In this document: positions 1-64,000 of the stretch, piece after piece
How the letters are laid out: the number at the start of each line of letters is the position of its first letter
Position numbering within the stretch: position 1 is the first letter of the stretch
Assembly: GCF_000717055.1 (NCBI RefSeq)
Contig: NZ_JNXI01000011.1
Coordinates: 62,001 to 126,000, forward strand
DNA length: 64,000 nucleotides
Source of the DNA: Streptomyces iakyrus
GTDB taxonomy: Bacteria > Actinomycetota > Actinomycetes > Streptomycetales > Streptomycetaceae
Direction: 5' to 3'
Notes under the pieces: model-generated
Seen by the model: the letters and a program-made list of their open reading frames with translations, nothing else
What the model was told of the DNA's origin: nothing
Databases searched by the model: none
Translations under genes and position numbers: made by a program

Positions 1-872
1 CGGGGCGGGTCGAGGCGATCTGGTTCGCCTTCACCGAGCATCCCTGGCTGAAGGTGTGGAGTCTCTCCCCCACCCGGCCGCTGACCTCGCGGAAGGTGAC
101 ACGGCCGTACAACTATCCGTTCTCCGACAACGTGCCCACGCCGGTGGCGGAGCTGGTCGGCCGGATGACGTCGGAGGCGGCCTGGTACCTCGCGCCGGTG
201 CTCGGCACCGCCCAGTACGAGGCCGCCGCCCTCGGGCTGGTGACGACGCTCTCCGCCGACCTCTGGGGGCCCTCGAAGAACACACTGCTGTACCTGAAGC
301 CGACCACACTCCAGGTGCACGCCAACGGCTACGCGGTCCTCACCGCGCGGGACGGGGTGCAGCGGGTCGTCTCCGAGTTCGCGGCGTTCTACCGCGAGCG
401 GCTGACGGCGTACGCCGCCCGGGGCAGCTTCCCGGTCAACGGCTCGGTGGAGATCCGGGTGACCGGCCTGGACGACCCGGCCGTCGCCGGCATGGCCGGG
501 GCCCGTCCGCCGCTGCTGTCGGCGCTCCGGCCGCCCGAGGACCACCCCGAGTGGGACACGGCCGTGTGGCTGGACGTCCTGACGCTGCCGGGCACGCCGG
601 ACGCGGAGGCGTTCCTGCGCGAGATCGAGCGGTTCCTGCTGCGTACGTTCGACGGCGGGTCCGCCCTCACCCGGGTGGAGTGGTCCAAGGGGTGGGCGTA
701 CACGGACGACGACGTGTGGAGCGACCCGGAGGTGCTGAGCGACGTCGTCCCGGCGGCGGTCGGCCAGGACGCGTGGGCGGAGGCGAACGCCGCACTGGAC
801 CGGCTCGATCCGCACGGCGTGTACGGCAACGCCTTCCTGGACCGGCTGTTCGGTCCCTCGGGGGTGAGGTAG
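1..872 (+). CDS. Cholesterol oxidase, covalent-FAD (VAO-type) class, 3' end only
   Basis: The reading frame is open from the window edge (first full codon at base 3), so the start and the FAD-binding half lie outside. The visible part reads IWFAFTEHPWLKVWSLSPTRP and PYNYPFSDNVPTPVAELVG, which I recognise from the substrate-binding domain of the Brevibacterium-type (class II) cholesterol oxidases. These enzymes oxidise cholesterol to cholest-4-en-3-one and are normally secreted. About 290 residues of a protein usually near 600 are present, ending at TAG 870-872. The catalytic Glu/Arg pair cannot be judged without the missing half. Another VAO-family oxidase is possible, but the substrate-domain match is good. 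Confidence 0.85.
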   Translation, partial: GRVEAIWFAFTEHPWLKVWSLSPTRPLTSRKVTRPYNYPFSDNVPTPVAELVGRMTSEAAWYLAPVLGTAQYEAAALGLVTTLSADLWGPSKNTLLYLKPTTLQVHANGYAVLTARDGVQRVVSEFAAFYRERLTAYAARGSFPVNGSVEIRVTGLDDPAVAGMAGARPPLLSALRPPEDHPEWDTAVWLDVLTLPGTPDAEAFLREIERFLLRTFDGGSALTRVEWSKGWAYTDDDVWSDPEVLSDVVPAAVGQDAWAEANAALDRLDPHGVYGNAFLDRLFGPSGVR

Positions 873-1181
873 CGCAGAGCAGCAGCACGAGCGGGCCTCC
901 GACCGGACCGCCGGATCGCGCCAGATTCGCGGCGTGACGCGCACCACGGGGCGGCGAGCCGCACCGGAAGAAACATCCGCCACAGCACTCCCGGCGGGCG
1001 GAACTTCCCCTTCCGCACCCGGCCACGGATGTCCCGTGGCAAGATCATCTTCGTTCAATCTTGCACGACATAAGGGGAATTGCCCGGATCACAGCCAACC
1101 GGCTCGCGGGGATTTCTCCTGGTAGCGGACCGGCCGGTAGGCATGCGGGGACATCAGCCGAACCCACCCCTGGAGGTCCGC
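873..1181. other. Intergenic region before the mel operon
   Basis: No gene seen. A 7-bp stem (GCCACGG 1022-1028, CCGTGGC 1034-1040, 5-nt loop) is a weak candidate terminator for the cholesterol oxidase gene. The tract 1050-1080 is locally AT-richer and probably carries the mel promoter, but no clear -35/-10 pair stands out. GGAGG at 1172-1176 is the melC1 ribosome binding site. Confidence 0.4.
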
Positions 1182-1550
1182 ATGCCGGAACTCAGCCGTC
1201 GCAGCGCGCTCACCGCCGCGGCCGTCCTCGCCACGAGCGCGGGCACGTTGTCCGCCGTCACCCCGGCCTCGGCCGCCGGGCACCACGGCTCCCCCGGAAG
1301 CTTCGACGAGGTCTACAAGGGCCGCCGGATACAGGGCCGTCCGGCCACCGGGTCAGGTCACCACGGGCACCACGGCGCGGGATACGCGGTGTTCGTCGAC
1401 GGGGTCGAGCTGCACGTGATGCGCAACGCCGACGGCAGCTGGATCAGCGTCGTCAGCCACTACGACCCGGTGGCCACCCCGCGGGCCGCCGCCCGCGCCG
1501 CGGTGGACGAGCTGCAGGGCGCGCCGCTGCTGCCCTTCCCTGCCAACTGA
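1182..1550 (+). CDS. melC1: Tyrosinase cofactor / copper chaperone MelC1
   Basis: Protein of 122 residues. The N-terminus has a twin-arginine type export signal ([11 protein letters not shown] followed by a hydrophobic stretch ending ASA). The mature part is rich in His ([10 protein letters not shown]) and ends PLLPF, as in known MelC1 proteins. MelC1 binds apo-tyrosinase, delivers copper to its active site and carries it through the Tat translocon, because the tyrosinase has no signal of its own. The start is fixed by GGAGG five bases upstream. melC2 follows 32 bases after the stop codon, so the two are one operon, as in other Streptomyces. Confidence 0.93.
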
Positions 1551-1582
1551 CCCGTCCCGCACAGCACCTGGAGCAACCGCAC

Positions 1583-2404
1583 ATGGCAGTCCGCAAGAAC
1601 CAGTCCACTCTGACCGCCGACGAGAAGCGGCGTTTCGTCGCCGCGCTGCTGGAGCTGAAGCGCAGCGGCCGCTACGACGAGTTCGTCACGACGCACAACG
1701 CCTTCATCGTCTCCGACACCGACAACGGCGAGCGGACCGGGCACCGTTCACCGTCCTTCCTGCCCTGGCACCGAAGATTCCTCCTGGAGTTCGAGCGGGC
1801 GCTGCAGTCGGTGGACGCGTCGGTGTCGCTGCCCTACTGGGACTGGACCGTCGACCGTACGCCGCGCGCCTCGCTGTGGGCGCCCGACTTCCTCGGGGGT
1901 ACCGGGCGGGAGCGGGACGGCCGGGTGACGGACGGGCCGTTCTCCGCGTCCGGCGGGAACTGGCCGGTCAACGTGCGGGTCGACGGCCGTACGTTCCTGC
2001 GGCGCTCCCTCGGGTCCGGTACGCGCGAGCTGCCGACCCGGGCCGAGGTCGAGTCGGTGCTGGCGATGTCCACGTACGACATGGCGCCCTGGAACAGCGG
2101 CTCGGACGGCTTCCGCAACCACCTCGAAGGGTGGCGGGGCGTGAACCTGCACAACCGCGTCCACGTCTGGGTCGGCGGGCAGATGGCGACCGGGGTCTCC
2201 CCCAACGACCCGGTGTTCTGGCTGCACCACGCGTACATAGACAAGCTGTGGGCCGAGTGGCAGCGCCGGCACCCCGGCTCCGGTTATCTGCCGGCCGCCG
2301 GCACGCCGAACGTGATCGACCTCAACGAGACGATGCGGCCGTGGCACGACATGAGCCCGGCGGATCTGCTGGACCACACGCCGCACTACACGTTCGACGC
2401 CTGA
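1583..2404 (+). CDS. melC2: Tyrosinase MelC2 (binuclear copper monophenol oxidase)
   Basis: Protein of 273 residues, the standard length for Streptomyces tyrosinase. It oxidises tyrosine and o-diphenols to quinones, giving melanin. CuA ligands are visible at H38 (TTHNAF), H54 (TGHRSPSF) and H63 (LPWHRRF); CuB ligands at H190 and H194 (NLHNRVHVWVGG) and H216 (FWLHHAYIDKLW). All six are present, so the enzyme should be active. There is no signal peptide: export relies on the partner MelC1. CTGGAG lies ten bases before the ATG. The stop codon directly abuts the stop codon of the convergent RNase H gene, with no space for a separate terminator. Confidence 0.96.
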   Translation: MAVRKNQSTLTADEKRRFVAALLELKRSGRYDEFVTTHNAFIVSDTDNGERTGHRSPSFLPWHRRFLLEFERALQSVDASVSLPYWDWTVDRTPRASLWAPDFLGGTGRERDGRVTDGPFSASGGNWPVNVRVDGRTFLRRSLGSGTRELPTRAEVESVLAMSTYDMAPWNSGSDGFRNHLEGWRGVNLHNRVHVWVGGQMATGVSPNDPVFWLHHAYIDKLWAEWQRRHPGSGYLPAAGTPNVIDLNETMRPWHDMSPADLLDHTPHYTFDA

Positions 2405-3103
2405 TCAGACGCTCGCGCCCGTGCGGCACTCCGGGTGGCCCCAGCCGCTGTCGTTCTTGGCGATGGGCTCACCGGCCGCGTAGGAGCGGCCGCACTGGCA
2501 GCGGCCGGGGAACTTCGCCTTGATCGTGCGCGCGGAACCCTTGCCCCCCGCGGCCTTGGCGGGGCGCGGGCGGGAACGCGGGGCCTTGGCAGGGGTATCC
2601 GGGGCGGGCGGCGGCTCGGGGGAGCCGAGGCCGCTGCCCGCGGGCTCCTGGACGGTGGCGGCCTGGCTGGCGGCCCGGTCGGCGAAGTCGTTGAGCCGGT
2701 CGCCGTCGACCTGGTGGGCGGGGACGTAGCGGAACTCGACCGAGCGGCCGTCCAGCAGTTCGTCGATGCGGACGACGAGGTCCTGGTTGGCGACCGGCTT
2801 GCCGGCGGAGGTCTTCCAGCCGTTGCGCTTCCAGCCGGGGAGCCAGGTGGTGACGGCCTTCATCGCGTACTGCGAGTCCATCCGGATCTCAAGCGGCACG
2901 TCCGGGTCGGTCGCCGCCAGCAGGCGCTCCAGCGCGGTGAGTTCGGCGACGTTGTTGGTGGCCTTGCCGAGCGGCCCCGCCGCCCACCGCTCCGGCGTCT
3001 CGGAAGCGTCGGCGACGACCCAGGCCCAGCCCGCGGGCCCGGGATTTCCCTTCGAAGCCCCGTCACACGCGGCCACAACACGTTCACGCATGCGCTCGAT
3101 CAT
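2405..3103 (-). CDS. RNase HI with C-terminal Cys-cluster tail
   Basis: Protein of about 232 residues. Residues 10-150 form an RNase HI fold with the acidic catalytic residues in ACDGASKGNPG, NNVAELTALE, RMDSQYAM and LNDFADRAA; it cleaves RNA in RNA-DNA hybrids. A Pro/Ala-rich linker follows, then a basic tail with the pattern CQCG, AGEPIAK, WGHPEC that resembles a small zinc-binding cluster. That tail is not part of ordinary RNase HI (about 150 residues). An alternative start is the second Met at 3091. No strong ribosome binding site precedes either. The gene converges on melC2 without any gap. Confidence 0.85.
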   Translation of the reverse strand: MIERMRERVVAACDGASKGNPGPAGWAWVVADASETPERWAAGPLGKATNNVAELTALERLLAATDPDVPLEIRMDSQYAMKAVTTWLPGWKRNGWKTSAGKPVANQDLVVRIDELLDGRSVEFRYVPAHQVDGDRLNDFADRAASQAATVQEPAGSGLGSPEPPPAPDTPAKAPRSRPRPAKAAGGKGSARTIKAKFPGRCQCGRSYAAGEPIAKNDSGWGHPECRTGASV

Positions 3104-3144
3104 GCCATGACCGCGGGGGCCGTCCGGCCGGGAGGGCCGGGCGC

Positions 3145-3939
3145 CTACGCCACGTCGGTCAGCTTCGGCATCTCTCCCTCGGTCTTCGTGATGTCGATCA
3201 CCGAGAAGTTCGCGCCCTGCGGGTCGCTGAGCGTCGCGAAGCGGCCGAACGGGGTGGTCATCGGGCCGAACCGCAGCACGCCGCCGAGCTCTGTGGCCTT
3301 CGCCACGGCCGCGTCGCAGTCCTCCACGGTGAAGTACACGTTGATGTACGGCTGCACCTCGGGCGGGAAGTCGTCGCCCATCTTCATGCGGCCCAGCACG
3401 GTGCGTTCGCCGAGGTCGTAGATCCGGAAGTCCATTTCGTCCTCCATGTCCCGCTGCCGGTAGGAGAAGACGGCGGGGAAGAACGCGTCGGACTTCGCGG
3501 GCTCGCGGGTGAAGACCTCCGCCCAGGTGTAGGCACCGGGTTCGGCCATCGCCTGGAAGCCCTCGTGGGTGCCCGCCTGCCAGACGCCGAAGACGACGCC
3601 GCCGGGGTCGCGGGCCAGGCACATGGTGCCGAAGTCGGCGACCTGCATGGGCTCCATCAGCACCTCGCCGCCATTGTCGCGGATCCGGCCGGCGGTGGCG
3701 GCGGCGTCGTCCGCGGCGAAGTACAGGCACCACTGCGACATGCCCTCCTGGCCCGGCATGGGCGGGACGACGGCGGCGACCGCCTTGCCGTTCGCGTAGG
3801 CCTCCGTGTAGTTGCCGAGCTCCGCGGACGCCTCGGCGAAGGTCCAGCCGAGGACGTCCCCGTAGAAGCTCTTGGCCCCTTCGAGGTCGCCGAACATCGC
3901 GTCGGCCCAGCAGGGGGTTCCTTCAGGTTGCACGGCCAT
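3145..3939 (-). CDS. Two-domain VOC (glyoxalase/bleomycin-resistance fold) protein
   Basis: Protein of 264 residues made of two tandem vicinal-oxygen-chelate domains (roughly 8-125 and 135-260). The first begins GTPCWADAMFGDLEGAKSFY and has DPGGVVFGVWQ; the second begins GAYTWAEVFTREPAKSDAFF and has DPQGANFSVID. This layout matches actinobacterial proteins annotated as hydroxylases or glyoxalase-family members. Substrate is unknown. GGAGAGGG lies upstream of the ATG at 3939. It stands alone between the RNase H gene and the divergent lipoprotein gene. Confidence 0.85.
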   Translation of the reverse strand: MAVQPEGTPCWADAMFGDLEGAKSFYGDVLGWTFAEASAELGNYTEAYANGKAVAAVVPPMPGQEGMSQWCLYFAADDAAATAGRIRDNGGEVLMEPMQVADFGTMCLARDPGGVVFGVWQAGTHEGFQAMAEPGAYTWAEVFTREPAKSDAFFPAVFSYRQRDMEDEMDFRIYDLGERTVLGRMKMGDDFPPEVQPYINVYFTVEDCDAAVAKATELGGVLRFGPMTTPFGRFATLSDPQGANFSVIDITKTEGEMPKLTDVA

Positions 3940-4142
3940 GACCACGACCCTCTCCGAAATGGCTGGAATCGTCCGCTTCCTCACGCTAGTCACCCGGCGG
4001 CCGGCCCGCGCGTCGAGCGGTCCGGCCGCCCGGGCAGCCGCGTCCACGGCCCGGACCATCGCGTCCGGCGGATGTCTTCCCCCCCGGCGCCCGGCTGTGC
4101 TTGCCTGAGTGCCGTTTCTCAGGCCGGGGCGGGAGTTGCCGT

Positions 4143-5042
4143 ATGCGCAAGCCGTGGATCGTGGGGGCACTACTGGCCGGAGTGCTCCTCGGCGGGTGCG
4201 GGGATCCCGCTTCCGGACCCGAGGAGCCGGCGCCGGCCGCGCCGCGCGCGTCGGCCACCACGCATCAGCGGGCCCCCGCCTCCCCCGGCCCGGAGCCGGG
4301 GAAGGCACCCAGGGTGCTGTACCTCGGCGACTCGCTGGCGATGGAGGGCCAGAAGGTCCTGGGCCAGGAGCTACGCCGGGATCTGAAGGCGCGGTACACC
4401 GGCGCCCCGTACTCCGGCACCACCCTGTGCGACTACCTGGAGGGCACGGCCGAACGGTCCCTCGTGCCGGCCGCCGACAAGGCGGCCGCCCTGGTGCGCA
4501 GGCTGCGGCCCGACTTCGTGGTCCTGCAGTTCTGGGGGAACTCCTGGGGCTACACGCCGTGCATGGACGGCATCACCTACGACAAGTCCCCGGCCCGGTA
4601 CTTCCGCCGCTACGAGGCCGACGCGCGCCGGCTCACCGAGCAGATCACCACGGCCGGGGACGGCGGCCGCCCGCGGATCGTCTGGGTGTCCCAGGGCCCG
4701 GACCCGGTCACCCCCGACCGGGTCCGGCGCGTCAACGCGCTCTACGAGAAGCGGGCCGCCGCCTCGGGCGACCTCGTGGCGGACGCCGGGAAAGCGGTGA
4801 GTCCGGCCGCGGACCGCTACGCCTGGACGCAGTACCTGCCGTGCACGGCCCACGAGCGTGCCCGCCCCGGCCTGTGCACACAGCCCGGCCGCGACCGCAC
4901 GGCGCTGCACCGCGACGACGACTATCTGCACTTCTGCCTGGCCCCGACCACCACCCGGCCGAAGCCCTGCCCGGTCCGCTCCCCCGGCATCCTGCGCATC
5001 GCCCGGGAGGTCACCAAAACCATTCGACAGGCGGCGCGTTGA
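4143..5042 (+). CDS. SGNH/GDSL-family esterase-like lipoprotein
   Basis: Protein of 299 residues. The N-terminus is a lipoprotein signal (hydrophobic ALLAGVLLGG and lipobox LGGC at the cleavage site), then a Pro/Ala linker. The block YLGDSLAMEG supplies the SGNH nucleophile Ser, VLQFWGNSWG the Gly/Asn oxyanion part, and DDDYLHFC the Asp and His. It is therefore probably a membrane-anchored extracytoplasmic esterase or acyltransferase-like hydrolase; the natural ester is unknown. GGGAG lies about nine bases before the ATG. The next gene begins within about 30 bases on the same strand. Confidence 0.82.
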   Translation: MRKPWIVGALLAGVLLGGCGDPASGPEEPAPAAPRASATTHQRAPASPGPEPGKAPRVLYLGDSLAMEGQKVLGQELRRDLKARYTGAPYSGTTLCDYLEGTAERSLVPAADKAAALVRRLRPDFVVLQFWGNSWGYTPCMDGITYDKSPARYFRRYEADARRLTEQITTAGDGGRPRIVWVSQGPDPVTPDRVRRVNALYEKRAAASGDLVADAGKAVSPAADRYAWTQYLPCTAHERARPGLCTQPGRDRTALHRDDDYLHFCLAPTTTRPKPCPVRSPGILRIAREVTKTIRQAAR

Positions 5043-5074
5043 CCGCTCGAATGGGCGGCATGTGCGCGGTGCGG

Positions 5075-5881
5075 ATGCATGAGGACGAGCTGGCCATCGA
5101 CGTCTCCCTCGTCGGCCGGCTGATCGCGGGGCAGTTCCCGCAGTGGGCCGGGCTGGCCCTGCGGCGGCTGGAGTCCTCCGGGACGGAGAACGCCATGTTC
5201 CGCCTCGGCGAGGACAAGGTCGTCAGGTTCCCCCGGCATCCCCGCGCCGTGGAGGCCATCGCGCACGAGCTGCGCTGGCTGCCCCGGCTGGGCCCGGGCC
5301 TGCCCGCCGCCTCGCCCGCACCCCTCGGCCGGGGCGAACCCGGTGACGGGTTCCCGTGGCCCTGGTCGGTCTACGGCTGGCTCGACGGCCGCAACCCGGT
5401 ACCCGGCAGGATCGAGGAGCCCACCCTGCTCGCCGGGGACCTCGCGGCGTGGGTCACGGCCCTGCGCCGCATCGACGCGTCGGAGGGACCCCCGGGTTAC
5501 CGGGGCGTGCCGCTGGCGGCCCGCGACCCCTTCCTGCGTGAGGCGCTGGGGCGGCTCGCGGGGCGGGTCGACACCGCCGCGGTGACGAGGGTGTGGGAGG
5601 AGGCCCTGCGGGCTCCGGAGCACACCGGACCGCCGCTGTGGGCCCACGGCGACCTGATGGCCGGGAACCTCCTGGTCACGGGCGGGCGGCTGAGCGCCGT
5701 GATCGACTTCGGCACGGTGGGGGTGGGGGATCCCGCCGTCGACCTCATCGGCGCCTGGTGTGTGCTGCCCGCCGCGGTCCGCGGCGTCTTCCGCGACGCC
5801 GTGGGTGCCGGCGAGGCCGAGTGGGCACGGGCCCGGGGCTGGGCCCTGTCGATCGCGGTCATCGCCCTGCCGTACTACTAG
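5075..5881 (+). CDS. Aminoglycoside-phosphotransferase-family kinase, C-terminus cut by in-frame TAG
   Basis: Protein of 268 residues from ATG 5075 (in-frame ATGs also at 5051 and 5060). It has the APH fold: RLESSGTENAMFRLGEDKVVRFPR is the nucleotide-lobe start, WAHGDLMAGNLL the Brenner motif with the catalytic Asp, and VIDFGTVGVGDPAVDL the metal-binding segment. Relatives here act on antibiotics or small-molecule alcohols. After ...ALPYY the frame meets TAG at 5879-5881, yet the same frame continues 22 codons (DTNPPVAENSRHVIAEILAETA) to a second TAG at 5948-5950, and that tail is typical of the family. A single-base change explains the early stop. The protein may still fold without the last helix. 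Confidence 0.85.
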   Translation: MHEDELAIDVSLVGRLIAGQFPQWAGLALRRLESSGTENAMFRLGEDKVVRFPRHPRAVEAIAHELRWLPRLGPGLPAASPAPLGRGEPGDGFPWPWSVYGWLDGRNPVPGRIEEPTLLAGDLAAWVTALRRIDASEGPPGYRGVPLAARDPFLREALGRLAGRVDTAAVTRVWEEALRAPEHTGPPLWAHGDLMAGNLLVTGGRLSAVIDFGTVGVGDPAVDLIGAWCVLPAAVRGVFRDAVGAGEAEWARARGWALSIAVIALPYY

Positions 5882-5949
5882 GACACCAACCCGCCGGTCG
5901 CGGAGAACTCCCGGCATGTGATCGCGGAGATCCTGGCCGAGACGGCGTA

Positions 5950-5991
5950 GGGGCGGAGACGGCTCCGCCCCGACGTGCCGGGGGGCACGTC
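5950..5991. terminator. Double stem-loop between convergent genes
   Basis: Two adjacent perfect stems: GGGGCGGAG (5950-5958) with CTCCGCCCC (5963-5971), and GACGTGCC (5972-5979) with GGCACGTC (5984-5991). They sit between the phosphotransferase gene and the convergent VOC gene, so they can act in both directions. The first stem starts exactly at the second TAG of the phosphotransferase frame, which supports that TAG as the ancestral stop. Confidence 0.65.
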
Positions 5992-6472
5992 ACTCACCCG
6001 CGTACGCCTTCTCCAGTGCGGCGATGTCGAACTTGCTCATCGCCATGAACGCCCGGGTCACCCGGGACGCCTTCGCCGGGTCCGGGTCGCTGATCATCTC
6101 GGCGAGCCGGTCCGGGACGACCTGCCAGGACACGCCGAACCTGTCCTTGAGCCAGCCGCAGGGGCCCGGCTCGCCGCCGTTCTCGGTGAGCCTGGTCCAG
6201 TAGTAGTCGATCTCCTCCTGGTTCTCGCAGAAGATCATGAACGAGGTCGCCTCGGTGAACTTGAACTGGGGGCCGCCGTTGAGCCCGAGGAACTTGTGGC
6301 CGTTCGCCGTGAACTCGACGGTCATCACGCTGCCGGCGGGCTGCATGGCTCCCTCGGGGTAGCGGGCGACCTTGCCGATGCTGGAGTTCTTGAAGATCGA
6401 GACGTAGTGGTGGGCGGCCTCCTCGGCCTGGCCGTCGAACCAGAGGCACGTGGTGAAACCGTCGGTGGTCAT
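5990..6472 (-). CDS. PhnB-like VOC-family protein
   Basis: Protein of 160 residues. It begins TTDGFTTCLWFDGQAEEAAHHY, contains FLGLNGGP and CGWLKDRFGVSWQVVP, and ends with the AFMAMSKFDIAALE tail typical of the 3-demethylubiquinone-9 3-methyltransferase-like (PhnB) branch of the VOC superfamily. Despite that family name these are not methyltransferases; their function is mostly unknown. AGGAGG lies six bases upstream of the ATG at 6472. It converges on the phosphotransferase gene and is divergent from the epoxide hydrolase gene. Confidence 0.87.
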   Translation of the reverse strand: MTTDGFTTCLWFDGQAEEAAHHYVSIFKNSSIGKVARYPEGAMQPAGSVMTVEFTANGHKFLGLNGGPQFKFTEATSFMIFCENQEEIDYYWTRLTENGGEPGPCGWLKDRFGVSWQVVPDRLAEMISDPDPAKASRVTRAFMAMSKFDIAALEKAYAGE

Positions 6473-6594
6473 GAAGTCCTCCTGCATGCGTCGAACGCTG
6501 TCACCACTGTCGACCGGCACTCGCCCCGGAACTCATCGGCCGGGGGCCGGGCAATCCGGATGGCCGCTACACCGTTCGGAACTAGCATCCGGTC

Positions 6595-7800
6595 ATGACG
6601 TCTTCGCCCGCAGACAGCGGCATCCGTCCCTTCCGCATCGACGTACCGCAGAGCGACCTCGATGACCTCCACGACCGCCTCGACCGGACCCGCTGGCCGG
6701 ACGAGCTGCCCGGCGTGGGCTGGTCGTACGGCGTTCCCTCGGGCTATCTGCGCGAGCTGGTGCGGTACTGGCGGCACGACTACGACTGGCGGGCCGCGGA
6801 GGCGCGGCTGAACGCGTGGCCGCAGTTCACCACCGAGATCGACGGCGCGCGGGTGCATTTCGCGCACATCCGCTCCCCCGAGCCCGACGCCACCCCGCTG
6901 ATCGTCACGCACGGGTGGCCTGGGTCGATCGTCGAGTTCGCCGGCATCGCGGGGCCGCTGACCGACCCGGCCGCCCACGGCGGCGATCCTGCCGACGCCT
7001 TCCACCTCGTGCTGCCGGGGATCCCCGGCTTCGGGTTCTCGGGCCCCACCCGGGAGACCGGCTGGGAAGCGCGTCGGATCGCCGACGCGTGGGCCGAACT
7101 GATGACGCGCCTGGGCTACGAGCGGTTCGGTGCCCAGGGCGGCGACTGGGGGGCGGCGATCTCCCGTGAACTGGGGCGCGTCCACAGCGACCGGGTGATC
7201 GGCCTCCACCTCAATCTGCTGCCGGGCGCTCAGGCGGCCGTCGAGCCGACGGCCGGGGAACTGGAGGCGCTGAGCCCCGCCGAGCGGGAGCGCACGCTGG
7301 CCTCGTGGCGGCGGTGGACGCTGTGGTCCCGCGACGGCACGGGCTACTTCCACGTGCAGTCCACCCGTCCGCAGACGCTCTCCTACGCGCTCACGGACTC
7401 CCCCGTGGGGCAGCTGGCCTGGATCGTCGAGAAGTTCCAGGAGTGGACGGACGCGGAGGAGCTGCCCGAGGAGGCCGTCGACCGGGACCTGATGCTCACG
7501 AACGTGATGCTGTACTGGCTGACGGGCACGGCCGGTTCGTCGGCCCGGATCTACTACGAGCGCGCCCACGCCCGGGGTGAGCGGACCGCCGCCCCGCAAG
7601 AACCCTCCACCACACCGACCGGCGTCGCGTCCTTCGCCGGAGACCCCCAGATCCCGCTGCGGCACAAGGCGGAGCGGACGGAGAACATCGTCCGCTGGAC
7701 GGAGTTCGACCGCGGCGGGCACTTCGCGGCGCTGGAGGAGCCCGACCTGCTGGTGGGTGATGTGCGGGCGTTCTTCCGCCAGTTGCGCGGCAAGGGCTGA
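6595..7800 (+). CDS. Epoxide hydrolase (EHN-type alpha/beta hydrolase)
   Basis: Protein of 401 residues. Residues 8-115 match the EHN N-terminal domain (RPFRIDVPQSDLDDLHDRLDR), and the rest is an alpha/beta-hydrolase core. The oxyanion loop is HGWPGS, the nucleophile Asp is in AQGGDWGA, the cap Tyr lies in the LMLTNVMLYW region and the His in DRGGHFAALEEPD. These enzymes open epoxides to diols; the natural substrate is unknown. TAGCAT at 6583-6588 ends six bases before the ATG and no ribosome binding site is visible, so the transcript may be leaderless. Confidence 0.9.
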   Translation: MTSSPADSGIRPFRIDVPQSDLDDLHDRLDRTRWPDELPGVGWSYGVPSGYLRELVRYWRHDYDWRAAEARLNAWPQFTTEIDGARVHFAHIRSPEPDATPLIVTHGWPGSIVEFAGIAGPLTDPAAHGGDPADAFHLVLPGIPGFGFSGPTRETGWEARRIADAWAELMTRLGYERFGAQGGDWGAAISRELGRVHSDRVIGLHLNLLPGAQAAVEPTAGELEALSPAERERTLASWRRWTLWSRDGTGYFHVQSTRPQTLSYALTDSPVGQLAWIVEKFQEWTDAEELPEEAVDRDLMLTNVMLYWLTGTAGSSARIYYERAHARGERTAAPQEPSTTPTGVASFAGDPQIPLRHKAERTENIVRWTEFDRGGHFAALEEPDLLVGDVRAFFRQLRGKG

Positions 7801-7810
7801 GCCGGAGGGC

Positions 7811-7840
7811 TCTGCCGGTAGCGGATCTGCCGAGGGCAGA
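7811..7840 (+). promoter_or_regulatory. PopR-box-like palindrome upstream of clpP3
   Basis: TCTGCC (7826-7831), spacer GAG, GGCAGA (7835-7840) is a perfect inverted repeat. It fits the PopR target I remember from S. lividans, TTCTGCC-N3-GGCAGAA, apart from the outermost base on each side. A further TCTGCC half-site lies at 7811-7816. It is about 95 bases before the clpP3 start, where an activator would bind. Confidence 0.8.
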
Positions 7841-7935
7841 GAAACCGTTCGCGGACATCGTCCGAGGTCAAGAGTGGAGTCGACGGCACATCCCCGACAC
7901 GTCCACGGCGCTTGTCGCCACGACGAGGAGAACCG

Positions 7936-8577
7936 ATGACTCCACTCACGACGCTCACCCCGCGGGCGGAGGAGGGCGACACCCCTCCGACCCCCTTCGA
8001 CGACCACCTGGCCGCCCAGCTGCTCGCGCAGCGCATCGTGCTGCTGGGCACCCAGGTCGACGAGGTCTCCGCGAACCGGGTCTGCTCCCAGTTGCTCATC
8101 CTGTCCGCGGAGGACGCCCACACCGACATCAGCCTCTACATCAACAGCCCGGGCGGGGGGGTGCACGCGGGTCTCGCCATCTACGACACGATGCGGCTCA
8201 TCCCGAACGACGTCTCCACGCTGGCCATAGGGTTCGCGGCCAGCATGGGCCAGTTCCTGCTGAGCGTCGGCGCGCCGGGCAAGCGCTACGCCCTGCCGAA
8301 CGCGCGGATCATGATGCACCAGCCGTCGGCGGGCATCGGCGGCACCACCGCCGACATCGAGATCCAGGCGGAGAACCTGGAGTTCACCAAACGGACCATC
8401 GAGCGGATCACCGCCGAGCACACCGGACAGAGTGAGGAGACCATCTCCCGGGACAGCGACCGGGACCGCTGGTTCACGGCCGAGGAGGCCCGCGAGTACG
8501 GCATGGTGGACCGGGTCGTGGAGTCCCTCGCGGACGTCCGCCCGGCGGCCACCCGGCGCAGGATGGGGCTGCAGTGA
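7936..8577 (+). CDS. clpP3: ATP-dependent Clp protease proteolytic subunit, ClpP3 type
   Basis: Protein of 213 residues, the first gene of a two-gene clpP operon. The Ser-protease triad is complete: S103 in [10 protein letters not shown]128 in MMHQPSAG and D177 in SDRDRWF. The signature YINSPGG and the handle region are normal. Together with a Clp ATPase such as ClpX or ClpC it would form the protein-degrading barrel. In Streptomyces the clpP3-clpP4 operon is a back-up set induced by PopR when ClpP1/ClpP2 activity is low, which matches the neighbouring popR-like gene and the upstream palindrome. GAGGAG lies five bases before the ATG. Confidence 0.9.
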
Positions 8578-9179
8578 TGGGTACGTACACGATTCCGAAC
8601 GTCGTCGAGCGCACCCCGCAGGGCGAGCGGTCCTACGACGTCTTCAGCCGGCTGCTGTCCGAGCGGATCATCTTCCTCGGCACCGAGATCGACGACGGCG
8701 TCGCCAACGTCGTCATCGCCCAGCTCCTCCACCTGGAGTCGTCGTCCCCGGAGAGCGAGATCGCGATCTACATCAACTCCCCTGGCGGCTCGTTCACTTC
8801 GCTGATGGCCATCTACGACACCATGACGTTCGTGCAGGCGCCGGTCTCCACGTTCTGCGTCGGGCAGGCGGCCTCCACGGCGGCCGTGCTGCTGGCCGGC
8901 GGGGATCCGGGGCGGCGGTTCGTGCTGGAGCACTCCCGGGTGCTGCTCGGCCAGCCGGCCGCCGGCGGACAGCGCGGCACGGTGTCCGACCTGGCGCTCC
9001 AGGCCAAGGAGATGGTGCGGATCCGCTCCCAGGTGGAGGAGGTGCTGGCGCGGCACACCCACCACGACGTGGCGGCCCTGCGGGCCGACATGGACCGCGA
9101 CAAGGTGTTCACCGCGCAGGAGGCGGTGGGCTACGGGCTGGCCGACGAGGTGCTCAGCCGGCGCCTCGTGACGGTCTGA
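8577..9179 (+). CDS. clpP4: Clp protease subunit, ClpP4 type, lacking the catalytic His
   Basis: Protein of 200 residues whose ATG overlaps the clpP3 stop (TGATG), so the two are translationally coupled. The Ser nucleophile S100 is in [11 protein letters not shown] and an Asp lies in DMDRDKVF, but the position of the active-site His reads LLGQP with Gly at residue 125 instead of the usual HQP. The subunit is therefore probably unable to cleave by itself and would act as the structural partner of ClpP3 in a mixed ring. A sequencing error is unlikely because the frame is intact. The assignment as ClpP4 follows from operon position. Confidence 0.88.
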
Positions 9180-9199
9180 GGCGCCGGCCGTGACACAGT

Positions 9200-9613
9200 T
9201 CAGGCGGCCAGGCACATTCCGTTGTGCGAGGAGGTGGACACCCCACGGCGGCTGCCGCCCGCGTAGCGCGAGGTGACGCGGGTCAGTTCGCCCTGGGCCC
9301 TCGCCAGCAGGTCGCCGAGGTTCAGCCCGAGGGCGCGGGCGGCGGCCGCGAGGACCTCCGAGGAGGCCTCCTTGCGGCCGCGCTCCACCTCCGAGAGGTA
9401 AGGCATGGAGATCCGCGCCGCGTCGGCGACGTCCTTCAGGGTGCGCTCCTGTGCCAGGCGTTCACGGCGCAGCACGTCTCCCACCAGGTCCCGCCACAGC
9501 GGCTCCTTGCCGGCGGGGGCCGGCGGCGCCTGGCGCGGCGGTGCTCCGGCGGGGCGGGCGCCGTGCGGGCGCAGAGGGATGACTCGGGCTTCGTTCGGCA
9601 GGTGGTTGCTCAC
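9200..9613 (-). CDS. popR: PopR-type helix-turn-helix activator of clpP3-clpP4
   Basis: Protein of 137 residues from GTG 9613 (GGAG six bases upstream). Residues 40-105 are an XRE-type helix-turn-helix (LVGDVLRRERLAQERTLKDVADAARISMPYLSEVERGRKEAS). It converges on the clpP4 gene. In S. lividans PopR activates clpP3-clpP4 and is itself degraded by ClpP1/ClpP2 through a C-terminal Ala-Ala; this protein ends CLAA, so the same degron is present. The palindrome before clpP3 fits the PopR box. The closely related ClgR is the alternative, but context and tail favour PopR. Confidence 0.85.
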   Translation of the reverse strand: MSNHLPNEARVIPLRPHGARPAGAPPRQAPPAPAGKEPLWRDLVGDVLRRERLAQERTLKDVADAARISMPYLSEVERGRKEASSEVLAAAARALGLNLGDLLARAQGELTRVTSRYAGGSRRGVSTSSHNGMCLAA

Positions 9614-9678
9614 CGCTCCAGCCTAGGAATCCCGGCCGCCGGGGGAAGGGACCGGCGTTCCGCCCTGAGTGGAATCAC

Positions 9679-9762
9679 GCGTCCACACCGCCGGAGGGGT
9701 ACATTCCGCCCGATTTCGCCCGTGGGAAAATAGCGGGGCATGGTGCGCGTCGACCCGGGTAC
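9679..9762 (+). promoter_or_regulatory. Two SigB-type promoter candidates before the sigma gene
   Basis: GGGTAC occurs at 9697-9702 with GCGT 14 bases before it (9679-9682), and again at 9757-9762 with GCAT 15 bases before it (9738-9741). Both fit the GNNT-N14-16-GGGTAC/T pattern known for the Streptomyces SigB family, which suggests that the sigma factor transcribes its own gene. Confidence 0.5.
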
Positions 9763-9815
9763 CCGCAACTCGGGAGTACCTATGCAGATGTCCGCCGTGA
9801 CTCGTGGGAGAGGTA

Positions 9816-10703
9816 ATGGAGACCGCCGTGATCCGGTCGAAGGCACAGGTCGTCGGAGAGAACACCGAGGCCAGCGCGGGTGACGGAGCACTGCCGGGCG
9901 TCGTGGACCCGCGGTCCGTGGCCCCGCGGGACGCCAGGGAGCTGTCCCGCCAGTTCTTCCAGCGCCTGACGGAACTCGAAGAGGGCACGCACGAGTACCA
10001 GTACGCGCGTAACACCCTGATCGAGATGAACATGTCGCTCGTGCGCTTCGCGGCCGGCCGGTTCCGGGGCCGCGGCGACGACATGGAGGACATCGTCCAG
10101 ACCGGCATGATCGGCCTGATCAAGGCCATCGACCGGTTCGAGCTCTCACGCGAGGTCGAGTTCACGTCCTTCGCGCTGCCGTACATCGTCGGCGAGATCA
10201 AGCGCTTCTTCCGCGACACGACGTGGGCAGTGCACGTGCCGCGGCGGCTCCAGGAGCTGCGCGTGGAGCTGGCCAAGGCCCGTGAGGAGCTCGCCAGCCG
10301 GCTGGACCGCGAGCCGACGGTCGCCGAGCTGGCCACCCTGATGAACATCTCCGAGCGCCAGGTCGTCGAGGGGCAGATCGCGGCGAACGGGTACAACTCG
10401 TCGTCGCTGGACGCCGCCCTCACCGGCGACGGCCCGGAGAGCGGCGAGGCGGTCCTGGCCGACTTCATCGGCGTGGAGGAGGACGGGCTGCGGCTCGTCG
10501 AGGACTTCCACTCGCTCGCCCCGCTCATGGCGGAGCTGAGCGAGCGCGACCGGCAGATCATCCACATGCGGTTCGTGGAGGAGGCAACGCAGGCGGAGAT
10601 CGGTGAGCGGCTCGGCTGCTCGCAGATGCACGTCTCCCGTCTGATCAAGCGGATCATCACGCGGCTGCGCGAGGGCATGCTGGGCGAGCTGGGCTGCGCC
10701 TGA
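9816..10703 (+). CDS. SigB/SigF-family RNA polymerase sigma factor
   Basis: Protein of 295 residues. Region 2 is clear (DDMEDIVQTGMIGLIKAIDRFE, then FTSFALPYIVGEIKRFFRDTTW), region 3 follows (VPRRLQELRVEL), and region 4 contains the helix-turn-helix (TQAEIGERLGCSQMHVSRLIKRI). It belongs to the group-3 SigB/F/G set that directs stress and differentiation genes in Streptomyces. A SD-like GGGAGAGG lies just upstream of the ATG; a GTG at 9804 is a less likely start. The convergent neighbour encodes an RsbW-like ATPase that could be its anti-sigma factor. Which Streptomyces paralogue this is cannot be told by eye. Confidence 0.9.
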   Translation: METAVIRSKAQVVGENTEASAGDGALPGVVDPRSVAPRDARELSRQFFQRLTELEEGTHEYQYARNTLIEMNMSLVRFAAGRFRGRGDDMEDIVQTGMIGLIKAIDRFELSREVEFTSFALPYIVGEIKRFFRDTTWAVHVPRRLQELRVELAKAREELASRLDREPTVAELATLMNISERQVVEGQIAANGYNSSSLDAALTGDGPESGEAVLADFIGVEEDGLRLVEDFHSLAPLMAELSERDRQIIHMRFVEEATQAEIGERLGCSQMHVSRLIKRIITRLREGMLGELGCA

Positions 10704-10719
10704 CACCGCCGTACGACCA

Positions 10720-10759
10720 GCGGGTGCCGTCCCCCATGCGGGAGTGGGGCGGCACCCGC
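10720..10759 (+). terminator. Stem-loop after the sigma gene
   Basis: GCGGGTGCCG (10720-10729) pairs perfectly with CGGCACCCGC (10750-10759) around a 20-base loop that can itself pair partly (CCCCC with GGGG). It starts 17 bases after the sigma gene stop. Confidence 0.65.
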
Positions 10760-10802
10760 GACTGCGTTCCGATGCGTTCGTTCTGGTTCGTTCGTTCTGA
10801 TT

Positions 10803-10832
10803 CCTTCCGGGTGACGCATCTCACCCGGAAGG
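10803..10832. terminator. 12-bp perfect stem-loop after the anti-sigma-like gene
   Basis: CCTTCCGGGTGA (10803-10814) and TCACCCGGAAGG (10821-10832) are exact reverse complements around a 6-base loop. It lies two bases beyond the stop codon of the minus-strand ATPase gene and between two convergent genes, so it can serve both. Confidence 0.75.
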
Positions 10833-10833
10833 T

Positions 10834-11298
10834 TCACCCCTGGCTTGCCTCGGCGAGCGGCAGCACCGCGCGCACCCGCTTGCCCACCGGCACTCGCTCC
10901 ACGCTGACCTGCTCCGCGAGCGCGTGGACGATCTCCAGGCCGTGCCGGCCGATGCGCTCGGGGTTGCGCGGGAAGATGCGGGGCAGCGCGGAGCTGCTGT
11001 CGTAGACCGACACCGTCACGGCGCTGTCGGTCCCGACGAGCTCCAGGATGTACGGCCCATTGCTGTGCCGGTCGGCGTTGGTGACCAGCTCGCTCACCAC
11101 CAGCAGTACGGCGCCGTCGACCCGCTCGTCGATCCGCGCGCACCACTCGGTCCTGAGCTGGTCGAGGAAGAGCGCGGCGAAGGACCGCGCCTCGGCGATG
11201 CATCCCTGCTCACCGGTGTAGTGTGCCGCCCGCCTCAGCGGTTCCACGGGCACGTCGAAACCAGTCGGTATCACTGCCTCGTCCAGGTGGTCGATCAT
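10834..11298 (-). CDS. RsbW-like ATP-binding regulatory protein (possible anti-sigma factor)
   Basis: Protein of 154 residues from ATG 11298. It is a single GHKL-type ATPase domain: VVSELVTNADRHS is the N box and GRHGLEIVHALAEQV the G1 box. Streptomyces has many of these stand-alone domains; some bind and phosphorylate anti-anti-sigma factors or hold SigB-type sigma factors. Its position, convergent with a SigB-family sigma gene and sharing the terminator region, suggests a functional pair, but no anti-anti-sigma gene is next to it. The pairing is inference; the domain call is firm. Confidence 0.85.
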   Translation of the reverse strand: MIDHLDEAVIPTGFDVPVEPLRRAAHYTGEQGCIAEARSFAALFLDQLRTEWCARIDERVDGAVLLVVSELVTNADRHSNGPYILELVGTDSAVTVSVYDSSSALPRIFPRNPERIGRHGLEIVHALAEQVSVERVPVGKRVRAVLPLAEASQG

Positions 11299-11485
11299 TC
11301 TTTTCTCTCTGGGAAGCCGGACTGGCCGGACGCTCTGCACCAGTGCTCGTACCCCGAGCCGGGCTTCACAGTCCTGACAGATTCTCCCCCATTCGATGAC
11401 CCGGGCATTGTCCCCCCTTCGCGGGGCACCCGGAAGGAATCAGGACCGGCCGAGGGCGGCCGGGCCGGATCGCCGGAGGTGCGCG

Positions 11486-11626
11486 GTGGCCTGGTGGACA
11501 TGGCTGGTCGTGGTGATCGCGGCGCTCGCCGCCGTCGCGGTGGTGACACTCGCCGTGCAGGCGGGCCGCCGGTCGGGGACCGTCATCGCGGTGAGGCGCC
11601 GGCCCGGCGGAAAGAGCCTGCGATGA
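11486..11626 (+). CDS. 46-residue single-pass membrane protein
   Basis: Small gene starting at GTG 11486 with GGAGG six bases upstream. The product begins MAWWTWLVVVIAALAAV, giving one hydrophobic helix at residues 2-25, followed by a basic tail (RRSGTVIAVRRRPGGKSLR). Its stop overlaps the start of the first PRC-barrel gene by four bases (ATGA), so translation is coupled and it is the first gene of a three-gene operon. I do not recognise a family. The tight coupling and good ribosome binding site argue that it is real. Confidence 0.7.
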   Translation: MAWWTWLVVVIAALAAVAVVTLAVQAGRRSGTVIAVRRRPGGKSLR

Positions 11627-12207
11627 ACGAGCTGCTGGCTGCGCGGAGCCTGACGACCCTGCCGGTGGTCACCCTCGGAGGGGAGGCCGTCGCCCAGGTC
11701 AAGGACACCGTCTTCGACGCCGCCGCCGGCCGGATCACCGGCTTCACCCTCAGCGGCCGGGGCCTGCTGTCGGGCCCGCTGAAGCAGAGTCTGCCCTGGT
11801 CGGCGGTGCACGCGCTGGGTCCGCACGCGGTCATGATCCGCGATGCCCTCGCGCTGCAGGACACGTCCGTGGTGGTGGCCCGCCGTGAGGCCCAGCAGGG
11901 CCGGGTGCTGCACGCGAAGGTGCTGACCGACGAGGGTGCCGAGGTCGGCACCGTGCTCGACGTGATCGTCGAGGGCGGGGCCAGCGGCCGGGTCGTGGGG
12001 TTCCGGATCGCCGCGGGCAAGGCGCTGGTGCAGGGTTCCAGGCGCCGCCGGCACCGGGTGTACGTACCGCGCGGCGAGACACTCGCCGTCTCCGGACGGG
12101 CGCTGGTCATCCCGGCGGACGCCATCCGCTACGTCGCCGACGACCTGCCGGCCTTCGCCTCCCGGGTCGGGGCCTTCCGGGCCGGGCGGGAGGGGACGGC
12201 GTCATGA
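11623..12207 (+). CDS. PRC-barrel protein, two-domain
   Basis: Protein of 194 residues with two PRC-barrel-like units (about 8-80 and 90-170). Both show the pattern in which a property such as VAQVKDTVFD or VGTVLDVIVE is followed by a glycine-rich strand (GRITGFTL, GRVVGFRI). PRC barrels occur in the photosynthetic reaction centre H subunit and in RNA-processing proteins; small stand-alone actinobacterial forms have no known function. It is coupled upstream to the small membrane protein and downstream by ATGA overlap to a second PRC-barrel gene. Confidence 0.8.
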   Translation: MNELLAARSLTTLPVVTLGGEAVAQVKDTVFDAAAGRITGFTLSGRGLLSGPLKQSLPWSAVHALGPHAVMIRDALALQDTSVVVARREAQQGRVLHAKVLTDEGAEVGTVLDVIVEGGASGRVVGFRIAAGKALVQGSRRRRHRVYVPRGETLAVSGRALVIPADAIRYVADDLPAFASRVGAFRAGREGTAS

Positions 12208-12620
12208 TGCTGTTCTCCGAGGCGCGGGGCTTGCCGGTGCTGACGCTGGCCGAGGCGGAGGAAGTGGGCGCCCTGAGGTCGCTGACGGTCGACGCCGTGT
12301 CCGGCGTGGTCACCCACGTCCGGGTGCGCGGCCGGCACTCCCGCAAGGAGACCGTGCTGGCCTGGGGCGCGCTGCACGCCGTCGGCCCGGACGCGGTGCT
12401 GGTCCGCACCACCGCCGAACCGGCCGAGGTGCCGCCGCATCACGAGCTGCCGGGGCTGCGGATCCTCACCGAGACGGGCGACACGCTCGGCACCGTCCAG
12501 GACGTCGCGTTCGAACCGGAGACGGGCCGGGTCGAGGCGGTCGTCACCGCCCACGGCGACCTGCCGGCCGATCAGCTGCTCGGACTCGGGAACTACGCCC
12601 TGGTGGTCCGCGCCGCCTGA
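12204..12620 (+). CDS. PRC-barrel protein, second of the pair
   Basis: Protein of 138 residues whose ATG overlaps the previous stop by four bases. It has two shorter PRC-like repeats (VGALRSLTVDAVSGVVTHVRV and LGTVQDVAFEPETGRVEAVVT). It is probably a paralogue of the preceding gene and may form a complex with it near the membrane, held by the small single-pass protein; that is inference from operon structure only. No catalytic residues are apparent. Confidence 0.78.
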   Translation: MMLFSEARGLPVLTLAEAEEVGALRSLTVDAVSGVVTHVRVRGRHSRKETVLAWGALHAVGPDAVLVRTTAEPAEVPPHHELPGLRILTETGDTLGTVQDVAFEPETGRVEAVVTAHGDLPADQLLGLGNYALVVRAA

Positions 12621-12647
12621 ACCGGCCGGGTCGGCAAGGGCGCCCGG

Positions 12648-13799
12648 TCAGGAGGCCGGGGCCTCTTCCGTCGTGCCGCCGCCGGTGTCGCTTCCGGTGT
12701 CGGTGGTGCCGTCGGGCGGGGGCTGCTGGGTGTCGGACGGCGGCTCGTCCGTCGTCGGCCCCGTCGTGTCCGTGTCCGAGGTCGGCGGTTCACTGGTGGG
12801 CGGCTGCGACGACGTCGTGTCGGGCGGCGCCGTGGGCGTGGTGACGCTCGCCGACGGGGAGGGCTTGCCGGGCTTCTCGGTCTTGTGGTCCTTCTTGCCC
12901 GTGTCGCCCGGCCGGCGCTCGAACCACTCGCCGTCCGGTTCGCACATCACGAAGGCGTCGACCGGCTCCGGGGCGGGTGTCACCATGACGACGTTCGACG
13001 ACTTGTAGCCCGGCCATGCCTCGCCGGTCGTCCTGGGGGCGCTTCGCTGGGCCACCGGCGGGGACAGCGGGTTGCCGCACGCGCAACGCACCCGCGGTAC
13101 GCCGCGGTCGTCGACGAGGACGGCGGTACGGGCCTGGAGGACGGCCTGGTAGCTGGTGGGGGCGCCGTCCTTGTAGCCGTGGTTGGTGACGCGGGTGTCC
13201 ATGCGCAGCTGGACAGGGGTGAGCGAGCGGAGGTAGGCGGGGACCTCGGACGGCTCGATCCGGGCGGCCGAGGCGAACGCGCGCTGCTTGTCCGGATCTT
13301 CCCCGAGATACGTGATCTGCTTCTCCACGTCGCAGCTGGCGACGTTGCGGGTGCCGCCGTACAGGCCGGGCGCGTCGCCGTTCACCCCCCGGACGGCGTT
13401 CTGCGGTGCCGACTCGGTTGCCCCAGAGGGCGAGACCGGCGAGGCGGAGCTCTTCTCCTCTGCCGTCGACTCGGTGAACGCGTCGGGCCCCGTGTCCGCG
13501 GCGGGCTGGAGGAAGACCTCACCACTGGACGTGCTGGTGCCGCCGTCGGACGCGCCGGTGCCGCCGTTGTCGGGCCGCGAGAGCACCACGGCCAGGATGA
13601 CGGCGGCCACCACCGCGGTGGCGATGATCGCGACACGGGGCACGGACCCCCACCACGGCCGGCGGGGCTCCGGCTCCCTGCCGCCTCCGGTGGGCGGCTC
13701 CGAGGGCGGGCCGCCGCCCGGCGGCGGTTGGGAGGGGCCGGACAACGGGCCCGAGGGAGGTCCTGTGGGGCGGCCGGACGACGGCGGATCGACGCTCAC
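12648..13799 (-). CDS. Membrane-anchored DUF6777-like protein with Pro/Thr-rich ends
   Basis: Protein of 383 residues from GTG 13799 (GGGGAGAA upstream). Residues 1-55 are a Pro/Gly-rich cytoplasmic stretch, then one membrane helix (VAIIATAVVAAVILAVVL), then an outside domain of about 180 residues with NVASCDVEKQITYL, YLRSLTPVQLRMDTRVTNHGY and VRCACGNPLSPPV, and a Ser/Thr/Pro-rich tail rich in TT and SD. The core resembles the Streptomyces family called DUF6777, whose members I associate with Ser/Thr kinase and FHA loci as here. Function is unknown. The conserved cysteines may form disulfides outside the cell. Confidence 0.75.
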   Translation of the reverse strand: MSVDPPSSGRPTGPPSGPLSGPSQPPPGGGPPSEPPTGGGREPEPRRPWWGSVPRVAIIATAVVAAVILAVVLSRPDNGGTGASDGGTSTSSGEVFLQPAADTGPDAFTESTAEEKSSASPVSPSGATESAPQNAVRGVNGDAPGLYGGTRNVASCDVEKQITYLGEDPDKQRAFASAARIEPSEVPAYLRSLTPVQLRMDTRVTNHGYKDGAPTSYQAVLQARTAVLVDDRGVPRVRCACGNPLSPPVAQRSAPRTTGEAWPGYKSSNVVMVTPAPEPVDAFVMCEPDGEWFERRPGDTGKKDHKTEKPGKPSPSASVTTPTAPPDTTSSQPPTSEPPTSDTDTTGPTTDEPPSDTQQPPPDGTTDTGSDTGGGTTEEAPAS

Positions 13800-13974
13800 G
13801 AGTTCTTCTCCCCGCGCTCGTTCTCTGCGGCTGTCCCCAGGGCCATGGGTCCCGGTATATGCCGCTTGTTCCACTACATGTTCATTGTGTGCTCTGGCCC
13901 CTTACACCCCGCAAGCCGACGCGGACGGACCTCTCCGGCGGGCGGGCGGCGCGGGGGCTGCTTAGCGTGGCAGC

Positions 13975-15273
13975 GTGAGTTCGCGCACCCCCTCCGGCCA
14001 GGCACGCACCTCCGGCGAGCGGGCCGTCGCCCGCCACGGCTGGGTCCATGCCCTCGTCACGGTGCTCGGCGCCTTGCTCGCCATGGCGGTGGTGACCGGC
14101 CTGGGTCTGTGGGCGGCCGGGGCCGCGGATCTTCCGGACGGCTCCTTCGCTCCCGTCGTCGCGGCCACGATGGTCACGGCCGTCGGCGGCACGGTGAGGC
14201 TCGCCGGAAGCGCGGGCGACCTCGCCGACACCCAGGCGGATCTGACGGTGATTCCGTTGTCCGTCACGCTGACGGGTGCCCTGGTGGTCGCCTGGGGCTT
14301 TCTGCGGCCGCTGCGGCACCGCGCGGTCGCGGGAGCGAGAGAACTGGCCGGCTGGGCCGGCCGGGTGGCGGCCCTGTGGCTGCTCGCGTTGATCGGCCTG
14401 ACGCTCGCCGCCCGCCACACCTTCGACATCTCCCTCGGTGACGACACGCTGGGTGAACTCGGCGACCTGTTCGGCGCGTCGCCGAAGGTCGGCTTCACCG
14501 CGGACGTTCCGCTGTCCGTGTTCGTCGGCGTGGTGTGGCTGGCCGGTGTGCTGGTGCTGGCGCTGCTGGTGTCGCGCGGGGCCCCGTTGCCCGCGGGGCT
14601 GTTGCGCTTCCAGGCGTCCGTGCGGCCGGCCGCGTACGCGATGGTCGCGCTGCTGCTGGCCTGTGTCGCCATCGGCGTGGTCATCGCCCTGGTCGTCGCG
14701 GCGACCAAGGGGAACGCGCGGGAGACGTTCGCCGTGATCCTGCTCGGCATCCCCAACCTGGTGTGGCCGGCGCTGACGATCGGACTTGGCGCCACCTGGA
14801 ACGGCCGGGTGGAGGGTCCGTTCGGGCTGCCCATGCCGCAGGTGCTCGACGAGGTGCTGCGCACCCCGGACGTCTCCGAACTGAACCTGCGCACCCTGGC
14901 CGAGCACGACGGCCGCGTGTGGTGGCTGCTGGTCGCCGACATCGTGCTGCTGCTGGCAGCCGCGTTCGTGATGGCGGCCCGGTCACCGGCCCGGGTGCGG
15001 GCCTGGCAGCACGCGGTGCACATGGCGGTCGCCCTGGTGCTCACGGTGTTCATGATCTGCCTCGTGGGGCGCATCTCCGCGCACTACGGCCTGTCCGTGC
15101 TCGGCATCGGGGACCTGGGCGGCGGTCTCGGGGGCGAGCTGTTCCTGAGACCCAGGCTATGGGGCGCCGTCGGCCTGGCCGTCCCGTGGGGGCTGGTGAC
15201 CGGGTTCGCCGGGGCGCTGCTGGCCCGGCGCGTACGGCGGCGCGGCGAGGTGCGTTCCGACAGCGCGGCCTGA
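13975..15273 (+). CDS. Streptophobe-family polytopic membrane protein
   Basis: Protein of 432 residues with about nine to ten predicted membrane helices (for example VLGALLAMAVVTGLGLWAAG, VALWLLALIGLTLA, VALLLACVAIGVVIALVV, LLVADIVLLLAAAFVMAA). The layout and the segment ILLGIPNLVWPALTIGLGATWNG match the Streptomyces-restricted family called streptophobe, whose function is unknown. GTG 13975 is preceded by TAGCGT at 13963-13968, six bases away, and no ribosome binding site, suggesting a leaderless transcript. It lies divergent from the DUF6777-like gene and convergent with the kinase operon. Confidence 0.82.
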   Translation: MSSRTPSGQARTSGERAVARHGWVHALVTVLGALLAMAVVTGLGLWAAGAADLPDGSFAPVVAATMVTAVGGTVRLAGSAGDLADTQADLTVIPLSVTLTGALVVAWGFLRPLRHRAVAGARELAGWAGRVAALWLLALIGLTLAARHTFDISLGDDTLGELGDLFGASPKVGFTADVPLSVFVGVVWLAGVLVLALLVSRGAPLPAGLLRFQASVRPAAYAMVALLLACVAIGVVIALVVAATKGNARETFAVILLGIPNLVWPALTIGLGATWNGRVEGPFGLPMPQVLDEVLRTPDVSELNLRTLAEHDGRVWWLLVADIVLLLAAAFVMAARSPARVRAWQHAVHMAVALVLTVFMICLVGRISAHYGLSVLGIGDLGGGLGGELFLRPRLWGAVGLAVPWGLVTGFAGALLARRVRRRGEVRSDSAA

Positions 15274-15281
15274 CGCCCGTT

Positions 15282-16280
15282 CTACGTCCGCTCCACGAAG
15301 ACCGGTTGGGCCCAGCGCGGGGGTGGCTTGGGCCGCTCCTCCCCCACGCCCGGCAGCTGCCGGTCCACGCGCGTGGGCTGCCTCGTGGCACCGCCCTTCC
15401 CGCCGCCGGTCGTCGCGGCGCGCAGCGCGGCGACGAAGGCGAGGCAGGACGGGAACCGGTCGTCGGGGCTCTTGGCGAGGGCCTGGGCGAAGACGGGGTC
15501 CACCCGGGGGTCGAGATCGGGCCGGTCCTCGGTCAGCGGCGGCGGTTCGTCGTACTGGTGGGCCCACAGCAGGGCCATGTCGTCGTCGCGGAGGAAGGGC
15601 GGATGGCCGGCCAGGGTCTCGAAGACGACGCAGGCGAACCCGTACACGTCACAACGGGCGTCGACCGGCTTGCCGGAGATCTGCTCGGGAGAGACGTAGT
15701 CGAGCGTGCCGACGAACTGGCCGACGGTGGTGAAGCCGGTCAGTGACAGCGACTTCTTCGTCAGGCCGAAGTCGGTGAGGTAGACGTGCTCGGGGTGGTC
15801 GCTGTCGGTGCCGCGGGAGACCAGGATGTTGCCGGGCTTGACGTCCCGGTGGACCAGTCCGTGGTCGTGGGCCGCGTCGAGCGCGGAGGCGACCTGGGCG
15901 GCGACGCGCACGGCGGTGACGGGCGGCATCGGGCCCTCGCGGTCGAGGACGTGCCGCAGGTCGCTGCCGGCGACGTACCGCATCGCGATGTACAGCACGC
16001 CGTCCGTCTCACCGGCCTCGAACACCGGCACGATGTGCGGGTGGTCGATCGCCGCGGCGGCCCGGGACTCGTGGGTGAACCGGCGGCGGAAGGTGTCGTT
16101 GCGGGCGAGTTCGGGGGCGAGCAGCTTCAGGGCGACGGTGCGTTCCAGGCGCAGGTCGCGGGCCCGGTAGACGACGGCCATGCCGCCGCGCCCGATCTCC
16201 TGCTCGATCCGGTACCCGGCGATCTGCTGCCCGATCAGCTCGGAGGGCCGCCCCGAGAACAGGCTGGTCTCGCGGTTCAC
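15282..16280 (-). CDS. Soluble Ser/Thr protein kinase (Hanks type)
   Basis: Protein of 332 residues, last gene of the FHA-ABC / repeat-protein / kinase operon; its GTG overlaps the upstream stop by four bases. All kinase motifs are present: GRGGMAVVY glycine loop, K in VALKLL, HRDVKPGN catalytic loop, DFGLTKKS metal site, a Thr-rich activation segment (SLTGFTTVGQFVGT), SPEQ and the DVYGFACVVFE helix. No membrane helix or PASTA region follows, so it is cytosolic, unlike PknB. The C-terminal 45 residues are basic and contain PTRV, the same motif that is repeated in the preceding protein. It could phosphorylate the neighbouring proteins. Confidence 0.92.
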   Translation of the reverse strand: MNRETSLFSGRPSELIGQQIAGYRIEQEIGRGGMAVVYRARDLRLERTVALKLLAPELARNDTFRRRFTHESRAAAAIDHPHIVPVFEAGETDGVLYIAMRYVAGSDLRHVLDREGPMPPVTAVRVAAQVASALDAAHDHGLVHRDVKPGNILVSRGTDSDHPEHVYLTDFGLTKKSLSLTGFTTVGQFVGTLDYVSPEQISGKPVDARCDVYGFACVVFETLAGHPPFLRDDDMALLWAHQYDEPPPLTEDRPDLDPRVDPVFAQALAKSPDDRFPSCLAFVAALRAATTGGGKGGATRQPTRVDRQLPGVGEERPKPPPRWAQPVFVERT

Positions 16281-17617
16281 CGCCCGTCACCCTCGGGCGG
16301 GACGACCCGCGTGGGCGCCGCCCTGGCAGGCCGGTCCACCTCACCCTCCCCGTTCCCGTCCTGCTCCTCACGGGACACGACGCGGGTGGGTTCGGGGGCC
16401 TCGTCCGCCACGACCCTCGTGGGCCCGGGCGCGTCGGGGGACACCACTCGTGTGGGTGGAGGAGCCTCGGGAGACGCTCCCCGCGCGGGCTCGGAGGCCG
16501 CGGAAGACACCACGCGGGTGGGCTCGGGCGCCTCGGAAGACACCACCCGGGTGGGCTTGGGAGCCTCCGGTGGCACCACCCTGGTGGGCTCGGGCGCCAC
16601 GGCGGACTCCGAAACCCCAGGCGATGCCACCCGCGTCGACTCAGGCGCCTCCGATGACACGACTTCCGCGGGCTTCGGAGCCTCAGGCGACACCACCCGG
16701 GTCGGCCCGGGCGCCTCGGCGGGCACCACCCCGGTGGGCTTGGGAGCCTCCGAAGGCACCACCCTGGTGGGCTCGGGCGCCACGGCGGACTCCGAAACCC
16801 CAGGCGATGCCACCCGCGTCGGTTCAGGCGCCTCCGCCGGCACCACCTTGGTCGGCTCAGGGCTCTCCGGAGGCGGCGTGCTCCGGGCGGGCTCCCGGGC
16901 CCCCGTTGCAACCACGCGGGTCGGCTCAGGTGCCACGGCAGGCTCAGCCCTGTTCGGCGCAGGCCACTCCGCAGGCGTGAAGCCCTCCGGATCAGGTGTC
17001 TCAGGCCGCGCAGCCCCCCGCGGCTCGGGCGGACGCGTGTCGGGCCGGCGGGTGGCCCCGACCGGGCCCTCGGGCGGCACCGCCCGCGTGGGGGGACGCG
17101 CGGGCGCCCCGGCCGGGCGGGACGCCGGTCCGGCCGCGGGCGTCTCGTCCGTCGCGTACGTGGTCATCCGGGCGCCGTCGGCGTACACCCAGTGCCCGTG
17201 GGCGGAGTCGTAGAGCCACACGGACTCGCCGTCGACGACGACGCCGACCCGCATGCCATGGGTACGGGCGCGGAACGACTCCCGGTCGAGGCCGCCCGCG
17301 AGGTCCTCCACCGCGGAGCGGTAGCGCGCCAGGGCTTCCTGCGCCCGGCCCAGCAGCGGGCGCGGATCGGCGGTACGGGTGAGCGGCCCGTCCGCCGCGG
17401 GCGGATCCTGCGGTACAGCCACCAGGCGGCGTCCGTCCACCCAGGCCGACCAGCCGTTGAAGCACAGCACGTGCCCCCAGTCCCCCTGCCGCTCCAGGAG
17501 CTGCACCGGCAGCAGCGGGTCCAGGTCCACCGTGGGCCGGGACGGGTCGGGGGCCTCCCAGGCGGGCATCCCGTGCTGCGGGACGACGTGCGTGGGCCGG
17601 AATCCGGGAGTCGTCAC
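16277..17617 (-). CDS. SH3-like protein with a long PTRVV repeat tail
   Basis: Protein of 446 residues from GTG 17617. Residues 25-70 look like a bacterial SH3-type barrel (VQLLERQGDWGHVLCFNGWSAWVDGR); residues 85-150 form a second small region (GVVVDGESVWLYDSAHGHWVY). From about residue 160 the protein is low-complexity, with decapeptides of the form EAPEPTRVVS. PTRVV occurs ten times exactly, with variants PTKVV, PTGVV and STRVA. The gene is coupled to the kinase gene downstream and lies ten bases after the FHA-ABC gene. The repeated Thr residues are plausible kinase targets and FHA ligands. No homologous function is known to me. Confidence 0.75.
   Translation of the reverse strand: MTTPGFRPTHVVPQHGMPAWEAPDPSRPTVDLDPLLPVQLLERQGDWGHVLCFNGWSAWVDGRRLVAVPQDPPAADGPLTRTADPRPLLGRAQEALARYRSAVEDLAGGLDRESFRARTHGMRVGVVVDGESVWLYDSAHGHWVYADGARMTTYATDETPAAGPASRPAGAPARPPTRAVPPEGPVGATRRPDTRPPEPRGAARPETPDPEGFTPAEWPAPNRAEPAVAPEPTRVVATGAREPARSTPPPESPEPTKVVPAEAPEPTRVASPGVSESAVAPEPTRVVPSEAPKPTGVVPAEAPGPTRVVSPEAPKPAEVVSSEAPESTRVASPGVSESAVAPEPTRVVPPEAPKPTRVVSSEAPEPTRVVSSAASEPARGASPEAPPPTRVVSPDAPGPTRVVADEAPEPTRVVSREEQDGNGEGEVDRPARAAPTRVVPPEGDGR
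16550..16821 (-). repeat. 89-bp direct repeat inside the PTRVV-coding tract
   Basis: Bases 16550-16638 recur at 16733-16821 (offset 183) with only the two bases 16570-16571 differing. This shows that the decapeptide array grew by block duplication as well as by single repeats, and that the copies are recent. Confidence 0.85.
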
Positions 17618-17626
17618 GGGCGCCCC

Positions 17627-19966
17627 CTACTTCCGCATCACGGCCGGTTCGTGCCGGCGCAGCAGCCGGGACACGAGGAAGCCGAAGAGCACCGACAGCA
17701 CGACCAGCATCCCGACATCCAGCAGCCACGTGCCCGCGGAGTGCTCGAAGAGGGGGTCCTTCGTCAGGTCGTCGGGCACGATCCGGGCCAGCCCGACGGT
17801 CCCGGCCATCGCGGCCAGCGCCCAGCGCGCCGGCACCAGCCAGCCCAGCTGCTCCAGCCCGGGTGTGTCGGCCAACTTCAGCAGGGCCCCGCAGAAGACG
17901 ACCTGCACGATGGCGATGAGCACCAGCAGCGGCATCGTCACCTCTTCCTTGCGCACCAGCGCGGAGACGAGCAGGCCGAGCATCATCGCGGTGAACGCCA
18001 GCAGGGCGACGGCGACCGTGATCTCCACCAGGGGCGGCATCAGCACGCCCTCGCCGCCGGGTGCGTTGAGGTCGACGCCGAGCAGGGCGACCAGGGTCAG
18101 CACCACCGCCTGGAGGACGGTGATGACGCCCAGGACGATGACCTTGGACATCAAGTACGCCGATCTGGACAGGCCAACCGCCCGTTCCCGCTGGTAGATC
18201 ACGCGTTCCTTGACGAGTTCGCGCACGGCGTTGGCGGCCCCGGTCAGCACCGCGCCGACGCACAGGATGAGCAGCGCGTTCATCGCCGTGTCGAGGGTCA
18301 GCTTGCCTCCCGCCAGGGCACGCGCCATCGCTCCCATGACGAACGGCAGCGCGATCATGATGATCAGGAAGGTGCGGTCGGCGCTCAGCGCGGCCGCGTA
18401 CCGGCGCACCAGCGTGCCCAGTTGGGCGCCGCGGCTGCGCGGCCGGGGCGGGGCGGTGATGACGACGGGCTCGGACCGCGGCTGCCGGGGCTGTGCGGAG
18501 GCGTCGGCCACGTACCGGCCGTGGAAAGGTGAGGTGAGGTACTCCCCCGCCCAGTCCCGGCCGGTGTCCCGGTCGAAGGCCTCGAAGGCCTCCGGCCACT
18601 CCTCGAAGCCGAAGAAGGACAGGGCGTCCTCGGGCGGCCCGTAGTAGGCGATCTTCCCGCCGGGTGCGAGGACGAGGAGCCGGTCGCACACGTCGAGGCT
18701 GAGCACGCTGTGGGTGACGACGATGACGGTGCGGCCGTCGTCGGCGAGGCCGCGCAGCATGTGCATCACCGAGCGGTCCATGCCGGGGTCGAGGCCGGAG
18801 GTCGGCTCGTCGAGGAACAGCAGCGACGGCTTCGTCAGCAGTTCCAGGGCCACGCTGACGCGCTTGCGCTGGCCGCCGGACAGGCTGTGCACGGGTTGGT
18901 CGGCGCGCTGCTCCAGGCCCAGTTCGCGGATGACCTCGTCGACCCGGGCGCGCCGCTCGGCCTTGGCGGTGTCCTGCGGGAAGCGCAGTTCGGCGGCGTA
19001 GGAGAGGGCTTTGCGGACGGTCAGCTGCGCGTGCAGGATGTCGTCCTGCGGGACCAGGCCGATGCGCTGGCGCAGCTCGGCGTAGTCGCGGTAGAGGTCG
19101 CGGCCGTCGTAGAGGACGGTGCCGTGGTCGGCGGGCCGCTGGCCGGTGAGGGCGTTGAGGAGCGTGGACTTGCCGGCGCCACTCGGGCCGACGACGGCGA
19201 GCAGGCACTTCTCCCCCACCGGGAACGACACGCGGTCCAGCAGCGTCCTGCGGCCGCGGTCGACGGAGACCGCGAGATCCTGCACGTCGAGGGAGACCTC
19301 TCCGGTGTCGACGTACTCCTGGAGCTGGTCGCCGACGAGGCAGAACGCCGAGTGGCCGATGCCGACGATGTCGCCCTGGCCGACAGGGGCGCTGGTGACG
19401 CGGCTGCCGTTGAGATAGGTGCCGTTGTGGCTGCCCAGGTCGGTGATCTCGTAGGTGCCGTCGGCCAGGGCGCGCAGTTCGGCGTGCCGGCGGGAGACGA
19501 CGAGGTCGTCGATGACCAGGTCGTTGTCGGGGGCGCGGCCGATGCGGACGGTGCGGGTGGGCAGTGGACGTACGGTCGTGGGCCGGCGGTAGGTGCCCGT
19601 GTGGGACGGCATGGAGACGGCGGAGGGGCGTTCCGGGGCGCGTCGGGCGGGGACGGGGCGGCCCGTCAGGGTCATGCGCGGTCCGTCGGCCGGGTTGCCG
19701 AAGCGGATGACGGTGCCGGGCCCGACGTCCCGCTCGTGGATGCGCCGGCCGTCGGCGTAGGTGCCGTTGGTGCTGTCCTCGTCCTCGATGGTCCAGTGAC
19801 CGTCCTCGGGCTTCAGCACCGCGTGGTGCCAGGAGACCCGGTCGTCGTCGATGACGATGTCGCACATCGGGTCGCGCCCCACGTGGTAGTCACGGCCCGG
19901 GATCATCACGGTGCTGCCCGTCTCCGTCTCCAGGACGAGCTCTGGTGCTACCGAGGGTTGCGCCAT
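17627..19966 (-). CDS. FHA-FHA-ABC transporter (ABC-2 type half transporter)
   Basis: Protein of 779 residues. The first FHA domain (about 10-100) has GRDPMCDIVIDD and the SWHH/STNGTYADG loops; the second (about 135-210) has GRAPDNDLVIDD, SRRHAEL and SHNGTYLNG. The ATPase follows with Walker A GPSGAGKST near 260, signature LSGGQRKR and Walker B LLFLDEPTSGLD, then about six membrane helices (to 779). This architecture is that of mycobacterial Rv1747, an exporter controlled by Ser/Thr kinases through its FHA domains. Here the kinase is two genes downstream in the same operon. TAGAAT seven bases before the ATG (minus strand) suggests a leaderless start. The exported substrate is unknown. Confidence 0.92.
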   Translation of the reverse strand: MAQPSVAPELVLETETGSTVMIPGRDYHVGRDPMCDIVIDDDRVSWHHAVLKPEDGHWTIEDEDSTNGTYADGRRIHERDVGPGTVIRFGNPADGPRMTLTGRPVPARRAPERPSAVSMPSHTGTYRRPTTVRPLPTRTVRIGRAPDNDLVIDDLVVSRRHAELRALADGTYEITDLGSHNGTYLNGSRVTSAPVGQGDIVGIGHSAFCLVGDQLQEYVDTGEVSLDVQDLAVSVDRGRRTLLDRVSFPVGEKCLLAVVGPSGAGKSTLLNALTGQRPADHGTVLYDGRDLYRDYAELRQRIGLVPQDDILHAQLTVRKALSYAAELRFPQDTAKAERRARVDEVIRELGLEQRADQPVHSLSGGQRKRVSVALELLTKPSLLFLDEPTSGLDPGMDRSVMHMLRGLADDGRTVIVVTHSVLSLDVCDRLLVLAPGGKIAYYGPPEDALSFFGFEEWPEAFEAFDRDTGRDWAGEYLTSPFHGRYVADASAQPRQPRSEPVVITAPPRPRSRGAQLGTLVRRYAAALSADRTFLIIMIALPFVMGAMARALAGGKLTLDTAMNALLILCVGAVLTGAANAVRELVKERVIYQRERAVGLSRSAYLMSKVIVLGVITVLQAVVLTLVALLGVDLNAPGGEGVLMPPLVEITVAVALLAFTAMMLGLLVSALVRKEEVTMPLLVLIAIVQVVFCGALLKLADTPGLEQLGWLVPARWALAAMAGTVGLARIVPDDLTKDPLFEHSAGTWLLDVGMLVVLSVLFGFLVSRLLRRHEPAVMRK

Positions 19967-20024
19967 GGTCAAGATTCTACCGATTTGCCCTGTTACGCGC
20001 CTGGGCGAACGGGACTGCGGCAGG

Positions 20025-20435
20025 TCAGCCGACGGAGATGCCGACGAAGGGTGCCGTGCGCTGCATCCGCAGGGCGTCCACGGACTCGGCGAGCAGTTCG
20101 TATTCGGTGGTGTCGTCGCTGGTGGCGATCCGCACCAGCCGTCCGGCCGCCAACTCCCCGGCGACCCGCTCCTGCTGGGCCGGATCGGCGCACCAGGCGC
20201 GCAGCAGCCCGGGCACGTCGGGCACGGTGTGGGCGACCGGCACGAGCGCGCCCGGCGGTAAGTGCTCCGCGTCGGGCTGGGGGTCGAGGCGCTGGGCGAT
20301 CCAGGAGGCGCGGTCGCGCAGCCACCACAGGGCGAGGGCGAGGGTGGGCGCGCGGTACGTACCGAGGGGCACTCCGATCCGGCGGCCGTCGCAGACTCCG
20401 TACGCCGTGACGTGGCACAGAAACTCGTCGTGCAC
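20025..20435 (-). CDS. Uncharacterised 136-residue protein, TTA-containing
   Basis: Protein of 136 residues from GTG 20435 with a strong GGGGGAGGA upstream. It is soluble, with a Trp-rich segment (ALALWWLRDRASWIAQRLDP) and a C-terminal part reading RIATSDDTTEYELLAESVDALRMQRTAPFVGISVG. I do not recognise the family. A TTA leucine codon lies at 20259-20261, so translation would need the bldA tRNA. It sits upstream of the FHA-ABC operon on the same strand, 58 bases away, but that operon appears to have its own promoter. Confidence 0.65.
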   Translation of the reverse strand: MHDEFLCHVTAYGVCDGRRIGVPLGTYRAPTLALALWWLRDRASWIAQRLDPQPDAEHLPPGALVPVAHTVPDVPGLLRAWCADPAQQERVAGELAAGRLVRIATSDDTTEYELLAESVDALRMQRTAPFVGISVG

Positions 20436-20776
20436 GTGATCCTCCCCCGTCGCCCCGCCCGTCTGCCTTGCCCGGCCTCACTTCTCCTGCGGCTCGCGTG
20501 CTGTGCGTGAGGGCGCCGTCGCTCGATGTGAAAAGCGCTCTCGCAGGTCAGTATGTTCACTGCTGAATCACTGTCACCACGACTTTCCGGCCACTCTCCT
20601 GGCATATTCACCCCCGGGGTTGGCCGAAATCCGGTAAGCCCGCGCGCCGGCCCATGTCTATGCAGGTGATCGGCGTTCACGGCGGGCGCCACGGCGTGAA
20701 ACGGGCGAGCGCGATGAGTTTTCCGGAGGCCGGCGGTCTGACGGGAGGTAGAGGCCGCCGAGCACCGGAGGACATC
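20436..20776. other. Intergenic region between divergent genes
   Basis: No gene seen. The stretch 20525-20640 is less GC-rich than its surroundings and should hold promoters for the minus-strand gene at 20435 and the plus-strand gene at 20777. I found no convincing operator, stem-loop or leader peptide. Confidence 0.4.
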
Positions 20777-21064
20777 ATGGCCACCACGGGAGTCCTGGAC
20801 GCGGAGTTCACCGCGGTCCTGCGCAAGAGCCCCGCCGAGGGCGGCTGGACCTATCTGGTCTGGCCCCGGTCCGTCGAGTTCTTCGGTACCCGCGGCCTGG
20901 TCAAGGTCCGCGGGACGATCGACGGGCATCCGTTCCGCAGCTCGTTCATGGCGCTGGGGGACGGCACCCACAAGCTGCCCGTGAAGGCCGACGTCCGCGA
21001 AGCCATCGGCAAGGAGGAGGGTGACACGGTGACCGTGCACCTGGAGGAACGGATCGGTTCCTAG
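20777..21064 (+). CDS. DUF1905-type small beta-barrel protein
   Basis: Protein of 95 residues. It reads [24 protein letters not shown], then [50 protein letters not shown], the hallmark of DUF1905 proteins, which fold as a small barrel and have no assigned role. GGAGGAC lies five bases before ATG 20777. A related domain is often fused to the bacteriocin-protection YdeI family, but no such partner is next to it here. Confidence 0.85.
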
Positions 21065-21107
21065 CCGTCCGTGCCCGGGGGCGGACGCCCCCGGGCGGGC
21101 CGGCCTG

Positions 21108-22100
21108 CTACTGCTTGACGATGGCGTCGATCCGGGCCAGTTCGTCCGCGTCGAAGTCCAGGTTGCGGATGGCGCCCACGCTGTCCTCGATCTGCTGCGC
21201 GCTGCTCGCGCCCACGAGTGCGGAGGTGACCCGGCCGCCGCGCAGCACCCAGGCCAGTGCCATCTGGGCCAGGGTCTGGCCGCGGCCCTTCGCGATGTCG
21301 TTCAGGTCGCGCAGCCGGCCCACCAGGTCCTCGGTGAGCGCGTCGGAGTTCAGGAAGGGGCTGTCGCTCGCGGCCCGGGAACCCTCGGGGATGCCGTCGA
21401 GGTAGCGGGCGGAGAGCACGCCCTGCTCCAGCGGGGAGAAGACGATGGACCCGACCTGGAGCTCGTCGAGGGCGTCGAGCAGCCCCTCGTCCTCGGGGCG
21501 GCGGTCCAGCATCGAGTAGCGGGGCTGGTGGATGAGGAGCGGGGTGCCCAGCTCGCCCAGGATGCGGGCGGCCTCGCGCGTCTGCTCCGCGGAGTAGTTG
21601 GAGACACCGACGTACAGCGCCTTGCCCTGCTGCACCGCCGAGTGCAGGGCCCCCATCGTCTCCTCCAGCGGAGTGTCCGGGTCGGGGCGGTGCGAGTAGA
21701 AGACGTCGACGTAGTCCAGACCCATGCGCTTCAGGCTCTGGTCCAGCGAGGACAGCACGTACTTGCGCGAGCCCCACTCGCCGTACGGGCCGGGCCACAT
21801 CAGGTAGCCGGCCTTGGTGGAGATCACCAGCTCGTCGCGGTACGGCGCGAAGTCCGCCTTCAGGAACTCGCCCAGCGCGGACTCGGCGGCGCCGGGCGGC
21901 GGGCCGTAGTTGTTGGCCAGGTCGAAGTGGGTGACGCCGAGGTCGAATGCGCGGCGCAGGATGGCGCGCTGTGTCTCGACGGACCGGTCCGGGCCGAAGT
22001 TGTGCCACAGGCCGAGCGACAGCGCGGGAAGCTTCAGGCCGCTGCGTCCGGTGCGCCGGTAGGGCATGTCCGCGTAGCGGTCGGGGTGTGCGGTGTACAA
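21108..22100 (-). CDS. Aldo/keto reductase, MgrA/YghZ type
   Basis: Protein of about 330 residues. It begins YTAHPDRYADMPYRRTGRSGLKLPALSLGLWHNFG and has the AKR tetrad region (FDLANNYG with Tyr, STKAG with Lys, YSHRPD with His). The closest well-known type is E. coli YghZ, an L-glyceraldehyde-3-phosphate reductase. I place the start at TTG 22100 because CTGGAG lies five bases upstream and homologues begin at this point; an in-frame ATG at 22169 would add 23 residues and run into the LysR promoter. It is divergent from a LysR-type regulator gene, which may control it. Confidence 0.88.
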   Translation of the reverse strand: MYTAHPDRYADMPYRRTGRSGLKLPALSLGLWHNFGPDRSVETQRAILRRAFDLGVTHFDLANNYGPPPGAAESALGEFLKADFAPYRDELVISTKAGYLMWPGPYGEWGSRKYVLSSLDQSLKRMGLDYVDVFYSHRPDPDTPLEETMGALHSAVQQGKALYVGVSNYSAEQTREAARILGELGTPLLIHQPRYSMLDRRPEDEGLLDALDELQVGSIVFSPLEQGVLSARYLDGIPEGSRAASDSPFLNSDALTEDLVGRLRDLNDIAKGRGQTLAQMALAWVLRGGRVTSALVGASSAQQIEDSVGAIRNLDFDADELARIDAIVKQ

Positions 22101-22218
22101 CGCGACTCCAGAGGGGTTGGCACGGTCGGAGGGGAAGCCGGTGTCCACTCTGGCGTGACCTGCGCCCATGCGTCCAACAGAAGAATCCGATGGAATTCAG
22201 CGGCTACGCTTCTCAGTC

Positions 22219-23136
22219 ATGGAACTGCGCCACTTGCAGCATTTCGTCGCGGTCGCCGAGGACCAGCACTTCACCCGGGCGGCGGAGCGCCTCCTGGTCT
22301 CCCAGTCGGGCCTGTCGGCGTCGATCCGTGCGCTGGAGCGGGAGCTGCAGACGCCGCTGTTCGTGCGGACCACCCGCCGGGTGACGCTCACCCCGGCCGG
22401 GCGGGCGCTGCTCGGCGAGGCGGAGCGGATCCTCGCCCAGGTCCGTTCGGCCCACGAGGCAGTGGCCGCGGTGCAGGGCGTGCTGCGCGGGATGCTGGCG
22501 CTCGGGTCCGAGCAGTGCATCGCCGGGGTGCACGTGGCGGGGCTGCTGGCGGCGTTCCGGCGGAGCCACCCGGACGTGGAGATCTGTCTGCGGCAGGCGG
22601 GGTCGGGGGCCCTCGCGGAGGAGGTCGCGGCCGGGCGCCTGGATCTGGCGTTCGCCGTGCACACCGCGCAGGAGGACACCGACCAGCTGCGGGCCGTGCC
22701 GCTGACCAGCGAGCCGATGACCGTGCTGTGCCATCCGAGCCACCGGCTCGCGGCGGCCGGGGCGGCGGTGACGCCGGAGGATCTGGGCGGGGAGGTCTTC
22801 GTCGACTTCCATCCGGACTGGGGGCCGCGGCGCACCACCGACGCGGCGTTCGCCGCCGCGGGCGTGCGCCGGAGCGTCGCCCTGGAGGTCAACGACGTGC
22901 ACAGCCTCCTCGATCTCGTGGACGAGGATCTCGGCATCGCCGTCGTGCCGCGCCACTTCCGGCACAAGCGGGCCTCACTGACCGCCCTGCCGGTGAAGGG
23001 CGCCGAAGACGCCGTGTACGAGACGGTGGCCCTGCTGCCGCCCGAGCAGGCGACCAGTCCGGCGGCGCGGGCCCTGATGGCCCTGCTGGAAACAGGGGGT
23101 GTGGCACCACCCCAGGAGGGTGTCCACCCCTCCTGA
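22219..23136 (+). CDS. LysR-family transcriptional regulator
   Basis: Protein of 305 residues. The N-terminal winged helix-turn-helix is textbook (MELRHLQHFVAVAEDQHFTRAAERLLVSQSGLSASIRALERELQTPLF), followed by the effector domain (GMLALGSEQCIAGVHVAGLLAAFRRSHPDVEI). It is transcribed divergently from the aldo/keto reductase gene, the classic arrangement for regulator and target. TACGCT at 22205-22210 ends eight bases before the ATG with no ribosome binding site, so the mRNA may be leaderless. The effector is unknown. Confidence 0.9.
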   Translation: MELRHLQHFVAVAEDQHFTRAAERLLVSQSGLSASIRALERELQTPLFVRTTRRVTLTPAGRALLGEAERILAQVRSAHEAVAAVQGVLRGMLALGSEQCIAGVHVAGLLAAFRRSHPDVEICLRQAGSGALAEEVAAGRLDLAFAVHTAQEDTDQLRAVPLTSEPMTVLCHPSHRLAAAGAAVTPEDLGGEVFVDFHPDWGPRRTTDAAFAAAGVRRSVALEVNDVHSLLDLVDEDLGIAVVPRHFRHKRASLTALPVKGAEDAVYETVALLPPEQATSPAARALMALLETGGVAPPQEGVHPS

Positions 23137-23201
23137 CCCGATCCGTCCCGCGCAGCAGACTCGTGACCGTCCCGGAGCAACTGCGGTCAGGAGTGGGCGA
23201 G

Positions 23202-24698
23202 ATGACGGATCACACCCGGCGGAACGTGCTGCGCGGTGCTGCGGCGATCACGGCGGCCGGCACGCTCGCGGGCACCGGCACGGCGGTGCGGCCGGCCGTG
23301 GCGGCGCCCTCGGCACCGCGCCGCTTTCCCTTCCTGAAGGGCGCGTTCGAGCCGGTAACCGAGGAGCTGACGGCCTTCGACCTGCCGGTCACCGGCCGCG
23401 TCCCGCGCGCGCTGAACGGCCGCTACCTGCGCAACGGCCCCAATGTCCTGGGACTGGAGGACCCGCGCGCCCACCACTGGATGCTCGGCGAGGGCATGGT
23501 GCACGGGGTGCGGCTGCGCGAGGGCCGGGCGGAGTGGTACCGCAACCGCTGGGTGCGGTCCTCGCAGGTGGCGAAGAAGCTCGGTGAGCCTGTCCGGGTC
23601 CGGTGCCGCCGGACGACTTCCCGTGCAACACCCATGTGATCCCCCACCGCGGGCGGATCCTCGCCCTCCAGGAGAGCGGGCCGCTGCCGTACGAACTCGA
23701 CGACGAGCTGAACACGGTCGGTCCGTACGACTTCCGGGGCACCCTGCAGGGCCCGCTCACCGCCCACACCAAGTTCGACGTGCACGCCGGAGAGCTGCAC
23801 GCGATCGCCTACTACCCGACCTGGGACCACGTCCGGCACCTGGTGTTCGGCCCGACGGGCCGGCTCGTGCGGACCACGAGGATCGCGGTGGCGGACGCGC
23901 CGATGATCCACGACTTCGCGCTCACCGAGCACCACGTGGTGATCCTCGACATGCCGGTCACCTTCGACCCGGCGGGCGCCGGGCGCGGCGACCTCGTGCC
24001 GTACGTCTGGAACGACCGGCATCCGGCACGGGTCGGCGTGCTGCCCCGCAAGGGCGGCGCGGTCCGCTGGCTCGAGGTCGACCCGGTCTACTGCTCGCAC
24101 ACCCTCAACGCGTACGAGGAGGGGCAGCGCATCGTCGTCGACATGACCGACTTCGACGCGCCGTTCCTCGTCGCCGGCAACGGCTCGGGCGGCCCCTACG
24201 GAGCGGGCACGCCCCGGCTCGACCGCGGACGGTCGACCTGCGTCAGGGGCGGGTACGGACCAGGACCCTCGACGACCGCCCGCAGGAGTTCCCCCGGGTC
24301 AACGAGGCTCTGGTGTCCGCCGGCACCGGTACGGCTACTCGGCCGCGGCCGCGGAGATGTCGCTCGCCTATCAGGCGGTCGACGGAACGCCGCCCCCCGG
24401 CGGGGCCTTCGCCAACGCGCTCGTCAAGCACGACCTGCTGCGCGGCACGTCCGAGGTCCACCGGCTGCCCGGGGGCGCGGCGGCGAGCGAGGCCGTCTTC
24501 GCGCCGTCCGACCCGTGCGACGGCCAGGCCGCGGAGGACGACGGGTACGCGGTCGCCTACGTGCACAACCCCGACCGCGGGGCGTCCGACCTGGTGATCC
24601 TCGCGGCCCAGGACTTCACCGGGGAGCCGGTGGCCCGGGTCCACCTCCCGGGGCGGGTGCCGCTGGGCTTCCACGGGAGCTGGATTCCCGACGCGTGA
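23202..24698 (+). pseudogene. Carotenoid oxygenase (RPE65/CCD family) with three frameshifts
   Basis: The start (ATG 23202, AGGAG upstream) encodes a twin-arginine signal (TRRNVLRGAAAITAAGTLAG) and the entry of a carotenoid cleavage dioxygenase (LNGRYLRNGPNVLG). The gene then changes frame three times. Near 23592-23598 it passes from EPV to PGPVPPDDFPCNTHVI. Near 24226 LDR changes to TVDLRQGRVRTRTLDD, where one T of an expected TGG appears missing. Near 24312-24320 it changes to RHRYGYSAAAAEMSLAY. Each step equals one lost base. Fe-ligand blocks (TAHTKFDVHAGELHA, MIHDFALTEHHV) and the C-terminal GFHGSWIPDA are otherwise intact. Either a young pseudogene or local sequence errors. Confidence 0.85.
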
Positions 24699-24725
24699 TC
24701 CCCGGCCATGCGCGATGGTGGACGT

Positions 24726-25241
24726 ATGCATGCGAAGGACATCCTCATCGACGGCTTCAGCCGCATCCGCGAAGAAGTCCACGCCACCGTCGGGGGGCTC
24801 GGGCCGGACGAGCTGACCGCCCGCCCCTCCCCCGACACCAATTCGATCGCCTGGCTGGTCTGGCACCTCACCCGCGTCCAGGACGACCACATGGCCGACG
24901 CCTTCGGCCTGGAACAGGTGTGGCTGTCCCAGGACTGGGAGAAGCGCTTCGGTCTCGACCTGCCCCGCCGCGACACGGGCTACGGCCACAGTCCCGCCAA
25001 GGTCGCACGGGTGCGGGTCGACTCGGGCGAGCTGCTGACCGGCTACTACGACGCCGTGCACGACCAGAGCCTGGAAGCCCTGCGAGGTCTCGCCGCCAAG
25101 GACCTGGAGCGGGTCGTCGACGAGCGCTGGGACCCGCCGGTCACCCTGGGCGTCCGGCTGGTCAGCGTCCTGTCCGACGATCTCCAGCACGTCGGACAGG
25201 CCGCCTACCTGCGCGGGCTGCTTCAGAGCGCGGCGGCGTAA
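24726..25241 (+). CDS. DinB/DUF664-family protein
   Basis: Protein of 171 residues with the four-helix DinB fold: [21 protein letters not shown] carries the first metal-binding His residues, and [17 protein letters not shown] the last. Actinobacterial members are often mycothiol-dependent transferases; whether this one uses mycothiol cannot be read from the sequence. The start ATGCATGCG follows a weak upstream sequence and may be leaderless. Its 3' end overlaps the convergent adenosine deaminase gene by 19 bases. Confidence 0.8.
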
Positions 25242-26302
25242 CCGGGCAGCACCACGTCCCGGATGAGCGCGTTCCGCTCGTCGAAGGGGATGAACGCGCT
25301 CTTCAGGGCGTTCACGGTGACCGTGCGCAGATCCTCGACGGTCCAGCCCGCCTGCTCGACCAGCAGGGACATCTCGCGGGTCATCGTCGTGCCCGACACC
25401 AGCCGGTTGTCGGTGTTGAGGGTGACACGGAAGCCGAGGTCCTTGAGGGCGGTGATCGGGTGCTCGGCGATGGAGGTGGCGGCGCCCGTCTGGAGGTTGG
25501 ACGTCGGGCACATCTCCAGGGCGATGCGCCGGTCGCGCACCCAGCCCGCGAGCCGGCCGAGCTTGCCGGTCGTGAGGTCCGGGATGTCGTCGGTGATCCG
25601 CACGCCGTGCCCGATGCGCTGGGCGCCGCAGACCTGGAGCGCCTGGTGGATGCTGGGCAGGCCGTGGGCCTCACCGGCGTGAATGGTGAAGGGCACGTTC
25701 TCGCGGCGCAGGTGCTCGAAGGCCGCGAGGTGGTCGGCGGGCGGGAAGCCGTCCTCGGCGCCGGCGATGTCGAAGCCGACGACACCGGCGTCGCGGAACG
25801 CCACGGCCAGGTCGGCGGCCTCGCGCACCCGGTCGAACATCCGCATGCCGCAGAGCAGGGTGCCGACCCGCACCGGCGTGCCCGCGGCGGCCGCCTTGGC
25901 CATGCCCGCCGCCAGACCCTCCTGGACGGTTTCGACGACCTCGGCCATGGTCAGCTCGCCGTTGGTGTTCAGCTCGGGGGCGTAGCGCACCTCGCCGTAG
26001 ACGACACCGTCGGCGGCCAGGTCCAGCACGTACTCCTCGGCCGCGCGCAGCAGGCCCTCGCGGGTCTGCATCACGGCGAGGGTGTGCTCGAAGGTGGCTA
26101 TGTAGCGGACCAGGTCGCCGGAGTTGGCGGCCTCGTAGTACCAGGCGGCGAGCTCGTCCGGGTCGGTGGTGGGCAGGGTGTGGCCGACCGCGTCGGCCAG
26201 CTCCACCACGGTGGCGGGGCGCAGGCCGCCGTCGAGGTGGTCGTGCAGCACGGCCTTGGGGAGGGGGCGGATCAGATCGGCGTCTACGCGCGTAGCAGTC
26301 AT
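25223..26302 (-). CDS. add: Adenosine deaminase
   Basis: Protein of 359 residues. The Zn ligands and catalytic residues are visible: [10 protein letters not shown] at residues 20-29, [10 protein letters not shown] with the catalytic Glu context, QRIGHGVRI, and [12 protein letters not shown] with the Asp pair; [10 protein letters not shown] is also typical. It hydrolyses adenosine or deoxyadenosine to inosine and ammonia in purine salvage. GAGGAAAG precedes the ATG at 26302. The C-terminal codons overlap the convergent DinB gene. A VOC protein gene lies 44 bases upstream on the same strand and may be co-transcribed. Confidence 0.94.
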
Positions 26303-26346
26303 GGCGGGTCTTTCCTCGGGCGGGTGGTTCGAAGCGGCGGGACGGG

Positions 26347-26739
26347 TCAGCCGGCGGGCTGGAGCAGGTCCCAGCGGTTGCCGTACAGGTCCTGGAAGAC
26401 GGCGACGGTCCCGTACGGCTCGTGCCGCGGCTCTTCCAGGAAGGTCACGCCCGCGGCGGCCATCCGGGCGTGGTCGCGGGCGAAGTCGTCGGTGTGCAGG
26501 AAGAACCCGACCCGTCCACCGGTCTGGTCCCCGACCCGGGCGGCCTGAACGTCCCCCTTGGCGCGGGCCAGCAGCAGTCCGGAGCCGGTCCCCGGGGTGC
26601 CGGGTTCGACGACGACCCAGCGCGATCCGTCGGGCCGGGGTGCGTCCTCGACGAGCCGGAATCCGAGGGCGTCCGTGTAGAAGCGGATCGCCTCGTCGTA
26701 GTCGTCGACGACGAGGGTGACCAGGGCGATACGTCTCAT
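26347..26739 (-). CDS. VOC-family (glyoxalase/bleomycin-resistance) protein
   Basis: Protein of 130 residues, one VOC domain: [53 protein letters not shown] and [15 protein letters not shown]. Members include lactoylglutathione lyases and antibiotic-binding proteins; the substrate is not predictable. GAGAGG precedes the ATG. It is divergent from a tautomerase gene across a short AT-rich region with palindromes. Confidence 0.88.
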
Positions 26740-26774
26740 CGAGAGCCTCTCGGAGCGGGCGGTTGACCGGAGAG

Positions 26775-26843
26775 GTTATACGTAAAACTCAGGGGATGCC
26801 AACTACTTGCCGACTTCTGGATCCACAACTGTAACTACTAGTA
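26775..26843. promoter_or_regulatory. AT-rich divergent promoter region with two palindromes
   Basis: GTTATACGTAAAAC (26775-26788) is a 14-base palindrome with one mismatched pair, and TACTAGTA (26836-26843) is a perfect 8-base palindrome. AACTACT also occurs twice (about 26801 and 26833). The tract is unusually AT-rich for this chromosome and separates the divergent VOC and tautomerase genes, so it probably holds promoters and an operator of unknown protein. Confidence 0.45.
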
Positions 26844-26878
26844 TGTACACTCGCGATCAACGACTCCCGGGAGGCTCC

Positions 26879-27271
26879 ATGCCGTTCGTCCGCATCGACA
26901 CGCTCCGGGCCGGTCCCGAACGCCTCGCCGCACTCGGCCGGGCGGTGCATGACGCCCTGACGGAGACCATCGGCATCCCGTCCGACGACCGGTTCCAGGT
27001 GCTGACGGACCATGACGGCACCAACGGCACCCTGCGTCACGACGACTACCTGGGCGTGCACCGCGACGACGGCATCGCCTACGTCGCGATCACCCTGCGG
27101 TCCGGCCGCACGCCCGCGCAGAAGCAGGCGCTCCACCGGAGGATCGCCGAGCTGGCCCACGCGTACGCGGGCACGGAGCCGCGGAACATGTTCGTCGTCC
27201 TGACGGAGAACGGGTCGGCGGACTGGTCGCTCGGAGAGGGCATGGCGCAGTACCTCGACCAGGGGTCCTAA
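26879..27271 (+). CDS. Tautomerase-superfamily protein
   Basis: Protein of 130 residues starting MPFVRIDTLRAGP, so after Met removal the N-terminal Pro characteristic of the 4-oxalocrotonate tautomerase superfamily is exposed. The length fits the two-repeat members. GGGAGG lies five bases before ATG 26879. The N-terminal Pro acts as the general base in keto-enol conversions or dehalogenations; the substrate here is unknown. Confidence 0.85.
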   Translation: MPFVRIDTLRAGPERLAALGRAVHDALTETIGIPSDDRFQVLTDHDGTNGTLRHDDYLGVHRDDGIAYVAITLRSGRTPAQKQALHRRIAELAHAYAGTEPRNMFVVLTENGSADWSLGEGMAQYLDQGS

Positions 27272-27287
27272 GACCCGGCCTAGGGCT

Positions 27288-27319
27288 GCGGCCGGAGGCG
27301 CCCCGCACCCTCCGGCCGC
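27288..27319 (+). terminator. 11-bp stem-loop after the tautomerase gene
   Basis: GCGGCCGGAGG (27288-27298) pairs perfectly with CCTCCGGCCGC (27309-27319) around a 10-base loop. It begins 17 bases after the tautomerase stop and ends just before a TAGCGT -10-like box for the next gene. Confidence 0.65.
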
Positions 27320-27332
27320 TAGCGTCCCCTCC

Positions 27333-27791
27333 ATGAAGATCACCGAGCCGCCCCGCACCCCCGAGCAGCGCAAGGCGGATCTGCTGGGGCGCCTGGAGCG
27401 CGAGATGGACATCTGGGTCGCGACGGCCGACGCCGAAGGTATGCCCTGTCTCGTGCCGCTGTGGTTCGTGTGGCACGACGAGGCCGTGTGGCTGTGCACC
27501 CGGCAGACCAACCCCACCGGCCGCAATCTGCGGGACGGCGGGCGGACCCGGCTGGCCCTCGGGGACACCCGGGACGTCGTGCTGGTCGACGGCGAGGTGC
27601 GCACGTACCCGATGCGGGACGTGCCGCCGGCGGCGGTCGAGGCGTTCCGCGCGAAGACCGGCTGGGATCCGCGCGAGGATCACGCGTCGTACGCGTTCTT
27701 CCGGGTGCGGCCGCGCGCGGTGCAGGCGTGGTGCGAGGTGCACGAGCTGCCGCGCAGGCATCTCATGCGGGAGGGTGTCTGGGCTGTTTAG
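27333..27791 (+). CDS. Pyridoxamine-5'-phosphate-oxidase-family (split-barrel flavin) protein
   Basis: Protein of 152 residues. The fold is indicated by DIWVATADAEGMPCLVPLWFVWHDEAVWLCTRQTNPTGRNLRDGGRTRLALGDTRDVVLVDGEV, the split-barrel FMN/F420-binding pattern. Actinobacterial relatives include F420-dependent reductases and heme-degrading proteins, so the cofactor is uncertain. TAGCGT at 27320-27325 lies seven bases before ATG 27333 and no ribosome binding site is present, suggesting a leaderless mRNA. Confidence 0.85.
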   Translation: MKITEPPRTPEQRKADLLGRLEREMDIWVATADAEGMPCLVPLWFVWHDEAVWLCTRQTNPTGRNLRDGGRTRLALGDTRDVVLVDGEVRTYPMRDVPPAAVEAFRAKTGWDPREDHASYAFFRVRPRAVQAWCEVHELPRRHLMREGVWAV

Positions 27792-27798
27792 GGGTGGG

Positions 27799-28707
27799 TC
27801 AACCCGCTTCCCGGCGCGGCCTGTTGAGCCGGGTCAGCTCCTCGTCGGTGAGACCGATCGCGCCCGCTGCGACGTTCTCGGCGAGGTGGTCGGGGTTGCC
27901 GGTGCCGGGGATGGCGAGGACGTGGGGGCCCTGGTGGAGGGTCCAGGCGATGCGGATCTGGGCGGGGCTCGCGCCATGGGCCCGGGCCACGGCTCGGACG
28001 TCCTCGTCGTGTGCGGTGGTGGCGCCCCGCTCGGCGGCCTCGCCCGCGACGGCGTAGAACGGCACGAAGGCGATGCCCTGTTCGCCGCAGAGGCGCAGCA
28101 GTTCGTCGCTGTCCGGGTCGGGGCGGTCGAGGGCGTACCGGTTCTGGACGCAGACGACGGGGGCGATGGCCCGGGCTTCTGCGAGATGGCTGGGCGTGAC
28201 GTCGGAGATGCCGAGGTGCCGGATCAGGCCCGCCTCCCGCAGGTCGGCGAGTGCCCCGAAGTGCTCGGCTATCGAGTCGTAGCGCGGCATCCGGCGCAGG
28301 TTGACCACGTCCAGGTGGTCGCGGCCGAGCTGGCGCAGGTTCTCCTCCACCTGGCCGCGCAGGTCCTCGGGCCGCGCGGAGGTGCCCCACTCCCCGTCGT
28401 AGGCGCGGTACGGGCCCACCTTGGTGACGATGACCAGGTCGTCGGGGTAGGGCGCGAGCGCCCTGTTGATCAGTTCGTTGGCGGAGCGCAGCGAGGAGAA
28501 GTAGAAGGCGGCGGTGTCGATGTGGTTGACGCCGAGGTCGATCGCCTTGCGCAGGACGGCGATCGACCGGTCGCGGTCGCTCGGTGTGCCGTGGTGGAAG
28601 GCGGCGCTGCCCGTCAGCCGCATCGCGCCGAAGCCGAGGCGGTGGACGGGCAACTCGCCGAGTTTCCAGGTGCCCGCGGCGTCCGCTGTGATCGTCGGTG
28701 AGCTCAT
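27799..28707 (-). CDS. Aldo/keto reductase
   Basis: Protein of 302 residues from ATG 28707. It shows VHRLGFGAMRLTG, the catalytic Asp/Tyr region DLGVNHIDTAAFYFSS, the Lys in VIVTKVGP and a C-terminal NADPH pocket (AIPGTGNPDHLAEN). The position of the catalytic His reads DVVNLRRMP rather than the usual HR or HW context, so Asn or Arg may stand in its place; many actinobacterial members of this subgroup share that. Substrate is unknown. It converges on the flavin-protein gene with seven bases between the stops. Confidence 0.87.
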   Translation of the reverse strand: MSSPTITADAAGTWKLGELPVHRLGFGAMRLTGSAAFHHGTPSDRDRSIAVLRKAIDLGVNHIDTAAFYFSSLRSANELINRALAPYPDDLVIVTKVGPYRAYDGEWGTSARPEDLRGQVEENLRQLGRDHLDVVNLRRMPRYDSIAEHFGALADLREAGLIRHLGISDVTPSHLAEARAIAPVVCVQNRYALDRPDPDSDELLRLCGEQGIAFVPFYAVAGEAAERGATTAHDEDVRAVARAHGASPAQIRIAWTLHQGPHVLAIPGTGNPDHLAENVAAGAIGLTDEELTRLNRPRREAG

Positions 28708-28749
28708 CGGCGGAGTCTCACACACGGCACGCGGGACGGCGAAGCCGGT

Positions 28750-30117
28750 TTACGGATACGTGTACGAGTTCAGGGTGGTGACGGCGGAGGCCGGGTTGCC
28801 GCGGTCGTAGTGGTCCACGGCGAGGAAGTTGGGCTTCTTGCGGGCGGCCGGCCGGCAGAACCGCTGGGCGCGGTCGGCGAGTTTGGTGTTGTCCGTGCCG
28901 GCCGTGCCGGTGAGCGGGACGTCTCGGAAGTGGTTCATGACGAACAGCGGGCGGAACCCGGGTTCGGTACGGGTCAGCGGGATGTTCGTGTCGGCGCCGT
29001 ACCAGCGGCTGTAGCAGGACCAGTCGGAGGTGCCGAGCCCGGAGCCCATCGACCAGTAGTTCTCGACGGTCCATTCGCGCTGGTACATGACCCCGAAGCT
29101 GTCCCGTGTGAGGCCTGCGGCCTGGTCGGCCGAGCGGCTGTGGTCGGTGAAGATCAGCAGCCGGTCGCCCGCGGCGGCCAGGGCGGCCATTGTCGGCCAG
29201 CCGTTCTGCCGTACGCCGGTGAGGTCGGGCCGGTAGAGCACGTCCGACAGGCCGCTGACCCGGGCGAGTTCGGCGCGCAGGACGGCCGGGTCGACGTAGT
29301 CCTCCAGGAAGACGGTGAGGAACTGGTCGGGGTGGGCCTTGAGGAAGTCGACCATGCGCTGGAGGTCGACCCACAGGGCGACGGGCCTGCTGACGAGGGT
29401 GCAGCTGTTGTGGCAGAGGATCGCGCCGTCGGGGGTCTGGTGGATGTCCAGCATGAATCCGCGGACACCGTCGGCCAGTTGGCGTTCGATGCCGCGGGTC
29501 TGGTTGGGCACGAGGTTCACGAAGGGCGGGGCGAAGCCGCCGTCGACGCCGTTGGCGTAGGCGTTGTGGGTGGTGAGGAACGTGACCTGGTCCAGGGTGC
29601 GGCGGTCCTGGGGGGGCATGGGGCCGGTGGCGGGGTTCACGGGGGTGAGGTACCAGGCGGCGAGGTCGCCGGATCCTCCGACGGCGAGCCGGGCGGGGTA
29701 GGTGGCGCCGGGCGGCTTGGGTGCGACCGTGAGGTGGCGGGTGGCCCCCGGGGCTTTGAGCGTGTAGCGGTCGGCGCCGAGCGGGCCGACCTCCCACCCG
29801 GCGTCGGCGCTCGTGCAGGCGACGGTCGCGGCCAGGTCGCCGCTGCGGCCGAGACAGCTGCCGGGCGCGTCGGTGCTCTCCAGGACGTACGCGGTGCCGC
29901 TCGGCTTCAGCTGCCACTGCTGGCGGCCCTCGTTGCCGCGGGGTCTGTGCTGCTCGACCGCGCCACCGTTGTCGGCCGCGTTGAGCCCGGTCGTGGCGCT
30001 CTGGACGTAGTACGCGCCCGGAGCCGGAACAGCGGCGGCAGCGGGCTGGGGGGCCACGACCGCGGCGGCCAGAGCCGCGGCCGTGACGAGCAGGGCGTGG
30101 GGGGTGCGTAGGCGCAT
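28750..30117 (-). CDS. Secreted PI-PLC-X-domain protein with N-terminal ricin-like region
   Basis: Protein of 455 residues from ATG 30117. A signal peptide (LLVTAAALAAAVVAPQPAAAA) is followed by a region of about 130 residues resembling a ricin-type beta-trefoil (YYVQSATTGLNAADNGGAVEQ, QQWQLKPSGTAYVLES). The catalytic domain starts near LDQVTFLTTHNAYAN; the PI-PLC X-type residues are in THNAYAN (His) and RGFMLDIHQ (Asp), with a second His in AILCHNSC. Such enzymes cleave phosphatidylinositol or related phosphodiesters without calcium. The real substrate outside the cell is unknown. Confidence 0.82.
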   Translation of the reverse strand: MRLRTPHALLVTAAALAAAVVAPQPAAAAVPAPGAYYVQSATTGLNAADNGGAVEQHRPRGNEGRQQWQLKPSGTAYVLESTDAPGSCLGRSGDLAATVACTSADAGWEVGPLGADRYTLKAPGATRHLTVAPKPPGATYPARLAVGGSGDLAAWYLTPVNPATGPMPPQDRRTLDQVTFLTTHNAYANGVDGGFAPPFVNLVPNQTRGIERQLADGVRGFMLDIHQTPDGAILCHNSCTLVSRPVALWVDLQRMVDFLKAHPDQFLTVFLEDYVDPAVLRAELARVSGLSDVLYRPDLTGVRQNGWPTMAALAAAGDRLLIFTDHSRSADQAAGLTRDSFGVMYQREWTVENYWSMGSGLGTSDWSCYSRWYGADTNIPLTRTEPGFRPLFVMNHFRDVPLTGTAGTDNTKLADRAQRFCRPAARKKPNFLAVDHYDRGNPASAVTTLNSYTYP

Positions 30118-30186
30118 GAGGGATGCCCTTCGGTCAACCGTCAGGTTCATGACATCCGGCATGAGACCACGCCGCACGGTCCCGCG

Positions 30187-31077
30187 TCAGCAGTACAGGT
30201 TGCCTCCGGGTGACGTGCCGAGGATCTGCGTGAACCGCTGGTAGTTGTTCACGCGGCTCTGCACCTGCGCCGGGTTCTTTCCGTCGCACTCCAGGGAGCC
30301 GTTGATGCTGCGGATCGTCTGGCCGAACCCGGCGCCGTTCACCATGGCGTTGTGCGGTGTCATGGAACCGGGGCCGGTCTGGGTGTTCCAGTACCACAGG
30401 GCGGTCTTCCAGGCGACGGCCGAGTCGTTCTGCACCAGCCAGGGGTTGTTCAGCAGGTCGATGCCGAGCGCGTCGCCCGCGGCCTTGTAGTTGAAGTTCC
30501 AGCTCAGCTGGATCGGGCCGCGCCCGTAGTAGGCGGCCTGCCCGGCCGGACAGCCGTAGGGCCGCCCCCAGTCGCAGTAGTGCGGGTAGTTGGCGGTGTT
30601 CTGCTCCACCACGTGCACCAGACCGCCGGTCTCGTGGCTGACGTTGGCGAGGAAGGCGGCGGCCTCCTGCTTCTTCACCGTGTCGCTGCCGGTGTTGGCG
30701 AAGCCGGGGTAGGCACCGAGGGCAGCGGTGAGCCCGCTGTAGCTGTAGAACGAATTCCGGTTCGGGAACATCTGGTTGAACTGGGCCTCGCTCACCACGA
30801 AGCGCGCATTGGGCGTGCCGGGACCGCTGTCGCAGGCGTACGGCTCCCAGTACCAGGTGCTGATGACCGGGTCGTAGCCCGGGTTCGCGTGCTCGGCGAT
30901 GTACGCCTTGCCGTCGGTGTAGCGGACGATGTCACCGGCGTTGTACGACTTACCGGCTGTCCAGTTCGGGTAGCTGGAGCAGGCGGCGGCCGAGGCGTTC
31001 GAGGCGGGCAGGAGCACCGGCGCGGTGCCGGCGAGGGCGAGGGTGGCCAGGACTGCGGAGATACGGCGTCTCGACAC
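30187..31077 (-). CDS. Secreted chitinase, CBM5/12 plus GH19
   Basis: Protein of 296 residues from GTG 31077 (AAGGAG eight bases upstream). Signal peptide to about residue 31; a chitin-binding module (YPNWTAGKSYNAGDIVRYTDGKAYIAEHANPG...WYWEPY, residues 35-82); then a family-19 catalytic domain with E149 (VSHETGG) and E158 (VVEQN), the acid/base pair with the usual spacing. The layout is that of Streptomyces ChiC/ChiF. It hydrolyses chitin outside the cell. Three dre-like repeats lie 140-185 bases upstream, implying repression by DasR and induction by N-acetylglucosamine-derived signals. Confidence 0.93.
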   Translation of the reverse strand: MSRRRISAVLATLALAGTAPVLLPASNASAAACSSYPNWTAGKSYNAGDIVRYTDGKAYIAEHANPGYDPVISTWYWEPYACDSGPGTPNARFVVSEAQFNQMFPNRNSFYSYSGLTAALGAYPGFANTGSDTVKKQEAAAFLANVSHETGGLVHVVEQNTANYPHYCDWGRPYGCPAGQAAYYGRGPIQLSWNFNYKAAGDALGIDLLNNPWLVQNDSAVAWKTALWYWNTQTGPGSMTPHNAMVNGAGFGQTIRSINGSLECDGKNPAQVQSRVNNYQRFTQILGTSPGGNLYC

Positions 31078-31214
31078 GGGTTCAACTCCTTCGCGGAGCA
31101 CGGCCGCACCCTGACGAGGGCAGGGCGAAGCGGGCCCTCGACCGCACGCACCGGGGGTCCGGTCACGGCGTGGGGGCGGCCGTGGTGGGGGGCTGTGGAG
31201 CCACACTCAACCGC

Positions 31215-31262
31215 GTTGGTCTGTACCAGTCAAGGGTGTAGACCAGTCAGGTATAGACCTGT
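31215..31262 (-). promoter_or_regulatory. Three tandem DasR (dre)-like sites before the chitinase
   Basis: GTTGGTCTGTACCAGT (31215-31230), AAGGGTGTAGACCAGT (31232-31247) and TCAGGTATAGACCTGT (31247-31262) match the dre consensus ACTGGTCTAGACCAGT at 12, 13 and 12 of 16 positions. They also look like the paired direct repeats described in Streptomyces chitinase promoters, but with a third copy. They should overlap the promoter of the minus-strand chitinase gene. Confidence 0.8.
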
Positions 31263-31350
31263 TGGGGTCCGGGCTGGTTGACGGCCCGTCATTCCCCGAT
31301 CGGGCCGGCGTGATCGTGACCCGTGCGTGCCGTCGGGCGTCCTGGAGCTC

Positions 31351-31788
31351 TCACACGTGCGCCGGGTCCTCCAGCGTCGCCGCCAGCCGGTCCAGCAGGG
31401 ACCGCAGCAGGTCGTCGTCGCCTTCGCCGAGCGAGGGCCGGGCGACGCGGACCGCACGGTCGACGCGCTGCCAGTACTCCTGGCCGCGCGGGGTGAGATG
31501 GGCGAGGATACGGCGCCGGTCGAACGGATCGACCCTGCGGTGCACGAGGTTCTGATCGACGAGCTGGTCGACCAGCTTGGTCAGCGTCGGCGGCGGCAGG
31601 AAGGCGGCCTCCGCGAGCCCTGTCATGTGGTGCCCCTCGCCGTCCGACAGCGAGGCCAGCACCCGCCACGCGTCCAGCGAGCAGCCCTCCGCCTCCAGCA
31701 CGCCCTGCAATCGCCGCGCCGCGAGCCGTTCGGCCCGCGTCAGCAACTGCACGAGGTCGTCGGGCCGACGCGGGGTGGGGCTGGGCAT
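31351..31788 (-). CDS. MarR-family transcriptional regulator
   Basis: Protein of 145 residues from ATG 31788 (AGGAGAG upstream). It has the winged-helix MarR pattern: CSLDAWRVLASLSDGEGHHMTGLAEAAFLPPPTLTKLVDQLVDQNLVHRRVDPFDRRRILAHLTPRG, with the DRR wing. It is divergent from the gene for an AmiC-like binding protein across 81 bases, so it may repress that gene and itself. The inducer is unknown. Confidence 0.9.
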   Translation of the reverse strand: MPSPTPRRPDDLVQLLTRAERLAARRLQGVLEAEGCSLDAWRVLASLSDGEGHHMTGLAEAAFLPPPTLTKLVDQLVDQNLVHRRVDPFDRRRILAHLTPRGQEYWQRVDRAVRVARPSLGEGDDDLLRSLLDRLAATLEDPAHV

Positions 31789-31869
31789 CCCTGCTCTCCT
31801 AGGTGCCGAGGGGTGTCCATCGTAGGAGACGCACTGGAGTTCGTCCCGGGGAGCCGGAATCATGACGCC

Positions 31870-32994
31870 ATGTTCCGCCGCGACCTTCCCGGGCCCGAGT
31901 GGTTCACGGCCGACGACGACGTGCTCGGCGTGGCCCTCGTATTCCCGCTGCAGGGTCCGGCCGGAATCTTCGGGCCCACGTGTGAGCTGTGTGCGCGGCT
32001 GGCCGCCGAGGAGGTCAACCGGGACGGGGGTGTGCTCGGCAGACAGCTCCGGCTGGTGCCGGTCGACGGCTCGGGCGCGCCGCACGCCATCGCCGACGAG
32101 GTCGAGGCACTGGTGGACCTGGGCGCCGTGCAGGGCGTCACGGGCTGGCACATCTCCTCCATACGGCGGGCACTGGCACCGCGGATCGCGCACCGTGTCC
32201 CGTACGTGTACACCGCGCTGTACGAGGGCGGGGAGGACACGGCGGGGGTGTTCCTGACCAGCGAGACCCCGCGCGACCAACTCCGGCCGGCGATGGATCT
32301 GCTGGCGCGCGAGCGCGGGGTGCGGCGCTGGTTCGTGGTGGGCAACGACTACGTGTGGCCGCGGCACACGGCCCGCTCGGCCCGCGGATACGCCCGGGGC
32401 TGCGGCGGGTGCGTCGCCGGCGAGGCCTATCTCCCGCTCGGCACCCACGACTTCGAGCCGGTGCTGCGCCGAGTCGAACGCTCGGACGCCGACGCGGTGC
32501 TGATGCTGCTCGTCGGCAGTGACGCGGTGCGCTTCAACCGGGCGTTCGCCGCGTACGGCCTGCCCGCGCGCTGTCTGCGGCTGAGCACGCTGATGGACGA
32601 GAACATGCTGGTGGCGAGCGGCCCGGAGGCCACCGAGGACCTCTACAGCACGGCCGGGTTCTTCGCCTCACTGGCCAATCGCGACACCCTCGACTTCCAC
32701 GGACGGTACGCCGCCCGCTACGGCGTCGAGGCGCCCGCCCTCGGCAGCCTCGGGGAGTCCTGCTACGAGGGCGTGCTGCTGCTGGCCGCGCTGCTGCAGC
32801 GGGCCGGGGCGCTGGACGTCTCGGCGGTCGGCGCGGCGGCCGGGGCGGGGGCGGTGTCGTACGAGGGTCCGCGTGGGCTGCTGCACCTGCGCGACGCTCA
32901 TGTGCGCCAGCGGATCTACCTGGCGCGGGCCGACGGGCTCGACTTCGACGTGCTCACGGAGCTGGAGGCGCGCTCCCAGGGCGACAGGGCCTAG
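31870..32994 (+). CDS. AmiC-like ligand-binding protein without signal peptide
   Basis: Protein of 374 residues. It follows the type-1 periplasmic-binding fold seen in amide/urea/branched-chain amino acid binding proteins: GVALVFPLQGPAGIFGPTCELCARLAAEEVNRDGGVLGRQLRLV, GVTGWHISSIRRALAP and FVVGNDYVWPRHTA. There is no signal peptide or lipobox, so it should stay in the cytoplasm as a sensor like Pseudomonas AmiC, rather than feed a transporter. No transport genes, amidase or ANTAR partner are beside it. ATG 31870 is the start. Confidence 0.82.
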   Translation: MFRRDLPGPEWFTADDDVLGVALVFPLQGPAGIFGPTCELCARLAAEEVNRDGGVLGRQLRLVPVDGSGAPHAIADEVEALVDLGAVQGVTGWHISSIRRALAPRIAHRVPYVYTALYEGGEDTAGVFLTSETPRDQLRPAMDLLARERGVRRWFVVGNDYVWPRHTARSARGYARGCGGCVAGEAYLPLGTHDFEPVLRRVERSDADAVLMLLVGSDAVRFNRAFAAYGLPARCLRLSTLMDENMLVASGPEATEDLYSTAGFFASLANRDTLDFHGRYAARYGVEAPALGSLGESCYEGVLLLAALLQRAGALDVSAVGAAAGAGAVSYEGPRGLLHLRDAHVRQRIYLARADGLDFDVLTELEARSQGDRA

Positions 32995-33099
32995 GTCTGA
33001 TCGGCACGGTTTATGCGTCAACGCTCGCGACGGCTGCATTTCGACGCTGCGCGTCCTCACCGCCCCGGCCACCAAAGATCCCTGCGGCACCGCAAGGAC

Positions 33100-33310
33100 T
33101 CTGTCAAGCCGGCTGAGACGAGGTCGGTCACGACGCCTCCGGCCTCCTGGACCAGCAGCACTCCTGCCGCGTGAGACGCGATCTGCACCGCAAGAGGGGT
33201 TCGAGGACGCGCCGCCGGGCCCGGATCAGTGAAATCGCCCCTTTCGGCGGCCCGGAAGAGGCCGTGTGCGACCCCCGCCGCATATTTCAATATGGGACAA
33301 GATATCGACA
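33100..33310 (-). pseudogene. Relic of an inositol-monophosphatase-family gene (C-terminal part)
   Basis: Read on the minus strand this gives ILKYAAGVAHGLFRAAERGDF followed by PLAVQIASHAAGVLLVQEAGGVVTDL. The second block is the C-terminal signature of the inositol monophosphatase / CysQ / HisN superfamily, and the first block the helix before it. The N-terminal metal-binding motifs (such as DPIDGT) are absent, and the sequence after VTDL does not follow the family. It is therefore a fragment left by deletion or insertion at this site. Confidence 0.6.
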
Positions 33311-33418
33311 GATCCCCTGCTTGACGCCCTGCCGACGGGGCGGGATCGGACAGCGTTCCGTGCTGCAAGATTGCAGGTCGGAGCGTAATCTGAAAGCAGA
33401 CCGCACTTGCGGAAGTGC
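33281..33418 (+). promoter_or_regulatory. Three short palindromes upstream of the metalloprotease operon
   Basis: CATATT-TC-AATATG (33281-33294), CTGCAA-GA-TTGCAG (33363-33376) and GCACTT-GCGG-AAGTGC (33403-33418) are each perfect 6-base inverted repeats in an AT-richer tract 124-261 bases before the first gene. They could be operators or small hairpins; the binding proteins are unknown. Confidence 0.45.
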
Positions 33419-33541
33419 AAATTTGGCTCACCTTTCGCAAAAATCATTTCGTTCCGGCGTCAACTTCTCGGCGCGGTCGCCCGCATGCCTCGGCAAGAGA
33501 CACGGGAGAAGCGTTGACGCCCATCAGAAAGCGGGCATCTC

Positions 33542-33889
33542 ATGGTTTCGCACGCATCCCCGGAACAGGTCGACATCGACGTCCGGGACGAACTCCTGGA
33601 ACCGGATGGAGAATCCGGCGGAGAGCAGCAGATCGTCGATTACACAACGTTCTTCTTCCCCGCGCACGGCGTCTTCGCAAGGCGGCTCATCTGCGGCCCC
33701 ACCCTCAAGTCGTACAGCCGTGCGGTCGTGTCGCTCTGCGAAGTGGACGGGAACAATGTCCCCTTCCGGGGGTTGGCCACGATGAGCGTCGCCAACGTCG
33801 TTCCCCACGACGATGGAATCCTGGAAATAGTGGGATCCATCCAGTGGAACTCCGACATCAAGATACGGGCAAGCGTGCTCTGGCAGTGA
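33542..33889 (+). CDS. Unrecognised 115-residue beta-rich protein, metalloprotease operon gene 1
   Basis: Protein of 115 residues; an upstream in-frame stop makes ATG 33542 the only ATG start. The first 30 residues are acidic and probably disordered (QVDIDVRDELLEPDGESGGEQQ). The rest alternates short hydrophobic strands (DYTTFFFPA, RAVVSLCEVDG, ATMSVANVVPHDDGILEIVGSIQWNSDIKIRASVLW) and should be a small beta sandwich. No signal peptide or membrane segment. I do not recognise the family. It lies 36 bases before a small gene and then a metzincin protease gene, all on one strand, and is probably co-transcribed with them. Confidence 0.65.
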   Translation: MVSHASPEQVDIDVRDELLEPDGESGGEQQIVDYTTFFFPAHGVFARRLICGPTLKSYSRAVVSLCEVDGNNVPFRGLATMSVANVVPHDDGILEIVGSIQWNSDIKIRASVLWQ

Positions 33890-33925
33890 CCGAGATGGGA
33901 GCACGGAACCTTCCGGAGAGAATCA

Positions 33926-34186
33926 GTGCCCGACGACAACGGCGCGAGTGAACAGCGGACACAGGAAAGCCGCATGCTGGACCGGCACCCCGGGCTGCGT
34001 GATTCCGTGGCGTCGCTGCCGGAATTCATCGCCTGGAATGACAGCTTCCCCCTCGTCGAAGTGGACGCGGAGTCGTTCCGGGTGGCCCGGGGTGACCAGC
34101 TCATGGATCGTGACCAGATGATGGTCGAGTGGATAAGGCTTTTCCGGCCGCAACTGTTCGAAGAAGGTGCGGAAAATGACAGATAG
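33926..34186 (+). CDS. 86-residue protein with protease-pro-segment-like motif, operon gene 2
   Basis: Starts at GTG 33926 with CCGGAGAG upstream. The central part reads VEVDAESFRVARGDQLMDRDQ and aligns without gaps to IVIDGQVFYRVEGDLLLDADE at the N-terminus of the metalloprotease encoded next (shared D, F, GD, L, D, D plus several conservative pairs). It could be a free-standing copy of the protease pro-segment, and so an inhibitor, chaperone or substrate; that is inference. It ends 11 bases inside the protease gene, indicating translational coupling. No homologue is known to me. Confidence 0.7.
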   Translation: MPDDNGASEQRTQESRMLDRHPGLRDSVASLPEFIAWNDSFPLVEVDAESFRVARGDQLMDRDQMMVEWIRLFRPQLFEEGAENDR

Positions 34187-35000
34187 CTCCGAGGTACGGC
34201 GGCCCGAGATCGTGATCGACGGCCAGGTGTTCTACCGGGTAGAGGGTGACCTGCTGCTCGACGCCGACGAACTCGATGTCTACATCGAGGCGCAGAAGGC
34301 ACTGCGGGCACAGCGCGAGGCCGCCCGGCAGCTGGCACGGACAGGGGTGGGCACCATCGGCAGCGGTATCAGTCCGCTCGGGCAGCCGAGCAGCGGTCTG
34401 CTCGGCATCATGCAGGACGGCAGGATCGTCCGCTGGGAACCGGGCACGGTCCTGAAGTACTGCGTCCTGCGCAAGACCTTCCCGGAGCGGGAGTGGTACG
34501 AGTCGGTCGTCGAGAACATGCGACGCGCCACCGACGACTGGTCGGCGACCTGCGGCGTGCAGTTCGAGCACGTCGAAACCGCCGACGACAGTGATGCGCT
34601 GCGGCCGCCCGAAGTCGTCTTCCCGGTGCGGCACCTCGACTCCGGGGGCCAGTTCATCGCCGCGGCGTTCTTTCCCAACGACCCGGAGAACCGCAGGCGC
34701 GTTTTCATCGACCCGTCGTACCAGACCACCAGTTTCGACCGCGTAGGCGTACTACGGCATGAGTTGGGCCATGCCATCGGCTTCCGGCACGAACACATCC
34801 GCTCGGGCGCGCCCGCCGTATGCCCCGACGAATCCACCGAGGGAACGGTGGACCTGACGCAGTACGACCCGCAATCCGTCATGCACTACTTCTGCGGTGG
34901 GCTGGGATCGCGGGAACTCGCCATCTCCGAAATCGACCGGGTGGGTGCCCAGAAGGTCTACGGGCCTCCGCTGACCGGTTTCAACCTCCTCGCCGCCTGA
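34176..35000 (+). CDS. Metzincin-type zinc metalloprotease without export signal, operon gene 3
   Basis: Protein of 274 residues from ATG 34176 (GAAGG eight bases upstream). Residues 10-50 carry a pro-segment-like motif (IDGQVFYRVEGDLLLDADELDVY). The catalytic domain has the full metzincin zinc site HELGHAIGFRHEH and the Met-turn SVMHYFCGG, as in matrixin/astacin-like peptidases (M10/M12/M57 groups). A Cys is present in YCVLRKTF before the catalytic core and could act as a switch. There is no signal peptide, so the enzyme is either cytoplasmic or exported by another route. Its targets are unknown; the two upstream genes are likely partners. Confidence 0.85.
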   Translation: MTDSSEVRRPEIVIDGQVFYRVEGDLLLDADELDVYIEAQKALRAQREAARQLARTGVGTIGSGISPLGQPSSGLLGIMQDGRIVRWEPGTVLKYCVLRKTFPEREWYESVVENMRRATDDWSATCGVQFEHVETADDSDALRPPEVVFPVRHLDSGGQFIAAAFFPNDPENRRRVFIDPSYQTTSFDRVGVLRHELGHAIGFRHEHIRSGAPAVCPDESTEGTVDLTQYDPQSVMHYFCGGLGSRELAISEIDRVGAQKVYGPPLTGFNLLAA

Positions 35001-35007
35001 CGGACTT

Positions 35008-35035
35008 GCCCGCGGCGCCACATGGCGCCGCGGGC
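35008..35035. terminator. 12-bp perfect stem-loop after the metalloprotease operon
   Basis: GCCCGCGGCGCC (35008-35019) and GGCGCCGCGGGC (35024-35035) are exact reverse complements with a 4-base ACAT loop, eight bases after the protease stop and before the convergent deacetylase gene. Very stable, symmetric, and probably bidirectional. Confidence 0.8.
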
Positions 35036-35080
35036 AGCGGCCGGCCACGGACCGGGACACCGCATCAACGGTCGGGCGGG

Positions 35081-35914
35081 TCAGCGAAGTCCGGCGAAGA
35101 GGTCGTTCTCGGGTGTGGCCGCGCCGGTGGTGTCCTGGACGCGCAGGAAGGTCTCCATGCCCATCAGTTCGCCGAACCTCTCCTTGCCCATCCTGAGGAA
35201 GAAGATGTTCTCGCCCTGACTGGCGTGCGCGGCCAGCGCGTCGAACTTCTGGCCGCTGAACGCGGTGGTGTCCACCCATGTGGTGATCTCATCGTCGGGG
35301 AGGCCGATCTCGGCCAGCGCGGCGGCCTCGGCAGGATCCGGCTCCGGCATGTCCTCACCGAACTCGCTCATGAGCTCGCCGAACCGCCGCATCATCGAGC
35401 GGGGCATCGTCGTCCAGTACACCTTCGGTGACAGCGTGGTCATCTCCAGCGCCGCCATGGTGATGCGGTGGGCCTGGATGTGGTCAGGGTGACCGTAGAA
35501 GCCGTTCTCGTCGTAGGTGACGACCACATCGGGCCGATAGTGCCGCATGAGTTCCGCGAGCCGGGCCGCACCTTCCTGCACGGGGGTCTGCCAGAAGGCA
35601 CCGGGGGCGTCGTTGCTCGGCCAGCCGGCCATTCCGGAGTCAGCGTAGTCCAGCATCTCCAGATCACTGATCTTCAGCACGTCACAGCTCGCCTGGAGTT
35701 CTTGACGGCGCATCAAGGCGACGGCCGCCGAATCGTGTCCGGGATCCCCGGGCTTGACACCCCCCGGTCCGTCACCGCAAGCACCGTCGGTGCATGTCAC
35801 GAGAACCGTACGGATGCCTTCCGCCGCGTACCGCGCGAGGACACCGCCGGTTCCGGTGGCCTCGTCGTCGGGGTGCGCGTGCACAGCCATGAGCGTCAAA
35901 GGCCGGTCGGTCAT
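35081..35914 (-). CDS. LmbE/PIG-L-family deacetylase (MshB/Mca-like)
   Basis: Protein of 277 residues from ATG 35914 (AGGAGG nine bases upstream). Zn ligands are in AVHAHPDDEATGTGG and GFYGHPDHIQAH; the region TCTDGACGDGPGGVKPG and the C-terminal part match actinobacterial N-acetylglucosaminyl-inositol deacetylase / mycothiol-S-conjugate amidase relatives. It removes an acyl or acetyl group from an amino sugar. Whether it serves mycothiol metabolism or a specialised glycoside is not clear; no mycothiol genes are adjacent. Confidence 0.88.
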   Translation of the reverse strand: MTDRPLTLMAVHAHPDDEATGTGGVLARYAAEGIRTVLVTCTDGACGDGPGGVKPGDPGHDSAAVALMRRQELQASCDVLKISDLEMLDYADSGMAGWPSNDAPGAFWQTPVQEGAARLAELMRHYRPDVVVTYDENGFYGHPDHIQAHRITMAALEMTTLSPKVYWTTMPRSMMRRFGELMSEFGEDMPEPDPAEAAALAEIGLPDDEITTWVDTTAFSGQKFDALAAHASQGENIFFLRMGKERFGELMGMETFLRVQDTTGAATPENDLFAGLR

Positions 35915-36286
35915 GAAGCAGTCCTCCTGCAGACATATGTCGTGATCAAAGTGCTCGGCGAGCCACCACACACCTGGTGCCCGGATCCCCGCAGGGTGGA
36001 CGACCTCACGGTCTCCGTGCTTCCCCGCCCGCGCGGCGCCGGTCCCTCGGACCATGCAACCGCGCCGACCGGTCCGGCTGTTCCCCGCACGGCTGGAAGG
36101 GCCACATATGAGGCGTGGCGGAATGCGGCCCTCGGCATGAGCGTCGGGTCGCAGGCGGCCTGACGGCCCGGCGCCCCACCGCCTGGCCGCGTGGCCGCCT
36201 GGCCGCAGAGCAGCGCCGGCCGGGGCCCGACGACGACACGCCCCCGGATCAGCGCCCCGCGCCGCTCGACCGCGAGAATTCCTCCC
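35915..36286. other. Intergenic region between divergent genes
   Basis: No intact gene seen. It should hold promoters for the deacetylase (minus) and acyl-CoA-dehydrogenase-like (plus) genes. Near 36179-36205 GCCTGGCCGC is repeated in tandem with a related GCGTGGCCGC unit between. A plus-strand open stretch to 36163 has ordinary-looking composition but no homology I recognise. Confidence 0.4.
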
Positions 36287-37336
36287 ATGACCACCACACC
36301 CCATCCCCTCGTCACCGGCGCGCAGCGACTGGCGCGCGATCTCCTCGTCCCACAGGCCGAGCGCGTCGACCAGGAGGGGGTGCCCGCGAGCCATGTCGAG
36401 GCGGTGAAGCGGGCAGGGCTGCTGGGGGTGGTCGCGCCGCGGGAGTACGGCGGGGCGGACGCGCCCGTGGCCGTGGCGCGGGAGACCGCGGAGATCCTGG
36501 CCGGGGCGTGCTGCTCCACATGGTTCGTGCAGACACAGCACCACACGCCGGTGAAGCTGCTCACCACCTACGACTCCCCCGTCCGGGAGAAGCTGCTGCG
36601 CCCGCTGGCGACCGGCGAGCTGATGGCCGGCATCGCGTTCGCCCACGTCCGTGCCTTCCCCCGGGTGCCCGTGCGGGCCGTCGCAGAGAAGGGCGGCTGG
36701 CGGTTCGAGGGCCGGGTGCCCTGGTACACCGGCTGGGGGCTGAACGACGTGATGCTGCTGGCCGGGGTGACGGACTCGGCCGAGGTGGTGTTCGTGTTCG
36801 CCGAGGCCCGCGAGCAGCCGGGGCTGACGCCCTCGGCGCCGATGCGGCTCGCGGCCCTCACCGCCGCGCGCACGGTGTCCCTGGAGCTGGATGGCCTGTG
36901 GGTTCCGGACGAGTCCGTCGTGCTGCGCACCACGCAGGAGGAATTCGCTCTGGTCGACCTTCCCCGGGCCGCCAACGCCAGTCCGGCCGTGTTCGGGGTG
37001 GCGGACGCGGCGCTCGACCTGGTGGCGCGGAGCCCGGACGGCGAGGAGACGGCCCGGTCGCTGCGGGCCCGGCTCGACGAGATCCGGCGGGAGGCCTACG
37101 CGCTGGCCGACCAGCCCGCCGCGCCCGGCTGCGTACCGGAGCGACTGGCCGTGAAGACCCGCGCGTACGACCTCCTGCGCACCGCCACCACCGCTGCGAT
37201 CGTGGCCGGAGGCGGGCGCGCCATGGACCTCGGCAGCCGGGCGCAGCGGCTGGCGCGCGAGGGGATGTTCCTGCTGGTGCAGGGCCAGACGGCCGAAGCG
37301 CGCCGGAGGCACCTCGGCTCGCTGGCGTCCGGCTAG
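36287..37336 (+). CDS. Acyl-CoA-dehydrogenase-family flavoprotein (monooxygenase-like)
   Basis: Protein of 349 residues. It shows the family entry AGLLGVVAPREYGGADAPVAVARETAEILAGACCSTWFVQTQHHTPV and a C-terminal helical bundle (AYDLLRTATTAAIVAGGGRAMDLGSRAQRLAREGMFLLVQGQT). The usual catalytic Glu loop of true dehydrogenases is not evident, and the short length and HPAH-like entry suggest a flavin-dependent hydroxylase/monooxygenase such as DszC/HsaA relatives. The sulfonate monooxygenase genes 1.3-3 kb downstream make a sulfur-scavenging role conceivable. Its stop overlaps the convergent serine hydrolase stop (CTAG). Confidence 0.8.
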   Translation: MTTTPHPLVTGAQRLARDLLVPQAERVDQEGVPASHVEAVKRAGLLGVVAPREYGGADAPVAVARETAEILAGACCSTWFVQTQHHTPVKLLTTYDSPVREKLLRPLATGELMAGIAFAHVRAFPRVPVRAVAEKGGWRFEGRVPWYTGWGLNDVMLLAGVTDSAEVVFVFAEAREQPGLTPSAPMRLAALTAARTVSLELDGLWVPDESVVLRTTQEEFALVDLPRAANASPAVFGVADAALDLVARSPDGEETARSLRARLDEIRREAYALADQPAAPGCVPERLAVKTRAYDLLRTATTAAIVAGGGRAMDLGSRAQRLAREGMFLLVQGQTAEARRRHLGSLASG

Positions 37337-38535
37337 CCGAGGCGGAGCGCGGCCGGCGCCCGGTGCGTCCGGGACGGGACCTTCCCGCAGAACTCGGCTT
37401 CGATGACGTCGATGTAGAGCGAGGAGTCCGGGAGCCAGTCGCCGTTGATGTTGAAGGTGAGCTGGTGCTCACCGTCCTCGGTGCCGACCATCGCGGACAG
37501 GGAGCCGTTCGTACGGCCGCTCTTGCCGACCACCTTCACACCGCAGGACAACCGCGCGAACTCGACTCCGAGTCCGAAGCCGATGCCGTGGCCGGCCGGG
37601 ACCTCGTCGAACATCTCTTTCGTCTGCCGCGGGGGCAGCACGTCACCCTTGACCAGGGCCCGTTGGAAACGGTTCAGGTCGCCGCTGGTGGAAATGACGT
37701 CACCGGCCGCGCCCAGCCAGGTCATGTTCTGCTCGGTGGCGTCGTGGATCTCTGCGTCGGGCGTGTCCTGGTGGAGCCGGGAGTAGCCGACGGGGTGCGG
37801 CTTCGGCATCTCGGGTGATGTGCCCGGGAACGACGTTCCGCGCAGTTTCAGGGGCCGGATGATGCGACGGGTGATCTCCTGGGCGTAGCCACGGCCGGTG
37901 ACCTTCTCGATGACCATGCCGGCGACGATGAAGTTGGTGTTCGAGTACGCCGGTTCGTTGTCCGGGCCGGGCCGCGGTGGGCGCCGCAGGGCGATCGCCA
38001 CCAGTTCCTCGGGTGTGTGGGTGTCGTACCGGTGTTCCAGGAATCCGGGCCCCGCGGCGTCGTGGATGAAGTCGGGGTCGTCGGTGTGGTTCGGAACGCC
38101 ACTGGTGTGGTTGAGGAGTTGGCGCAGCGTCACCTTGCTGCCGTCATAGCCGTTGCCGTGCACCAGGCCCGGCAGCCATCGCTCGACCGTGTCGTCCAGG
38201 TCCAGTCTGCCTTCCGCCTCCAGTTGGAGCAGGACGGTCGCGACGAACGTCTTGGTGATGCTGGCCCCGCGGAAGTGCTCGCCGGGTGTCCGCTTGCGGC
38301 CCGAGCCGGTGTCCGCGTGGCCGGCGCGTCCGAACCAACTCCCCTTGCTGTCATGGACCGTGGCCGCCGCTCCGGGGAGTCCGCCCTTCTCGACGAGAGC
38401 GCGTAACGCGCTCCGGGTGGCCTCGTGGCCGTGCGTCGGTCCTGCCGCCTGCGCTGCCGGGGCGAGGGCCGCCGTACCGGCGGACAGCGCCACGGCCAGG
38501 GCGATCGCGACGGTGCGTGCGGCGCGCTGCTGCAT
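37333..38535 (-). CDS. Secreted serine hydrolase, beta-lactamase class C / DD-peptidase fold, TTA-containing
   Basis: Protein of 400 residues from ATG 38535. Signal peptide (VAIALAVALSAGTAALAPAAQAA). Catalytic motifs: SITK (Ser nucleophile and Lys), YSNTN (Tyr-x-Asn) and GKSGRTNG in the third position, as in the Streptomyces R61 DD-peptidase group; HTSGVPNHT is also typical. It probably trims peptidoglycan peptides or acts as an esterase outside the cell. A TTA leucine codon at 38404-38406 (residue 44) makes translation bldA-dependent. The AGGAGG ribosome binding site is half buried in a large stem-loop just upstream. Confidence 0.87.
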   Translation of the reverse strand: MQQRAARTVAIALAVALSAGTAALAPAAQAAGPTHGHEATRSALRALVEKGGLPGAAATVHDSKGSWFGRAGHADTGSGRKRTPGEHFRGASITKTFVATVLLQLEAEGRLDLDDTVERWLPGLVHGNGYDGSKVTLRQLLNHTSGVPNHTDDPDFIHDAAGPGFLEHRYDTHTPEELVAIALRRPPRPGPDNEPAYSNTNFIVAGMVIEKVTGRGYAQEITRRIIRPLKLRGTSFPGTSPEMPKPHPVGYSRLHQDTPDAEIHDATEQNMTWLGAAGDVISTSGDLNRFQRALVKGDVLPPRQTKEMFDEVPAGHGIGFGLGVEFARLSCGVKVVGKSGRTNGSLSAMVGTEDGEHQLTFNINGDWLPDSSLYIDVIEAEFCGKVPSRTHRAPAALRLG

Positions 38536-38543
38536 GATGGCCT

Positions 38544-38588
38544 CCTGGTCACCGAGAGGGCGGCGGGCCCGCCCTCTCGGTGACCAGG
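38544..38588 (-). promoter_or_regulatory. 20-bp perfect stem-loop at the serine hydrolase ribosome binding site
   Basis: Bases 38544-38563 pair without mismatch to 38569-38588 around a 5-base loop. On the minus strand the 3' arm ends inside the AGGAGG (38541-38546) that precedes the ATG at 38535. It lies 50 bases after the ssuD stop, so it may also serve as the ssuED terminator. Confidence 0.75.
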
Positions 38589-38638
38589 ACGCCCAAGTCC
38601 CTTGCCAGGGTTGATCTTTGCGTGCGATCCGCGAGGTG

Positions 38639-39790
38639 TCAGCTCGCGACCGGCACGAACGGAGCCTGAGCGGCGGGAGCGGTCTCCCGGCCCGCGGGGT
38701 GCCGCCACAGTCCCTGCGCGGCGAGGCGCGGCAGGACGCCCTCGCCGAACCAGTACGCCTCCTCCAGGTGCGGATAGCCGGAGAGGATGAACTCGTCGAC
38801 CCCCAGGGCGTGGTACTCCCTGATCCGCTCGGCCACCTCGTCGTGGCTGCCGACCAGGGCGGTGCCCGCCCCGCCGCGCACCAGGCCGATTCCGGCCCAC
38901 AGGTTGGGGTGGATCTCCAGGCGGTCGCGGCGGCCGCCGTGCAGGGCGAGCATGCGCTGCTGCCCCTCGGACTCGCTGCGGGCGAGGCCGGCCTGCACCG
39001 ACGCCACCACCTCCGGGTCGAAGCCGTCGAGCAGTCGGTCCGCCTCGGCCCACGCCTGTTCGGCGGTGTCGCGGGTGATGACGTGCAGCCGGATGCCGAA
39101 GCGCAGGGTGCGGCCCTGTGCTTCGGCCAGCGACCGGATCCGGGTGATCTTCTCGGCGACCTGGGCGGGCGGTTCGCCCCAGGTGAGGTAGACGTCGGAG
39201 TGGCGGGCGGCGATCTCACCGGCGATGGGCGAGGAGCCGCCGAAGTAGACCTCGGGCACGGGGTCGGGAACTCGGGCCGGCGCCGCGCCTTCCACCCGGA
39301 TGTGCTCGCCGTGCAGGTCGACGGTCCTGCCCTCCCACAAGCCCCTGAGGACGTGCAGGAACTCGCCGGTGCGGCGGTATCGGCCGTCCTTGTCCAGGAA
39401 GTCCCCGAAGGCGCGCTGCTCCTTGTTCTCGCCGCCGGTGACGACGTTGAGCAGCAGCCGGCCGCCGGTCTGCCGCTGGAAGGTGGTGGCCATCTGCGCG
39501 GCGAGCGTGGGTGAGATCAGCCCCGGCCGGAAGGCGACGAGGAACTTCAGGCGTTCGGAGTGCTGGGCGACCATCGCCGTGGTGAGCCACGCGTCCTCGC
39601 ACCAGGCGCCGGTGGGCGTGAGGGCACCCGCGAAGCCCACCTCCTCGGCGGCCCGGGCGATCTGGCTCAGGTACGCGACCGTCGGCGGCCGGTCCCGCCC
39701 GGACGCGGTGGCCGGGGTGCCGTGACCGCCGCCGACGACATGGCGGCTGTCGCCGTTGGTGGGCAGGAACCAGTGGAAGGTGAGGGACAC
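38639..39790 (-). CDS. ssuD: FMNH2-dependent alkanesulfonate monooxygenase
   Basis: Protein of 383 residues from GTG 39790 (GGAGA upstream). Luciferase-like fold with the SsuD signatures FHWFLPTNGDSRHVVGG, RPGLISPTLAAQMATTFQRQTGGRLLLNVVTGG, GRYRRTGEFL and PEVYFGGSSP. It uses reduced FMN and oxygen to release sulfite from alkanesulfonates, supplying sulfur. It lies 40 bases downstream of the FMN reductase gene ssuE, in one operon with a leader peptide upstream. No SsuABC transporter genes are in the window. Confidence 0.93.
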   Translation of the reverse strand: MSLTFHWFLPTNGDSRHVVGGGHGTPATASGRDRPPTVAYLSQIARAAEEVGFAGALTPTGAWCEDAWLTTAMVAQHSERLKFLVAFRPGLISPTLAAQMATTFQRQTGGRLLLNVVTGGENKEQRAFGDFLDKDGRYRRTGEFLHVLRGLWEGRTVDLHGEHIRVEGAAPARVPDPVPEVYFGGSSPIAGEIAARHSDVYLTWGEPPAQVAEKITRIRSLAEAQGRTLRFGIRLHVITRDTAEQAWAEADRLLDGFDPEVVASVQAGLARSESEGQQRMLALHGGRRDRLEIHPNLWAGIGLVRGGAGTALVGSHDEVAERIREYHALGVDEFILSGYPHLEEAYWFGEGVLPRLAAQGLWRHPAGRETAPAAQAPFVPVAS

Positions 39791-39830
39791 GGGGTCTCCG
39801 ATCGAGGGGTGGTGCGGCGAGGGGGCGGGG

Positions 39831-40385
39831 TCAGCCGGCGACGGCAAGCAGCGGGGTGCGGCCGAGGGCGGCGGAGAACTGGTCGACCACCTGGCCGAGT
39901 GCCTCGGTGGCGGCCGGCGCGACGGCCAGGGAGCCGTCGTCCTGCACGGCGAGGTCCTTGTCGACGGTGAACCAGCCCTGCACGATGTGGGCCGCGCCCA
40001 TGGAGGTGAGGACCGGGCGCAGCGCGTAGTCGATGGCCAGGACATGGGCGACGCTGCCGCCGGTGGCGAGCGGCAGCACGGTCTTCCCGGCGAGGGCGTA
40101 CTGCGGGAGCAGGTCCAGCAAGGCCTTCAGGACACCGGAGTATGACGCCTTGTACACGGGGGTGCCGACGACGACGCCGTCGGCCCGCGCGAACAGCTCG
40201 GTGGCCTCGACGATGGCGGGGTGGCGGAAGTCCGCGCCGAGGAGGGCTTCGGCGGGGATCGTACGGACGTCGAGCGGAATCACGTCGTGGCCCTGGGCCA
40301 CAAGCCGCTGGTCGAGGTGGCGCAGCAGCCGGCTGGTGCGGGAGGAGGCGGAGGGGCTGCCGGAGACGGACAGGACGGTGGCCAT
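39831..40385 (-). CDS. ssuE: NAD(P)H-dependent FMN reductase
   Basis: Protein of 184 residues. Flavodoxin-like fold: VLSVSGSPSASSRTSRLLRHL is the phosphate-binding loop, and GVVVGTPVYKASYSGVLKALLDLLPQYALAGKTVLPLATGGS the family hallmark. It supplies reduced FMN to the monooxygenase encoded next. GAAGAGAGAA precedes ATG 40385. Between this start and the leader peptide stop lie about 190 bases in which sulfur-dependent control could act. Confidence 0.93.
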   Translation of the reverse strand: MATVLSVSGSPSASSRTSRLLRHLDQRLVAQGHDVIPLDVRTIPAEALLGADFRHPAIVEATELFARADGVVVGTPVYKASYSGVLKALLDLLPQYALAGKTVLPLATGGSVAHVLAIDYALRPVLTSMGAAHIVQGWFTVDKDLAVQDDGSLAVAPAATEALGQVVDQFSAALGRTPLLAVAG

Positions 40386-40576
40386 GGGTTCTCTCTTCCG
40401 GGAGAGGGCGCGACTGCGCGGGGCACCACCGAATTCGGGGACGCCACTGCAAAAGGGCGTGCTGGAGCGCCGAATTCAGGCGTGAGGGAAATTCACCGCA
40501 CAGGGCGTCCTCTCGGCACGACGAGAGTCGTCCGACGGCGGATGAGGCGGTGAGAAGAAACGGCGAGCCGGAAGAC

Positions 40577-40660
40577 TCAGGCTGCGGCGCGACAGGAGGC
40601 GCTGGAGACGCGCGCGAGGTCGACGTGGCGTCGCCGCGTGAGGTCCAGTCGCATGGTCAT
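40577..40660 (-). CDS. Cys-containing leader peptide of the ssu operon
   Basis: A 27-codon frame from ATG 40660 (second ATG 40654) to TGA 40577-40579. It reads MRLDLTRRRHVDLARVSSA and ends SCRAAA. I recognise this as the actinobacterial leader peptide (LTRRRHVDLARxxSxxC) found before sulfur-assimilation genes, where translation across the Cys codon is thought to sense cysteine supply. It lies 190 bases before ssuE. No ribosome binding site is visible, so it may be translated from a leaderless message. Confidence 0.85.
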   Translation of the reverse strand: MTMRLDLTRRRHVDLARVSSASCRAAA

Positions 40661-40697
40661 GCCATGGATCGTGGCAGTGGGAGACGACGCCCGTCAA

Positions 40698-40737
40698 GAA
40701 ATCCGCGGCCCATCTCGTATCCCGGACCGCGGATTTC
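40698..40737. promoter_or_regulatory. Operator-like palindrome upstream of the ssu leader
   Basis: GAAATCCGCGG (40698-40708) and CCGCGGATTTC (40727-40737) are exact reverse complements with an 18-base spacer, 38 bases upstream of the leader peptide start. The site is well placed for a repressor or activator of the sulfonate operon; which protein binds it is unknown. Confidence 0.65.
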
Positions 40738-40776
40738 ACGAAAGGCGGCCTGAAAGGCCGTGCGGGGCGGAGGAAT

Positions 40777-40953
40777 TCAGTCCTCGTCCGCCGGGACGAC
40801 CACGAGGAAGGCGTCCGACTCCAGATCCATCACGACGGTGGCGGCCTCGCCCTCGGCGCGGCGGCGGGCCGCGTACTCCTCCGCGGGCCACGATCCGCGC
40901 GGAGACCCCGCCGGGAACCGCTCCAACACCTTCGCGCTGATGGCCGCAGTCAC
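40777..40953 (-). CDS. Uncharacterised 58-residue protein
   Basis: Small gene from GTG 40953 with GGGGAGGG upstream. The product contains AKVLERFPAGSPRGSWPAEEYAARRRAEGEAATVVMDLESDAFLVVVPADED: a short helical region and an acidic strand-rich end. No signal or membrane segment. Good codon usage and ribosome binding site support it as real; I cannot assign a family or role. It lies just upstream of the ssu regulatory region on the same strand. Confidence 0.6.
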   Translation of the reverse strand: MTAAISAKVLERFPAGSPRGSWPAEEYAARRRAEGEAATVVMDLESDAFLVVVPADED

Positions 40954-41181
40954 GTCCGCTGCCCTCCCCTGTCCCGCGCCGCCCGCCGGGCGACGTCGAT
41001 CGGTCGCTGTCGTACACATCCGGATGCCCCCGATCCGGCCGGCCATGTACCGCCGGGTAGATTCCCTGCCTTTCACAGACCCCTACACATAAAGAGGACA
41101 TAAGAGCAGAATGATGCTTACGCGGCGTTTACCGCATACCCCTCCAGACGCGGGCGCCCTGCACCATGAAGGAGACGAGTC

Positions 41182-41622
41182 ATGGCCAACGTCTCGCCCA
41201 CCAGAGGTGACATCACCAGCCACCCCGATGCCTCCGAGATGCGGGACCGGTACGCCCGCGTGCTCGGTGGCCGCGATGTGGCGCTCGTGGACGGACCGGT
41301 GTTCCTGCTCGGTCTGTACTGCGCCGCCTCCCCCTGGATAGTCCACTACACGACCAGCCAGCCGGCACTCGTGACCCACAACCTGATCATGGGTATCGCG
41401 ATCGGCCTGCTGGCGCTCGGCTTCACCCGTGCTCCGGAGCGCATGTACGGCCTGAGCTGGGCCATGTGTGCCCTCGGGGTCTGGATGATCATCTCGCCGT
41501 GGATCGTGGGCGAAAGCCCGGACGCCGGTGTCGTGTGGAACAACATCATCATCGGTGCACTGGCCGTGGTCCTCGGGCTGGTGTGCGCCGGAACGGCGGC
41601 GAAGGCCTCGCCGAGGCCGTAG
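41182..41622 (+). CDS. SPW-repeat membrane protein
   Basis: Protein of 146 residues with four membrane helices in two repeats, each containing the diagnostic Ser-Pro-Trp: CAASPWIVHYT and IISPWIVGES, followed by a polar/hydrophobic helix (LIMGIAIGLLALGF, NIIIGALAVVLGLV). This is the SPW repeat family, common in actinobacteria and of unknown function. ATG 41182 follows GGAGACGAGTC. It ends before a stem-loop shared with the convergent epimerase gene. Confidence 0.88.
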   Translation: MANVSPTRGDITSHPDASEMRDRYARVLGGRDVALVDGPVFLLGLYCAASPWIVHYTTSQPALVTHNLIMGIAIGLLALGFTRAPERMYGLSWAMCALGVWMIISPWIVGESPDAGVVWNNIIIGALAVVLGLVCAGTAAKASPRP

Positions 41623-41644
41623 CGGACGCCGGAAAGGAGCCGAA

Positions 41645-41669
41645 GGCCGGTCCGTCTCCCGGACCGGCC
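41645..41669. terminator. 10-bp stem-loop between convergent genes
   Basis: GGCCGGTCCG (41645-41654) pairs perfectly with CGGACCGGCC (41660-41669), 5-base loop, 22 bases after the SPW gene stop and 30 bases before the epimerase stop on the other strand. Confidence 0.7.
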
Positions 41670-41699
41670 CGCCCACGTCCACCCCTGGCCGTGCGGAGC

Positions 41700-42626
41700 T
41701 CAGAGGTGACTCGTCCGCCGCAGCGCGGCGAGCCCCTCGTGGCTCGACGCGTAGTGCGGCGTCCAGCCGAGTTCGCGCTCCGCCTTCGCGCAGGACACGC
41801 GCAGCCGGGACGACATCACCGTGTGCACGTACGACATGGGCTTCAGAAGCCACAGCGGCACGTTCACCGGCTTCGGCAGTCCGAAGGTCCGGGCCACCGC
41901 CTCGACGTGGGCGCGGAACCCCATGGGGGTGTCGTCCGCGATGTTGTACGCCTGCCCCGGCCGGCCGCGCTCCACGGCGGCCACCACCGCGCGGGCGGCG
42001 TCCGTGAGCTCCACCCACGGCAGCACCCGGCCCCGGTCGTCGGGCAGGGGCAGCTGCCGTCGGCGCAGCAGGTGCAGCAGGGCTTCGGTGCCGCCGGGGC
42101 CGTAGAACAGGCCGAGGCGCAGGGCGATGCCGTCCAGGGCCTCCGCTTCGAAGGCGAGCCGCTCCTTGGTCCGCATGCCGGCGATGTGCCGCTCCAGCGG
42201 TGGTGTGGCGCCGCGCGGGCCGAAGGGGTCGTCCTCGGTGAGCGGGCGGTCGCCGTGGTCGCCGTAGCCATAGCCGAAGGCCATGGACTCCACGACGAAG
42301 CGGCGGGCGCCGGTGGCGCGGGCGGCCTCGACGAGGTGGGCCGTGCCCTCGGTGCGCAGGGCATCGGTGGCGTACATGTCGCGGTCCCTCACGGGGGGTT
42401 TGCGCAGGGCCGTCGCGGCGTGGACCACGGTGTCGAAGTGGTGCCCGTCGACGGCGCGCAGCAGCGCGTCACGGTCCATGAGGTCGGCCCGGATGCCGTT
42501 CTCCCGGCTTCTGCCGAGGCCGGTGACCTTGTGGCCCGCCTCGGTCAGGGCGCGGGTGATGTGCCGGCCGAGGACGCCGCTCATGCCGGCGAGGAGGATG
42601 CTCTGGCTCGTCTCGTTCGTCGTCAT
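41700..42626 (-). CDS. NAD-dependent epimerase/dehydratase-family protein
   Basis: Protein of 308 residues, extended SDR fold. The nucleotide-binding loop is LLAGMSGVLGRHITRAL (a variant of GxxGxxG), followed by VVHAATALRKPP, a Ser/Tyr region (ESMAFGYGYG) and LRLGLFYGPGG. The YxxxK motif is not obvious, so it may not be a classic sugar epimerase. Substrate is unknown. It starts at ATG 42626; a GNAT gene lies 55 bases upstream on the same strand. Confidence 0.85.
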   Translation of the reverse strand: MTTNETSQSILLAGMSGVLGRHITRALTEAGHKVTGLGRSRENGIRADLMDRDALLRAVDGHHFDTVVHAATALRKPPVRDRDMYATDALRTEGTAHLVEAARATGARRFVVESMAFGYGYGDHGDRPLTEDDPFGPRGATPPLERHIAGMRTKERLAFEAEALDGIALRLGLFYGPGGTEALLHLLRRRQLPLPDDRGRVLPWVELTDAARAVVAAVERGRPGQAYNIADDTPMGFRAHVEAVARTFGLPKPVNVPLWLLKPMSYVHTVMSSRLRVSCAKAERELGWTPHYASSHEGLAALRRTSHL

Positions 42627-42681
42627 GCCACTACGACGGACCGGGCGGCCCCGGACGTGACATCCGCACCGCCCCGATCGG

Positions 42682-43458
42682 CTACGAGGTGTACTCGTAC
42701 GGCGTCGTGGTCGTCAGCGGCACGAAGCCGAGGCGTTGCAGGATCGGCCGGCTCTGGCTGGAGGCGTCGACCTGGAGGTAGCGGTAGCCGCGGGCCGCGG
42801 CGGCGCGGGCGCGGTGCGCCACCAGCGTGCGGTAGATGCCGCGGCCCCGCCAGTCCCGGACGGTGCCGCCGCCCCACAGCCCGGCGAAGGGCGTGCCGGC
42901 TACGAGTTCCATGCGGGCCGCGCTCACCGGCTCACCGCCGGCCATCGCCACGACGGCGACGACGGTGTCCGGGTCCGCCGCCAGCCGGGCGAGGAGCTGA
43001 TGGCGCAGCCAGGAGCTGTCCGCGCCGAAGGCCTTCTCGTGGACGTCGGCCACGAGATCGACGCCCGCCGGGCCGGTGACCGGCACGACGCGCACACCCT
43101 CGGGCGGTTCGGCGCAGTGGGCCAGGCCGTCGGCTTCGCCGATCATCAGCGTCTCCTCGGGCCCGGGCGTGAACCCGGCCGCGCAGAGCCGCCGCCCGAG
43201 GTCGGCCGGGCGGTCGTGCCCGTACAGCTTCCACTCGAAGTCGAGGCCGAGGCCGGTGTAGTGGCCGATCTGCGCGGCGATCGCCGCGTCCGCCCCGGCC
43301 TCGTCGAGGGCGGACCACACGATGCCGTTCCAGCCGTGCGGGGTGGCGACCTGGCGGACGACGCCGCCGGTCCGCTCGACCCGGGCGCCGGGCCCGTCCG
43401 GCCGCGCTCCCGCACGCAGGTTCCGGTCGAACAGGGCGAGCAACTCGGCATGATCCAT
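42682..43458 (-). CDS. GNAT-family N-acetyltransferase
   Basis: Protein of 258 residues. The acetyl-CoA site is GGGTVRDWRGRGIYRTLVAHRARAAAARGYRYLQVDAS, followed by the C-terminal LGFVPLTTTTPYEYTS. The N-terminal 110 residues are a second, degenerate GNAT-like lobe (WNGIVWSALDEAGADAAIAAQIGHYTGLGLDFEWKLYGHDRPADLGRRL). The acceptor is unknown. It may be co-transcribed with the downstream epimerase-like gene. Confidence 0.88.
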   Translation of the reverse strand: MDHAELLALFDRNLRAGARPDGPGARVERTGGVVRQVATPHGWNGIVWSALDEAGADAAIAAQIGHYTGLGLDFEWKLYGHDRPADLGRRLCAAGFTPGPEETLMIGEADGLAHCAEPPEGVRVVPVTGPAGVDLVADVHEKAFGADSSWLRHQLLARLAADPDTVVAVVAMAGGEPVSAARMELVAGTPFAGLWGGGTVRDWRGRGIYRTLVAHRARAAAARGYRYLQVDASSQSRPILQRLGFVPLTTTTPYEYTS

Positions 43459-43607
43459 AGGCAGACCTCAGCAGCCGCCCGGGCCGCACGGCAAACGGTT
43501 TTCCGGCCCGGCGGCACCCTGCCGGCCTGCGGCCCCGTTCCTTTCGCCCCGCGCCCCGGCGCCCTAGGGTCCTCTTGATCGCACTCATCACGGGAAAGGC
43601 CGGCCCC

Positions 43608-43652
43608 ATGGTCGTGAAGGAGACGGAACTGAACGCTTCCCGCTGCGGCTGA
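43608..43652 (+). CDS. 14-codon micro-ORF before a methyltransferase gene
   Basis: ATG 43608 to TGA 43650-43652 encodes MVVKETELNASRCG. GGGAAAGG lies nine bases upstream and the stop is 14 bases before the methyltransferase ATG. It could be a regulatory leader peptide or a tiny peptide substrate; its short length means chance cannot be ruled out. Confidence 0.4.
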   Translation: MVVKETELNASRCG

Positions 43653-43666
43653 AGGGCTGGACGGCC

Positions 43667-44401
43667 ATGACGACGCACAACGACGACGTGGACTGGGACC
43701 GCTGGCCGGTCTCCGACTACCTCGCGGAGAACTACCGCGAGGTGCACGCGTCGGACGCGGCGGTGATCGCGCACCATTCCGCGTTCTACCGGGGCCTCCC
43801 GTCCGGCCGGATCGCCCGTTCGGTGGAGTTCAGGGCGGGACCCAACCTGTACCCGCTCATACTGGCGTCCGCCGCGTGCCGCAGGATCGACGCCGTGGAG
43901 GCCGGAGCGAGCAACATCGCCTACCTGGAGGACCAGATCTGCCACCGGCTCGACGCGAGCTGGCTGCCCTTCCACACCCTGTGCCGGCGGCTGAACCCGG
44001 AGGTGCCCACGACCCTCGCCGGGGCGCTGGCCCCGGTGAACATCGTCCACGCCGACGTGCGGACCCTGCCGCCGGGCGCGTACGGACTCGCCTCCATGCA
44101 CTTCGTCGCCGAGAGCGTCACGGAGGACTTCGCGGAGTTCACCGACTTCTGCCGCGCCTTCGTCCGCACGGTCCGGCCGGGCGGCCACCTGGTGGCCGCG
44201 TTCATGGAGAACATGCCGACGTACCGCATCGGTCCGGCCTCCCGCTGGCCCGGCTGCCCGGTGAACCCGGCGACCGTGACGGAGGTCTTCACGCCCCTGA
44301 CCCGGGACCTGGACGTCACCCACATCGACGTGGACCCAGCCCTGCCCGACTACGGTGGCTCGGGGATGGTCCTGCTCACGGGGGTCGCGGAGGCGGTGTA
44401 G
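43667..44401 (+). CDS. SAM-dependent methyltransferase (NNMT/PNMT-like subgroup)
   Basis: Protein of 244 residues. It begins VSDYLAENYREVHASDAAVIAHHSAFYRGLP, an entry typical of the NNMT/PNMT/TEMT-like actinobacterial methyltransferases. The SAM site is degenerate (VEFRAGPNLYPLILA replacing the usual GxGxG stretch), with the Asp of motif I-post in RIDAVEAGASNIAYL, HADVRTLPPGAYGLASMHFVAESV as motif IV and RPGGHLVAAFMENM. The methyl acceptor is unknown. A 14-codon micro-ORF with its own ribosome binding site lies just upstream. Confidence 0.82.
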   Translation: MTTHNDDVDWDRWPVSDYLAENYREVHASDAAVIAHHSAFYRGLPSGRIARSVEFRAGPNLYPLILASAACRRIDAVEAGASNIAYLEDQICHRLDASWLPFHTLCRRLNPEVPTTLAGALAPVNIVHADVRTLPPGAYGLASMHFVAESVTEDFAEFTDFCRAFVRTVRPGGHLVAAFMENMPTYRIGPASRWPGCPVNPATVTEVFTPLTRDLDVTHIDVDPALPDYGGSGMVLLTGVAEAV

Positions 44402-44411
44402 CCCGCGGCCG

Positions 44412-45089
44412 TCAGCCGTCCGACCCCGGGCGGAACCTGCGGCGCAGCACCACTCCGCCGGCGACCAGTGCCGCGCTCGCCGCGACGGCCTGGAGGGTGT
44501 GCTCGGTGCCCGTGTGGGCCAGGGCGCCGGTGGCGTGCGGGACGGTGTGCGGGCCGCTGTGCGGGGCCGGTTCGGGGGCCGGCTTCGGCCGGGGCGGCGG
44601 GGTCCGCTCCGGGACGGGCTTCGGCGGGTGCTGGGGGCGGACCGGGCGCTGGTGACCAGGGGTGTTCGAGGACTCGTTGCCGGTCGCCGGGTTGCCGATG
44701 CCGACCACGTTCACGGAGTTGCCCGTGACGTTGACCGGGAGGTCGACCGGCACCTGCACGCCGTTGCCGGAGATTACGCCCGGTGAATCCTTTCCGCCGG
44801 CCTCGGCGACCGCGCCGCCGGACGTGGCCTTCCGGCCCGCCCGTCCGTCGTCCTTGTTCGCGCAGGTGTTGCCCGCAGCGGGGTTCAGGAGCCCCACCAC
44901 GTTCACGGTGTTCCCGCACGCGTTCACCGGAACGTGCACCGGCAGCTGGACGGTGTTGCCGGAGACCACCCCGGGCGAACCGGCCGCCGAGCCGTCCGCA
45001 CCGGAACCGGCGTACGCGGGGACGGTCACGGCCATCGCGCCCGAGGCGGCGGCGACGGCGATCACTCCGTTTCGGGTAAGGCGTCTCAT
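44412..45089 (-). CDS. Long chaplin with two chaplin domains and LAxTG sorting signal
   Basis: Protein of 225 residues from ATG 45089. Signal peptide (GVIAVAAASGAMAVTVPAYA), chaplin domain 1 (SPGVVSGNTVQLPVHVPVN, ACGNTVNVVGLLNPAAGNTC), chaplin domain 2 (SPGVISGNGVQVPVDLPVN, VTGNSVNVVGIGNPATGNES), a Pro-rich wall-spanning stretch and the class E sortase signal LAHTG followed by a helix and RRR. Long chaplins are attached to the cell wall and anchor the short chaplins that coat aerial hyphae. Domain 1 has its Cys pair; domain 2 has Thr and Glu/Ser where the cysteines should be. Confidence 0.93.
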   Translation of the reverse strand: MRRLTRNGVIAVAAASGAMAVTVPAYAGSGADGSAAGSPGVVSGNTVQLPVHVPVNACGNTVNVVGLLNPAAGNTCANKDDGRAGRKATSGGAVAEAGGKDSPGVISGNGVQVPVDLPVNVTGNSVNVVGIGNPATGNESSNTPGHQRPVRPQHPPKPVPERTPPPRPKPAPEPAPHSGPHTVPHATGALAHTGTEHTLQAVAASAALVAGGVVLRRRFRPGSDG

Positions 45090-45336
45090 GGGAACCCTGC
45101 CTTCCAGACATCGTGTCGCGGGCACTCACCCGCACGGGGAGAACGCGGGGCGACCGGTCCGAGTTATGGCTTATCGGCCTTTCACTCCATCGAGCGGCCC
45201 GGTTGTCGAACTAGCGGTAAAGCCCTTCGTATGCCGGCCCGGCCCGCCCGGAGGCGAGGCTTCCGGGGCCCGCTTATGGTGAGCGAGGGCGCCGGTCCCG
45301 GTCCGCTGCGGGACGCCCCGCGCCCTGGAGGCATCG

Positions 45337-46908
45337 ATGCTGGCCAAGCTGTCAACGCGCCCCTCGATACGGCGCTGCGCGGTCACCGGTACGGCCGGGC
45401 TCGCCCTGCTGGGCACGGCACTGCCGGCCGCCGACGACCCGCCGCCCGGCCTCACGCGCTTCTACGACCAGAAGGTCACCTGGTCGAAGTGCAAAGGCAT
45501 GGACATGCCGAAGGATCTCCAGTGCGGGAAGGTCACCGTCCCGCTCGACTACGCCAAGCCCGGGCAGGGCACCCTCGACGTCGCCGTCGCCCGCTATCGG
45601 GCCACGGGCACCTCGCGGGGATCGGTCCTGCTGAACTTCGGCGGCCCGGGCGGCCAGGGCGTGGCCCAACTCGCCATGGGCGCCAAGGACTTCATGGGCC
45701 TGACGAACGGCTACGACGTGGTCTCCTTCGACCCGCGCGGCGTCGGCCGCTCCTCGCCGGTCAGCTGCGGAAACGCCTCGGACAGCGCCCTGGACGCCAC
45801 CGACGGCAATGCCGACGTGACCGATCCGGGGGCCGTGCTCGAAGAGCTGCGCGCGGCGGCGGCCGAGTGCACCGAGCACTCGGGCCCGGTCCTGCCCCAC
45901 ATCGGCACGGTCAACGCCGCCCGCGACCTGGACGTCATACGCGACGCGCTCGGCGACGACAAGCTCAATTACCTGGGCTTCTCCTACGGGAGCCGGCTCG
46001 GCGCGGTGTACGCGGCCCAGCACCCCGACAAGGTCGGCAGGATGGTGCTGGACGGCGTCGACACGCTGACCGAGCCGCTGTCCGACCAGGGTGTGGCGAG
46101 CGCCCGGGGACAGCAGACCGCACTGGAGAACTTCCTGACCTGGTGCACCGAGGACATCGCCTGCCCGTTCGGACGGGACCCGCGGGAAGCCCGGAAGCAC
46201 GTCGTACAGGTGGTCGAGTCGCTCGACAAGGATCCGCTGCCGAACGACTTCGGCGAGGCGTTCTCCGGCCAGGACTTCGCCGGCGCTCTCGGGCAGGGCC
46301 TCTACAGCAGGGAGCTCTGGCCGTCGCTGCAGCGGGCCGTCGGCCGGCTGCTGGAGGACGGCGACCCGAGCGGCCTGGAGGCGTTCCTGTCCGGGGGCTT
46401 CACCCTCCCGCCGCGGCGCGGCCCGCACGCCGGGCTCACCGACCCCGCGGACGTACCGCTCGACAACCTGCCGGCGGCGCTGATGGCCGTCAACTGCGCG
46501 GACGATCCGGACCGCCCCGCCGCCGCCGAGGTCACCGAGCACCTCGGGCGGCTGCGCGCCCGCTACGAGCAGGCCTCACCGGTCTTCGGCCGCTACCGGC
46601 TCACCCAGGTGCTGATGTGCTACGGCCGCCCCAAGGGCACCGACTACATCCGCGAGGACGTCAAGGACGTCGACACGCCGAGGATGCTGCTCGTCGGCAC
46701 CCGGGGCGATCCGGCCACTCCGTACCGCTGGACGGTGGAGACGGCCAGGCGGCTCGGCTCGTCGGCCGTGGTGCTCGACAACCGCGGGGAAGGACACACC
46801 GGCTACGGCTCGTCGAAGTGCGTGCACGGCAAGGTCGACGCCTTCCTGCTGTACGGAACCCTCCCGCCGGACGGCAGTTCCTGCGGCTCCGACCGCGACG
46901 ACGAGTGA
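45337..46908 (+). CDS. Secreted alpha/beta-hydrolase peptidase (tripeptidyl-aminopeptidase type)
   Basis: Protein of 523 residues. A signal peptide is followed by a proline-aminopeptidase-like alpha/beta hydrolase: oxyanion region LNFGGPGGQG, nucleophile GFSYGSRLGAVYA, the Asp in LVGTRGDPATP and the His in GEGHTGYGSSKC. The C-terminal TAP-like domain is complete. Streptomyces homologues (Tap, SlpD/SlpE) remove tripeptides or dipeptides from secreted proteins. Six or more Cys in the mature part fit an extracellular protein. CTGGAGG lies before ATG 45337. Confidence 0.9.
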   Translation: MLAKLSTRPSIRRCAVTGTAGLALLGTALPAADDPPPGLTRFYDQKVTWSKCKGMDMPKDLQCGKVTVPLDYAKPGQGTLDVAVARYRATGTSRGSVLLNFGGPGGQGVAQLAMGAKDFMGLTNGYDVVSFDPRGVGRSSPVSCGNASDSALDATDGNADVTDPGAVLEELRAAAAECTEHSGPVLPHIGTVNAARDLDVIRDALGDDKLNYLGFSYGSRLGAVYAAQHPDKVGRMVLDGVDTLTEPLSDQGVASARGQQTALENFLTWCTEDIACPFGRDPREARKHVVQVVESLDKDPLPNDFGEAFSGQDFAGALGQGLYSRELWPSLQRAVGRLLEDGDPSGLEAFLSGGFTLPPRRGPHAGLTDPADVPLDNLPAALMAVNCADDPDRPAAAEVTEHLGRLRARYEQASPVFGRYRLTQVLMCYGRPKGTDYIREDVKDVDTPRMLLVGTRGDPATPYRWTVETARRLGSSAVVLDNRGEGHTGYGSSKCVHGKVDAFLLYGTLPPDGSSCGSDRDDE

Positions 46909-46958
46909 GATCGAATGCCCCAAATGCCCCGGTCGCGAATTCGCTCTATCGTTCTGTC

Positions 46959-48053
46959 ATGGAGAGCGTTCTGAGTCCCGCGACCCTTGCCGAGCTGCGG
47001 CGCCCGCGCCCCTACCCCGCGGTCTCCGTGCTGACGCCGACCCATCGGCGCGATCCCTACAACGCCCAGGACCAGGTCCGGCTGCGCAATGCGGTGGCCG
47101 AGGCCAAGAGGCAGCTGGAGGCCGATCCGGCCGTCACCCGGGAGCGACGCACCGAGGTGGCCGGGCACCTGGACCGGGCCATGACCGAAGTGGACCTGAC
47201 ACACGCCGAGGACGGCCTGGTGATCTTCGCCGCTCCGGGCGAACACCAGGTGTGGTCGGTGGCGAGGTCCGTACCCGAACGCGTGGTGCTCTCGGACACC
47301 TTCCTCACCCGCAACCTCGTCTCCGCGCAGACGGCCGGGCGGCCCTTCTGGGTCCTGTCGCTCGCCGCGGACCGCGTCACCCTGTGGAACGGCGGCGTCG
47401 ACCGGGTCGCCGAGGCCCGGGTCGGCGGCTTCCCGATGACCCGGCGCGTGGAGAACTTCGACCCGGAGCGGCAGCAGCGGATCGGCGACACGCCTAGCGC
47501 CTTCCGGGAGGAACGCACCCGCCAGTTCCTGCGCGAGGCCGGCACCGCGATGAACGCCGTACTGCGCGACCACCCGCGGCAGCTGTACGTCACCGGCGAG
47601 CCGGCGGCCCTCTCCCTGCTGGACGAGGTCGTCGGCACCGCCCGCGGCGCGGTGCACGTCCCGCACGGCGGACTCGCCCATGGGACCCATGAGACCGTCT
47701 GGCAGGCCGTGCGCCCGGTGGTCGAGGCGGAGGCCCGCCGCAGCACGGACGCCGTGACCCGCGCCCTCGAAACGGCCCGCGGCCGACGGGAGTTCGCCGC
47801 CGGTGTCGACGAGCTGTGGCAGAGCGCCCGGGACGGCCGCGTCCGGCTGCTGGCCGTCGAGGAGAACTATCGCGTGACGGTCCGCGACGCCGGGGACCAT
47901 CTGGTCCTCGCCGAGAGCGGCGACCTCGACTCCCGCGAGGACATCGTGGACGAGATCGTCGAACAGTGCCTGGAGACCGGAGCCGATGTCCGCTTCGTCC
48001 CGGACGGCACGCTCGGGGAGGCGGACGGCATGGCCGCGGTGCTGCGGTACTGA
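46959..48053 (+). CDS. baeRF3-domain protein (bacterial release-factor-1-like family)
   Basis: Protein of 364 residues. The sequence LAELRRPRPYPAVSVLTPTHRRDPYNAQDQVRLRNAVAEAK, VWSVARSVPERVVLSDTFLTRNLV and LAADRVTLWNGGVDRVAEA follow the baeRF3 family, proteins related to archaeo-eukaryotic peptide release factor 1 and thought to act on the ribosome; the exact function is unknown. TATCGT at 46947-46952 lies six bases before ATG 46959 without a ribosome binding site, suggesting a leaderless mRNA. A strong stem-loop follows the stop. Confidence 0.83.
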   Translation: MESVLSPATLAELRRPRPYPAVSVLTPTHRRDPYNAQDQVRLRNAVAEAKRQLEADPAVTRERRTEVAGHLDRAMTEVDLTHAEDGLVIFAAPGEHQVWSVARSVPERVVLSDTFLTRNLVSAQTAGRPFWVLSLAADRVTLWNGGVDRVAEARVGGFPMTRRVENFDPERQQRIGDTPSAFREERTRQFLREAGTAMNAVLRDHPRQLYVTGEPAALSLLDEVVGTARGAVHVPHGGLAHGTHETVWQAVRPVVEAEARRSTDAVTRALETARGRREFAAGVDELWQSARDGRVRLLAVEENYRVTVRDAGDHLVLAESGDLDSREDIVDEIVEQCLETGADVRFVPDGTLGEADGMAAVLRY

Positions 48054-48072
48054 CCAGGGCTCGAACACAGGA

Positions 48073-48115
48073 CCATCGAACACCCGCATGAGCCTCGTGC
48101 GGGTGTTTCCGATGG
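48073..48115 (+). terminator. Two-tier stem-loop with T run after the baeRF3 gene
   Basis: Inner stem AACACCCGCA (48079-48088) with TGCGGGTGTT (48098-48107); outer stem CCATCG (48073-48078) with CGATGG (48110-48115); TTT within the right arm. It begins 20 bases after the stop codon. Confidence 0.8.
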
Positions 48116-48327
48116 GCCATCAAATACCCTGTGTAATCTACGAGTTGAGCCTGCAGTGAGGGTGTTCCCCACCTACCCCGGAGTAGCTCCGCGAGACTGT
48201 GGCATATGCCAGAAGCACCACCGTATCGTGTGTTGCCGAATCCCTTACAGGCCGTCGCGGGCTGTGCAACAGTCGTAACGGTCCCTCCGTCCGCCTTGGT
48301 CGAACCGTCCCCGCATCGGAGTGCGTC

Positions 48328-49737
48328 ATGCCGTCCCACCTCTCCGCGGACCGCCCAGCCGCCCAGCCGCCCGGACGCGGCTCGGTCGACGCGCTCATAT
48401 CGCAGACGCGGCGGCTCAAGGGCGAAGTGGACGCGGTGCGCCGCGACTCCGAGGACGTGGGATCGGACCACCCGCGCGAGCGCTGGCAGCGCGCCCTGTA
48501 CGACCTGGCCCTGCACCAGCTCAACGACCTCGACGAGCACCTGGCCCAGCTGCGGGACGGCCCCCTGCCAACGGCGGCGGCCCCGGAAGCCCCCCGCCCC
48601 GAGCAGGGCTCCCTGCTCAGCCGGGTCGGCAGCGCCGAGTGGAACCTGCTGACGGACGAGGCCAGTTGGTCCGGAGAGCTCTACCGGATCCTGGGCCGCG
48701 ACCCGGCCGCTCCCCCGCTCACCCTCGACGAACTGCCGTCGCTGGTCGTGGACGAGGACCGGCCGAAGCTGACGGCGATGGTCACCGACTGTCTCGTCGA
48801 CGCCCGGCCCATCGACGGCGAGTTCCGCATCGCCCGCCGGACCGGCGACGTGCGGACCGTGCACATGATGGGCGAACCGGTGCTCGACACCGACGGCAGC
48901 ACCGCCTCGATGTGGGCCGTGCTGCGTGACGTCAGCGAACTGCGGCGCAGCCAGCGGGTGGTGAGCGAGACCCGTGACTCGCTCCACCACCGGCAGGACA
49001 CCGCGCAGAGCGAGCACCGGCTCGCGGCCGAGTTGCAGGAGGCCGTGCTGCCGCCGTGGCGCGGCTCCCTGCGGCTCCCGCACCGGGGCGCCAGGGCCCT
49101 CGACCTCGCGTCCCACCACCTGCCGGCGTCCTCCCGCACACTCATCGGCGGCGACTGGTACGACGCCCTCGAACTGACCGACGGCGAAACGCTTCTCGGC
49201 GTCGGCGATCTCACCGGCCAGGGAGTCGGTGTCACGTCGAACATGACCATGCTGCTCGGTGCCGTTCGCGGCATGGCCATGGCCGGTGCGCAGCCGGGGC
49301 AGGTGATGGCCTGGCTGAACCAGTTACTCGACGCCACCGTGCAACCCGCCCTCGGCAGCGCCCTGTGCTGCCGCTACCGGCCCGCGAACCGCACCCTGGT
49401 GTGGGCGCAGGCCGGACACCCCGCCCCGCTGCTGTTCCGCGACGGGACGGGGCGCGTCCTGGACGCACCGGACGGCGTCCTGCTCGGCGCCACCTCGGGC
49501 GCCGTCTACGGGCAGGCCGAAGAGACGCTCCGGGTGGGCGACCTGCTGCTCCTGCACACCGACGGGCTGGTGCCGGGGCACACCGGATCGGCGGCGGCGA
49601 ACCTCCTCCTCGGTCTGGCACCGCGCCTGGCCGGCAACCGCACCGCGGAGGACTGCGTACGCACCGTGGTCGAGGAGTTCGGCGAGGGCGAGCGCGAGGA
49701 CAACGCCTGTCTGCTCGTCGCCAAGGTCGTGTCGTAG
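48328..49737 (+). CDS. PAS-domain SpoIIE-type PP2C phosphatase, TTA-containing
   Basis: Protein of 469 residues from ATG 48328 (GGAG six bases upstream). An N-terminal helical region (VDALISQTRRLKGEVDAVRRD), a PAS-like sensor (AEWNLLTDEASWSGELYRILG...) ending MWAVLRDVSELRRSQ, a short coiled segment, then the SpoIIE phosphatase (LQEAVLPPW, LIGGDWYDALELTDGETLLGVGDLTGQGV, WAQAGHPAPLLFR, LLLHTDGLV). The metal-binding Asp residues in GGDWYDA and GDLTGQG are present. It would dephosphorylate an anti-anti-sigma factor. A TTA codon at 49324-49326 (residue 333) puts it under bldA control. It converges on nsdA. Confidence 0.9.
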   Translation: MPSHLSADRPAAQPPGRGSVDALISQTRRLKGEVDAVRRDSEDVGSDHPRERWQRALYDLALHQLNDLDEHLAQLRDGPLPTAAAPEAPRPEQGSLLSRVGSAEWNLLTDEASWSGELYRILGRDPAAPPLTLDELPSLVVDEDRPKLTAMVTDCLVDARPIDGEFRIARRTGDVRTVHMMGEPVLDTDGSTASMWAVLRDVSELRRSQRVVSETRDSLHHRQDTAQSEHRLAAELQEAVLPPWRGSLRLPHRGARALDLASHHLPASSRTLIGGDWYDALELTDGETLLGVGDLTGQGVGVTSNMTMLLGAVRGMAMAGAQPGQVMAWLNQLLDATVQPALGSALCCRYRPANRTLVWAQAGHPAPLLFRDGTGRVLDAPDGVLLGATSGAVYGQAEETLRVGDLLLLHTDGLVPGHTGSAAANLLLGLAPRLAGNRTAEDCVRTVVEEFGEGEREDNACLLVAKVVS

Positions 49738-49765
49738 GGAACCGGAGCTCGGGCTTACCGGGGAC

Positions 49766-51259
49766 TCAGGCCTGCGCGCGGTTGCCGCCCCTGCCCTTCG
49801 TCTTCGGCAGGGCCAGCTTGATCTCCTCCCGCAGCTCCTGGATCCTCGGGTAGCCCGAGTACTCGGCGGTGAGCCGGTACATCTGGCGCAGCCGGTCCCA
49901 GGTCCGGTGGGAGGAGTTGGAGCCCATCGACACCAGGGCCAGTCGCGCGTACCGGTCCGCCTGTTCGGGGTCGTCCGCGATGAAGCAGGCCGACGCCATC
50001 GACAGGTAGTCGAAGATCTTCGACCGCTGCCGGCCGTCCACCCGCAGGGCCAGGGCCTTCTCCGCGTAGTGCTGCGCATGGGCGGCGGCCCCCGGCTCGA
50101 ACTCGGCCAGCGTGCGATAGGCCAGGGCCTGCATGCCGTAGAGGTCCTCCTCCTTGAAGGTCTGCATCCAGTCCGGCGGCGGTACGTCGGCCTTGTCGGA
50201 GACGAACAGGTCCTCGGCCCGCCCGAGCGTGCGGCGCATCGCCTGGCCCTTGCCCATGGAGGCTTGCGCCCAGGCCTCGATGGTGTACAGCATCGCCCGG
50301 GTGCGCGGCAGCACCTCGTCACCGGAGCCGGACGTGGCGAGCTTCATCAGGTCCAGGGCGTCGTCCGGCCGGCCCAGGTGCACCATCTGGCGGGCCGCGC
50401 GGGACAGGGCCTCGCCCGCTCGGGGGCGGTCCCCGCCCTCTCTGGCCGCGTGCGCGGCGATGACGAAGTACTTCTGGGCCGTGGGCTCCAGACCGACGTC
50501 GTGCGACATCCAGCCCGCGAGGACGGCGAGGTTGGCGGCGACGCCCCACAGGCGCCGCTGGAGGTGGGGTGGGTGACGGTAGGCGAGCATGCCGCCCACC
50601 TCGTTGAGCTGGCCCACCACGGCCTTGCGCTGGAGCCCGCCGCCGCGGGCCGCGTCCCAGGCGCGGAAAACCTCGACCGAGCGCTCCAGTTCCTCGATCT
50701 CCTGCGACCCGATGGGGGCCGCCTCGTAGCGGTCGAACCCAGCGGGGTCGGCGTGGAGGGGGTGGTCGAGGTCGGGGGCGTCGGCAGCCAGGGAAGGGTC
50801 GGTGTGCAGCCAGTCGTACATGGCGCTGCTGAGTGCGGAGCCCGCGGCGAGCGCGGCGCCCGCGCCCACCAAGCCGCGTCGGTTGAGCATGAGGTCCATT
50901 CCCGTGAATTCGGTGAGGACCGCAGCCGTCCGCTCGGGCGCCCACGGCACGCCGTCGGGAGCTTCGGCGCTCCCGCCGCCCTGCCGTTTCCCCGCACGCC
51001 CGTGCCGGACCAGACCGAGGTCCTCGATGGTCACGACACGGCCGAGACGCTCGGTGAACAGAGCCGCCAGCACCCGCGGCACCGGATCGCGCGGGATCTC
51101 TCCCGTGTCGATCCACCGCCGCACCCGGGAGGTGTCGGTCGACAGCTGGGGGTGGCCCATGGCCGCCGCCTGCCGGTTGACCAGCCTCGCGAGTTCGCCT
51201 TTGGACCAGCCGGCCAGGCCGAACAGGTCCGCGAGCCGGGTGTTGGGTTGTCCGCTCAC
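49766..51259 (-). CDS. nsdA: NsdA-type regulator (TPR-containing, negative regulator of differentiation)
   Basis: Protein of 497 residues from GTG 51259. It begins GQPNTRLADLFGLAGWSKGELARLVNRQAAAMGHPQLSTDTSRVRRWIDTGEIPRDPVPRVLAALFTERLGR, a helix-turn-helix-like region, followed by a long alpha-helical, TPR-like part (AQKYFVIAAHAAREGGDRPRAGEALSRAARQMVHLG and so on). It matches my memory of S. coelicolor NsdA, whose loss increases antibiotic production and sporulation. How NsdA acts is not settled. It is flanked by two TTA-containing genes, a phosphatase (convergent) and a phosphotransferase-like gene (divergent). Confidence 0.82.
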   Translation of the reverse strand: MSGQPNTRLADLFGLAGWSKGELARLVNRQAAAMGHPQLSTDTSRVRRWIDTGEIPRDPVPRVLAALFTERLGRVVTIEDLGLVRHGRAGKRQGGGSAEAPDGVPWAPERTAAVLTEFTGMDLMLNRRGLVGAGAALAAGSALSSAMYDWLHTDPSLAADAPDLDHPLHADPAGFDRYEAAPIGSQEIEELERSVEVFRAWDAARGGGLQRKAVVGQLNEVGGMLAYRHPPHLQRRLWGVAANLAVLAGWMSHDVGLEPTAQKYFVIAAHAAREGGDRPRAGEALSRAARQMVHLGRPDDALDLMKLATSGSGDEVLPRTRAMLYTIEAWAQASMGKGQAMRRTLGRAEDLFVSDKADVPPPDWMQTFKEEDLYGMQALAYRTLAEFEPGAAAHAQHYAEKALALRVDGRQRSKIFDYLSMASACFIADDPEQADRYARLALVSMGSNSSHRTWDRLRQMYRLTAEYSGYPRIQELREEIKLALPKTKGRGGNRAQA

Positions 51260-51491
51260 GTCAAGCCCCCAGGTTCTCGGCTGAGTTGACAGTAGCCCGA
51301 GGAGACTTGCCGGGCGACTATTCGCCAGGGTTCGCCAGGGTGCGCCAGATGGTGTGCCACGGGCCATCCGGTGTCAGGTAGGAACGCGCCACCCCGACCC
51401 GGTCGCCAGGGACACTCCCCAGGGTTCTCCCGGGCCTCCGGGCCGGGTGGTGCGCTGTCGTCGCAGGCACACGAAGGGATCTGTTTCGCCC

Positions 51492-52631
51492 ATGTACGCA
51501 GCATCGTCCTCCGTGTCCGCACCGCCCCGGTCGCTGCACCCTCGTCCCACGGACAGCGGCCCCTACCTCGCCCCCGCGCGGCCGGCGGCCCCCGTGCTCG
51601 GTGCGGGCAGGGCCAGGCGCGGCGCGGTCATCGGCACCCAACCGCTCAGCGGGAGACTCGACTTGTCCGGCCCCCAGGGCGCGCAGCTGCGCACGGCGAT
51701 CGCGTCCGTGCACCGCATCTGCCCGGAGTTCGCCCCGGTGCAGGTCCTGCGCCGCAACGGACGGTCCGTGCTCCTGGTCGGTACGACCGGTCGGAGCACG
51801 GCTGTCGCCAAGTGTTTACTCGACCACTCCCCCGCCTGGTCCGAGCGGATCCGCCACGAGATAGCGGCGTACCGCTCGTTCGTCCGGCACCGCCCTCCCG
51901 TGCGGGCGCCGAGACTGATCGCGGCGGACCCGGACAACTGCACCCTGGTGATCGAGCGCATGCCGGGCCGGGTGGCGGCGCTCCAGCGGCACCCAGTCGA
52001 GGCACCGCCCCGGGCGGACATCAGAGCGGCACTCGGCGCGATCTGCCGGCTGAACGCCTGGCGTCCACCGGCGGGCACGTTCGACGCCCCACTCGACTAC
52101 GCGGCCCGGATCTCCCGGTACCACGAGCTGGGCCTGCTCACCGACCGGGACCTGGGCGACCTGCAGAAGCTGCTGCACGGCATCGCACAGACGGCCGGGC
52201 GGCAGGGCATGGGCCAGTTCTGCCACGGCGACGCACTGCTGTCCAACATTCTCCTGTCACCGGCCGGTCCAGTGCTGGTGGATTGGGAGCATGCCGGCTG
52301 GTACCTGCCGGGCTACGACCTGGCGACGCTGTGGTCGGTGCTCGGGGACGCACCGGTCGCCCGCCGCCAGATCAGCCAGATTGCACAGTCGGCGGGGCTT
52401 GCGTCCAGGGACGCCTTCCTGGTGAACCTGATGCTGGTGCTGACCCGTGAGATCCGTACCTACGAGACGGCCGTGCAGCGTTCCCTGCACGACGCGGCCC
52501 CGGCGGCACCGGGCACGGCCCACCCGGCTGCTGCGCCGTCCGGCGAGGAGCAGAGGCTGCTGCTGCGGCGGCTGCACGACGACTGCCAGTTGGCCCGGCG
52601 CGCCGTGCGCGCGGCGGTCGGCACTCGCTGA
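51492..52631 (+). CDS. APH-fold phosphotransferase, TTA-containing
   Basis: Protein of 379 residues from ATG 51492. The kinase-like fold is shown by [68 protein letters not shown] (Brenner motif with HGD and the DWE metal site). The first 55 residues are Pro/Ala-rich. Substrate unknown; relatives phosphorylate antibiotics, choline or other alcohols. A TTA leucine codon at 51816-51818 (residue 109) implies bldA-dependent translation. It is divergent from nsdA across about 230 bases and ends in a strong terminator. Confidence 0.85.
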
Positions 52632-52636
52632 CGGGG

Positions 52637-52684
52637 ACGAAAGGGCCGCTGCACGCCGGATCAGGCGGGCAGCGGCCCTTTCGT
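52637..52684. terminator. 16-bp stem-loop after the phosphotransferase gene
   Basis: ACGAAAGGGCCGCTGC (52637-52652) pairs perfectly with GCAGCGGCCCTTTCGT (52669-52684), 16-base loop. The A and T runs at the stem ends make it an effective terminator in both directions between convergent genes. Confidence 0.85.
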
Positions 52685-52700
52685 GTGCGGTCGGTTCGGC

Positions 52701-53207
52701 TCAGCCCTGCTGGAAGAGCTCCGCCGGCAGCGGCTTGAGGAGGGCGTAGAGGTCGTCCGTGATGGGGCGGTCCCAGGCGGCGATGGTCACGAGGACGTTG
52801 TCGCTGCGGTCGAACTGCACGCAGGAGATCCGGCTCTCGGAGAGCTTCACGCGCCGCACGATCAGGAGGTTGTCGCCCTGCATCACCGGTACGTCCTCGG
52901 TGCCGACGACGGTGACCTCCTCGTCGTTCTCCAGGGCCAGCAGCAGCTGGGCGACCTCGAAGGGGACCTCTCCCTCGGGGACCTCGCGGGCCGGGGAGCC
53001 CTCCGGCAGATTGCCGATGATCATCGCGGGGCCGCGACCGCCGAACAGGTCGTAGCGCAGGAAGACGCCCTGGCAGGTGCCGTCGGGCGCGGGCAGCAGT
53101 CCCGCACCGAGGTTGCCGGGCCAGTCGCCCGGGTCCATGGCCAGTACGTCGAAGTCGGGCCCGGCGGGAGTGGCGCTGCGGCGGCGGAGGAACGACATGT
53201 CGCCCAT
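52701..53207 (-). CDS. Conserved uncharacterised protein, about 168 residues
   Basis: Protein from ATG 53207 (MGDMSFLRRR; a second ATG at 53198). It is soluble and mixed alpha/beta: FDVLAMDPGDWPGNLGAGLLPAPDGTCQGVFLRYDLFGGRGPAMIIGNLPEGSPAREVPEGEVPFEVAQLLLALENDEEV and VMQGDNLLIVRRVKLSESRISCVQFDRSDNVLVTIAAWDRPI. I recall such proteins as conserved beside nsdA-type loci in Streptomyces but know no function. The upstream sequence on the same strand is a zinc-finger relic, not part of this gene. Confidence 0.72.
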   Translation of the reverse strand: MGDMSFLRRRSATPAGPDFDVLAMDPGDWPGNLGAGLLPAPDGTCQGVFLRYDLFGGRGPAMIIGNLPEGSPAREVPEGEVPFEVAQLLLALENDEEVTVVGTEDVPVMQGDNLLIVRRVKLSESRISCVQFDRSDNVLVTIAAWDRPITDDLYALLKPLPAELFQQG

Positions 53208-53245
53208 GGTACGTGTCCCGGCCTGCGAAGTGCGGGGCGGGCGGC

Positions 53246-53477
53246 TCAGGCCGGCGCCTGGTGCCGCCGGTGGTGGCGGGCCACTCGGGCGCGGTCGCCG
53301 CAGCGGGGTGTGCACCACTCCCGACGCGGAGTGCTCCATGAGGAAGTACCGCACCCAGCGTGGCGCGTGGCAGGGCCGCGGCCGGTCGCGATCGGAGCTC
53401 GCGAGGAATGCGATCACGGCGTGTGCGAGGGCCGCCGTTGCGGGCGGCACCGCTGTTGAGAAGCCGTACGGCTGCAT
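53246..53477 (-). pseudogene. C-terminal relic of a CGNR zinc-finger protein, frameshifted
   Basis: On the minus strand the frame gives ALAHAVIAFLASSDRDRPRPCHAPRWVRYFLMEHSA. After one extra base near 53323 it continues REWCTPRCGDRARVARHHRRHQAPA to TGA at 53246-53248. Together this is the end of a CGNR (ABATE-associated) regulator, but one zinc Cys is replaced by Trp (APRW) and the whole N-terminal ABATE domain is missing. Only about 75 of some 190 residues remain, so this is a decayed gene. Confidence 0.75.
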
Positions 53478-53492
53478 CCCTGAAAGGCGAGG

Positions 53493-54395
53493 TCAGCCCG
53501 CGGAGGACGCCGGTGGCACCACGGCGACGGGGCTCGCGGCGTGCAGCAGGACGGCGTGGGTGACCGAGCCCATCATGCGCACGGGTGAGAGCAGACGCCG
53601 CCGGTGGCGGCCCACGACGACGAGGTCGGCGTCCCGGGAGGCCGCGACGAGGTAGCCGGCCGCGTCGCCCGCCGCAGGGATCAGCTGGATCGGGACGTCA
53701 GGGTGCCGCTCGCGGTACGGGGCGAGGAAGCCGTCGGCGAGCACCCGGGTCTCGTCCTCGATGACGTCCTGGTCGACGATCGGCGGGGGCATCTCCCCGG
53801 GCATCATCCAGGGCTGCGCCGGCCAGGGGTAGGCGGCGACCGCCTGGAGCCGGGCGCCGCGCCGGGCGGCCTCGGCGAAGGCGAACTCGAGTGTGGCCTC
53901 GTCGGGGCCGTCCACCTTCAGGCCGACGACCACGCGCGGGCCGGGACCGCCCGGTGCCTCGCCGTGGACCTCGCGTCCGGGCCGGGGCACCACGACGACG
54001 GGGCATTCGGCGTCGCGGGCGGCGGCCATGCTGTTGGAGCCGAGCAGCAGACTGGCGAAGCCGCCGCGGCCCCGGGAGCCGAGCACCAGCAGTTGGGCGG
54101 TCGCACCCAGTTCGGGCAGGACCGCACCGGCCGCGCCCTCCAGGCCGGCGTACTCCGTGTCCGGCTGATCGGCACGGCCCTCCAGGTGGGTGCGGACCTG
54201 GGTGAGAACGGGGTCGTCCTGCGGGTCCGCGGGCCCGGCGGCGAGGACTTCGGGCTGTGCCCAGTGGGCGTACTGGCGGACGTGCGCCACGCGCAGGGGT
54301 GCGGCGCGCCGGCGAGCGGCGTCGGCAGCCCATTCCAGGGCACGCAGGCTGTCGTCCGAACCGTCGACCGCCGCGACGACGGGCAGGGTGCTCAT
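53493..54395 (-). CDS. Tandem universal stress protein
   Basis: Protein of 300 residues with two USP domains. The first (1-140) has VVAAVDGSDDSLRALEWAADAARRR and the ATP-binding GSRGRGGFASLLLGSNS; the second (150-300) has VVVGLKVDGPDEATLEFAFAEAARRG and a degenerate GRHRRRLLSPVRMMGSVTH. Tandem USPs in actinobacteria bind ATP and are induced by hypoxia or entry into stationary phase. The ATG at 54395 is preceded by GGAGGTGA. A CGNR relic lies just downstream. Confidence 0.9.
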   Translation of the reverse strand: MSTLPVVAAVDGSDDSLRALEWAADAARRRAAPLRVAHVRQYAHWAQPEVLAAGPADPQDDPVLTQVRTHLEGRADQPDTEYAGLEGAAGAVLPELGATAQLLVLGSRGRGGFASLLLGSNSMAAARDAECPVVVVPRPGREVHGEAPGGPGPRVVVGLKVDGPDEATLEFAFAEAARRGARLQAVAAYPWPAQPWMMPGEMPPPIVDQDVIEDETRVLADGFLAPYRERHPDVPIQLIPAAGDAAGYLVAASRDADLVVVGRHRRRLLSPVRMMGSVTHAVLLHAASPVAVVPPASSAG

Positions 54396-54579
54396 GGGTC
54401 CTCACCTCCGTGATCCGGCCGTCTCCTCCTGGGGCCAGCCTGACTCAGGCGGTGGCTCCGGGACGTCGCGTCAGGTCGCGTGTCCGGAAATGGGGACGGA
54501 AACCCCCGGATCGGCCGTCGGCTCCCGGCCGTCCGGAAGGGTTCGGTCCCTCCTCGAGCGAGAAGGGTCCGGCTCGTCC

Positions 54580-54822
54580 TCAGGTGAGGTCGAACTCTCC
54601 TTCCCGCGCTCCCGACACGAACGCGCCCCACTCGGCGGGGGTGAAGATCAGCGAAGGGCTCTCCGGGCGGGCGCTGTTCCGCATGGCGATGAAGCCCTCG
54701 ACGAAGGCGATCTGGACATCCCCCCGCCCTCGGCTGCTGGACTGCCACTGTGCGTTGGTGAGGTCCAGCTCCGGCTTGTCCCAGCCTGTGAGCGGGCGCT
54801 GCTGGGTGGTGGTCTCGGCCAC
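54580..54822 (-). CDS. DUF397-family small protein
   Basis: Protein of 80 residues from GTG 54822 (GGGAGGAG upstream). LDLTNAQWQSSSRGRGDVQIAFVEGFIAMRNSARPESPSLIFTPAEWGAFVSGAREGEFDL is a typical DUF397 domain with the W/SS, VEVA-like and F(T)xxEW motifs. In Streptomyces such proteins usually sit next to an XRE regulator and work as a pair (as in WhiJ/BldB-like systems); here no regulator gene is adjacent, so this is an orphan copy. Confidence 0.88.
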   Translation of the reverse strand: MAETTTQQRPLTGWDKPELDLTNAQWQSSSRGRGDVQIAFVEGFIAMRNSARPESPSLIFTPAEWGAFVSGAREGEFDLT

Positions 54823-54904
54823 GTCCGTGCTCCTCCCGGTTCGTCGTCCGCGGCCAGCCTAGCGATCGTGTCCCACGGCCAACAGGGCACGTGAGGGGGA
54901 CTCT

Positions 54905-56071
54905 TCAGGAGTCCGGGGGCCGGTCGCCCACGAGCCACATGGAGAAGAACTGCGATCCGCCGCCGTAGGCGTGTCCGAGGACCCGGCGCGCCCCGTCCAC
55001 CTGGTGTTCTCCGGCCTGCCCGCGCACCTGGAGCGCCGCTTCCGCGAAGCGGATCATGCCGGAGGCGCCGATGGGGTTGGTGGACAGCACGCCGCCCGAC
55101 ATGTTGACGGGCAGGTCGCCGTCCAGCTCGGTCACGCCGGACTCGGTGAGTTTCCAGCCCTCGCCCTCGCCGGCGAAGCCGAGGTTCTCCAGCCACATCG
55201 GCTCGTACCAGGAGAACGGCACGTAGATCTCGGCGCCGTCGATCTCGCGGCGGGGGTCGGTGATCCCGGCCTGCCGGTAGACGTCGGCGGCGCAGTCCTG
55301 CCCGGCCCGCGGGGAGACGAAGTCCTTGCCGGCGAAGAGGGTCGGTTCGCTGCGCATGGCGCCGCCGAGCATCCAGGCCGGTGGCCGTGGTGCCCGGGCG
55401 GCCCCGGCGCGGTCGGTGAGGATCATGGCGCAGGCCCCGTCGGAGGAGGGGCAGGTCTCCGAGTAGCGGATCGGGTCCCACAGCATGGGCGAGGCCATGA
55501 CCTTGTCGAGGGTGATGTCGTGTTCGTGCAGGTGGGCGTAGGGGTTCTTGAGCGCGTTGCGGCGGTCCTTGTAGGCGACGAGGGCGCCGATCGTCTCGGG
55601 CGCTCCGCTGCGGCGCATGTAGGCGCGGATGTGCGGTGCGAAGAACCCGCCGGCACCGGCGAGCAGGGGCTGCTGGAAGGGGATGGGGAGGGACAGGCCC
55701 CACATGGCGTTGGACTCGGACTGCTTCTCGAAGGCGAGGGTGAGGACCGTGCCGTGGACGCGGGCCGCGACGAGGTTCGCGGCGACCAGCGCGGTGGAGC
55801 CGCCGACCGAGCCGGCGGTGTGCACGCGGAGCATGGGTTTGCCGACGGCGCCGAGGGCGTCGGCGAGGTAGAGCTCCGGCATCATGACGCCCTCGAAGAA
55901 GTCGGGCGCCTTGCCGATGACGACGGCGTCGATGTCGGCCCAGGTCAGCTCCGCGTCCTGGAGGGCGCGCAGGGCCGCCTCCCGGACCAGTCCGGCGAGG
56001 GAGACGTCCCGGCGTGCCGCGACGTGCCTGGTCTGGCCGATGCCGACGACGGCCACGGGCTCCTTGCTCAT
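54905..56071 (-). CDS. Thiolase-family protein / lipid-transfer-type ketothiolase, second subunit
   Basis: Protein of 388 residues from ATG 56071, which overlaps the preceding stop (ATGA). It has the SCP-x-like thiolase layout: VAVVGIGQTRHVAARRDVSLAGLVREAALRALQDAELTWADIDAVVIGKAPD, HTAGSVGGSTALVAAN at the nucleophile position (Ser-Val-Gly rather than Cys), SSDGACAMILT and GHAYGGGSQFFSMWLVG. The usual active-site Cys is absent at this place, so it is probably not a classic degradative thiolase; related proteins act with a DUF35 partner on steroid or fatty acyl-CoA side chains, as here. Confidence 0.85.
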   Translation of the reverse strand: MSKEPVAVVGIGQTRHVAARRDVSLAGLVREAALRALQDAELTWADIDAVVIGKAPDFFEGVMMPELYLADALGAVGKPMLRVHTAGSVGGSTALVAANLVAARVHGTVLTLAFEKQSESNAMWGLSLPIPFQQPLLAGAGGFFAPHIRAYMRRSGAPETIGALVAYKDRRNALKNPYAHLHEHDITLDKVMASPMLWDPIRYSETCPSSDGACAMILTDRAGAARAPRPPAWMLGGAMRSEPTLFAGKDFVSPRAGQDCAADVYRQAGITDPRREIDGAEIYVPFSWYEPMWLENLGFAGEGEGWKLTESGVTELDGDLPVNMSGGVLSTNPIGASGMIRFAEAALQVRGQAGEHQVDGARRVLGHAYGGGSQFFSMWLVGDRPPDS

Positions 56072-57132
56072 CGGGGTTCCCCTTCGAGTACGGCGACCAG
56101 GTTCTGCTGGAGGCAGGGGCCGGACGTGGCATGGGCGAGGGCGCGGTCGGACCGGCCGCGGTGGATGCGGGCGGCGGCTTCGCCGATGCGGATCAGGCCG
56201 GCGGCCATGATCGGGTTGGCGGCGAGGGCGCCGCCGGAGGGGTTCACGTCCACGTCCTCGCCCAGCCGGAGGGCCTTGCGCAGGACGATCTCCTGTGAGG
56301 AGAAGGGCGCGTGCAGTTCGGCGGTGTCGACGGGCCGCTCGAAGGCTCCGGCCCGCTCGGCGGCCAGGCGGGTGGACGGCGAGTCCGTCAGGTCGCGCAC
56401 GCCGAGGCCGTGCGCCTCGATGCGGTGGTCGATGCCGCGGATCCAGGCGGGGCGTGCGCACAGGTCGCGGGCCCTGTCCCCCGCCGCGAGGATCACGGCC
56501 GCAGCGCCGTCGCCGATGGGCGGGCAGTCGCCGGTGCGCAGGGGCTGGACGATGTGGTCGCCCTGCGGCACGGTTCCGCTCACTTGTGCGTGGGGGTTGG
56601 TGGTCGCCGCCTCGCGGTTGCGGGAGGCGACGGCGGCGAGGGCGGGCTCGTCGGTGTCGCCGGCGTCGATGAGCGCCTGGGCCTGGAGGGCGGCGAGGGC
56701 CACGGAGTCGGGCCACAGGGGTGCCACGTAGTAGGGGTCGAGCTGACGGGTCAGGACGTCGCGGACCGAGCCGGGTGAGGACTTGCCGTAGGAGTAGACC
56801 AGGGCGGTGTCGGCGTCGCCGGTGAGGAGTTTCGTCCAGGCCTCGTACAGGGCCCAGGCGCCGTCCATCTCGACGTGGGACTCGGAGATCGGGGGCCAGG
56901 CACCGACGCCGTCGAGGGCGAGGGTGAAGGAGAAGGCGCGGCCGGCGAGGTAGTCGCTGGAGCCGGAGCAGGTGAAGCCGATGTCGGCGGTCTTCAGGCC
57001 GGTGGAGTCGAGGACCTCGTGCAGCACCGGCATCAGCATCTCCACCTCGGAGAGCTCCTCGCTGGTGCGCCGGTGGTCGGTCTGGGCGAAGGCGACGACG
57101 GCGATCTCGCGGTCCCGCGGTGCGCTCGTCAC
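56068..57132 (-). CDS. Thiolase-domain protein, first subunit
   Basis: Protein of 354 residues from GTG 57132, overlapping the DUF35 stop by four bases. It reads IAVVAFAQTDHRRTSEELSEVEMLMPVLHEVLDSTGLKTADIGFTCSGSSDYLAG, DGAWALYEAWTKLLTGDADTALVYSYGKSSPGS, DGAAAVILAAGDRA and AHATSGPCLQQNLVAVLEG. This is the shorter thiolase-like subunit found with a second thiolase and a DUF35 protein, comparable in gene order to steroid-side-chain aldolase/thiolase sets. Direct substrate unknown. Confidence 0.84.
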   Translation of the reverse strand: MTSAPRDREIAVVAFAQTDHRRTSEELSEVEMLMPVLHEVLDSTGLKTADIGFTCSGSSDYLAGRAFSFTLALDGVGAWPPISESHVEMDGAWALYEAWTKLLTGDADTALVYSYGKSSPGSVRDVLTRQLDPYYVAPLWPDSVALAALQAQALIDAGDTDEPALAAVASRNREAATTNPHAQVSGTVPQGDHIVQPLRTGDCPPIGDGAAAVILAAGDRARDLCARPAWIRGIDHRIEAHGLGVRDLTDSPSTRLAAERAGAFERPVDTAELHAPFSSQEIVLRKALRLGEDVDVNPSGGALAANPIMAAGLIRIGEAAARIHRGRSDRALAHATSGPCLQQNLVAVLEGEPR

Positions 57133-58070
57133 AGCAGCTCCTTGTAGGTGTCGTAGTCCGCGTCGGGTTCGCCGGTGGGCCGGTAGTGGTCGGGGTAGCG
57201 GGCGTCCGCGGTCCAGACGGGTTCGACGCGCAGGCCCATGCGGACCTCGTCGTAGGGGATGCCGCCGATCCGTCCGTGCAGGGCGAGGCCGGCGCCGTCG
57301 AGGGCGATGTGGGCGTAGACGTACGGCACCTCGATGTCGAGGTTCTTCGCTTTGATGTTGACGATGCAGAACGTGGTCACCGTGCCGCGCGGCCCGACCT
57401 CGACCTGCTCGGACGTGGCGACCCCGCAGGTGGGGCACGCGCCCCTCGGGGGGACGTACACCTTGCGGCAGGACGGGCAGCGTTCGCCGACGGTGCGCCG
57501 GCCGGAGAGGGCGTTGATGTAGGCGGTCTGGGCGCGCCCCGGCGAGTAGGTGTAGTCGAGGCGGGCGGCGGCGACGATGCCGGTGACGGGGTCCTCGAAC
57601 TCGCCGGTGTGTCCCGTGGGTTCGGCCCGGTGGCCGTCGTAGGGCTCGAAGCAGGCGATGTCGGTGATGGCGCCGGTGCGTTCGCCCGCCCAGCGGATGC
57701 GGACCGGCATGCCGGTGTGCACGGCGGCGGGGCCGGGGGCGTCGAGGGCGTGCAGGAGGGCGGTGTCGGCGCCGTCGAGGCGGACCAGGACCCAGGCGAA
57801 GGGCGTGGTGAGAGGCTGGCCGCGGCGGGGGGCGGGGTTCCAGGCCCAGGTGGTGACCGTGCCGGTGGGGGCGACCTCGACCAGGTCGCCGAGTTCCTCG
57901 GCGGTGACGGGGTCGTACTCGACGGGCGGGACGAGGACGCGGCCGTCGCCCGTGCGGACCCCGAGGACGACGCGCTCGCGCAGGCCGGTCAGGAACGCGC
58001 TCTGGACGGGGCCGAGGGAGCGGGTGAAGGGAAACTCGACGACGAGGGGGGCTTTGAGGACTTCGGCCAT
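57129..58070 (-). CDS. DUF35 OB-fold protein with zinc ribbon (acyl-CoA-associated)
   Basis: Protein of 313 residues from ATG 58070. The second half has a rubredoxin-like zinc ribbon CPSCRKVYVPPRGACPTCG followed by the OB fold (GTVTTFCIVNIKAKNLDIEVPYVYAHIALDG); the first half is another OB-like region (GTVTTWAWNPAP, FAWVLVRLDGADTALLHALD). DUF35 proteins bind acyl-CoA and pair with thiolases, or with MaoC-type hydratases in steroid side-chain breakdown. Here it is coupled by GTGA overlap to two thiolase genes, forming a likely complex. Confidence 0.88.
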   Translation of the reverse strand: MAEVLKAPLVVEFPFTRSLGPVQSAFLTGLRERVVLGVRTGDGRVLVPPVEYDPVTAEELGDLVEVAPTGTVTTWAWNPAPRRGQPLTTPFAWVLVRLDGADTALLHALDAPGPAAVHTGMPVRIRWAGERTGAITDIACFEPYDGHRAEPTGHTGEFEDPVTGIVAAARLDYTYSPGRAQTAYINALSGRRTVGERCPSCRKVYVPPRGACPTCGVATSEQVEVGPRGTVTTFCIVNIKAKNLDIEVPYVYAHIALDGAGLALHGRIGGIPYDEVRMGLRVEPVWTADARYPDHYRPTGEPDADYDTYKELL

Positions 58071-58093
58071 GCCGGAGGGCTCCTTCTCTCGGG

Positions 58094-58141
58094 CGCGCAC
58101 GGTCGGGCTCGCTTGAACGCGCACGGTCAGGCTCGCTTGAA
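58094..58141. repeat. 24-bp tandem duplication across a stop codon
   Basis: Bases 58094-58117 and 58118-58141 are identical except for one position (G in the first copy, A in the second). The A creates the stop codon of the minus-strand enoyl-CoA hydratase gene (58127-58129); in the other copy that codon is sense. The copies correspond to the last codons of that gene. Confidence 0.85.
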
Positions 58142-58927
58142 GACGGGCGGTCGCTTCTCCGCGAAGGCGCGGGCGCCCTCCTTGGCGTCGGCGGTGTCGA
58201 AGACCGGCCAGCCGCGGGCGAGTTCGGCGGCGAGGCCGTCGGACTCGGTCATCTCGGCGGTCTCGTAGACGGAGGCCTTGACGGCTTCGACGGCCAGCGG
58301 GCCGCAGGAGTTGATCCGCTCGGCGATCTCCAGGGCTGCGTCGAGTGCCGTGCCGTCGGGGACGACGCGGCCGACCAGGCCGATGGCGGCGGCCTCGCGG
58401 GCGCTGTAGGGGCGGCCGGTGAGGAGCATCTCCAGGGCGTGGGTGCGCGGGATCTGGCGTTGCAGGCGGACCGTGGAGCCGCCGATCGGGAACAGGCCCC
58501 GCCGCACTTCGAACAGGCCGAAGGTGGCGGACTCGGCGGCGACCCGGATGTCGGTGCCCTGGAGCATCTCGGTGCCGCCCGCGACGCACGCCCCCTCGAC
58601 GGCGGCGATCACCGGTTTGCGCGGGCGGTGATGACGCAGCATGGCCTTCCAGTGCAGGTCGGGGTCGGCCTTGAGCCGGTCGCGGTACTCCTCCCCGGCC
58701 ATGCCGTTCCCGGCGAGGGCCTTGAGGTCCATGCCGGAGCAGAACGAGCCGCCAGCGCCGGTGAAGACGATCGAGCGGACCGAGTCGTCCGCGTCGGCCT
58801 CCAGCCACCCGTCGTGGAGGCCGACGAGCATCGGCAGCGAGAGCGCGTTCCTGGCTTCCGGCCTGTTGAGCGTGAGCACCAGTGTGGCGCCTTCGCGCTG
58901 CACGGTGAGGTGTTCCGTCCCGCCCAT
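58127..58927 (-). CDS. Enoyl-CoA hydratase/isomerase-family protein
   Basis: Protein of 266 residues. Crotonase fold: TLNRPEARNALSLPMLVGLHDG, oxyanion region FCSGMDLKALAG, AAVEGACVAGGTEMLQGTDIRVAAESATFGLFEVRRGLFPIGGSTVRL. The usual catalytic Glu positions read GTEM and EVRRGLFP, which fits hydratase activity, although the exact chemistry is unsure. It is 56 bases upstream of the DUF35-thiolase operon on the same strand and probably its first gene, acting in beta-oxidation of an unusual acyl-CoA. ATG 58927. Confidence 0.88.
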   Translation of the reverse strand: MGGTEHLTVQREGATLVLTLNRPEARNALSLPMLVGLHDGWLEADADDSVRSIVFTGAGGSFCSGMDLKALAGNGMAGEEYRDRLKADPDLHWKAMLRHHRPRKPVIAAVEGACVAGGTEMLQGTDIRVAAESATFGLFEVRRGLFPIGGSTVRLQRQIPRTHALEMLLTGRPYSAREAAAIGLVGRVVPDGTALDAALEIAERINSCGPLAVEAVKASVYETAEMTESDGLAAELARGWPVFDTADAKEGARAFAEKRPPVFKRA

Positions 58928-58991
58928 GGCGAACTCCCGTCTCCTGGAACGAGAACAGGTTGCAGTAGGGCGGGAAGCACTTCAAGGGTTT

Positions 58992-59008
58992 TCTGACAGT
59001 CAGTCAGA
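58992..59008. promoter_or_regulatory. TetR-like operator between divergent lipid operons
   Basis: TCTGAC-AGTCA-GTCAGA: 6-base arms (58992-58997 and 59003-59008), 5-base spacer, with overlapping GTCAGTCAG repeats, in an AT-rich tract. It lies between the enoyl-CoA hydratase/thiolase operon and the acyl-CoA synthetase gene and could control both. No tetR gene is in the window next to it. Confidence 0.55.
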
Positions 59009-59102
59009 TTCTTTCGCGGAGACCCTTCACAGTTGGACCGCCCTTTGCTCTGATGACCGGCGAACCGTCCGATGCCAGGCACGCCCGGGGTCAGGAGGAG
59101 CG

Positions 59103-60722
59103 GTGGAGTACAACCTTGCCGACCTGTTCGAGTCGGTCGTCGACGTCGTCCCCGGCCGTGAGGCGCTGGTGTACGCCGACCATCCCGGCACGGGCGCGGA
59201 GCGACGCCTGACGTACGCGGAGCTGGACGCGGCGGCCGACCGCGTCGGGCACCACCTGCTCGACAGCGGGATACGCCCCGGCGAGCACCTCGGGCTCCAC
59301 CTCTACAACGGGGTGGAGTACCTCCAGACGGTGCTGGGCTGCCTGAAGGCGCGGATCGTGCCGGTCAACGTCAACTACCGCTATGTCGAAGAGGAGCTGG
59401 TGTACCTCTACCGGGACGCCGACCTGGTCGCGCTGGTCTTCGACGCCGAGTTCACGGACCGGGTGGCGGCGGCGCGTCCCCGGGCGGAGAAGCTGCGGCA
59501 TCTGATCCGGGTGGGCACTGCGCCGCCGGGAGCCGCGGAGGTGCCCTGCGTGGAGTTCGCGCAGGTGGAGGCCGCCGGGTCGCCCGAGCGCGGATTCCCG
59601 TCCCGCTCGGCCGACGACCAGTTCATCATCTACACCGGCGGCACGACCGGCATGCCCAAGGGCGTGATGTGGCGGCAGGAGGACCTGTTCTTCGCGGGCC
59701 TCGGCGGGGGCGCCCCGACCGGGGAACCGGTGAAGAAGCCGGAGGAACTGGCGGAGCGGGTCGCGGCCGGTGGCGCGGGCATCACGTTTTTCCCGACGGC
59801 CCCGCTGATGCACGGCACCTCCACCCTCACCGCGTTCATCGGCTTCAACTTCGGGCAGCGGGTCGTCATCCACCGCAAGTTCGTGCCCGAGGAGGTGCTG
59901 CGGACCGTGGAGAAGGAGCGGGTCAGCAGCATCTCGCTGGTGGGCGACGCCATGCTGCGGCCGCTGATCGACGCCCTGAGCGGACCGCTGCGGCACATCG
60001 ACCGCTCGTCGCTGTTCAGCGTGTCGTCGTCCGGCGCGATCATGTCGGACACGGTGCGCCGGCAGTTCCAGGCGCTGGTGCCGAACGCCATGCTGCTGAA
60101 CAACTTCGGCTCCTCGGAGTCCGGCTTCAACGGCACGGCGACCGAGGACTCCGGTCCGGAGCGGGGCTTCCGGGTGCGGGTCAACGCCCGCACCCAGGTG
60201 GTCGACCCGGCCACGTACGCGCCGGTGCCGGCCGGTGAGGTGGGCCGGATCGCCCAGTGCGGACACGTGCCGCTCGGCTACTACAACGACCCGGTCAAGA
60301 CCGCCGCGACCTTCTTCGAGAGGGACGGCGAGCGGTGGGTGCTGCTCGGCGACATGGCCACCGTCGACGAGGAGGGCGTGGTCACCGTCCTGGGCCGGGG
60401 CTCGCAGTGCATCAACACCGGCGGCGAGAAGGTGTACCCGGAGGAGGTCGAGCAGGCCCTGAAGTCCCACCCGGACGTCTACGACGCGCTGGTGGCCGGG
60501 GTGCCCGACCCCCGGTGGGGCCACCACGTGGCGGCGGTGGTGCAACTGCGCGAGGGGGCGGCACGGCTGTCGCTGGAGGACATCCGCACGCACTGCCGTG
60601 ACCGGCTCGCCGGCTACAAGGTCCCGCGCCGGCTGGTGATCACCGAATCGATCCGGCGGTCGCCGAGCGGCAAGGCGGACTACCGGTGGGCCCGGGAGGT
60701 GGCAGTGGCGGCGGACGGGTGA
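59103..60722 (+). CDS. Acyl-CoA synthetase (AMP-forming, FadD type)
   Basis: Protein of 539 residues from GTG 59103 (AGGAGG four bases upstream). ANL-family motifs are clear: the P-loop YTGGTTGMPKG, the adenine-binding NNFGSSESGF, GYYNDPVKTAATFF, LGDMATVDEEGVVTVLGRGSQCINTGGEKVYPEEVE, and the catalytic Lys in RRSPSGKADYRW. It activates a carboxylic acid to its CoA ester. Divergence from the thiolase/DUF35/hydratase operon suggests it activates the same substrate, possibly a steroid or branched fatty acid; a cholesterol oxidase gene is at the far end of the window but not linked. Confidence 0.92.
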   Translation: MEYNLADLFESVVDVVPGREALVYADHPGTGAERRLTYAELDAAADRVGHHLLDSGIRPGEHLGLHLYNGVEYLQTVLGCLKARIVPVNVNYRYVEEELVYLYRDADLVALVFDAEFTDRVAAARPRAEKLRHLIRVGTAPPGAAEVPCVEFAQVEAAGSPERGFPSRSADDQFIIYTGGTTGMPKGVMWRQEDLFFAGLGGGAPTGEPVKKPEELAERVAAGGAGITFFPTAPLMHGTSTLTAFIGFNFGQRVVIHRKFVPEEVLRTVEKERVSSISLVGDAMLRPLIDALSGPLRHIDRSSLFSVSSSGAIMSDTVRRQFQALVPNAMLLNNFGSSESGFNGTATEDSGPERGFRVRVNARTQVVDPATYAPVPAGEVGRIAQCGHVPLGYYNDPVKTAATFFERDGERWVLLGDMATVDEEGVVTVLGRGSQCINTGGEKVYPEEVEQALKSHPDVYDALVAGVPDPRWGHHVAAVVQLREGAARLSLEDIRTHCRDRLAGYKVPRRLVITESIRRSPSGKADYRWAREVAVAADG

Positions 60723-60835
60723 TTCTCCGGCCGGAACGTTGAACCCAGGATGACGTGCGGACGTACTGGTGGTGGCAGGCTCGGACTCCGGGCTCTGTCA
60801 GCCATGCCAGCAAGACCGCACGGAAGGACCACCGG

Positions 60836-62800
60836 GTGTCGCCTTTCACTCGCTCCCGTCAGCTCTCGGACCCGACCGAGGGCGGAGCGGAACCGGATGA
60901 CGACACGGCGGCAGAGGATCCGGCCGGGGAACGGGCCGAGGCGGAGAGGCCGGACGCGGAACCGGACACGGGTGCGGAGACGGAACCGGACACAGCTGAG
61001 GAGGCGGCGCCGGGCACCGCCCCGAAGGACGAACCGGACACGGCGGTGGAGACCTCACCGGGCACGGCTGTGGACGCCGGCCAGGACACGGCCCCTGACC
61101 CGGACCCGGCTCCCGGCCCGGGTTCCGACGGGCCCCCCGGTGCGCCGAAGCCCGGCTGGTTCGGCTGGCGGCGCCGCTATCCCCGGGTGGCACGCGGCGT
61201 CAGCGTGGGAACCACCGTGCTGGCGGGTGCCCTCGTGCTGTTCGCGCTGCTCGTGCCCAATCAGGTCGACAAGATCGAGTTCGCCTCGTTCGTCAGGATC
61301 CCCGCCGAGGGCGTGCTGCTCGCGGGCCTGCTGCTCGCCCTGCCGCCGAAGGCCCGCCGGATCGCCGCCGTGGTCATGGGCGCGTTCCTCGGCCTGGTCA
61401 CGATCCTGAAGTTCGTGGACATGGGCTTCTACCAGATCCTGGCCCGCCCCTTCGACCTGGTGCTGGACTGGATCCTGATCGAGAACGGCACGGACTTCCT
61501 GAGGGAGACGTTCGGCCGTACCGGCCAGGTGCTGGCCGTGACCGGCGTGATCGTGCTGTTCGTCGCGGTGCTGGTCCTCACGACCCTCTCCGTGGTGCGG
61601 CTGACCCGTCTGATGGTCCGGCACCGGCCCGTCGCCGCCCGTGCGACGCTGATCCTCGGCACGGCGTGGATGACCTGCATGACCCTGGGCCTCCAGATCG
61701 GCACGGTGCCGATCGCCACCAAGGGCAACGCTGAGTTCCTGGGCAACCGGGTGGAGCAGGTCCGGGCGGGCCTGAAGGACGCACGGGTCTTCGAGAAGCA
61801 GGCCGCCGTCGACGCCTTCGCGAAGACGCCGCCCGACCAGCTGCTCACGGGACTGCGCGGTAAGGACGTCCTGTTCACCTTCATCGAGAGCTACGGCCGG
61901 GTCGCGATCGACGACCCGGCGATGGCGCAGCAGACCGACACGGTCCTCAAGGAGGGCACCGGCCGGCTGAAGGCGGCCGGGTTCGCGTCGCGCAGCGGCT
62001 GGTTGCAGTCGCCGGTGACGGGCGCGGGCAGCTGGCTCGCCCACTCGACCTTCCTGTCCGGCCTGTGGATCAAGAACCAGCAGCGGTACCGCAACCTGAC
62101 CACGAGCGATCGCATGACGCTGACGAAGTACTTCGGGAAGACAGGCGCCTGGCGGACCGTCGGCATCGTGCCGGGGGTGCGGCGGGCCTGGCCGGAGGGG
62201 AAGTACTTCGGCCTGGACCACATCTACGACTCCGAGCACCTCGGCTACCACGGCCCGTACTTCAGCTGGACGCCCGTGCCCGACCAGTTCAGCATGGAGG
62301 CCTTCCAGCGGCTGGAGCACGGCAAGAAGGACCGCGAGCCGATCATGGCGGAGATCATCCTGGCGTCGAGCCACAACCCCTGGTCCCCCATCGCGCGGAT
62401 GATCGACTGGGACGACCTCGGCGACGGCTCGGTGTTCCACCGGATCAAGAAGGAGGGCACCAACCCCACGGAGGTCTGGAAGGACCCGGAGAGGGTGCGC
62501 ACCGAGTACCGGCGGGCCATCGAGTACTCGATCCGGAGCCTGACCGAGTGGGTCGAGCGCTACGGCGACGAGGACACGGTGCTGGTCTTCCTCGGCGACC
62601 ACCAGCCGGTACCGACCGTCACCGCCGGGGACACCGGCAAGGACGTGCCGGTCACCATCGTCGCCAAGGACAAGAAGGTCCTGGACCGGGTCGCCGACTG
62701 GAACTGGACGGACGGCCTCAAGCCGGCCGCGAACGCCCCCCGGTGGGGCATGGACAAGTTCCGCGACCGCTTCATGACGGCGTACGGTCCGCAGGGCTGA
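60836..62800 (+). CDS. Membrane sulfatase-family protein (LTA-synthase/phosphoglycerol-transferase like)
   Basis: Protein of 654 residues from GTG 60836 (GGAAGG eight bases upstream). Residues 10-105 are acidic and repetitive (EPDTAVETSPGTA-like); four to five membrane helices follow (SVGTTVLAGALVLFALLV, GVLLAGLLLALP, VVMGAFLGLVTILKFV, LAVTGVIVLFVAVLVL, ATLILGTAWMTCMTLGL), then an extracellular alkaline-phosphatase-like domain (KDVLFTFIESYGRVAI with the Tyr/Ser metal site, ILASSHNPWSPIA, VFLGDHQPVPTV). Such enzymes move glycerol-phosphate or phospho-groups onto envelope polymers. The exact activity is open. Its end overlaps the convergent hydrolase gene by 29 bases. Confidence 0.86.
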   Translation: MSPFTRSRQLSDPTEGGAEPDDDTAAEDPAGERAEAERPDAEPDTGAETEPDTAEEAAPGTAPKDEPDTAVETSPGTAVDAGQDTAPDPDPAPGPGSDGPPGAPKPGWFGWRRRYPRVARGVSVGTTVLAGALVLFALLVPNQVDKIEFASFVRIPAEGVLLAGLLLALPPKARRIAAVVMGAFLGLVTILKFVDMGFYQILARPFDLVLDWILIENGTDFLRETFGRTGQVLAVTGVIVLFVAVLVLTTLSVVRLTRLMVRHRPVAARATLILGTAWMTCMTLGLQIGTVPIATKGNAEFLGNRVEQVRAGLKDARVFEKQAAVDAFAKTPPDQLLTGLRGKDVLFTFIESYGRVAIDDPAMAQQTDTVLKEGTGRLKAAGFASRSGWLQSPVTGAGSWLAHSTFLSGLWIKNQQRYRNLTTSDRMTLTKYFGKTGAWRTVGIVPGVRRAWPEGKYFGLDHIYDSEHLGYHGPYFSWTPVPDQFSMEAFQRLEHGKKDREPIMAEIILASSHNPWSPIARMIDWDDLGDGSVFHRIKKEGTNPTEVWKDPERVRTEYRRAIEYSIRSLTEWVERYGDEDTVLVFLGDHQPVPTVTAGDTGKDVPVTIVAKDKKVLDRVADWNWTDGLKPAANAPRWGMDKFRDRFMTAYGPQG

Positions 62801-63494
62801 GGAAGTTCTCGACGGCCGCGAGGAACTCCTCCGGGCGGGCCTCGTGCACGAGATGCCCCGCGTCGACGGTGATGTGCCGGGCGTCGGGGAGCAGTTCGGC
62901 GAAGGCGGCGATCTGCTCCTGCGGGATCAGGCTGCCCGGCCCGCCGCCGATCAGCAGAGTGGGGCTCGTGATCCGCCCCATGTGGTCCCACCACTCGGGG
63001 TTCGGTGCGTTGCGCTGTTCGTCGGTGGCGAGGATCATGGCCCAGTCGTACGGCAGGTCCCCGGCGGGCCGTTCGGCGGGTGGGCGCGGCGGGTCCAGCG
63101 GGAAGGGCGCGGGCACGTCCTCCAGGACGAGCCGCCGGACGAGTCCCGGGCCGCGTTGGGCGAGCAGGTAGGCGACGGCGCCGCCGAGCGAGTGGCCCAC
63201 GACGTCGGCGCGCTCGATGCCGAGCGTGCGGAGGAAGGCGTGAACGTCGTCGCGCAGGGTCTCGTACGCGTATCTGCCGGGCCAGTCGCTGCGGCCGTGT
63301 CCGCGCAGATCGGGCGCGTAGACCCGGCGGGGCCCCGCTGCCCCCGTGGCCAGGGCGGGGGCGATCTCCGCCCAGTCGCCGCCGTCGGCCCCGCGGGCGT
63401 GCAGCAGCAGGAGGGGCGGTGCGTCCTGCGGTCCCCAGACGCGGTAGGCCTGGGTGATGCCGTTCGCCCGTAGGGTGCGCGGTCGGTCGTCCAT
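62772..63494 (-). CDS. Alpha/beta-hydrolase family protein
   Basis: Protein of 240 residues from ATG 63494. The oxyanion segment is LLLHARGADGGDW, nucleophile VVGHSLGGAVAYLL, the Asp/His end DARHITVDAGHLVHEARPEEF; the fold is complete. Members include esterases, lactonases and haloperoxidases, so the substrate cannot be named. It converges on the sulfatase-like gene with a 29-base overlap of coding sequence. Confidence 0.87.
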   Translation of the reverse strand: MDDRPRTLRANGITQAYRVWGPQDAPPLLLLHARGADGGDWAEIAPALATGAAGPRRVYAPDLRGHGRSDWPGRYAYETLRDDVHAFLRTLGIERADVVGHSLGGAVAYLLAQRGPGLVRRLVLEDVPAPFPLDPPRPPAERPAGDLPYDWAMILATDEQRNAPNPEWWDHMGRITSPTLLIGGGPGSLIPQEQIAAFAELLPDARHITVDAGHLVHEARPEEFLAAVENFLSPADRTPS

Positions 63495-63565
63495 ACCGGC
63501 ACGGTAGGCGAGGGGCGCCGCCGGGCCGGGGCCGTTCTGCCGACAGCAGAGGGGTGCCTGCCGCG

Positions 63566-64000
63566 TCAGGCGAAGAAGCCGGCCACGCGCCGCACGAACC
63601 GGTCCGGGTCGTCGAGCCACGGGTAGTGTCCCGCACCCGGCTGCACCGCGAACTCGGCGGAGGGGAAGGCCTGTGCAGCCTTCCGGGCGAGCGCCGGGCT
63701 CGGGCCGCCGTCGACTTCACCGGCCAGGACGAGTACAGGGGTTCGCACGCGGGCGAGCGCGCTGCGGGTCGCGTCCGGTTGGTAGGCGCCGTCGGCACCG
63801 TAGATCTCCGCGGCGTCGTCGTTGGTCTCGGCCTCCTCACGGTCGGCGTGGGCCCGGGCGGTGTCGTCCCACCGCCCGTAGAAGAACGGGAGGAATGCCG
63901 GGTCGAAGTCGCCCTTGCCCTCCAGCCAGGCCTCGAACGGCGGGAACGCGTCCGCGAACCAGGGTTCGGACGCGCGCAGCCGGGCCGCCGCCAGCCGGTC
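63566..64000 (-). CDS. Alpha/beta-hydrolase, C-terminal part, truncated by the window end
   Basis: The frame is open on the minus strand from the window edge; 144 residues are visible. It reads LEGKGDFDPAFLPFFYGRWDDTARAHADREEAET, then RVRTPVLVLAGEVDGGPSPALARKAAQAFPSAEFAVQPGAGHYPWLDDPDRFVRRVAGFFA. The latter is the end of the alpha/beta-hydrolase fold with the Asp in GEVDGG and the His in GAGHYPWLDD. The nucleophile is outside the window. A proline iminopeptidase-like or esterase function is possible. Confidence 0.82.
   Translation of the reverse strand, partial: DRLAAARLRASEPWFADAFPPFEAWLEGKGDFDPAFLPFFYGRWDDTARAHADREEAETNDDAAEIYGADGAYQPDATRSALARVRTPVLVLAGEVDGGPSPALARKAAQAFPSAEFAVQPGAGHYPWLDDPDRFVRRVAGFFA

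What the first reader, a model, noticed from the sequence alone, without database searches (positions are those of the whole stretch)
33542..35000. Three-gene operon built around a cytoplasmic-looking metzincin protease
Three co-directional genes (115, 86 and 274 residues) lie within 1.46 kb, the last two overlapping by 11 bases. They are bounded by an AT-richer promoter tract and a perfect 12-bp terminator. Gene 3 has the complete metzincin signature HELGHAIGFRHEH and a Met-turn but no signal peptide, which is unusual because most metzincins are secreted. I recognise no family for genes 1 and 2. A regulated intracellular protease with two dedicated partners could be a defence, toxin-like or developmental system.
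Basis: partly seen in the sequence, partly recalled or inferred. Interest (0 to 1): 0.78.

Follow-up and report, generated by a model that had tools for sequence, protein, structure and literature searches.

The report
Cytosolic protease with detached safety catch
A soil bacterium carries a protein-cutting enzyme that appears to stay inside the cell, and the small gene just before it encodes a separate copy of the enzyme's own built-in 'safety catch', which suggests that the cell makes a dedicated brake for it.

Summary
In detail: three co-directional genes (115, 86, 274 aa), the last two overlapping by 11 bp, then a perfect 12-bp hairpin. Gene 3 is an intact metzincin without a signal peptide; none of 120 listed homologues has a strongly hydrophobic N-terminus, though distant relatives look exported.

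The main result is gene 2. It is homologous to the protease's own N-terminal segment (profile-profile probability 96.7%; 0.1-0.3% for seven other segments; reciprocal HMM searches agree). That segment carries an x-G-D motif whose Asp is conserved in 86/86 close and 57/58 broader sequences. In the AlphaFold model, residues from 23 on align with the propeptide of karilysin, an aspartate-switch zymogen. Gene 2 keeps the Asp in 29 of 30 aligned copies. It lies beside the protease in six of 20 loci examined, is fused in one, and was not detected in 13.

Best reading: an intracellular metzincin held latent by an aspartate switch, plus a free prosegment acting as trans-inhibitor or chaperone. Inhibition is inferred, not shown. 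Gene 1 is an optional beta-sandwich protein whose divergent relatives lie elsewhere. No defence role is shown. The trio is rare and of atypical composition.

The parts
33542..33889 (+). Gene 1, 115 aa; predicted six-stranded beta-sandwich, optional partner
33926..34186 (+). Gene 2, 86 aa; stand-alone copy of the protease N-terminal (prosegment) domain
   Evidence: hhalign 96.7% / E 3.9e-10 to protease residues 8-52; reciprocal HMM hits; 28 homologous clusters
34094..34096 (+). Gene 2 Asp57 codon, counterpart of protease Asp25
   Evidence: Conserved in 29 of 30 aligned copies, the exception being short P0152 (55 aa)
34176..35000 (+). Gene 3, 274 aa metzincin metalloprotease without signal peptide
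34200..34340 (+). N-terminal prosegment-like domain of gene 3 (residues 9-55: strands 11-28, helix 30-55)
   Evidence: Alignments A1 and A4, model secondary structure
34242..34250 (+). Glu23-Gly24-Asp25, candidate aspartate switch
   Evidence: Asp25 is invariant in 86/86; the aligned position is Asp in 57/58; 4r3v (karilysin with propeptide) aligned from model residue 23 / chain residue 25
34758..34793 (+). Zinc-binding motif HELGHAIGFRHE (residues 195-206)
34875..34889 (+). Met-turn SVMHY (residues 234-238)
35008..35035 (.). Perfect 12-bp inverted repeat, loop ACAT, between convergent genes; no T-run

Best explanation
The operon encodes an intracellular, latent metzincin and a trans-acting copy of its own safety catch. 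In gene 3 an N-terminal segment places Asp25 (EGD motif) over the catalytic zinc, as in aspartate-switch zymogens such as karilysin and the animal astacins. Gene 2 encodes the same module as a free protein. It most likely binds the protease, fills the cleft left when the built-in prosegment is cleaved or displaced, and so sets a threshold for intracellular proteolysis or assists folding, like the stand-alone propeptide inhibitors of subtilases and papain-like proteases. Shown: gene anatomy, gene 2/prosegment homology, Asp conservation, linkage, no hydrophobic N-terminus. Inferred from a model: the EGD loop lies near the zinc. Inferred only: inhibition or chaperoning in trans, the trigger, the substrate and the biological role. 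Gene 1 is an accessory beta-sandwich protein, perhaps a binding subunit, present in a subset of the Streptomyces operons.
Against: Within the window alone the similarity is not significant (BLASTP E 9.1; gene-2 HMM against the window protease E 0.34); the case rests on family profiles. Gene 2 lacks the acidic residue before Gly-Asp (Arg, Gly, Trp, Lys or Thr instead of Glu/Asn/Asp), so the loop geometry may differ. The model gave no coordinates here, so the Asp25-zinc distance was not measured. In 13 of 20 protease loci examined (L020-L032) no gene-2 copy was detected, so gene 2 is not essential for the family (five of the 13, L022, L023, L029, L030 and L031, are exported-looking relatives). 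No complex was modelled and there is no activity data.
Confidence: 0.6

Rival explanations
1. Gene 2 is not an inhibitor but a homotypic interaction or assembly module: the shared domain docks the protease to other gene-2 copies, to gene 1 or to another partner that triggers it, as adaptor domains do in conflict systems.
For: Other members of the family lie beside different partners: a roughly 390-600 aa HEVGH peptidase-like protein in 6 of 17 fetched loci, large upstream proteins in L024, L025 and L028, and a TIR-WD40 protein in L033. Gene 2 lost the acidic residue before Gly-Asp.
Against: Conservation centres on the Gly-Asp that would sit at the zinc, and the segment aligns with a latency propeptide. 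Among the ORFs of the fetched loci the domain was not found at E<=0.01 in any non-protease other than gene 2 itself.
Confidence: 0.2
2. The protease is an effector delivered to other cells by a route that needs no signal peptide, and gene 2 (with or without gene 1) is its chaperone or immunity protein.
For: Many homologues carry long N-terminal extensions (e.g. P0012, P0044). A pairing of a dedicated small inhibitor gene directly before the protease gene is reported for the Tannerella KLIKK proteases (PMC7296668, passages, citing then unpublished work).
Against: I recognised no secretion-system gene in the neighbourhoods called, of which only selected proteins were profile-searched, and no secretion signal. 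A prosegment-type immunity gene would be unusual.
Confidence: 0.1
3. A toxin-antitoxin or abortive-infection module: free gene 2 is labile and its loss unleashes the protease. (This overlaps with the best reading, so the figures do not add to 1.)
For: Small upstream gene overlapping the protease gene; sporadic distribution (2 of 392 same-genus genomes intact, 2 with relics); atypical composition.
Against: No PADLOC hit for genes 1-3; no match in 50,697 phage records; 7 of 72,556 plasmid records match, none over 80% of the query; no gene 2 detected in 13 of 20 loci; the protease seems to have its own latch.
Confidence: 0.15

Closest known systems
SUB1-ProM, stand-alone subtilisin propeptide-like inhibitor of Plasmodium (PMC6993865, abstract and outline seen)
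   Same: A free propeptide-like protein encoded next to the protease genes; it inhibits the matching protease
   Different: Serine protease (subtilase), eukaryote, parasitophorous vacuole; here a zinc metzincin, a bacterium and probably the cytosol; inhibition not yet tested
I29 propeptide-like cysteine protease inhibitors: CTLA-2alpha, crammer, BCPI (PMC4089206, abstract and outline seen)
   Same: Detached prodomain homologues that inhibit in trans
   Different: Cysteine proteases; unrelated fold, and not in an operon with the target (both recalled)
Karilysin (Tannerella MMP) with propeptide, PDB 4r3v
   Same: Metzincin catalytic fold; aspartate switch (PMC8259862 and PMC9629494, passages); model residues from 23 on align with its chain from residue 25
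   Different: Secreted, propeptide in cis; the small inhibitors paired with its protease group (potempins) are lipoproteins (PMC7296668, passages), not described there as prosegment copies
Astacins (M12A): proastacin, promeprin, Limulus astacin
   Same: HEXXHXXGXXHE, Met-turn, F-E/Q-G-D-I propeptide motif (PMC9629494, PMC9848320, passages) resembling VEGDL
   Different: Secreted; XXRXDRD motif, which here is only partly present
Myroilysin, bacterial astacin (5zjk)
   Different: Cysteine switch and no FEGDI-type motif (PMC9629494, passages)

Membership tests
Astacin (M12A) | HEXXHXXGXXHE with family-specific Glu | tested here: met
   HELGHAIGFRHE; the six motif positions (H195, E196, H199, G202, H205, E206) are invariant in 86 sequences
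Astacin (M12A) | XXRXDRD after the family-specific Glu | tested here: not met
   Window has HIRSGAP: Arg present, XDRD absent (motif from PMC9848320, passages)
Astacin (M12A) | SIMHY Met-turn | tested here: met
   SVMHY, conservative change
Astacin (M12A) | Signal peptide for secretion | tested here: not met
   Hydropathy peak below 1.9 in the first 60 residues of all 120 listed homologues, the window's own cluster among them; no dedicated predictor was run
Matrixin (M10) | Pfam M10 score over cut-off and MMP-like fold | tested here: met
Aspartate-switch zymogen | Conserved Asp in the N-terminal segment | tested here: met
   86/86, 57/58
Aspartate-switch zymogen | That Asp binds the catalytic zinc and activity appears on removal | tested here: inconclusive
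   Model segment aligns with the karilysin propeptide; distance and activity not measured
Stand-alone propeptide-like inhibitor | Separate gene homologous to the prosegment of a protease | tested here: met
Stand-alone propeptide-like inhibitor | Inhibits the protease in trans | not testable with these tools
   Needs biochemistry
Known anti-phage defence system | PADLOC model match | tested here: not met
   0 families for the three proteins at E<=1; undescribed systems not excluded
H-type lectin (gene 1; family label recalled) | H-lectin fold or profile match | tested here: inconclusive

The most novel reading that the evidence does not exclude
Gene 2 is the founding member of a new class of protease inhibitor: a free-standing aspartate-switch prosegment that controls an intracellular metzincin in trans in bacteria, forming a proteolytic threshold switch inside the cell, with gene 1 as an optional sensor subunit.
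Probability: 0.4. Interest if true: 0.72.

Novelty: new variant of a known kind. Interest (0 to 1): 0.55.

Why it matters
Detached propeptide inhibitors are known for subtilases and papain-like proteases. Three paper searches on this theme (open-access library only, 4, 10 and 10 papers listed of 5, 38 and 180) showed none for a metzincin in the titles and abstract beginnings listed. If gene 2 works this way, it gives a compact, testable example of how a cytosolic zinc protease is kept safe and shows the aspartate switch working in trans, in a family with 1,056 hits. It also bears on the suggestion that latency differs between animal astacins and their bacterial relatives (PMC9629494, passages), which rests on myroilysin: here is a bacterial metzincin family, astacin-like but not astacin proper, with a Gly-Asp motif.

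Tried and rejected
Defence filing: PADLOC found nothing for genes 1-3. Of nine scans of neighbours of other family members (five, four), the only hit was peptidase_U41 for the L024 HEVGH protein. Plasmid and phage searches gave no full-length match; 7 plasmid records match partly. Gene 1 as a dedicated inhibitor of the potempin kind: no sequence or fold match supports it. LysM for the GD motif (resemblance noticed from recall): no Pfam LysM match for genes 2 or 3 at E<=1. A weak same-genus gene-2 hit in G489 lies in an 882-aa subtilisin-like ORF, judged chance. VIA-align listed no other zymogen that I recognise among its 50 rows, so an overlay on pro-astacins stays untested. The tree (quick) puts the nine rows labelled gene-2 (two of them, P0011 and P0120, by shared contig length only) on one side of a branch with support 82 and has long branches, so I do not claim a single gain. 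Empty-site test: 26 other genomes have the neighbouring deacetylase-like gene without the trio, but the next neighbour was not found there either, so no empty site was shown. Paper searches on conflict systems and U41 gave nothing on this family.

Dropped rows: loci that repeat another (L002, L003, L095, L099 and, L101 and up) were left out; L033 and L078 (cut proteins) likewise. One search listed 120 of 1,056 hits; the N-terminus and motif counts use those 120. The strict regex motif count was 113 of 120; P0087 lacks the zinc motif, P0020 reads DEGD, and the other five misses were not inspected. Of 28 gene-2 clusters, 27 went into alignment A5 (P0125, the window's own cluster, was left out), with the window, L016 and L100.

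Full report
WHAT IS THERE. Genes 2 and 3 overlap by 11 bases. A perfect 12-bp inverted repeat (35008-35019 / 35024-35035) follows gene 3 and faces a convergent deacetylase-like gene (label recalled, not searched); the stretch folds strongly (z -3.5) but has no T-run and the canonical scan does not list it. GC content of the three genes is 0.606, 0.617 and 0.663 against a mean of 0.707 (sd 0.019) for 22 called ORFs of 150 aa or more in the window; GC3 is 0.793, 0.759 and 0.851 against 0.929 (sd 0.031) (gene 3 itself may be among the 22). The deacetylase-like gene is present at E<=1e-80 in 27 of 61 genomes searched, own genome included; in the other 26 no part of the trio was found within the flanks fetched (up to 1.5 kb, shorter in some), but neither was the window's next neighbour, so this is no empty-site proof. 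Two genomes hold protease relics with in-frame stops: G493 in the window's gene order, between the chitinase-like side and the deacetylase-like gene, and G107 about 1 kb from a deacetylase-like gene but on its other side. Rarity, composition and relics fit acquisition and loss; that is an inference.

GENE 2 IS A DETACHED PROSEGMENT. This was the unexpected result. An HMM made only from five stand-alone copies (window, L016, L017, L018, L097) was run against 9,082 ORFs of all loci then held. At E<=0.01 it finds the gene-2 copies, one further copy (L100) and seven metzincins, matched at the N-terminal domain; nothing else. The reverse HMM, from protease residues 8-52 of alignment A4, finds among non-protease ORFs at E<=0.01 only gene-2 copies (L016/L099, L017, L097, window); the L018 and L100 copies fall at 0.087 and 0.81. 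hhalign gives probability 96.7% and E 3.9e-10 for that segment and 0.1-0.3% for seven other protease segments. In Sorangium (L019) two modules stand in tandem before one catalytic domain. Against this: inside the window the two sequences alone are not significantly similar (BLASTP E 9.1; HMM E 0.34), so the claim depends on the family profiles.

THE ASP MOTIF. In 86 aligned proteases Asp25 is the only invariant residue of the N-terminal segment. In 58 broader family members from several phyla the aligned residue is Asp in 57 (His in L053). The usual context, V-[E/N/D]-G-D, resembles the astacin propeptide motif F-E/Q-G-D-I, whose Asp binds the zinc in the zymogen (PMC9629494 and PMC9848320, passages). 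The structural comparison lists one zymogen that I recognise, karilysin with propeptide (4r3v): it aligns from model residue 23 to chain residue 25, while each of the 49 other rows starts at residue 74-77. PMC8259862 (passages) states that karilysin latency is by an aspartate switch; that its switch residue is Asp25 is from recall. I could not measure the Asp25-zinc distance. Gene 2 keeps this Asp in 29 of 30 aligned copies (the exception, P0152, is 55 aa long and lacks the region) but not the acidic residue before the glycine.

LINKAGE. Of 20 protease loci examined (L016-L032, L097, L100 and the window), gene 2 is beside the protease in six (window, L016, L017, L097 co-directional; L018, L100 divergent), fused in one (L019) and not detected in thirteen (L020-L032, five of them exported-looking). 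In the same sample of 392 genomes, gene 2 and intact protease occur in the same two genomes (G000, G524); the one other, weak gene-2 hit (G489) lies in a subtilisin-like ORF. Adjacent locus tags in named records show the same pairing: C3486_03520/03525, SAMN06893096_102518/102519. Gene 1 and gene 2 have neighbouring tags in NBC_00289 (OG985_04735/04730).

OTHER PARTNERS. In 6 of 17 fetched loci (not in the window) a 390-600 aa protein with an HEVGH motif or like sequence lies beside or near the metzincin (L024, L025, L027, L028 directly upstream; L032 downstream; L019 about 3 kb upstream). One of them matches the PADLOC peptidase_U41 model (E 1.3e-9); four others scanned did not (one, three). 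This suggests that the family swaps regulatory partners. It is a lead, not a result.

MECHANISM. Best reading (0.6): a latent intracellular metzincin plus a trans-acting copy of its prosegment that inhibits or chaperones it. The nearest precedents in kind are SUB1-ProM, a stand-alone propeptide-like protein encoded next to subtilase genes and a potent SUB1 inhibitor (PMC6993865, abstract and outline), and the I29 inhibitors (PMC4089206, abstract and outline). Three searches of the open-access library on this theme showed no metzincin example among the papers listed (4 of 5, 10 of 38, 10 of 180); subscription journals were not covered.

VERDICT. Observation confirmed; interpretation partly supported; new variant of a known kind; interest 0.55.

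Noticed in passing
L024 2793-4160; L025 6733-7905; L027 5999-7771; L028 6480-7892; L032 3883-5673; L019 679-2055: A 390-600 aa HEVGH-type protein recurs next to this metzincin family; in L024, L025 and L028 a large protein (873-1731 aa) lies upstream of it. One copy (L024) matches PADLOC peptidase_U41 (E 1.3e-9).
   Followed up: partly
L033 2-337 and 578-3361: In a Verrucomicrobia MAG a cut metzincin 75% identical to gene 3 over residues 161-272 is followed by a TIR-WD40 protein.
   Followed up: no
L096 and L098: Protease relics with in-frame stops (two in G107, one in G493), each within about 1 kb of a deacetylase-like gene like the window's; gene order matches the window only in G493.
   Followed up: partly
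L014 (G000 contig C22, 331-615): A second, 34%-identical copy of gene 1 in the window's own genome, near a contig end.
   Followed up: no
window 30187-31206: Chitinase-like ORF (label recalled) on the minus strand upstream of the trio; a like ORF is seen in G493 (L098).
   Followed up: no
window 50517-50605: tRNA-Val (CAC) gene, the only tRNA found in the window.
   Followed up: no
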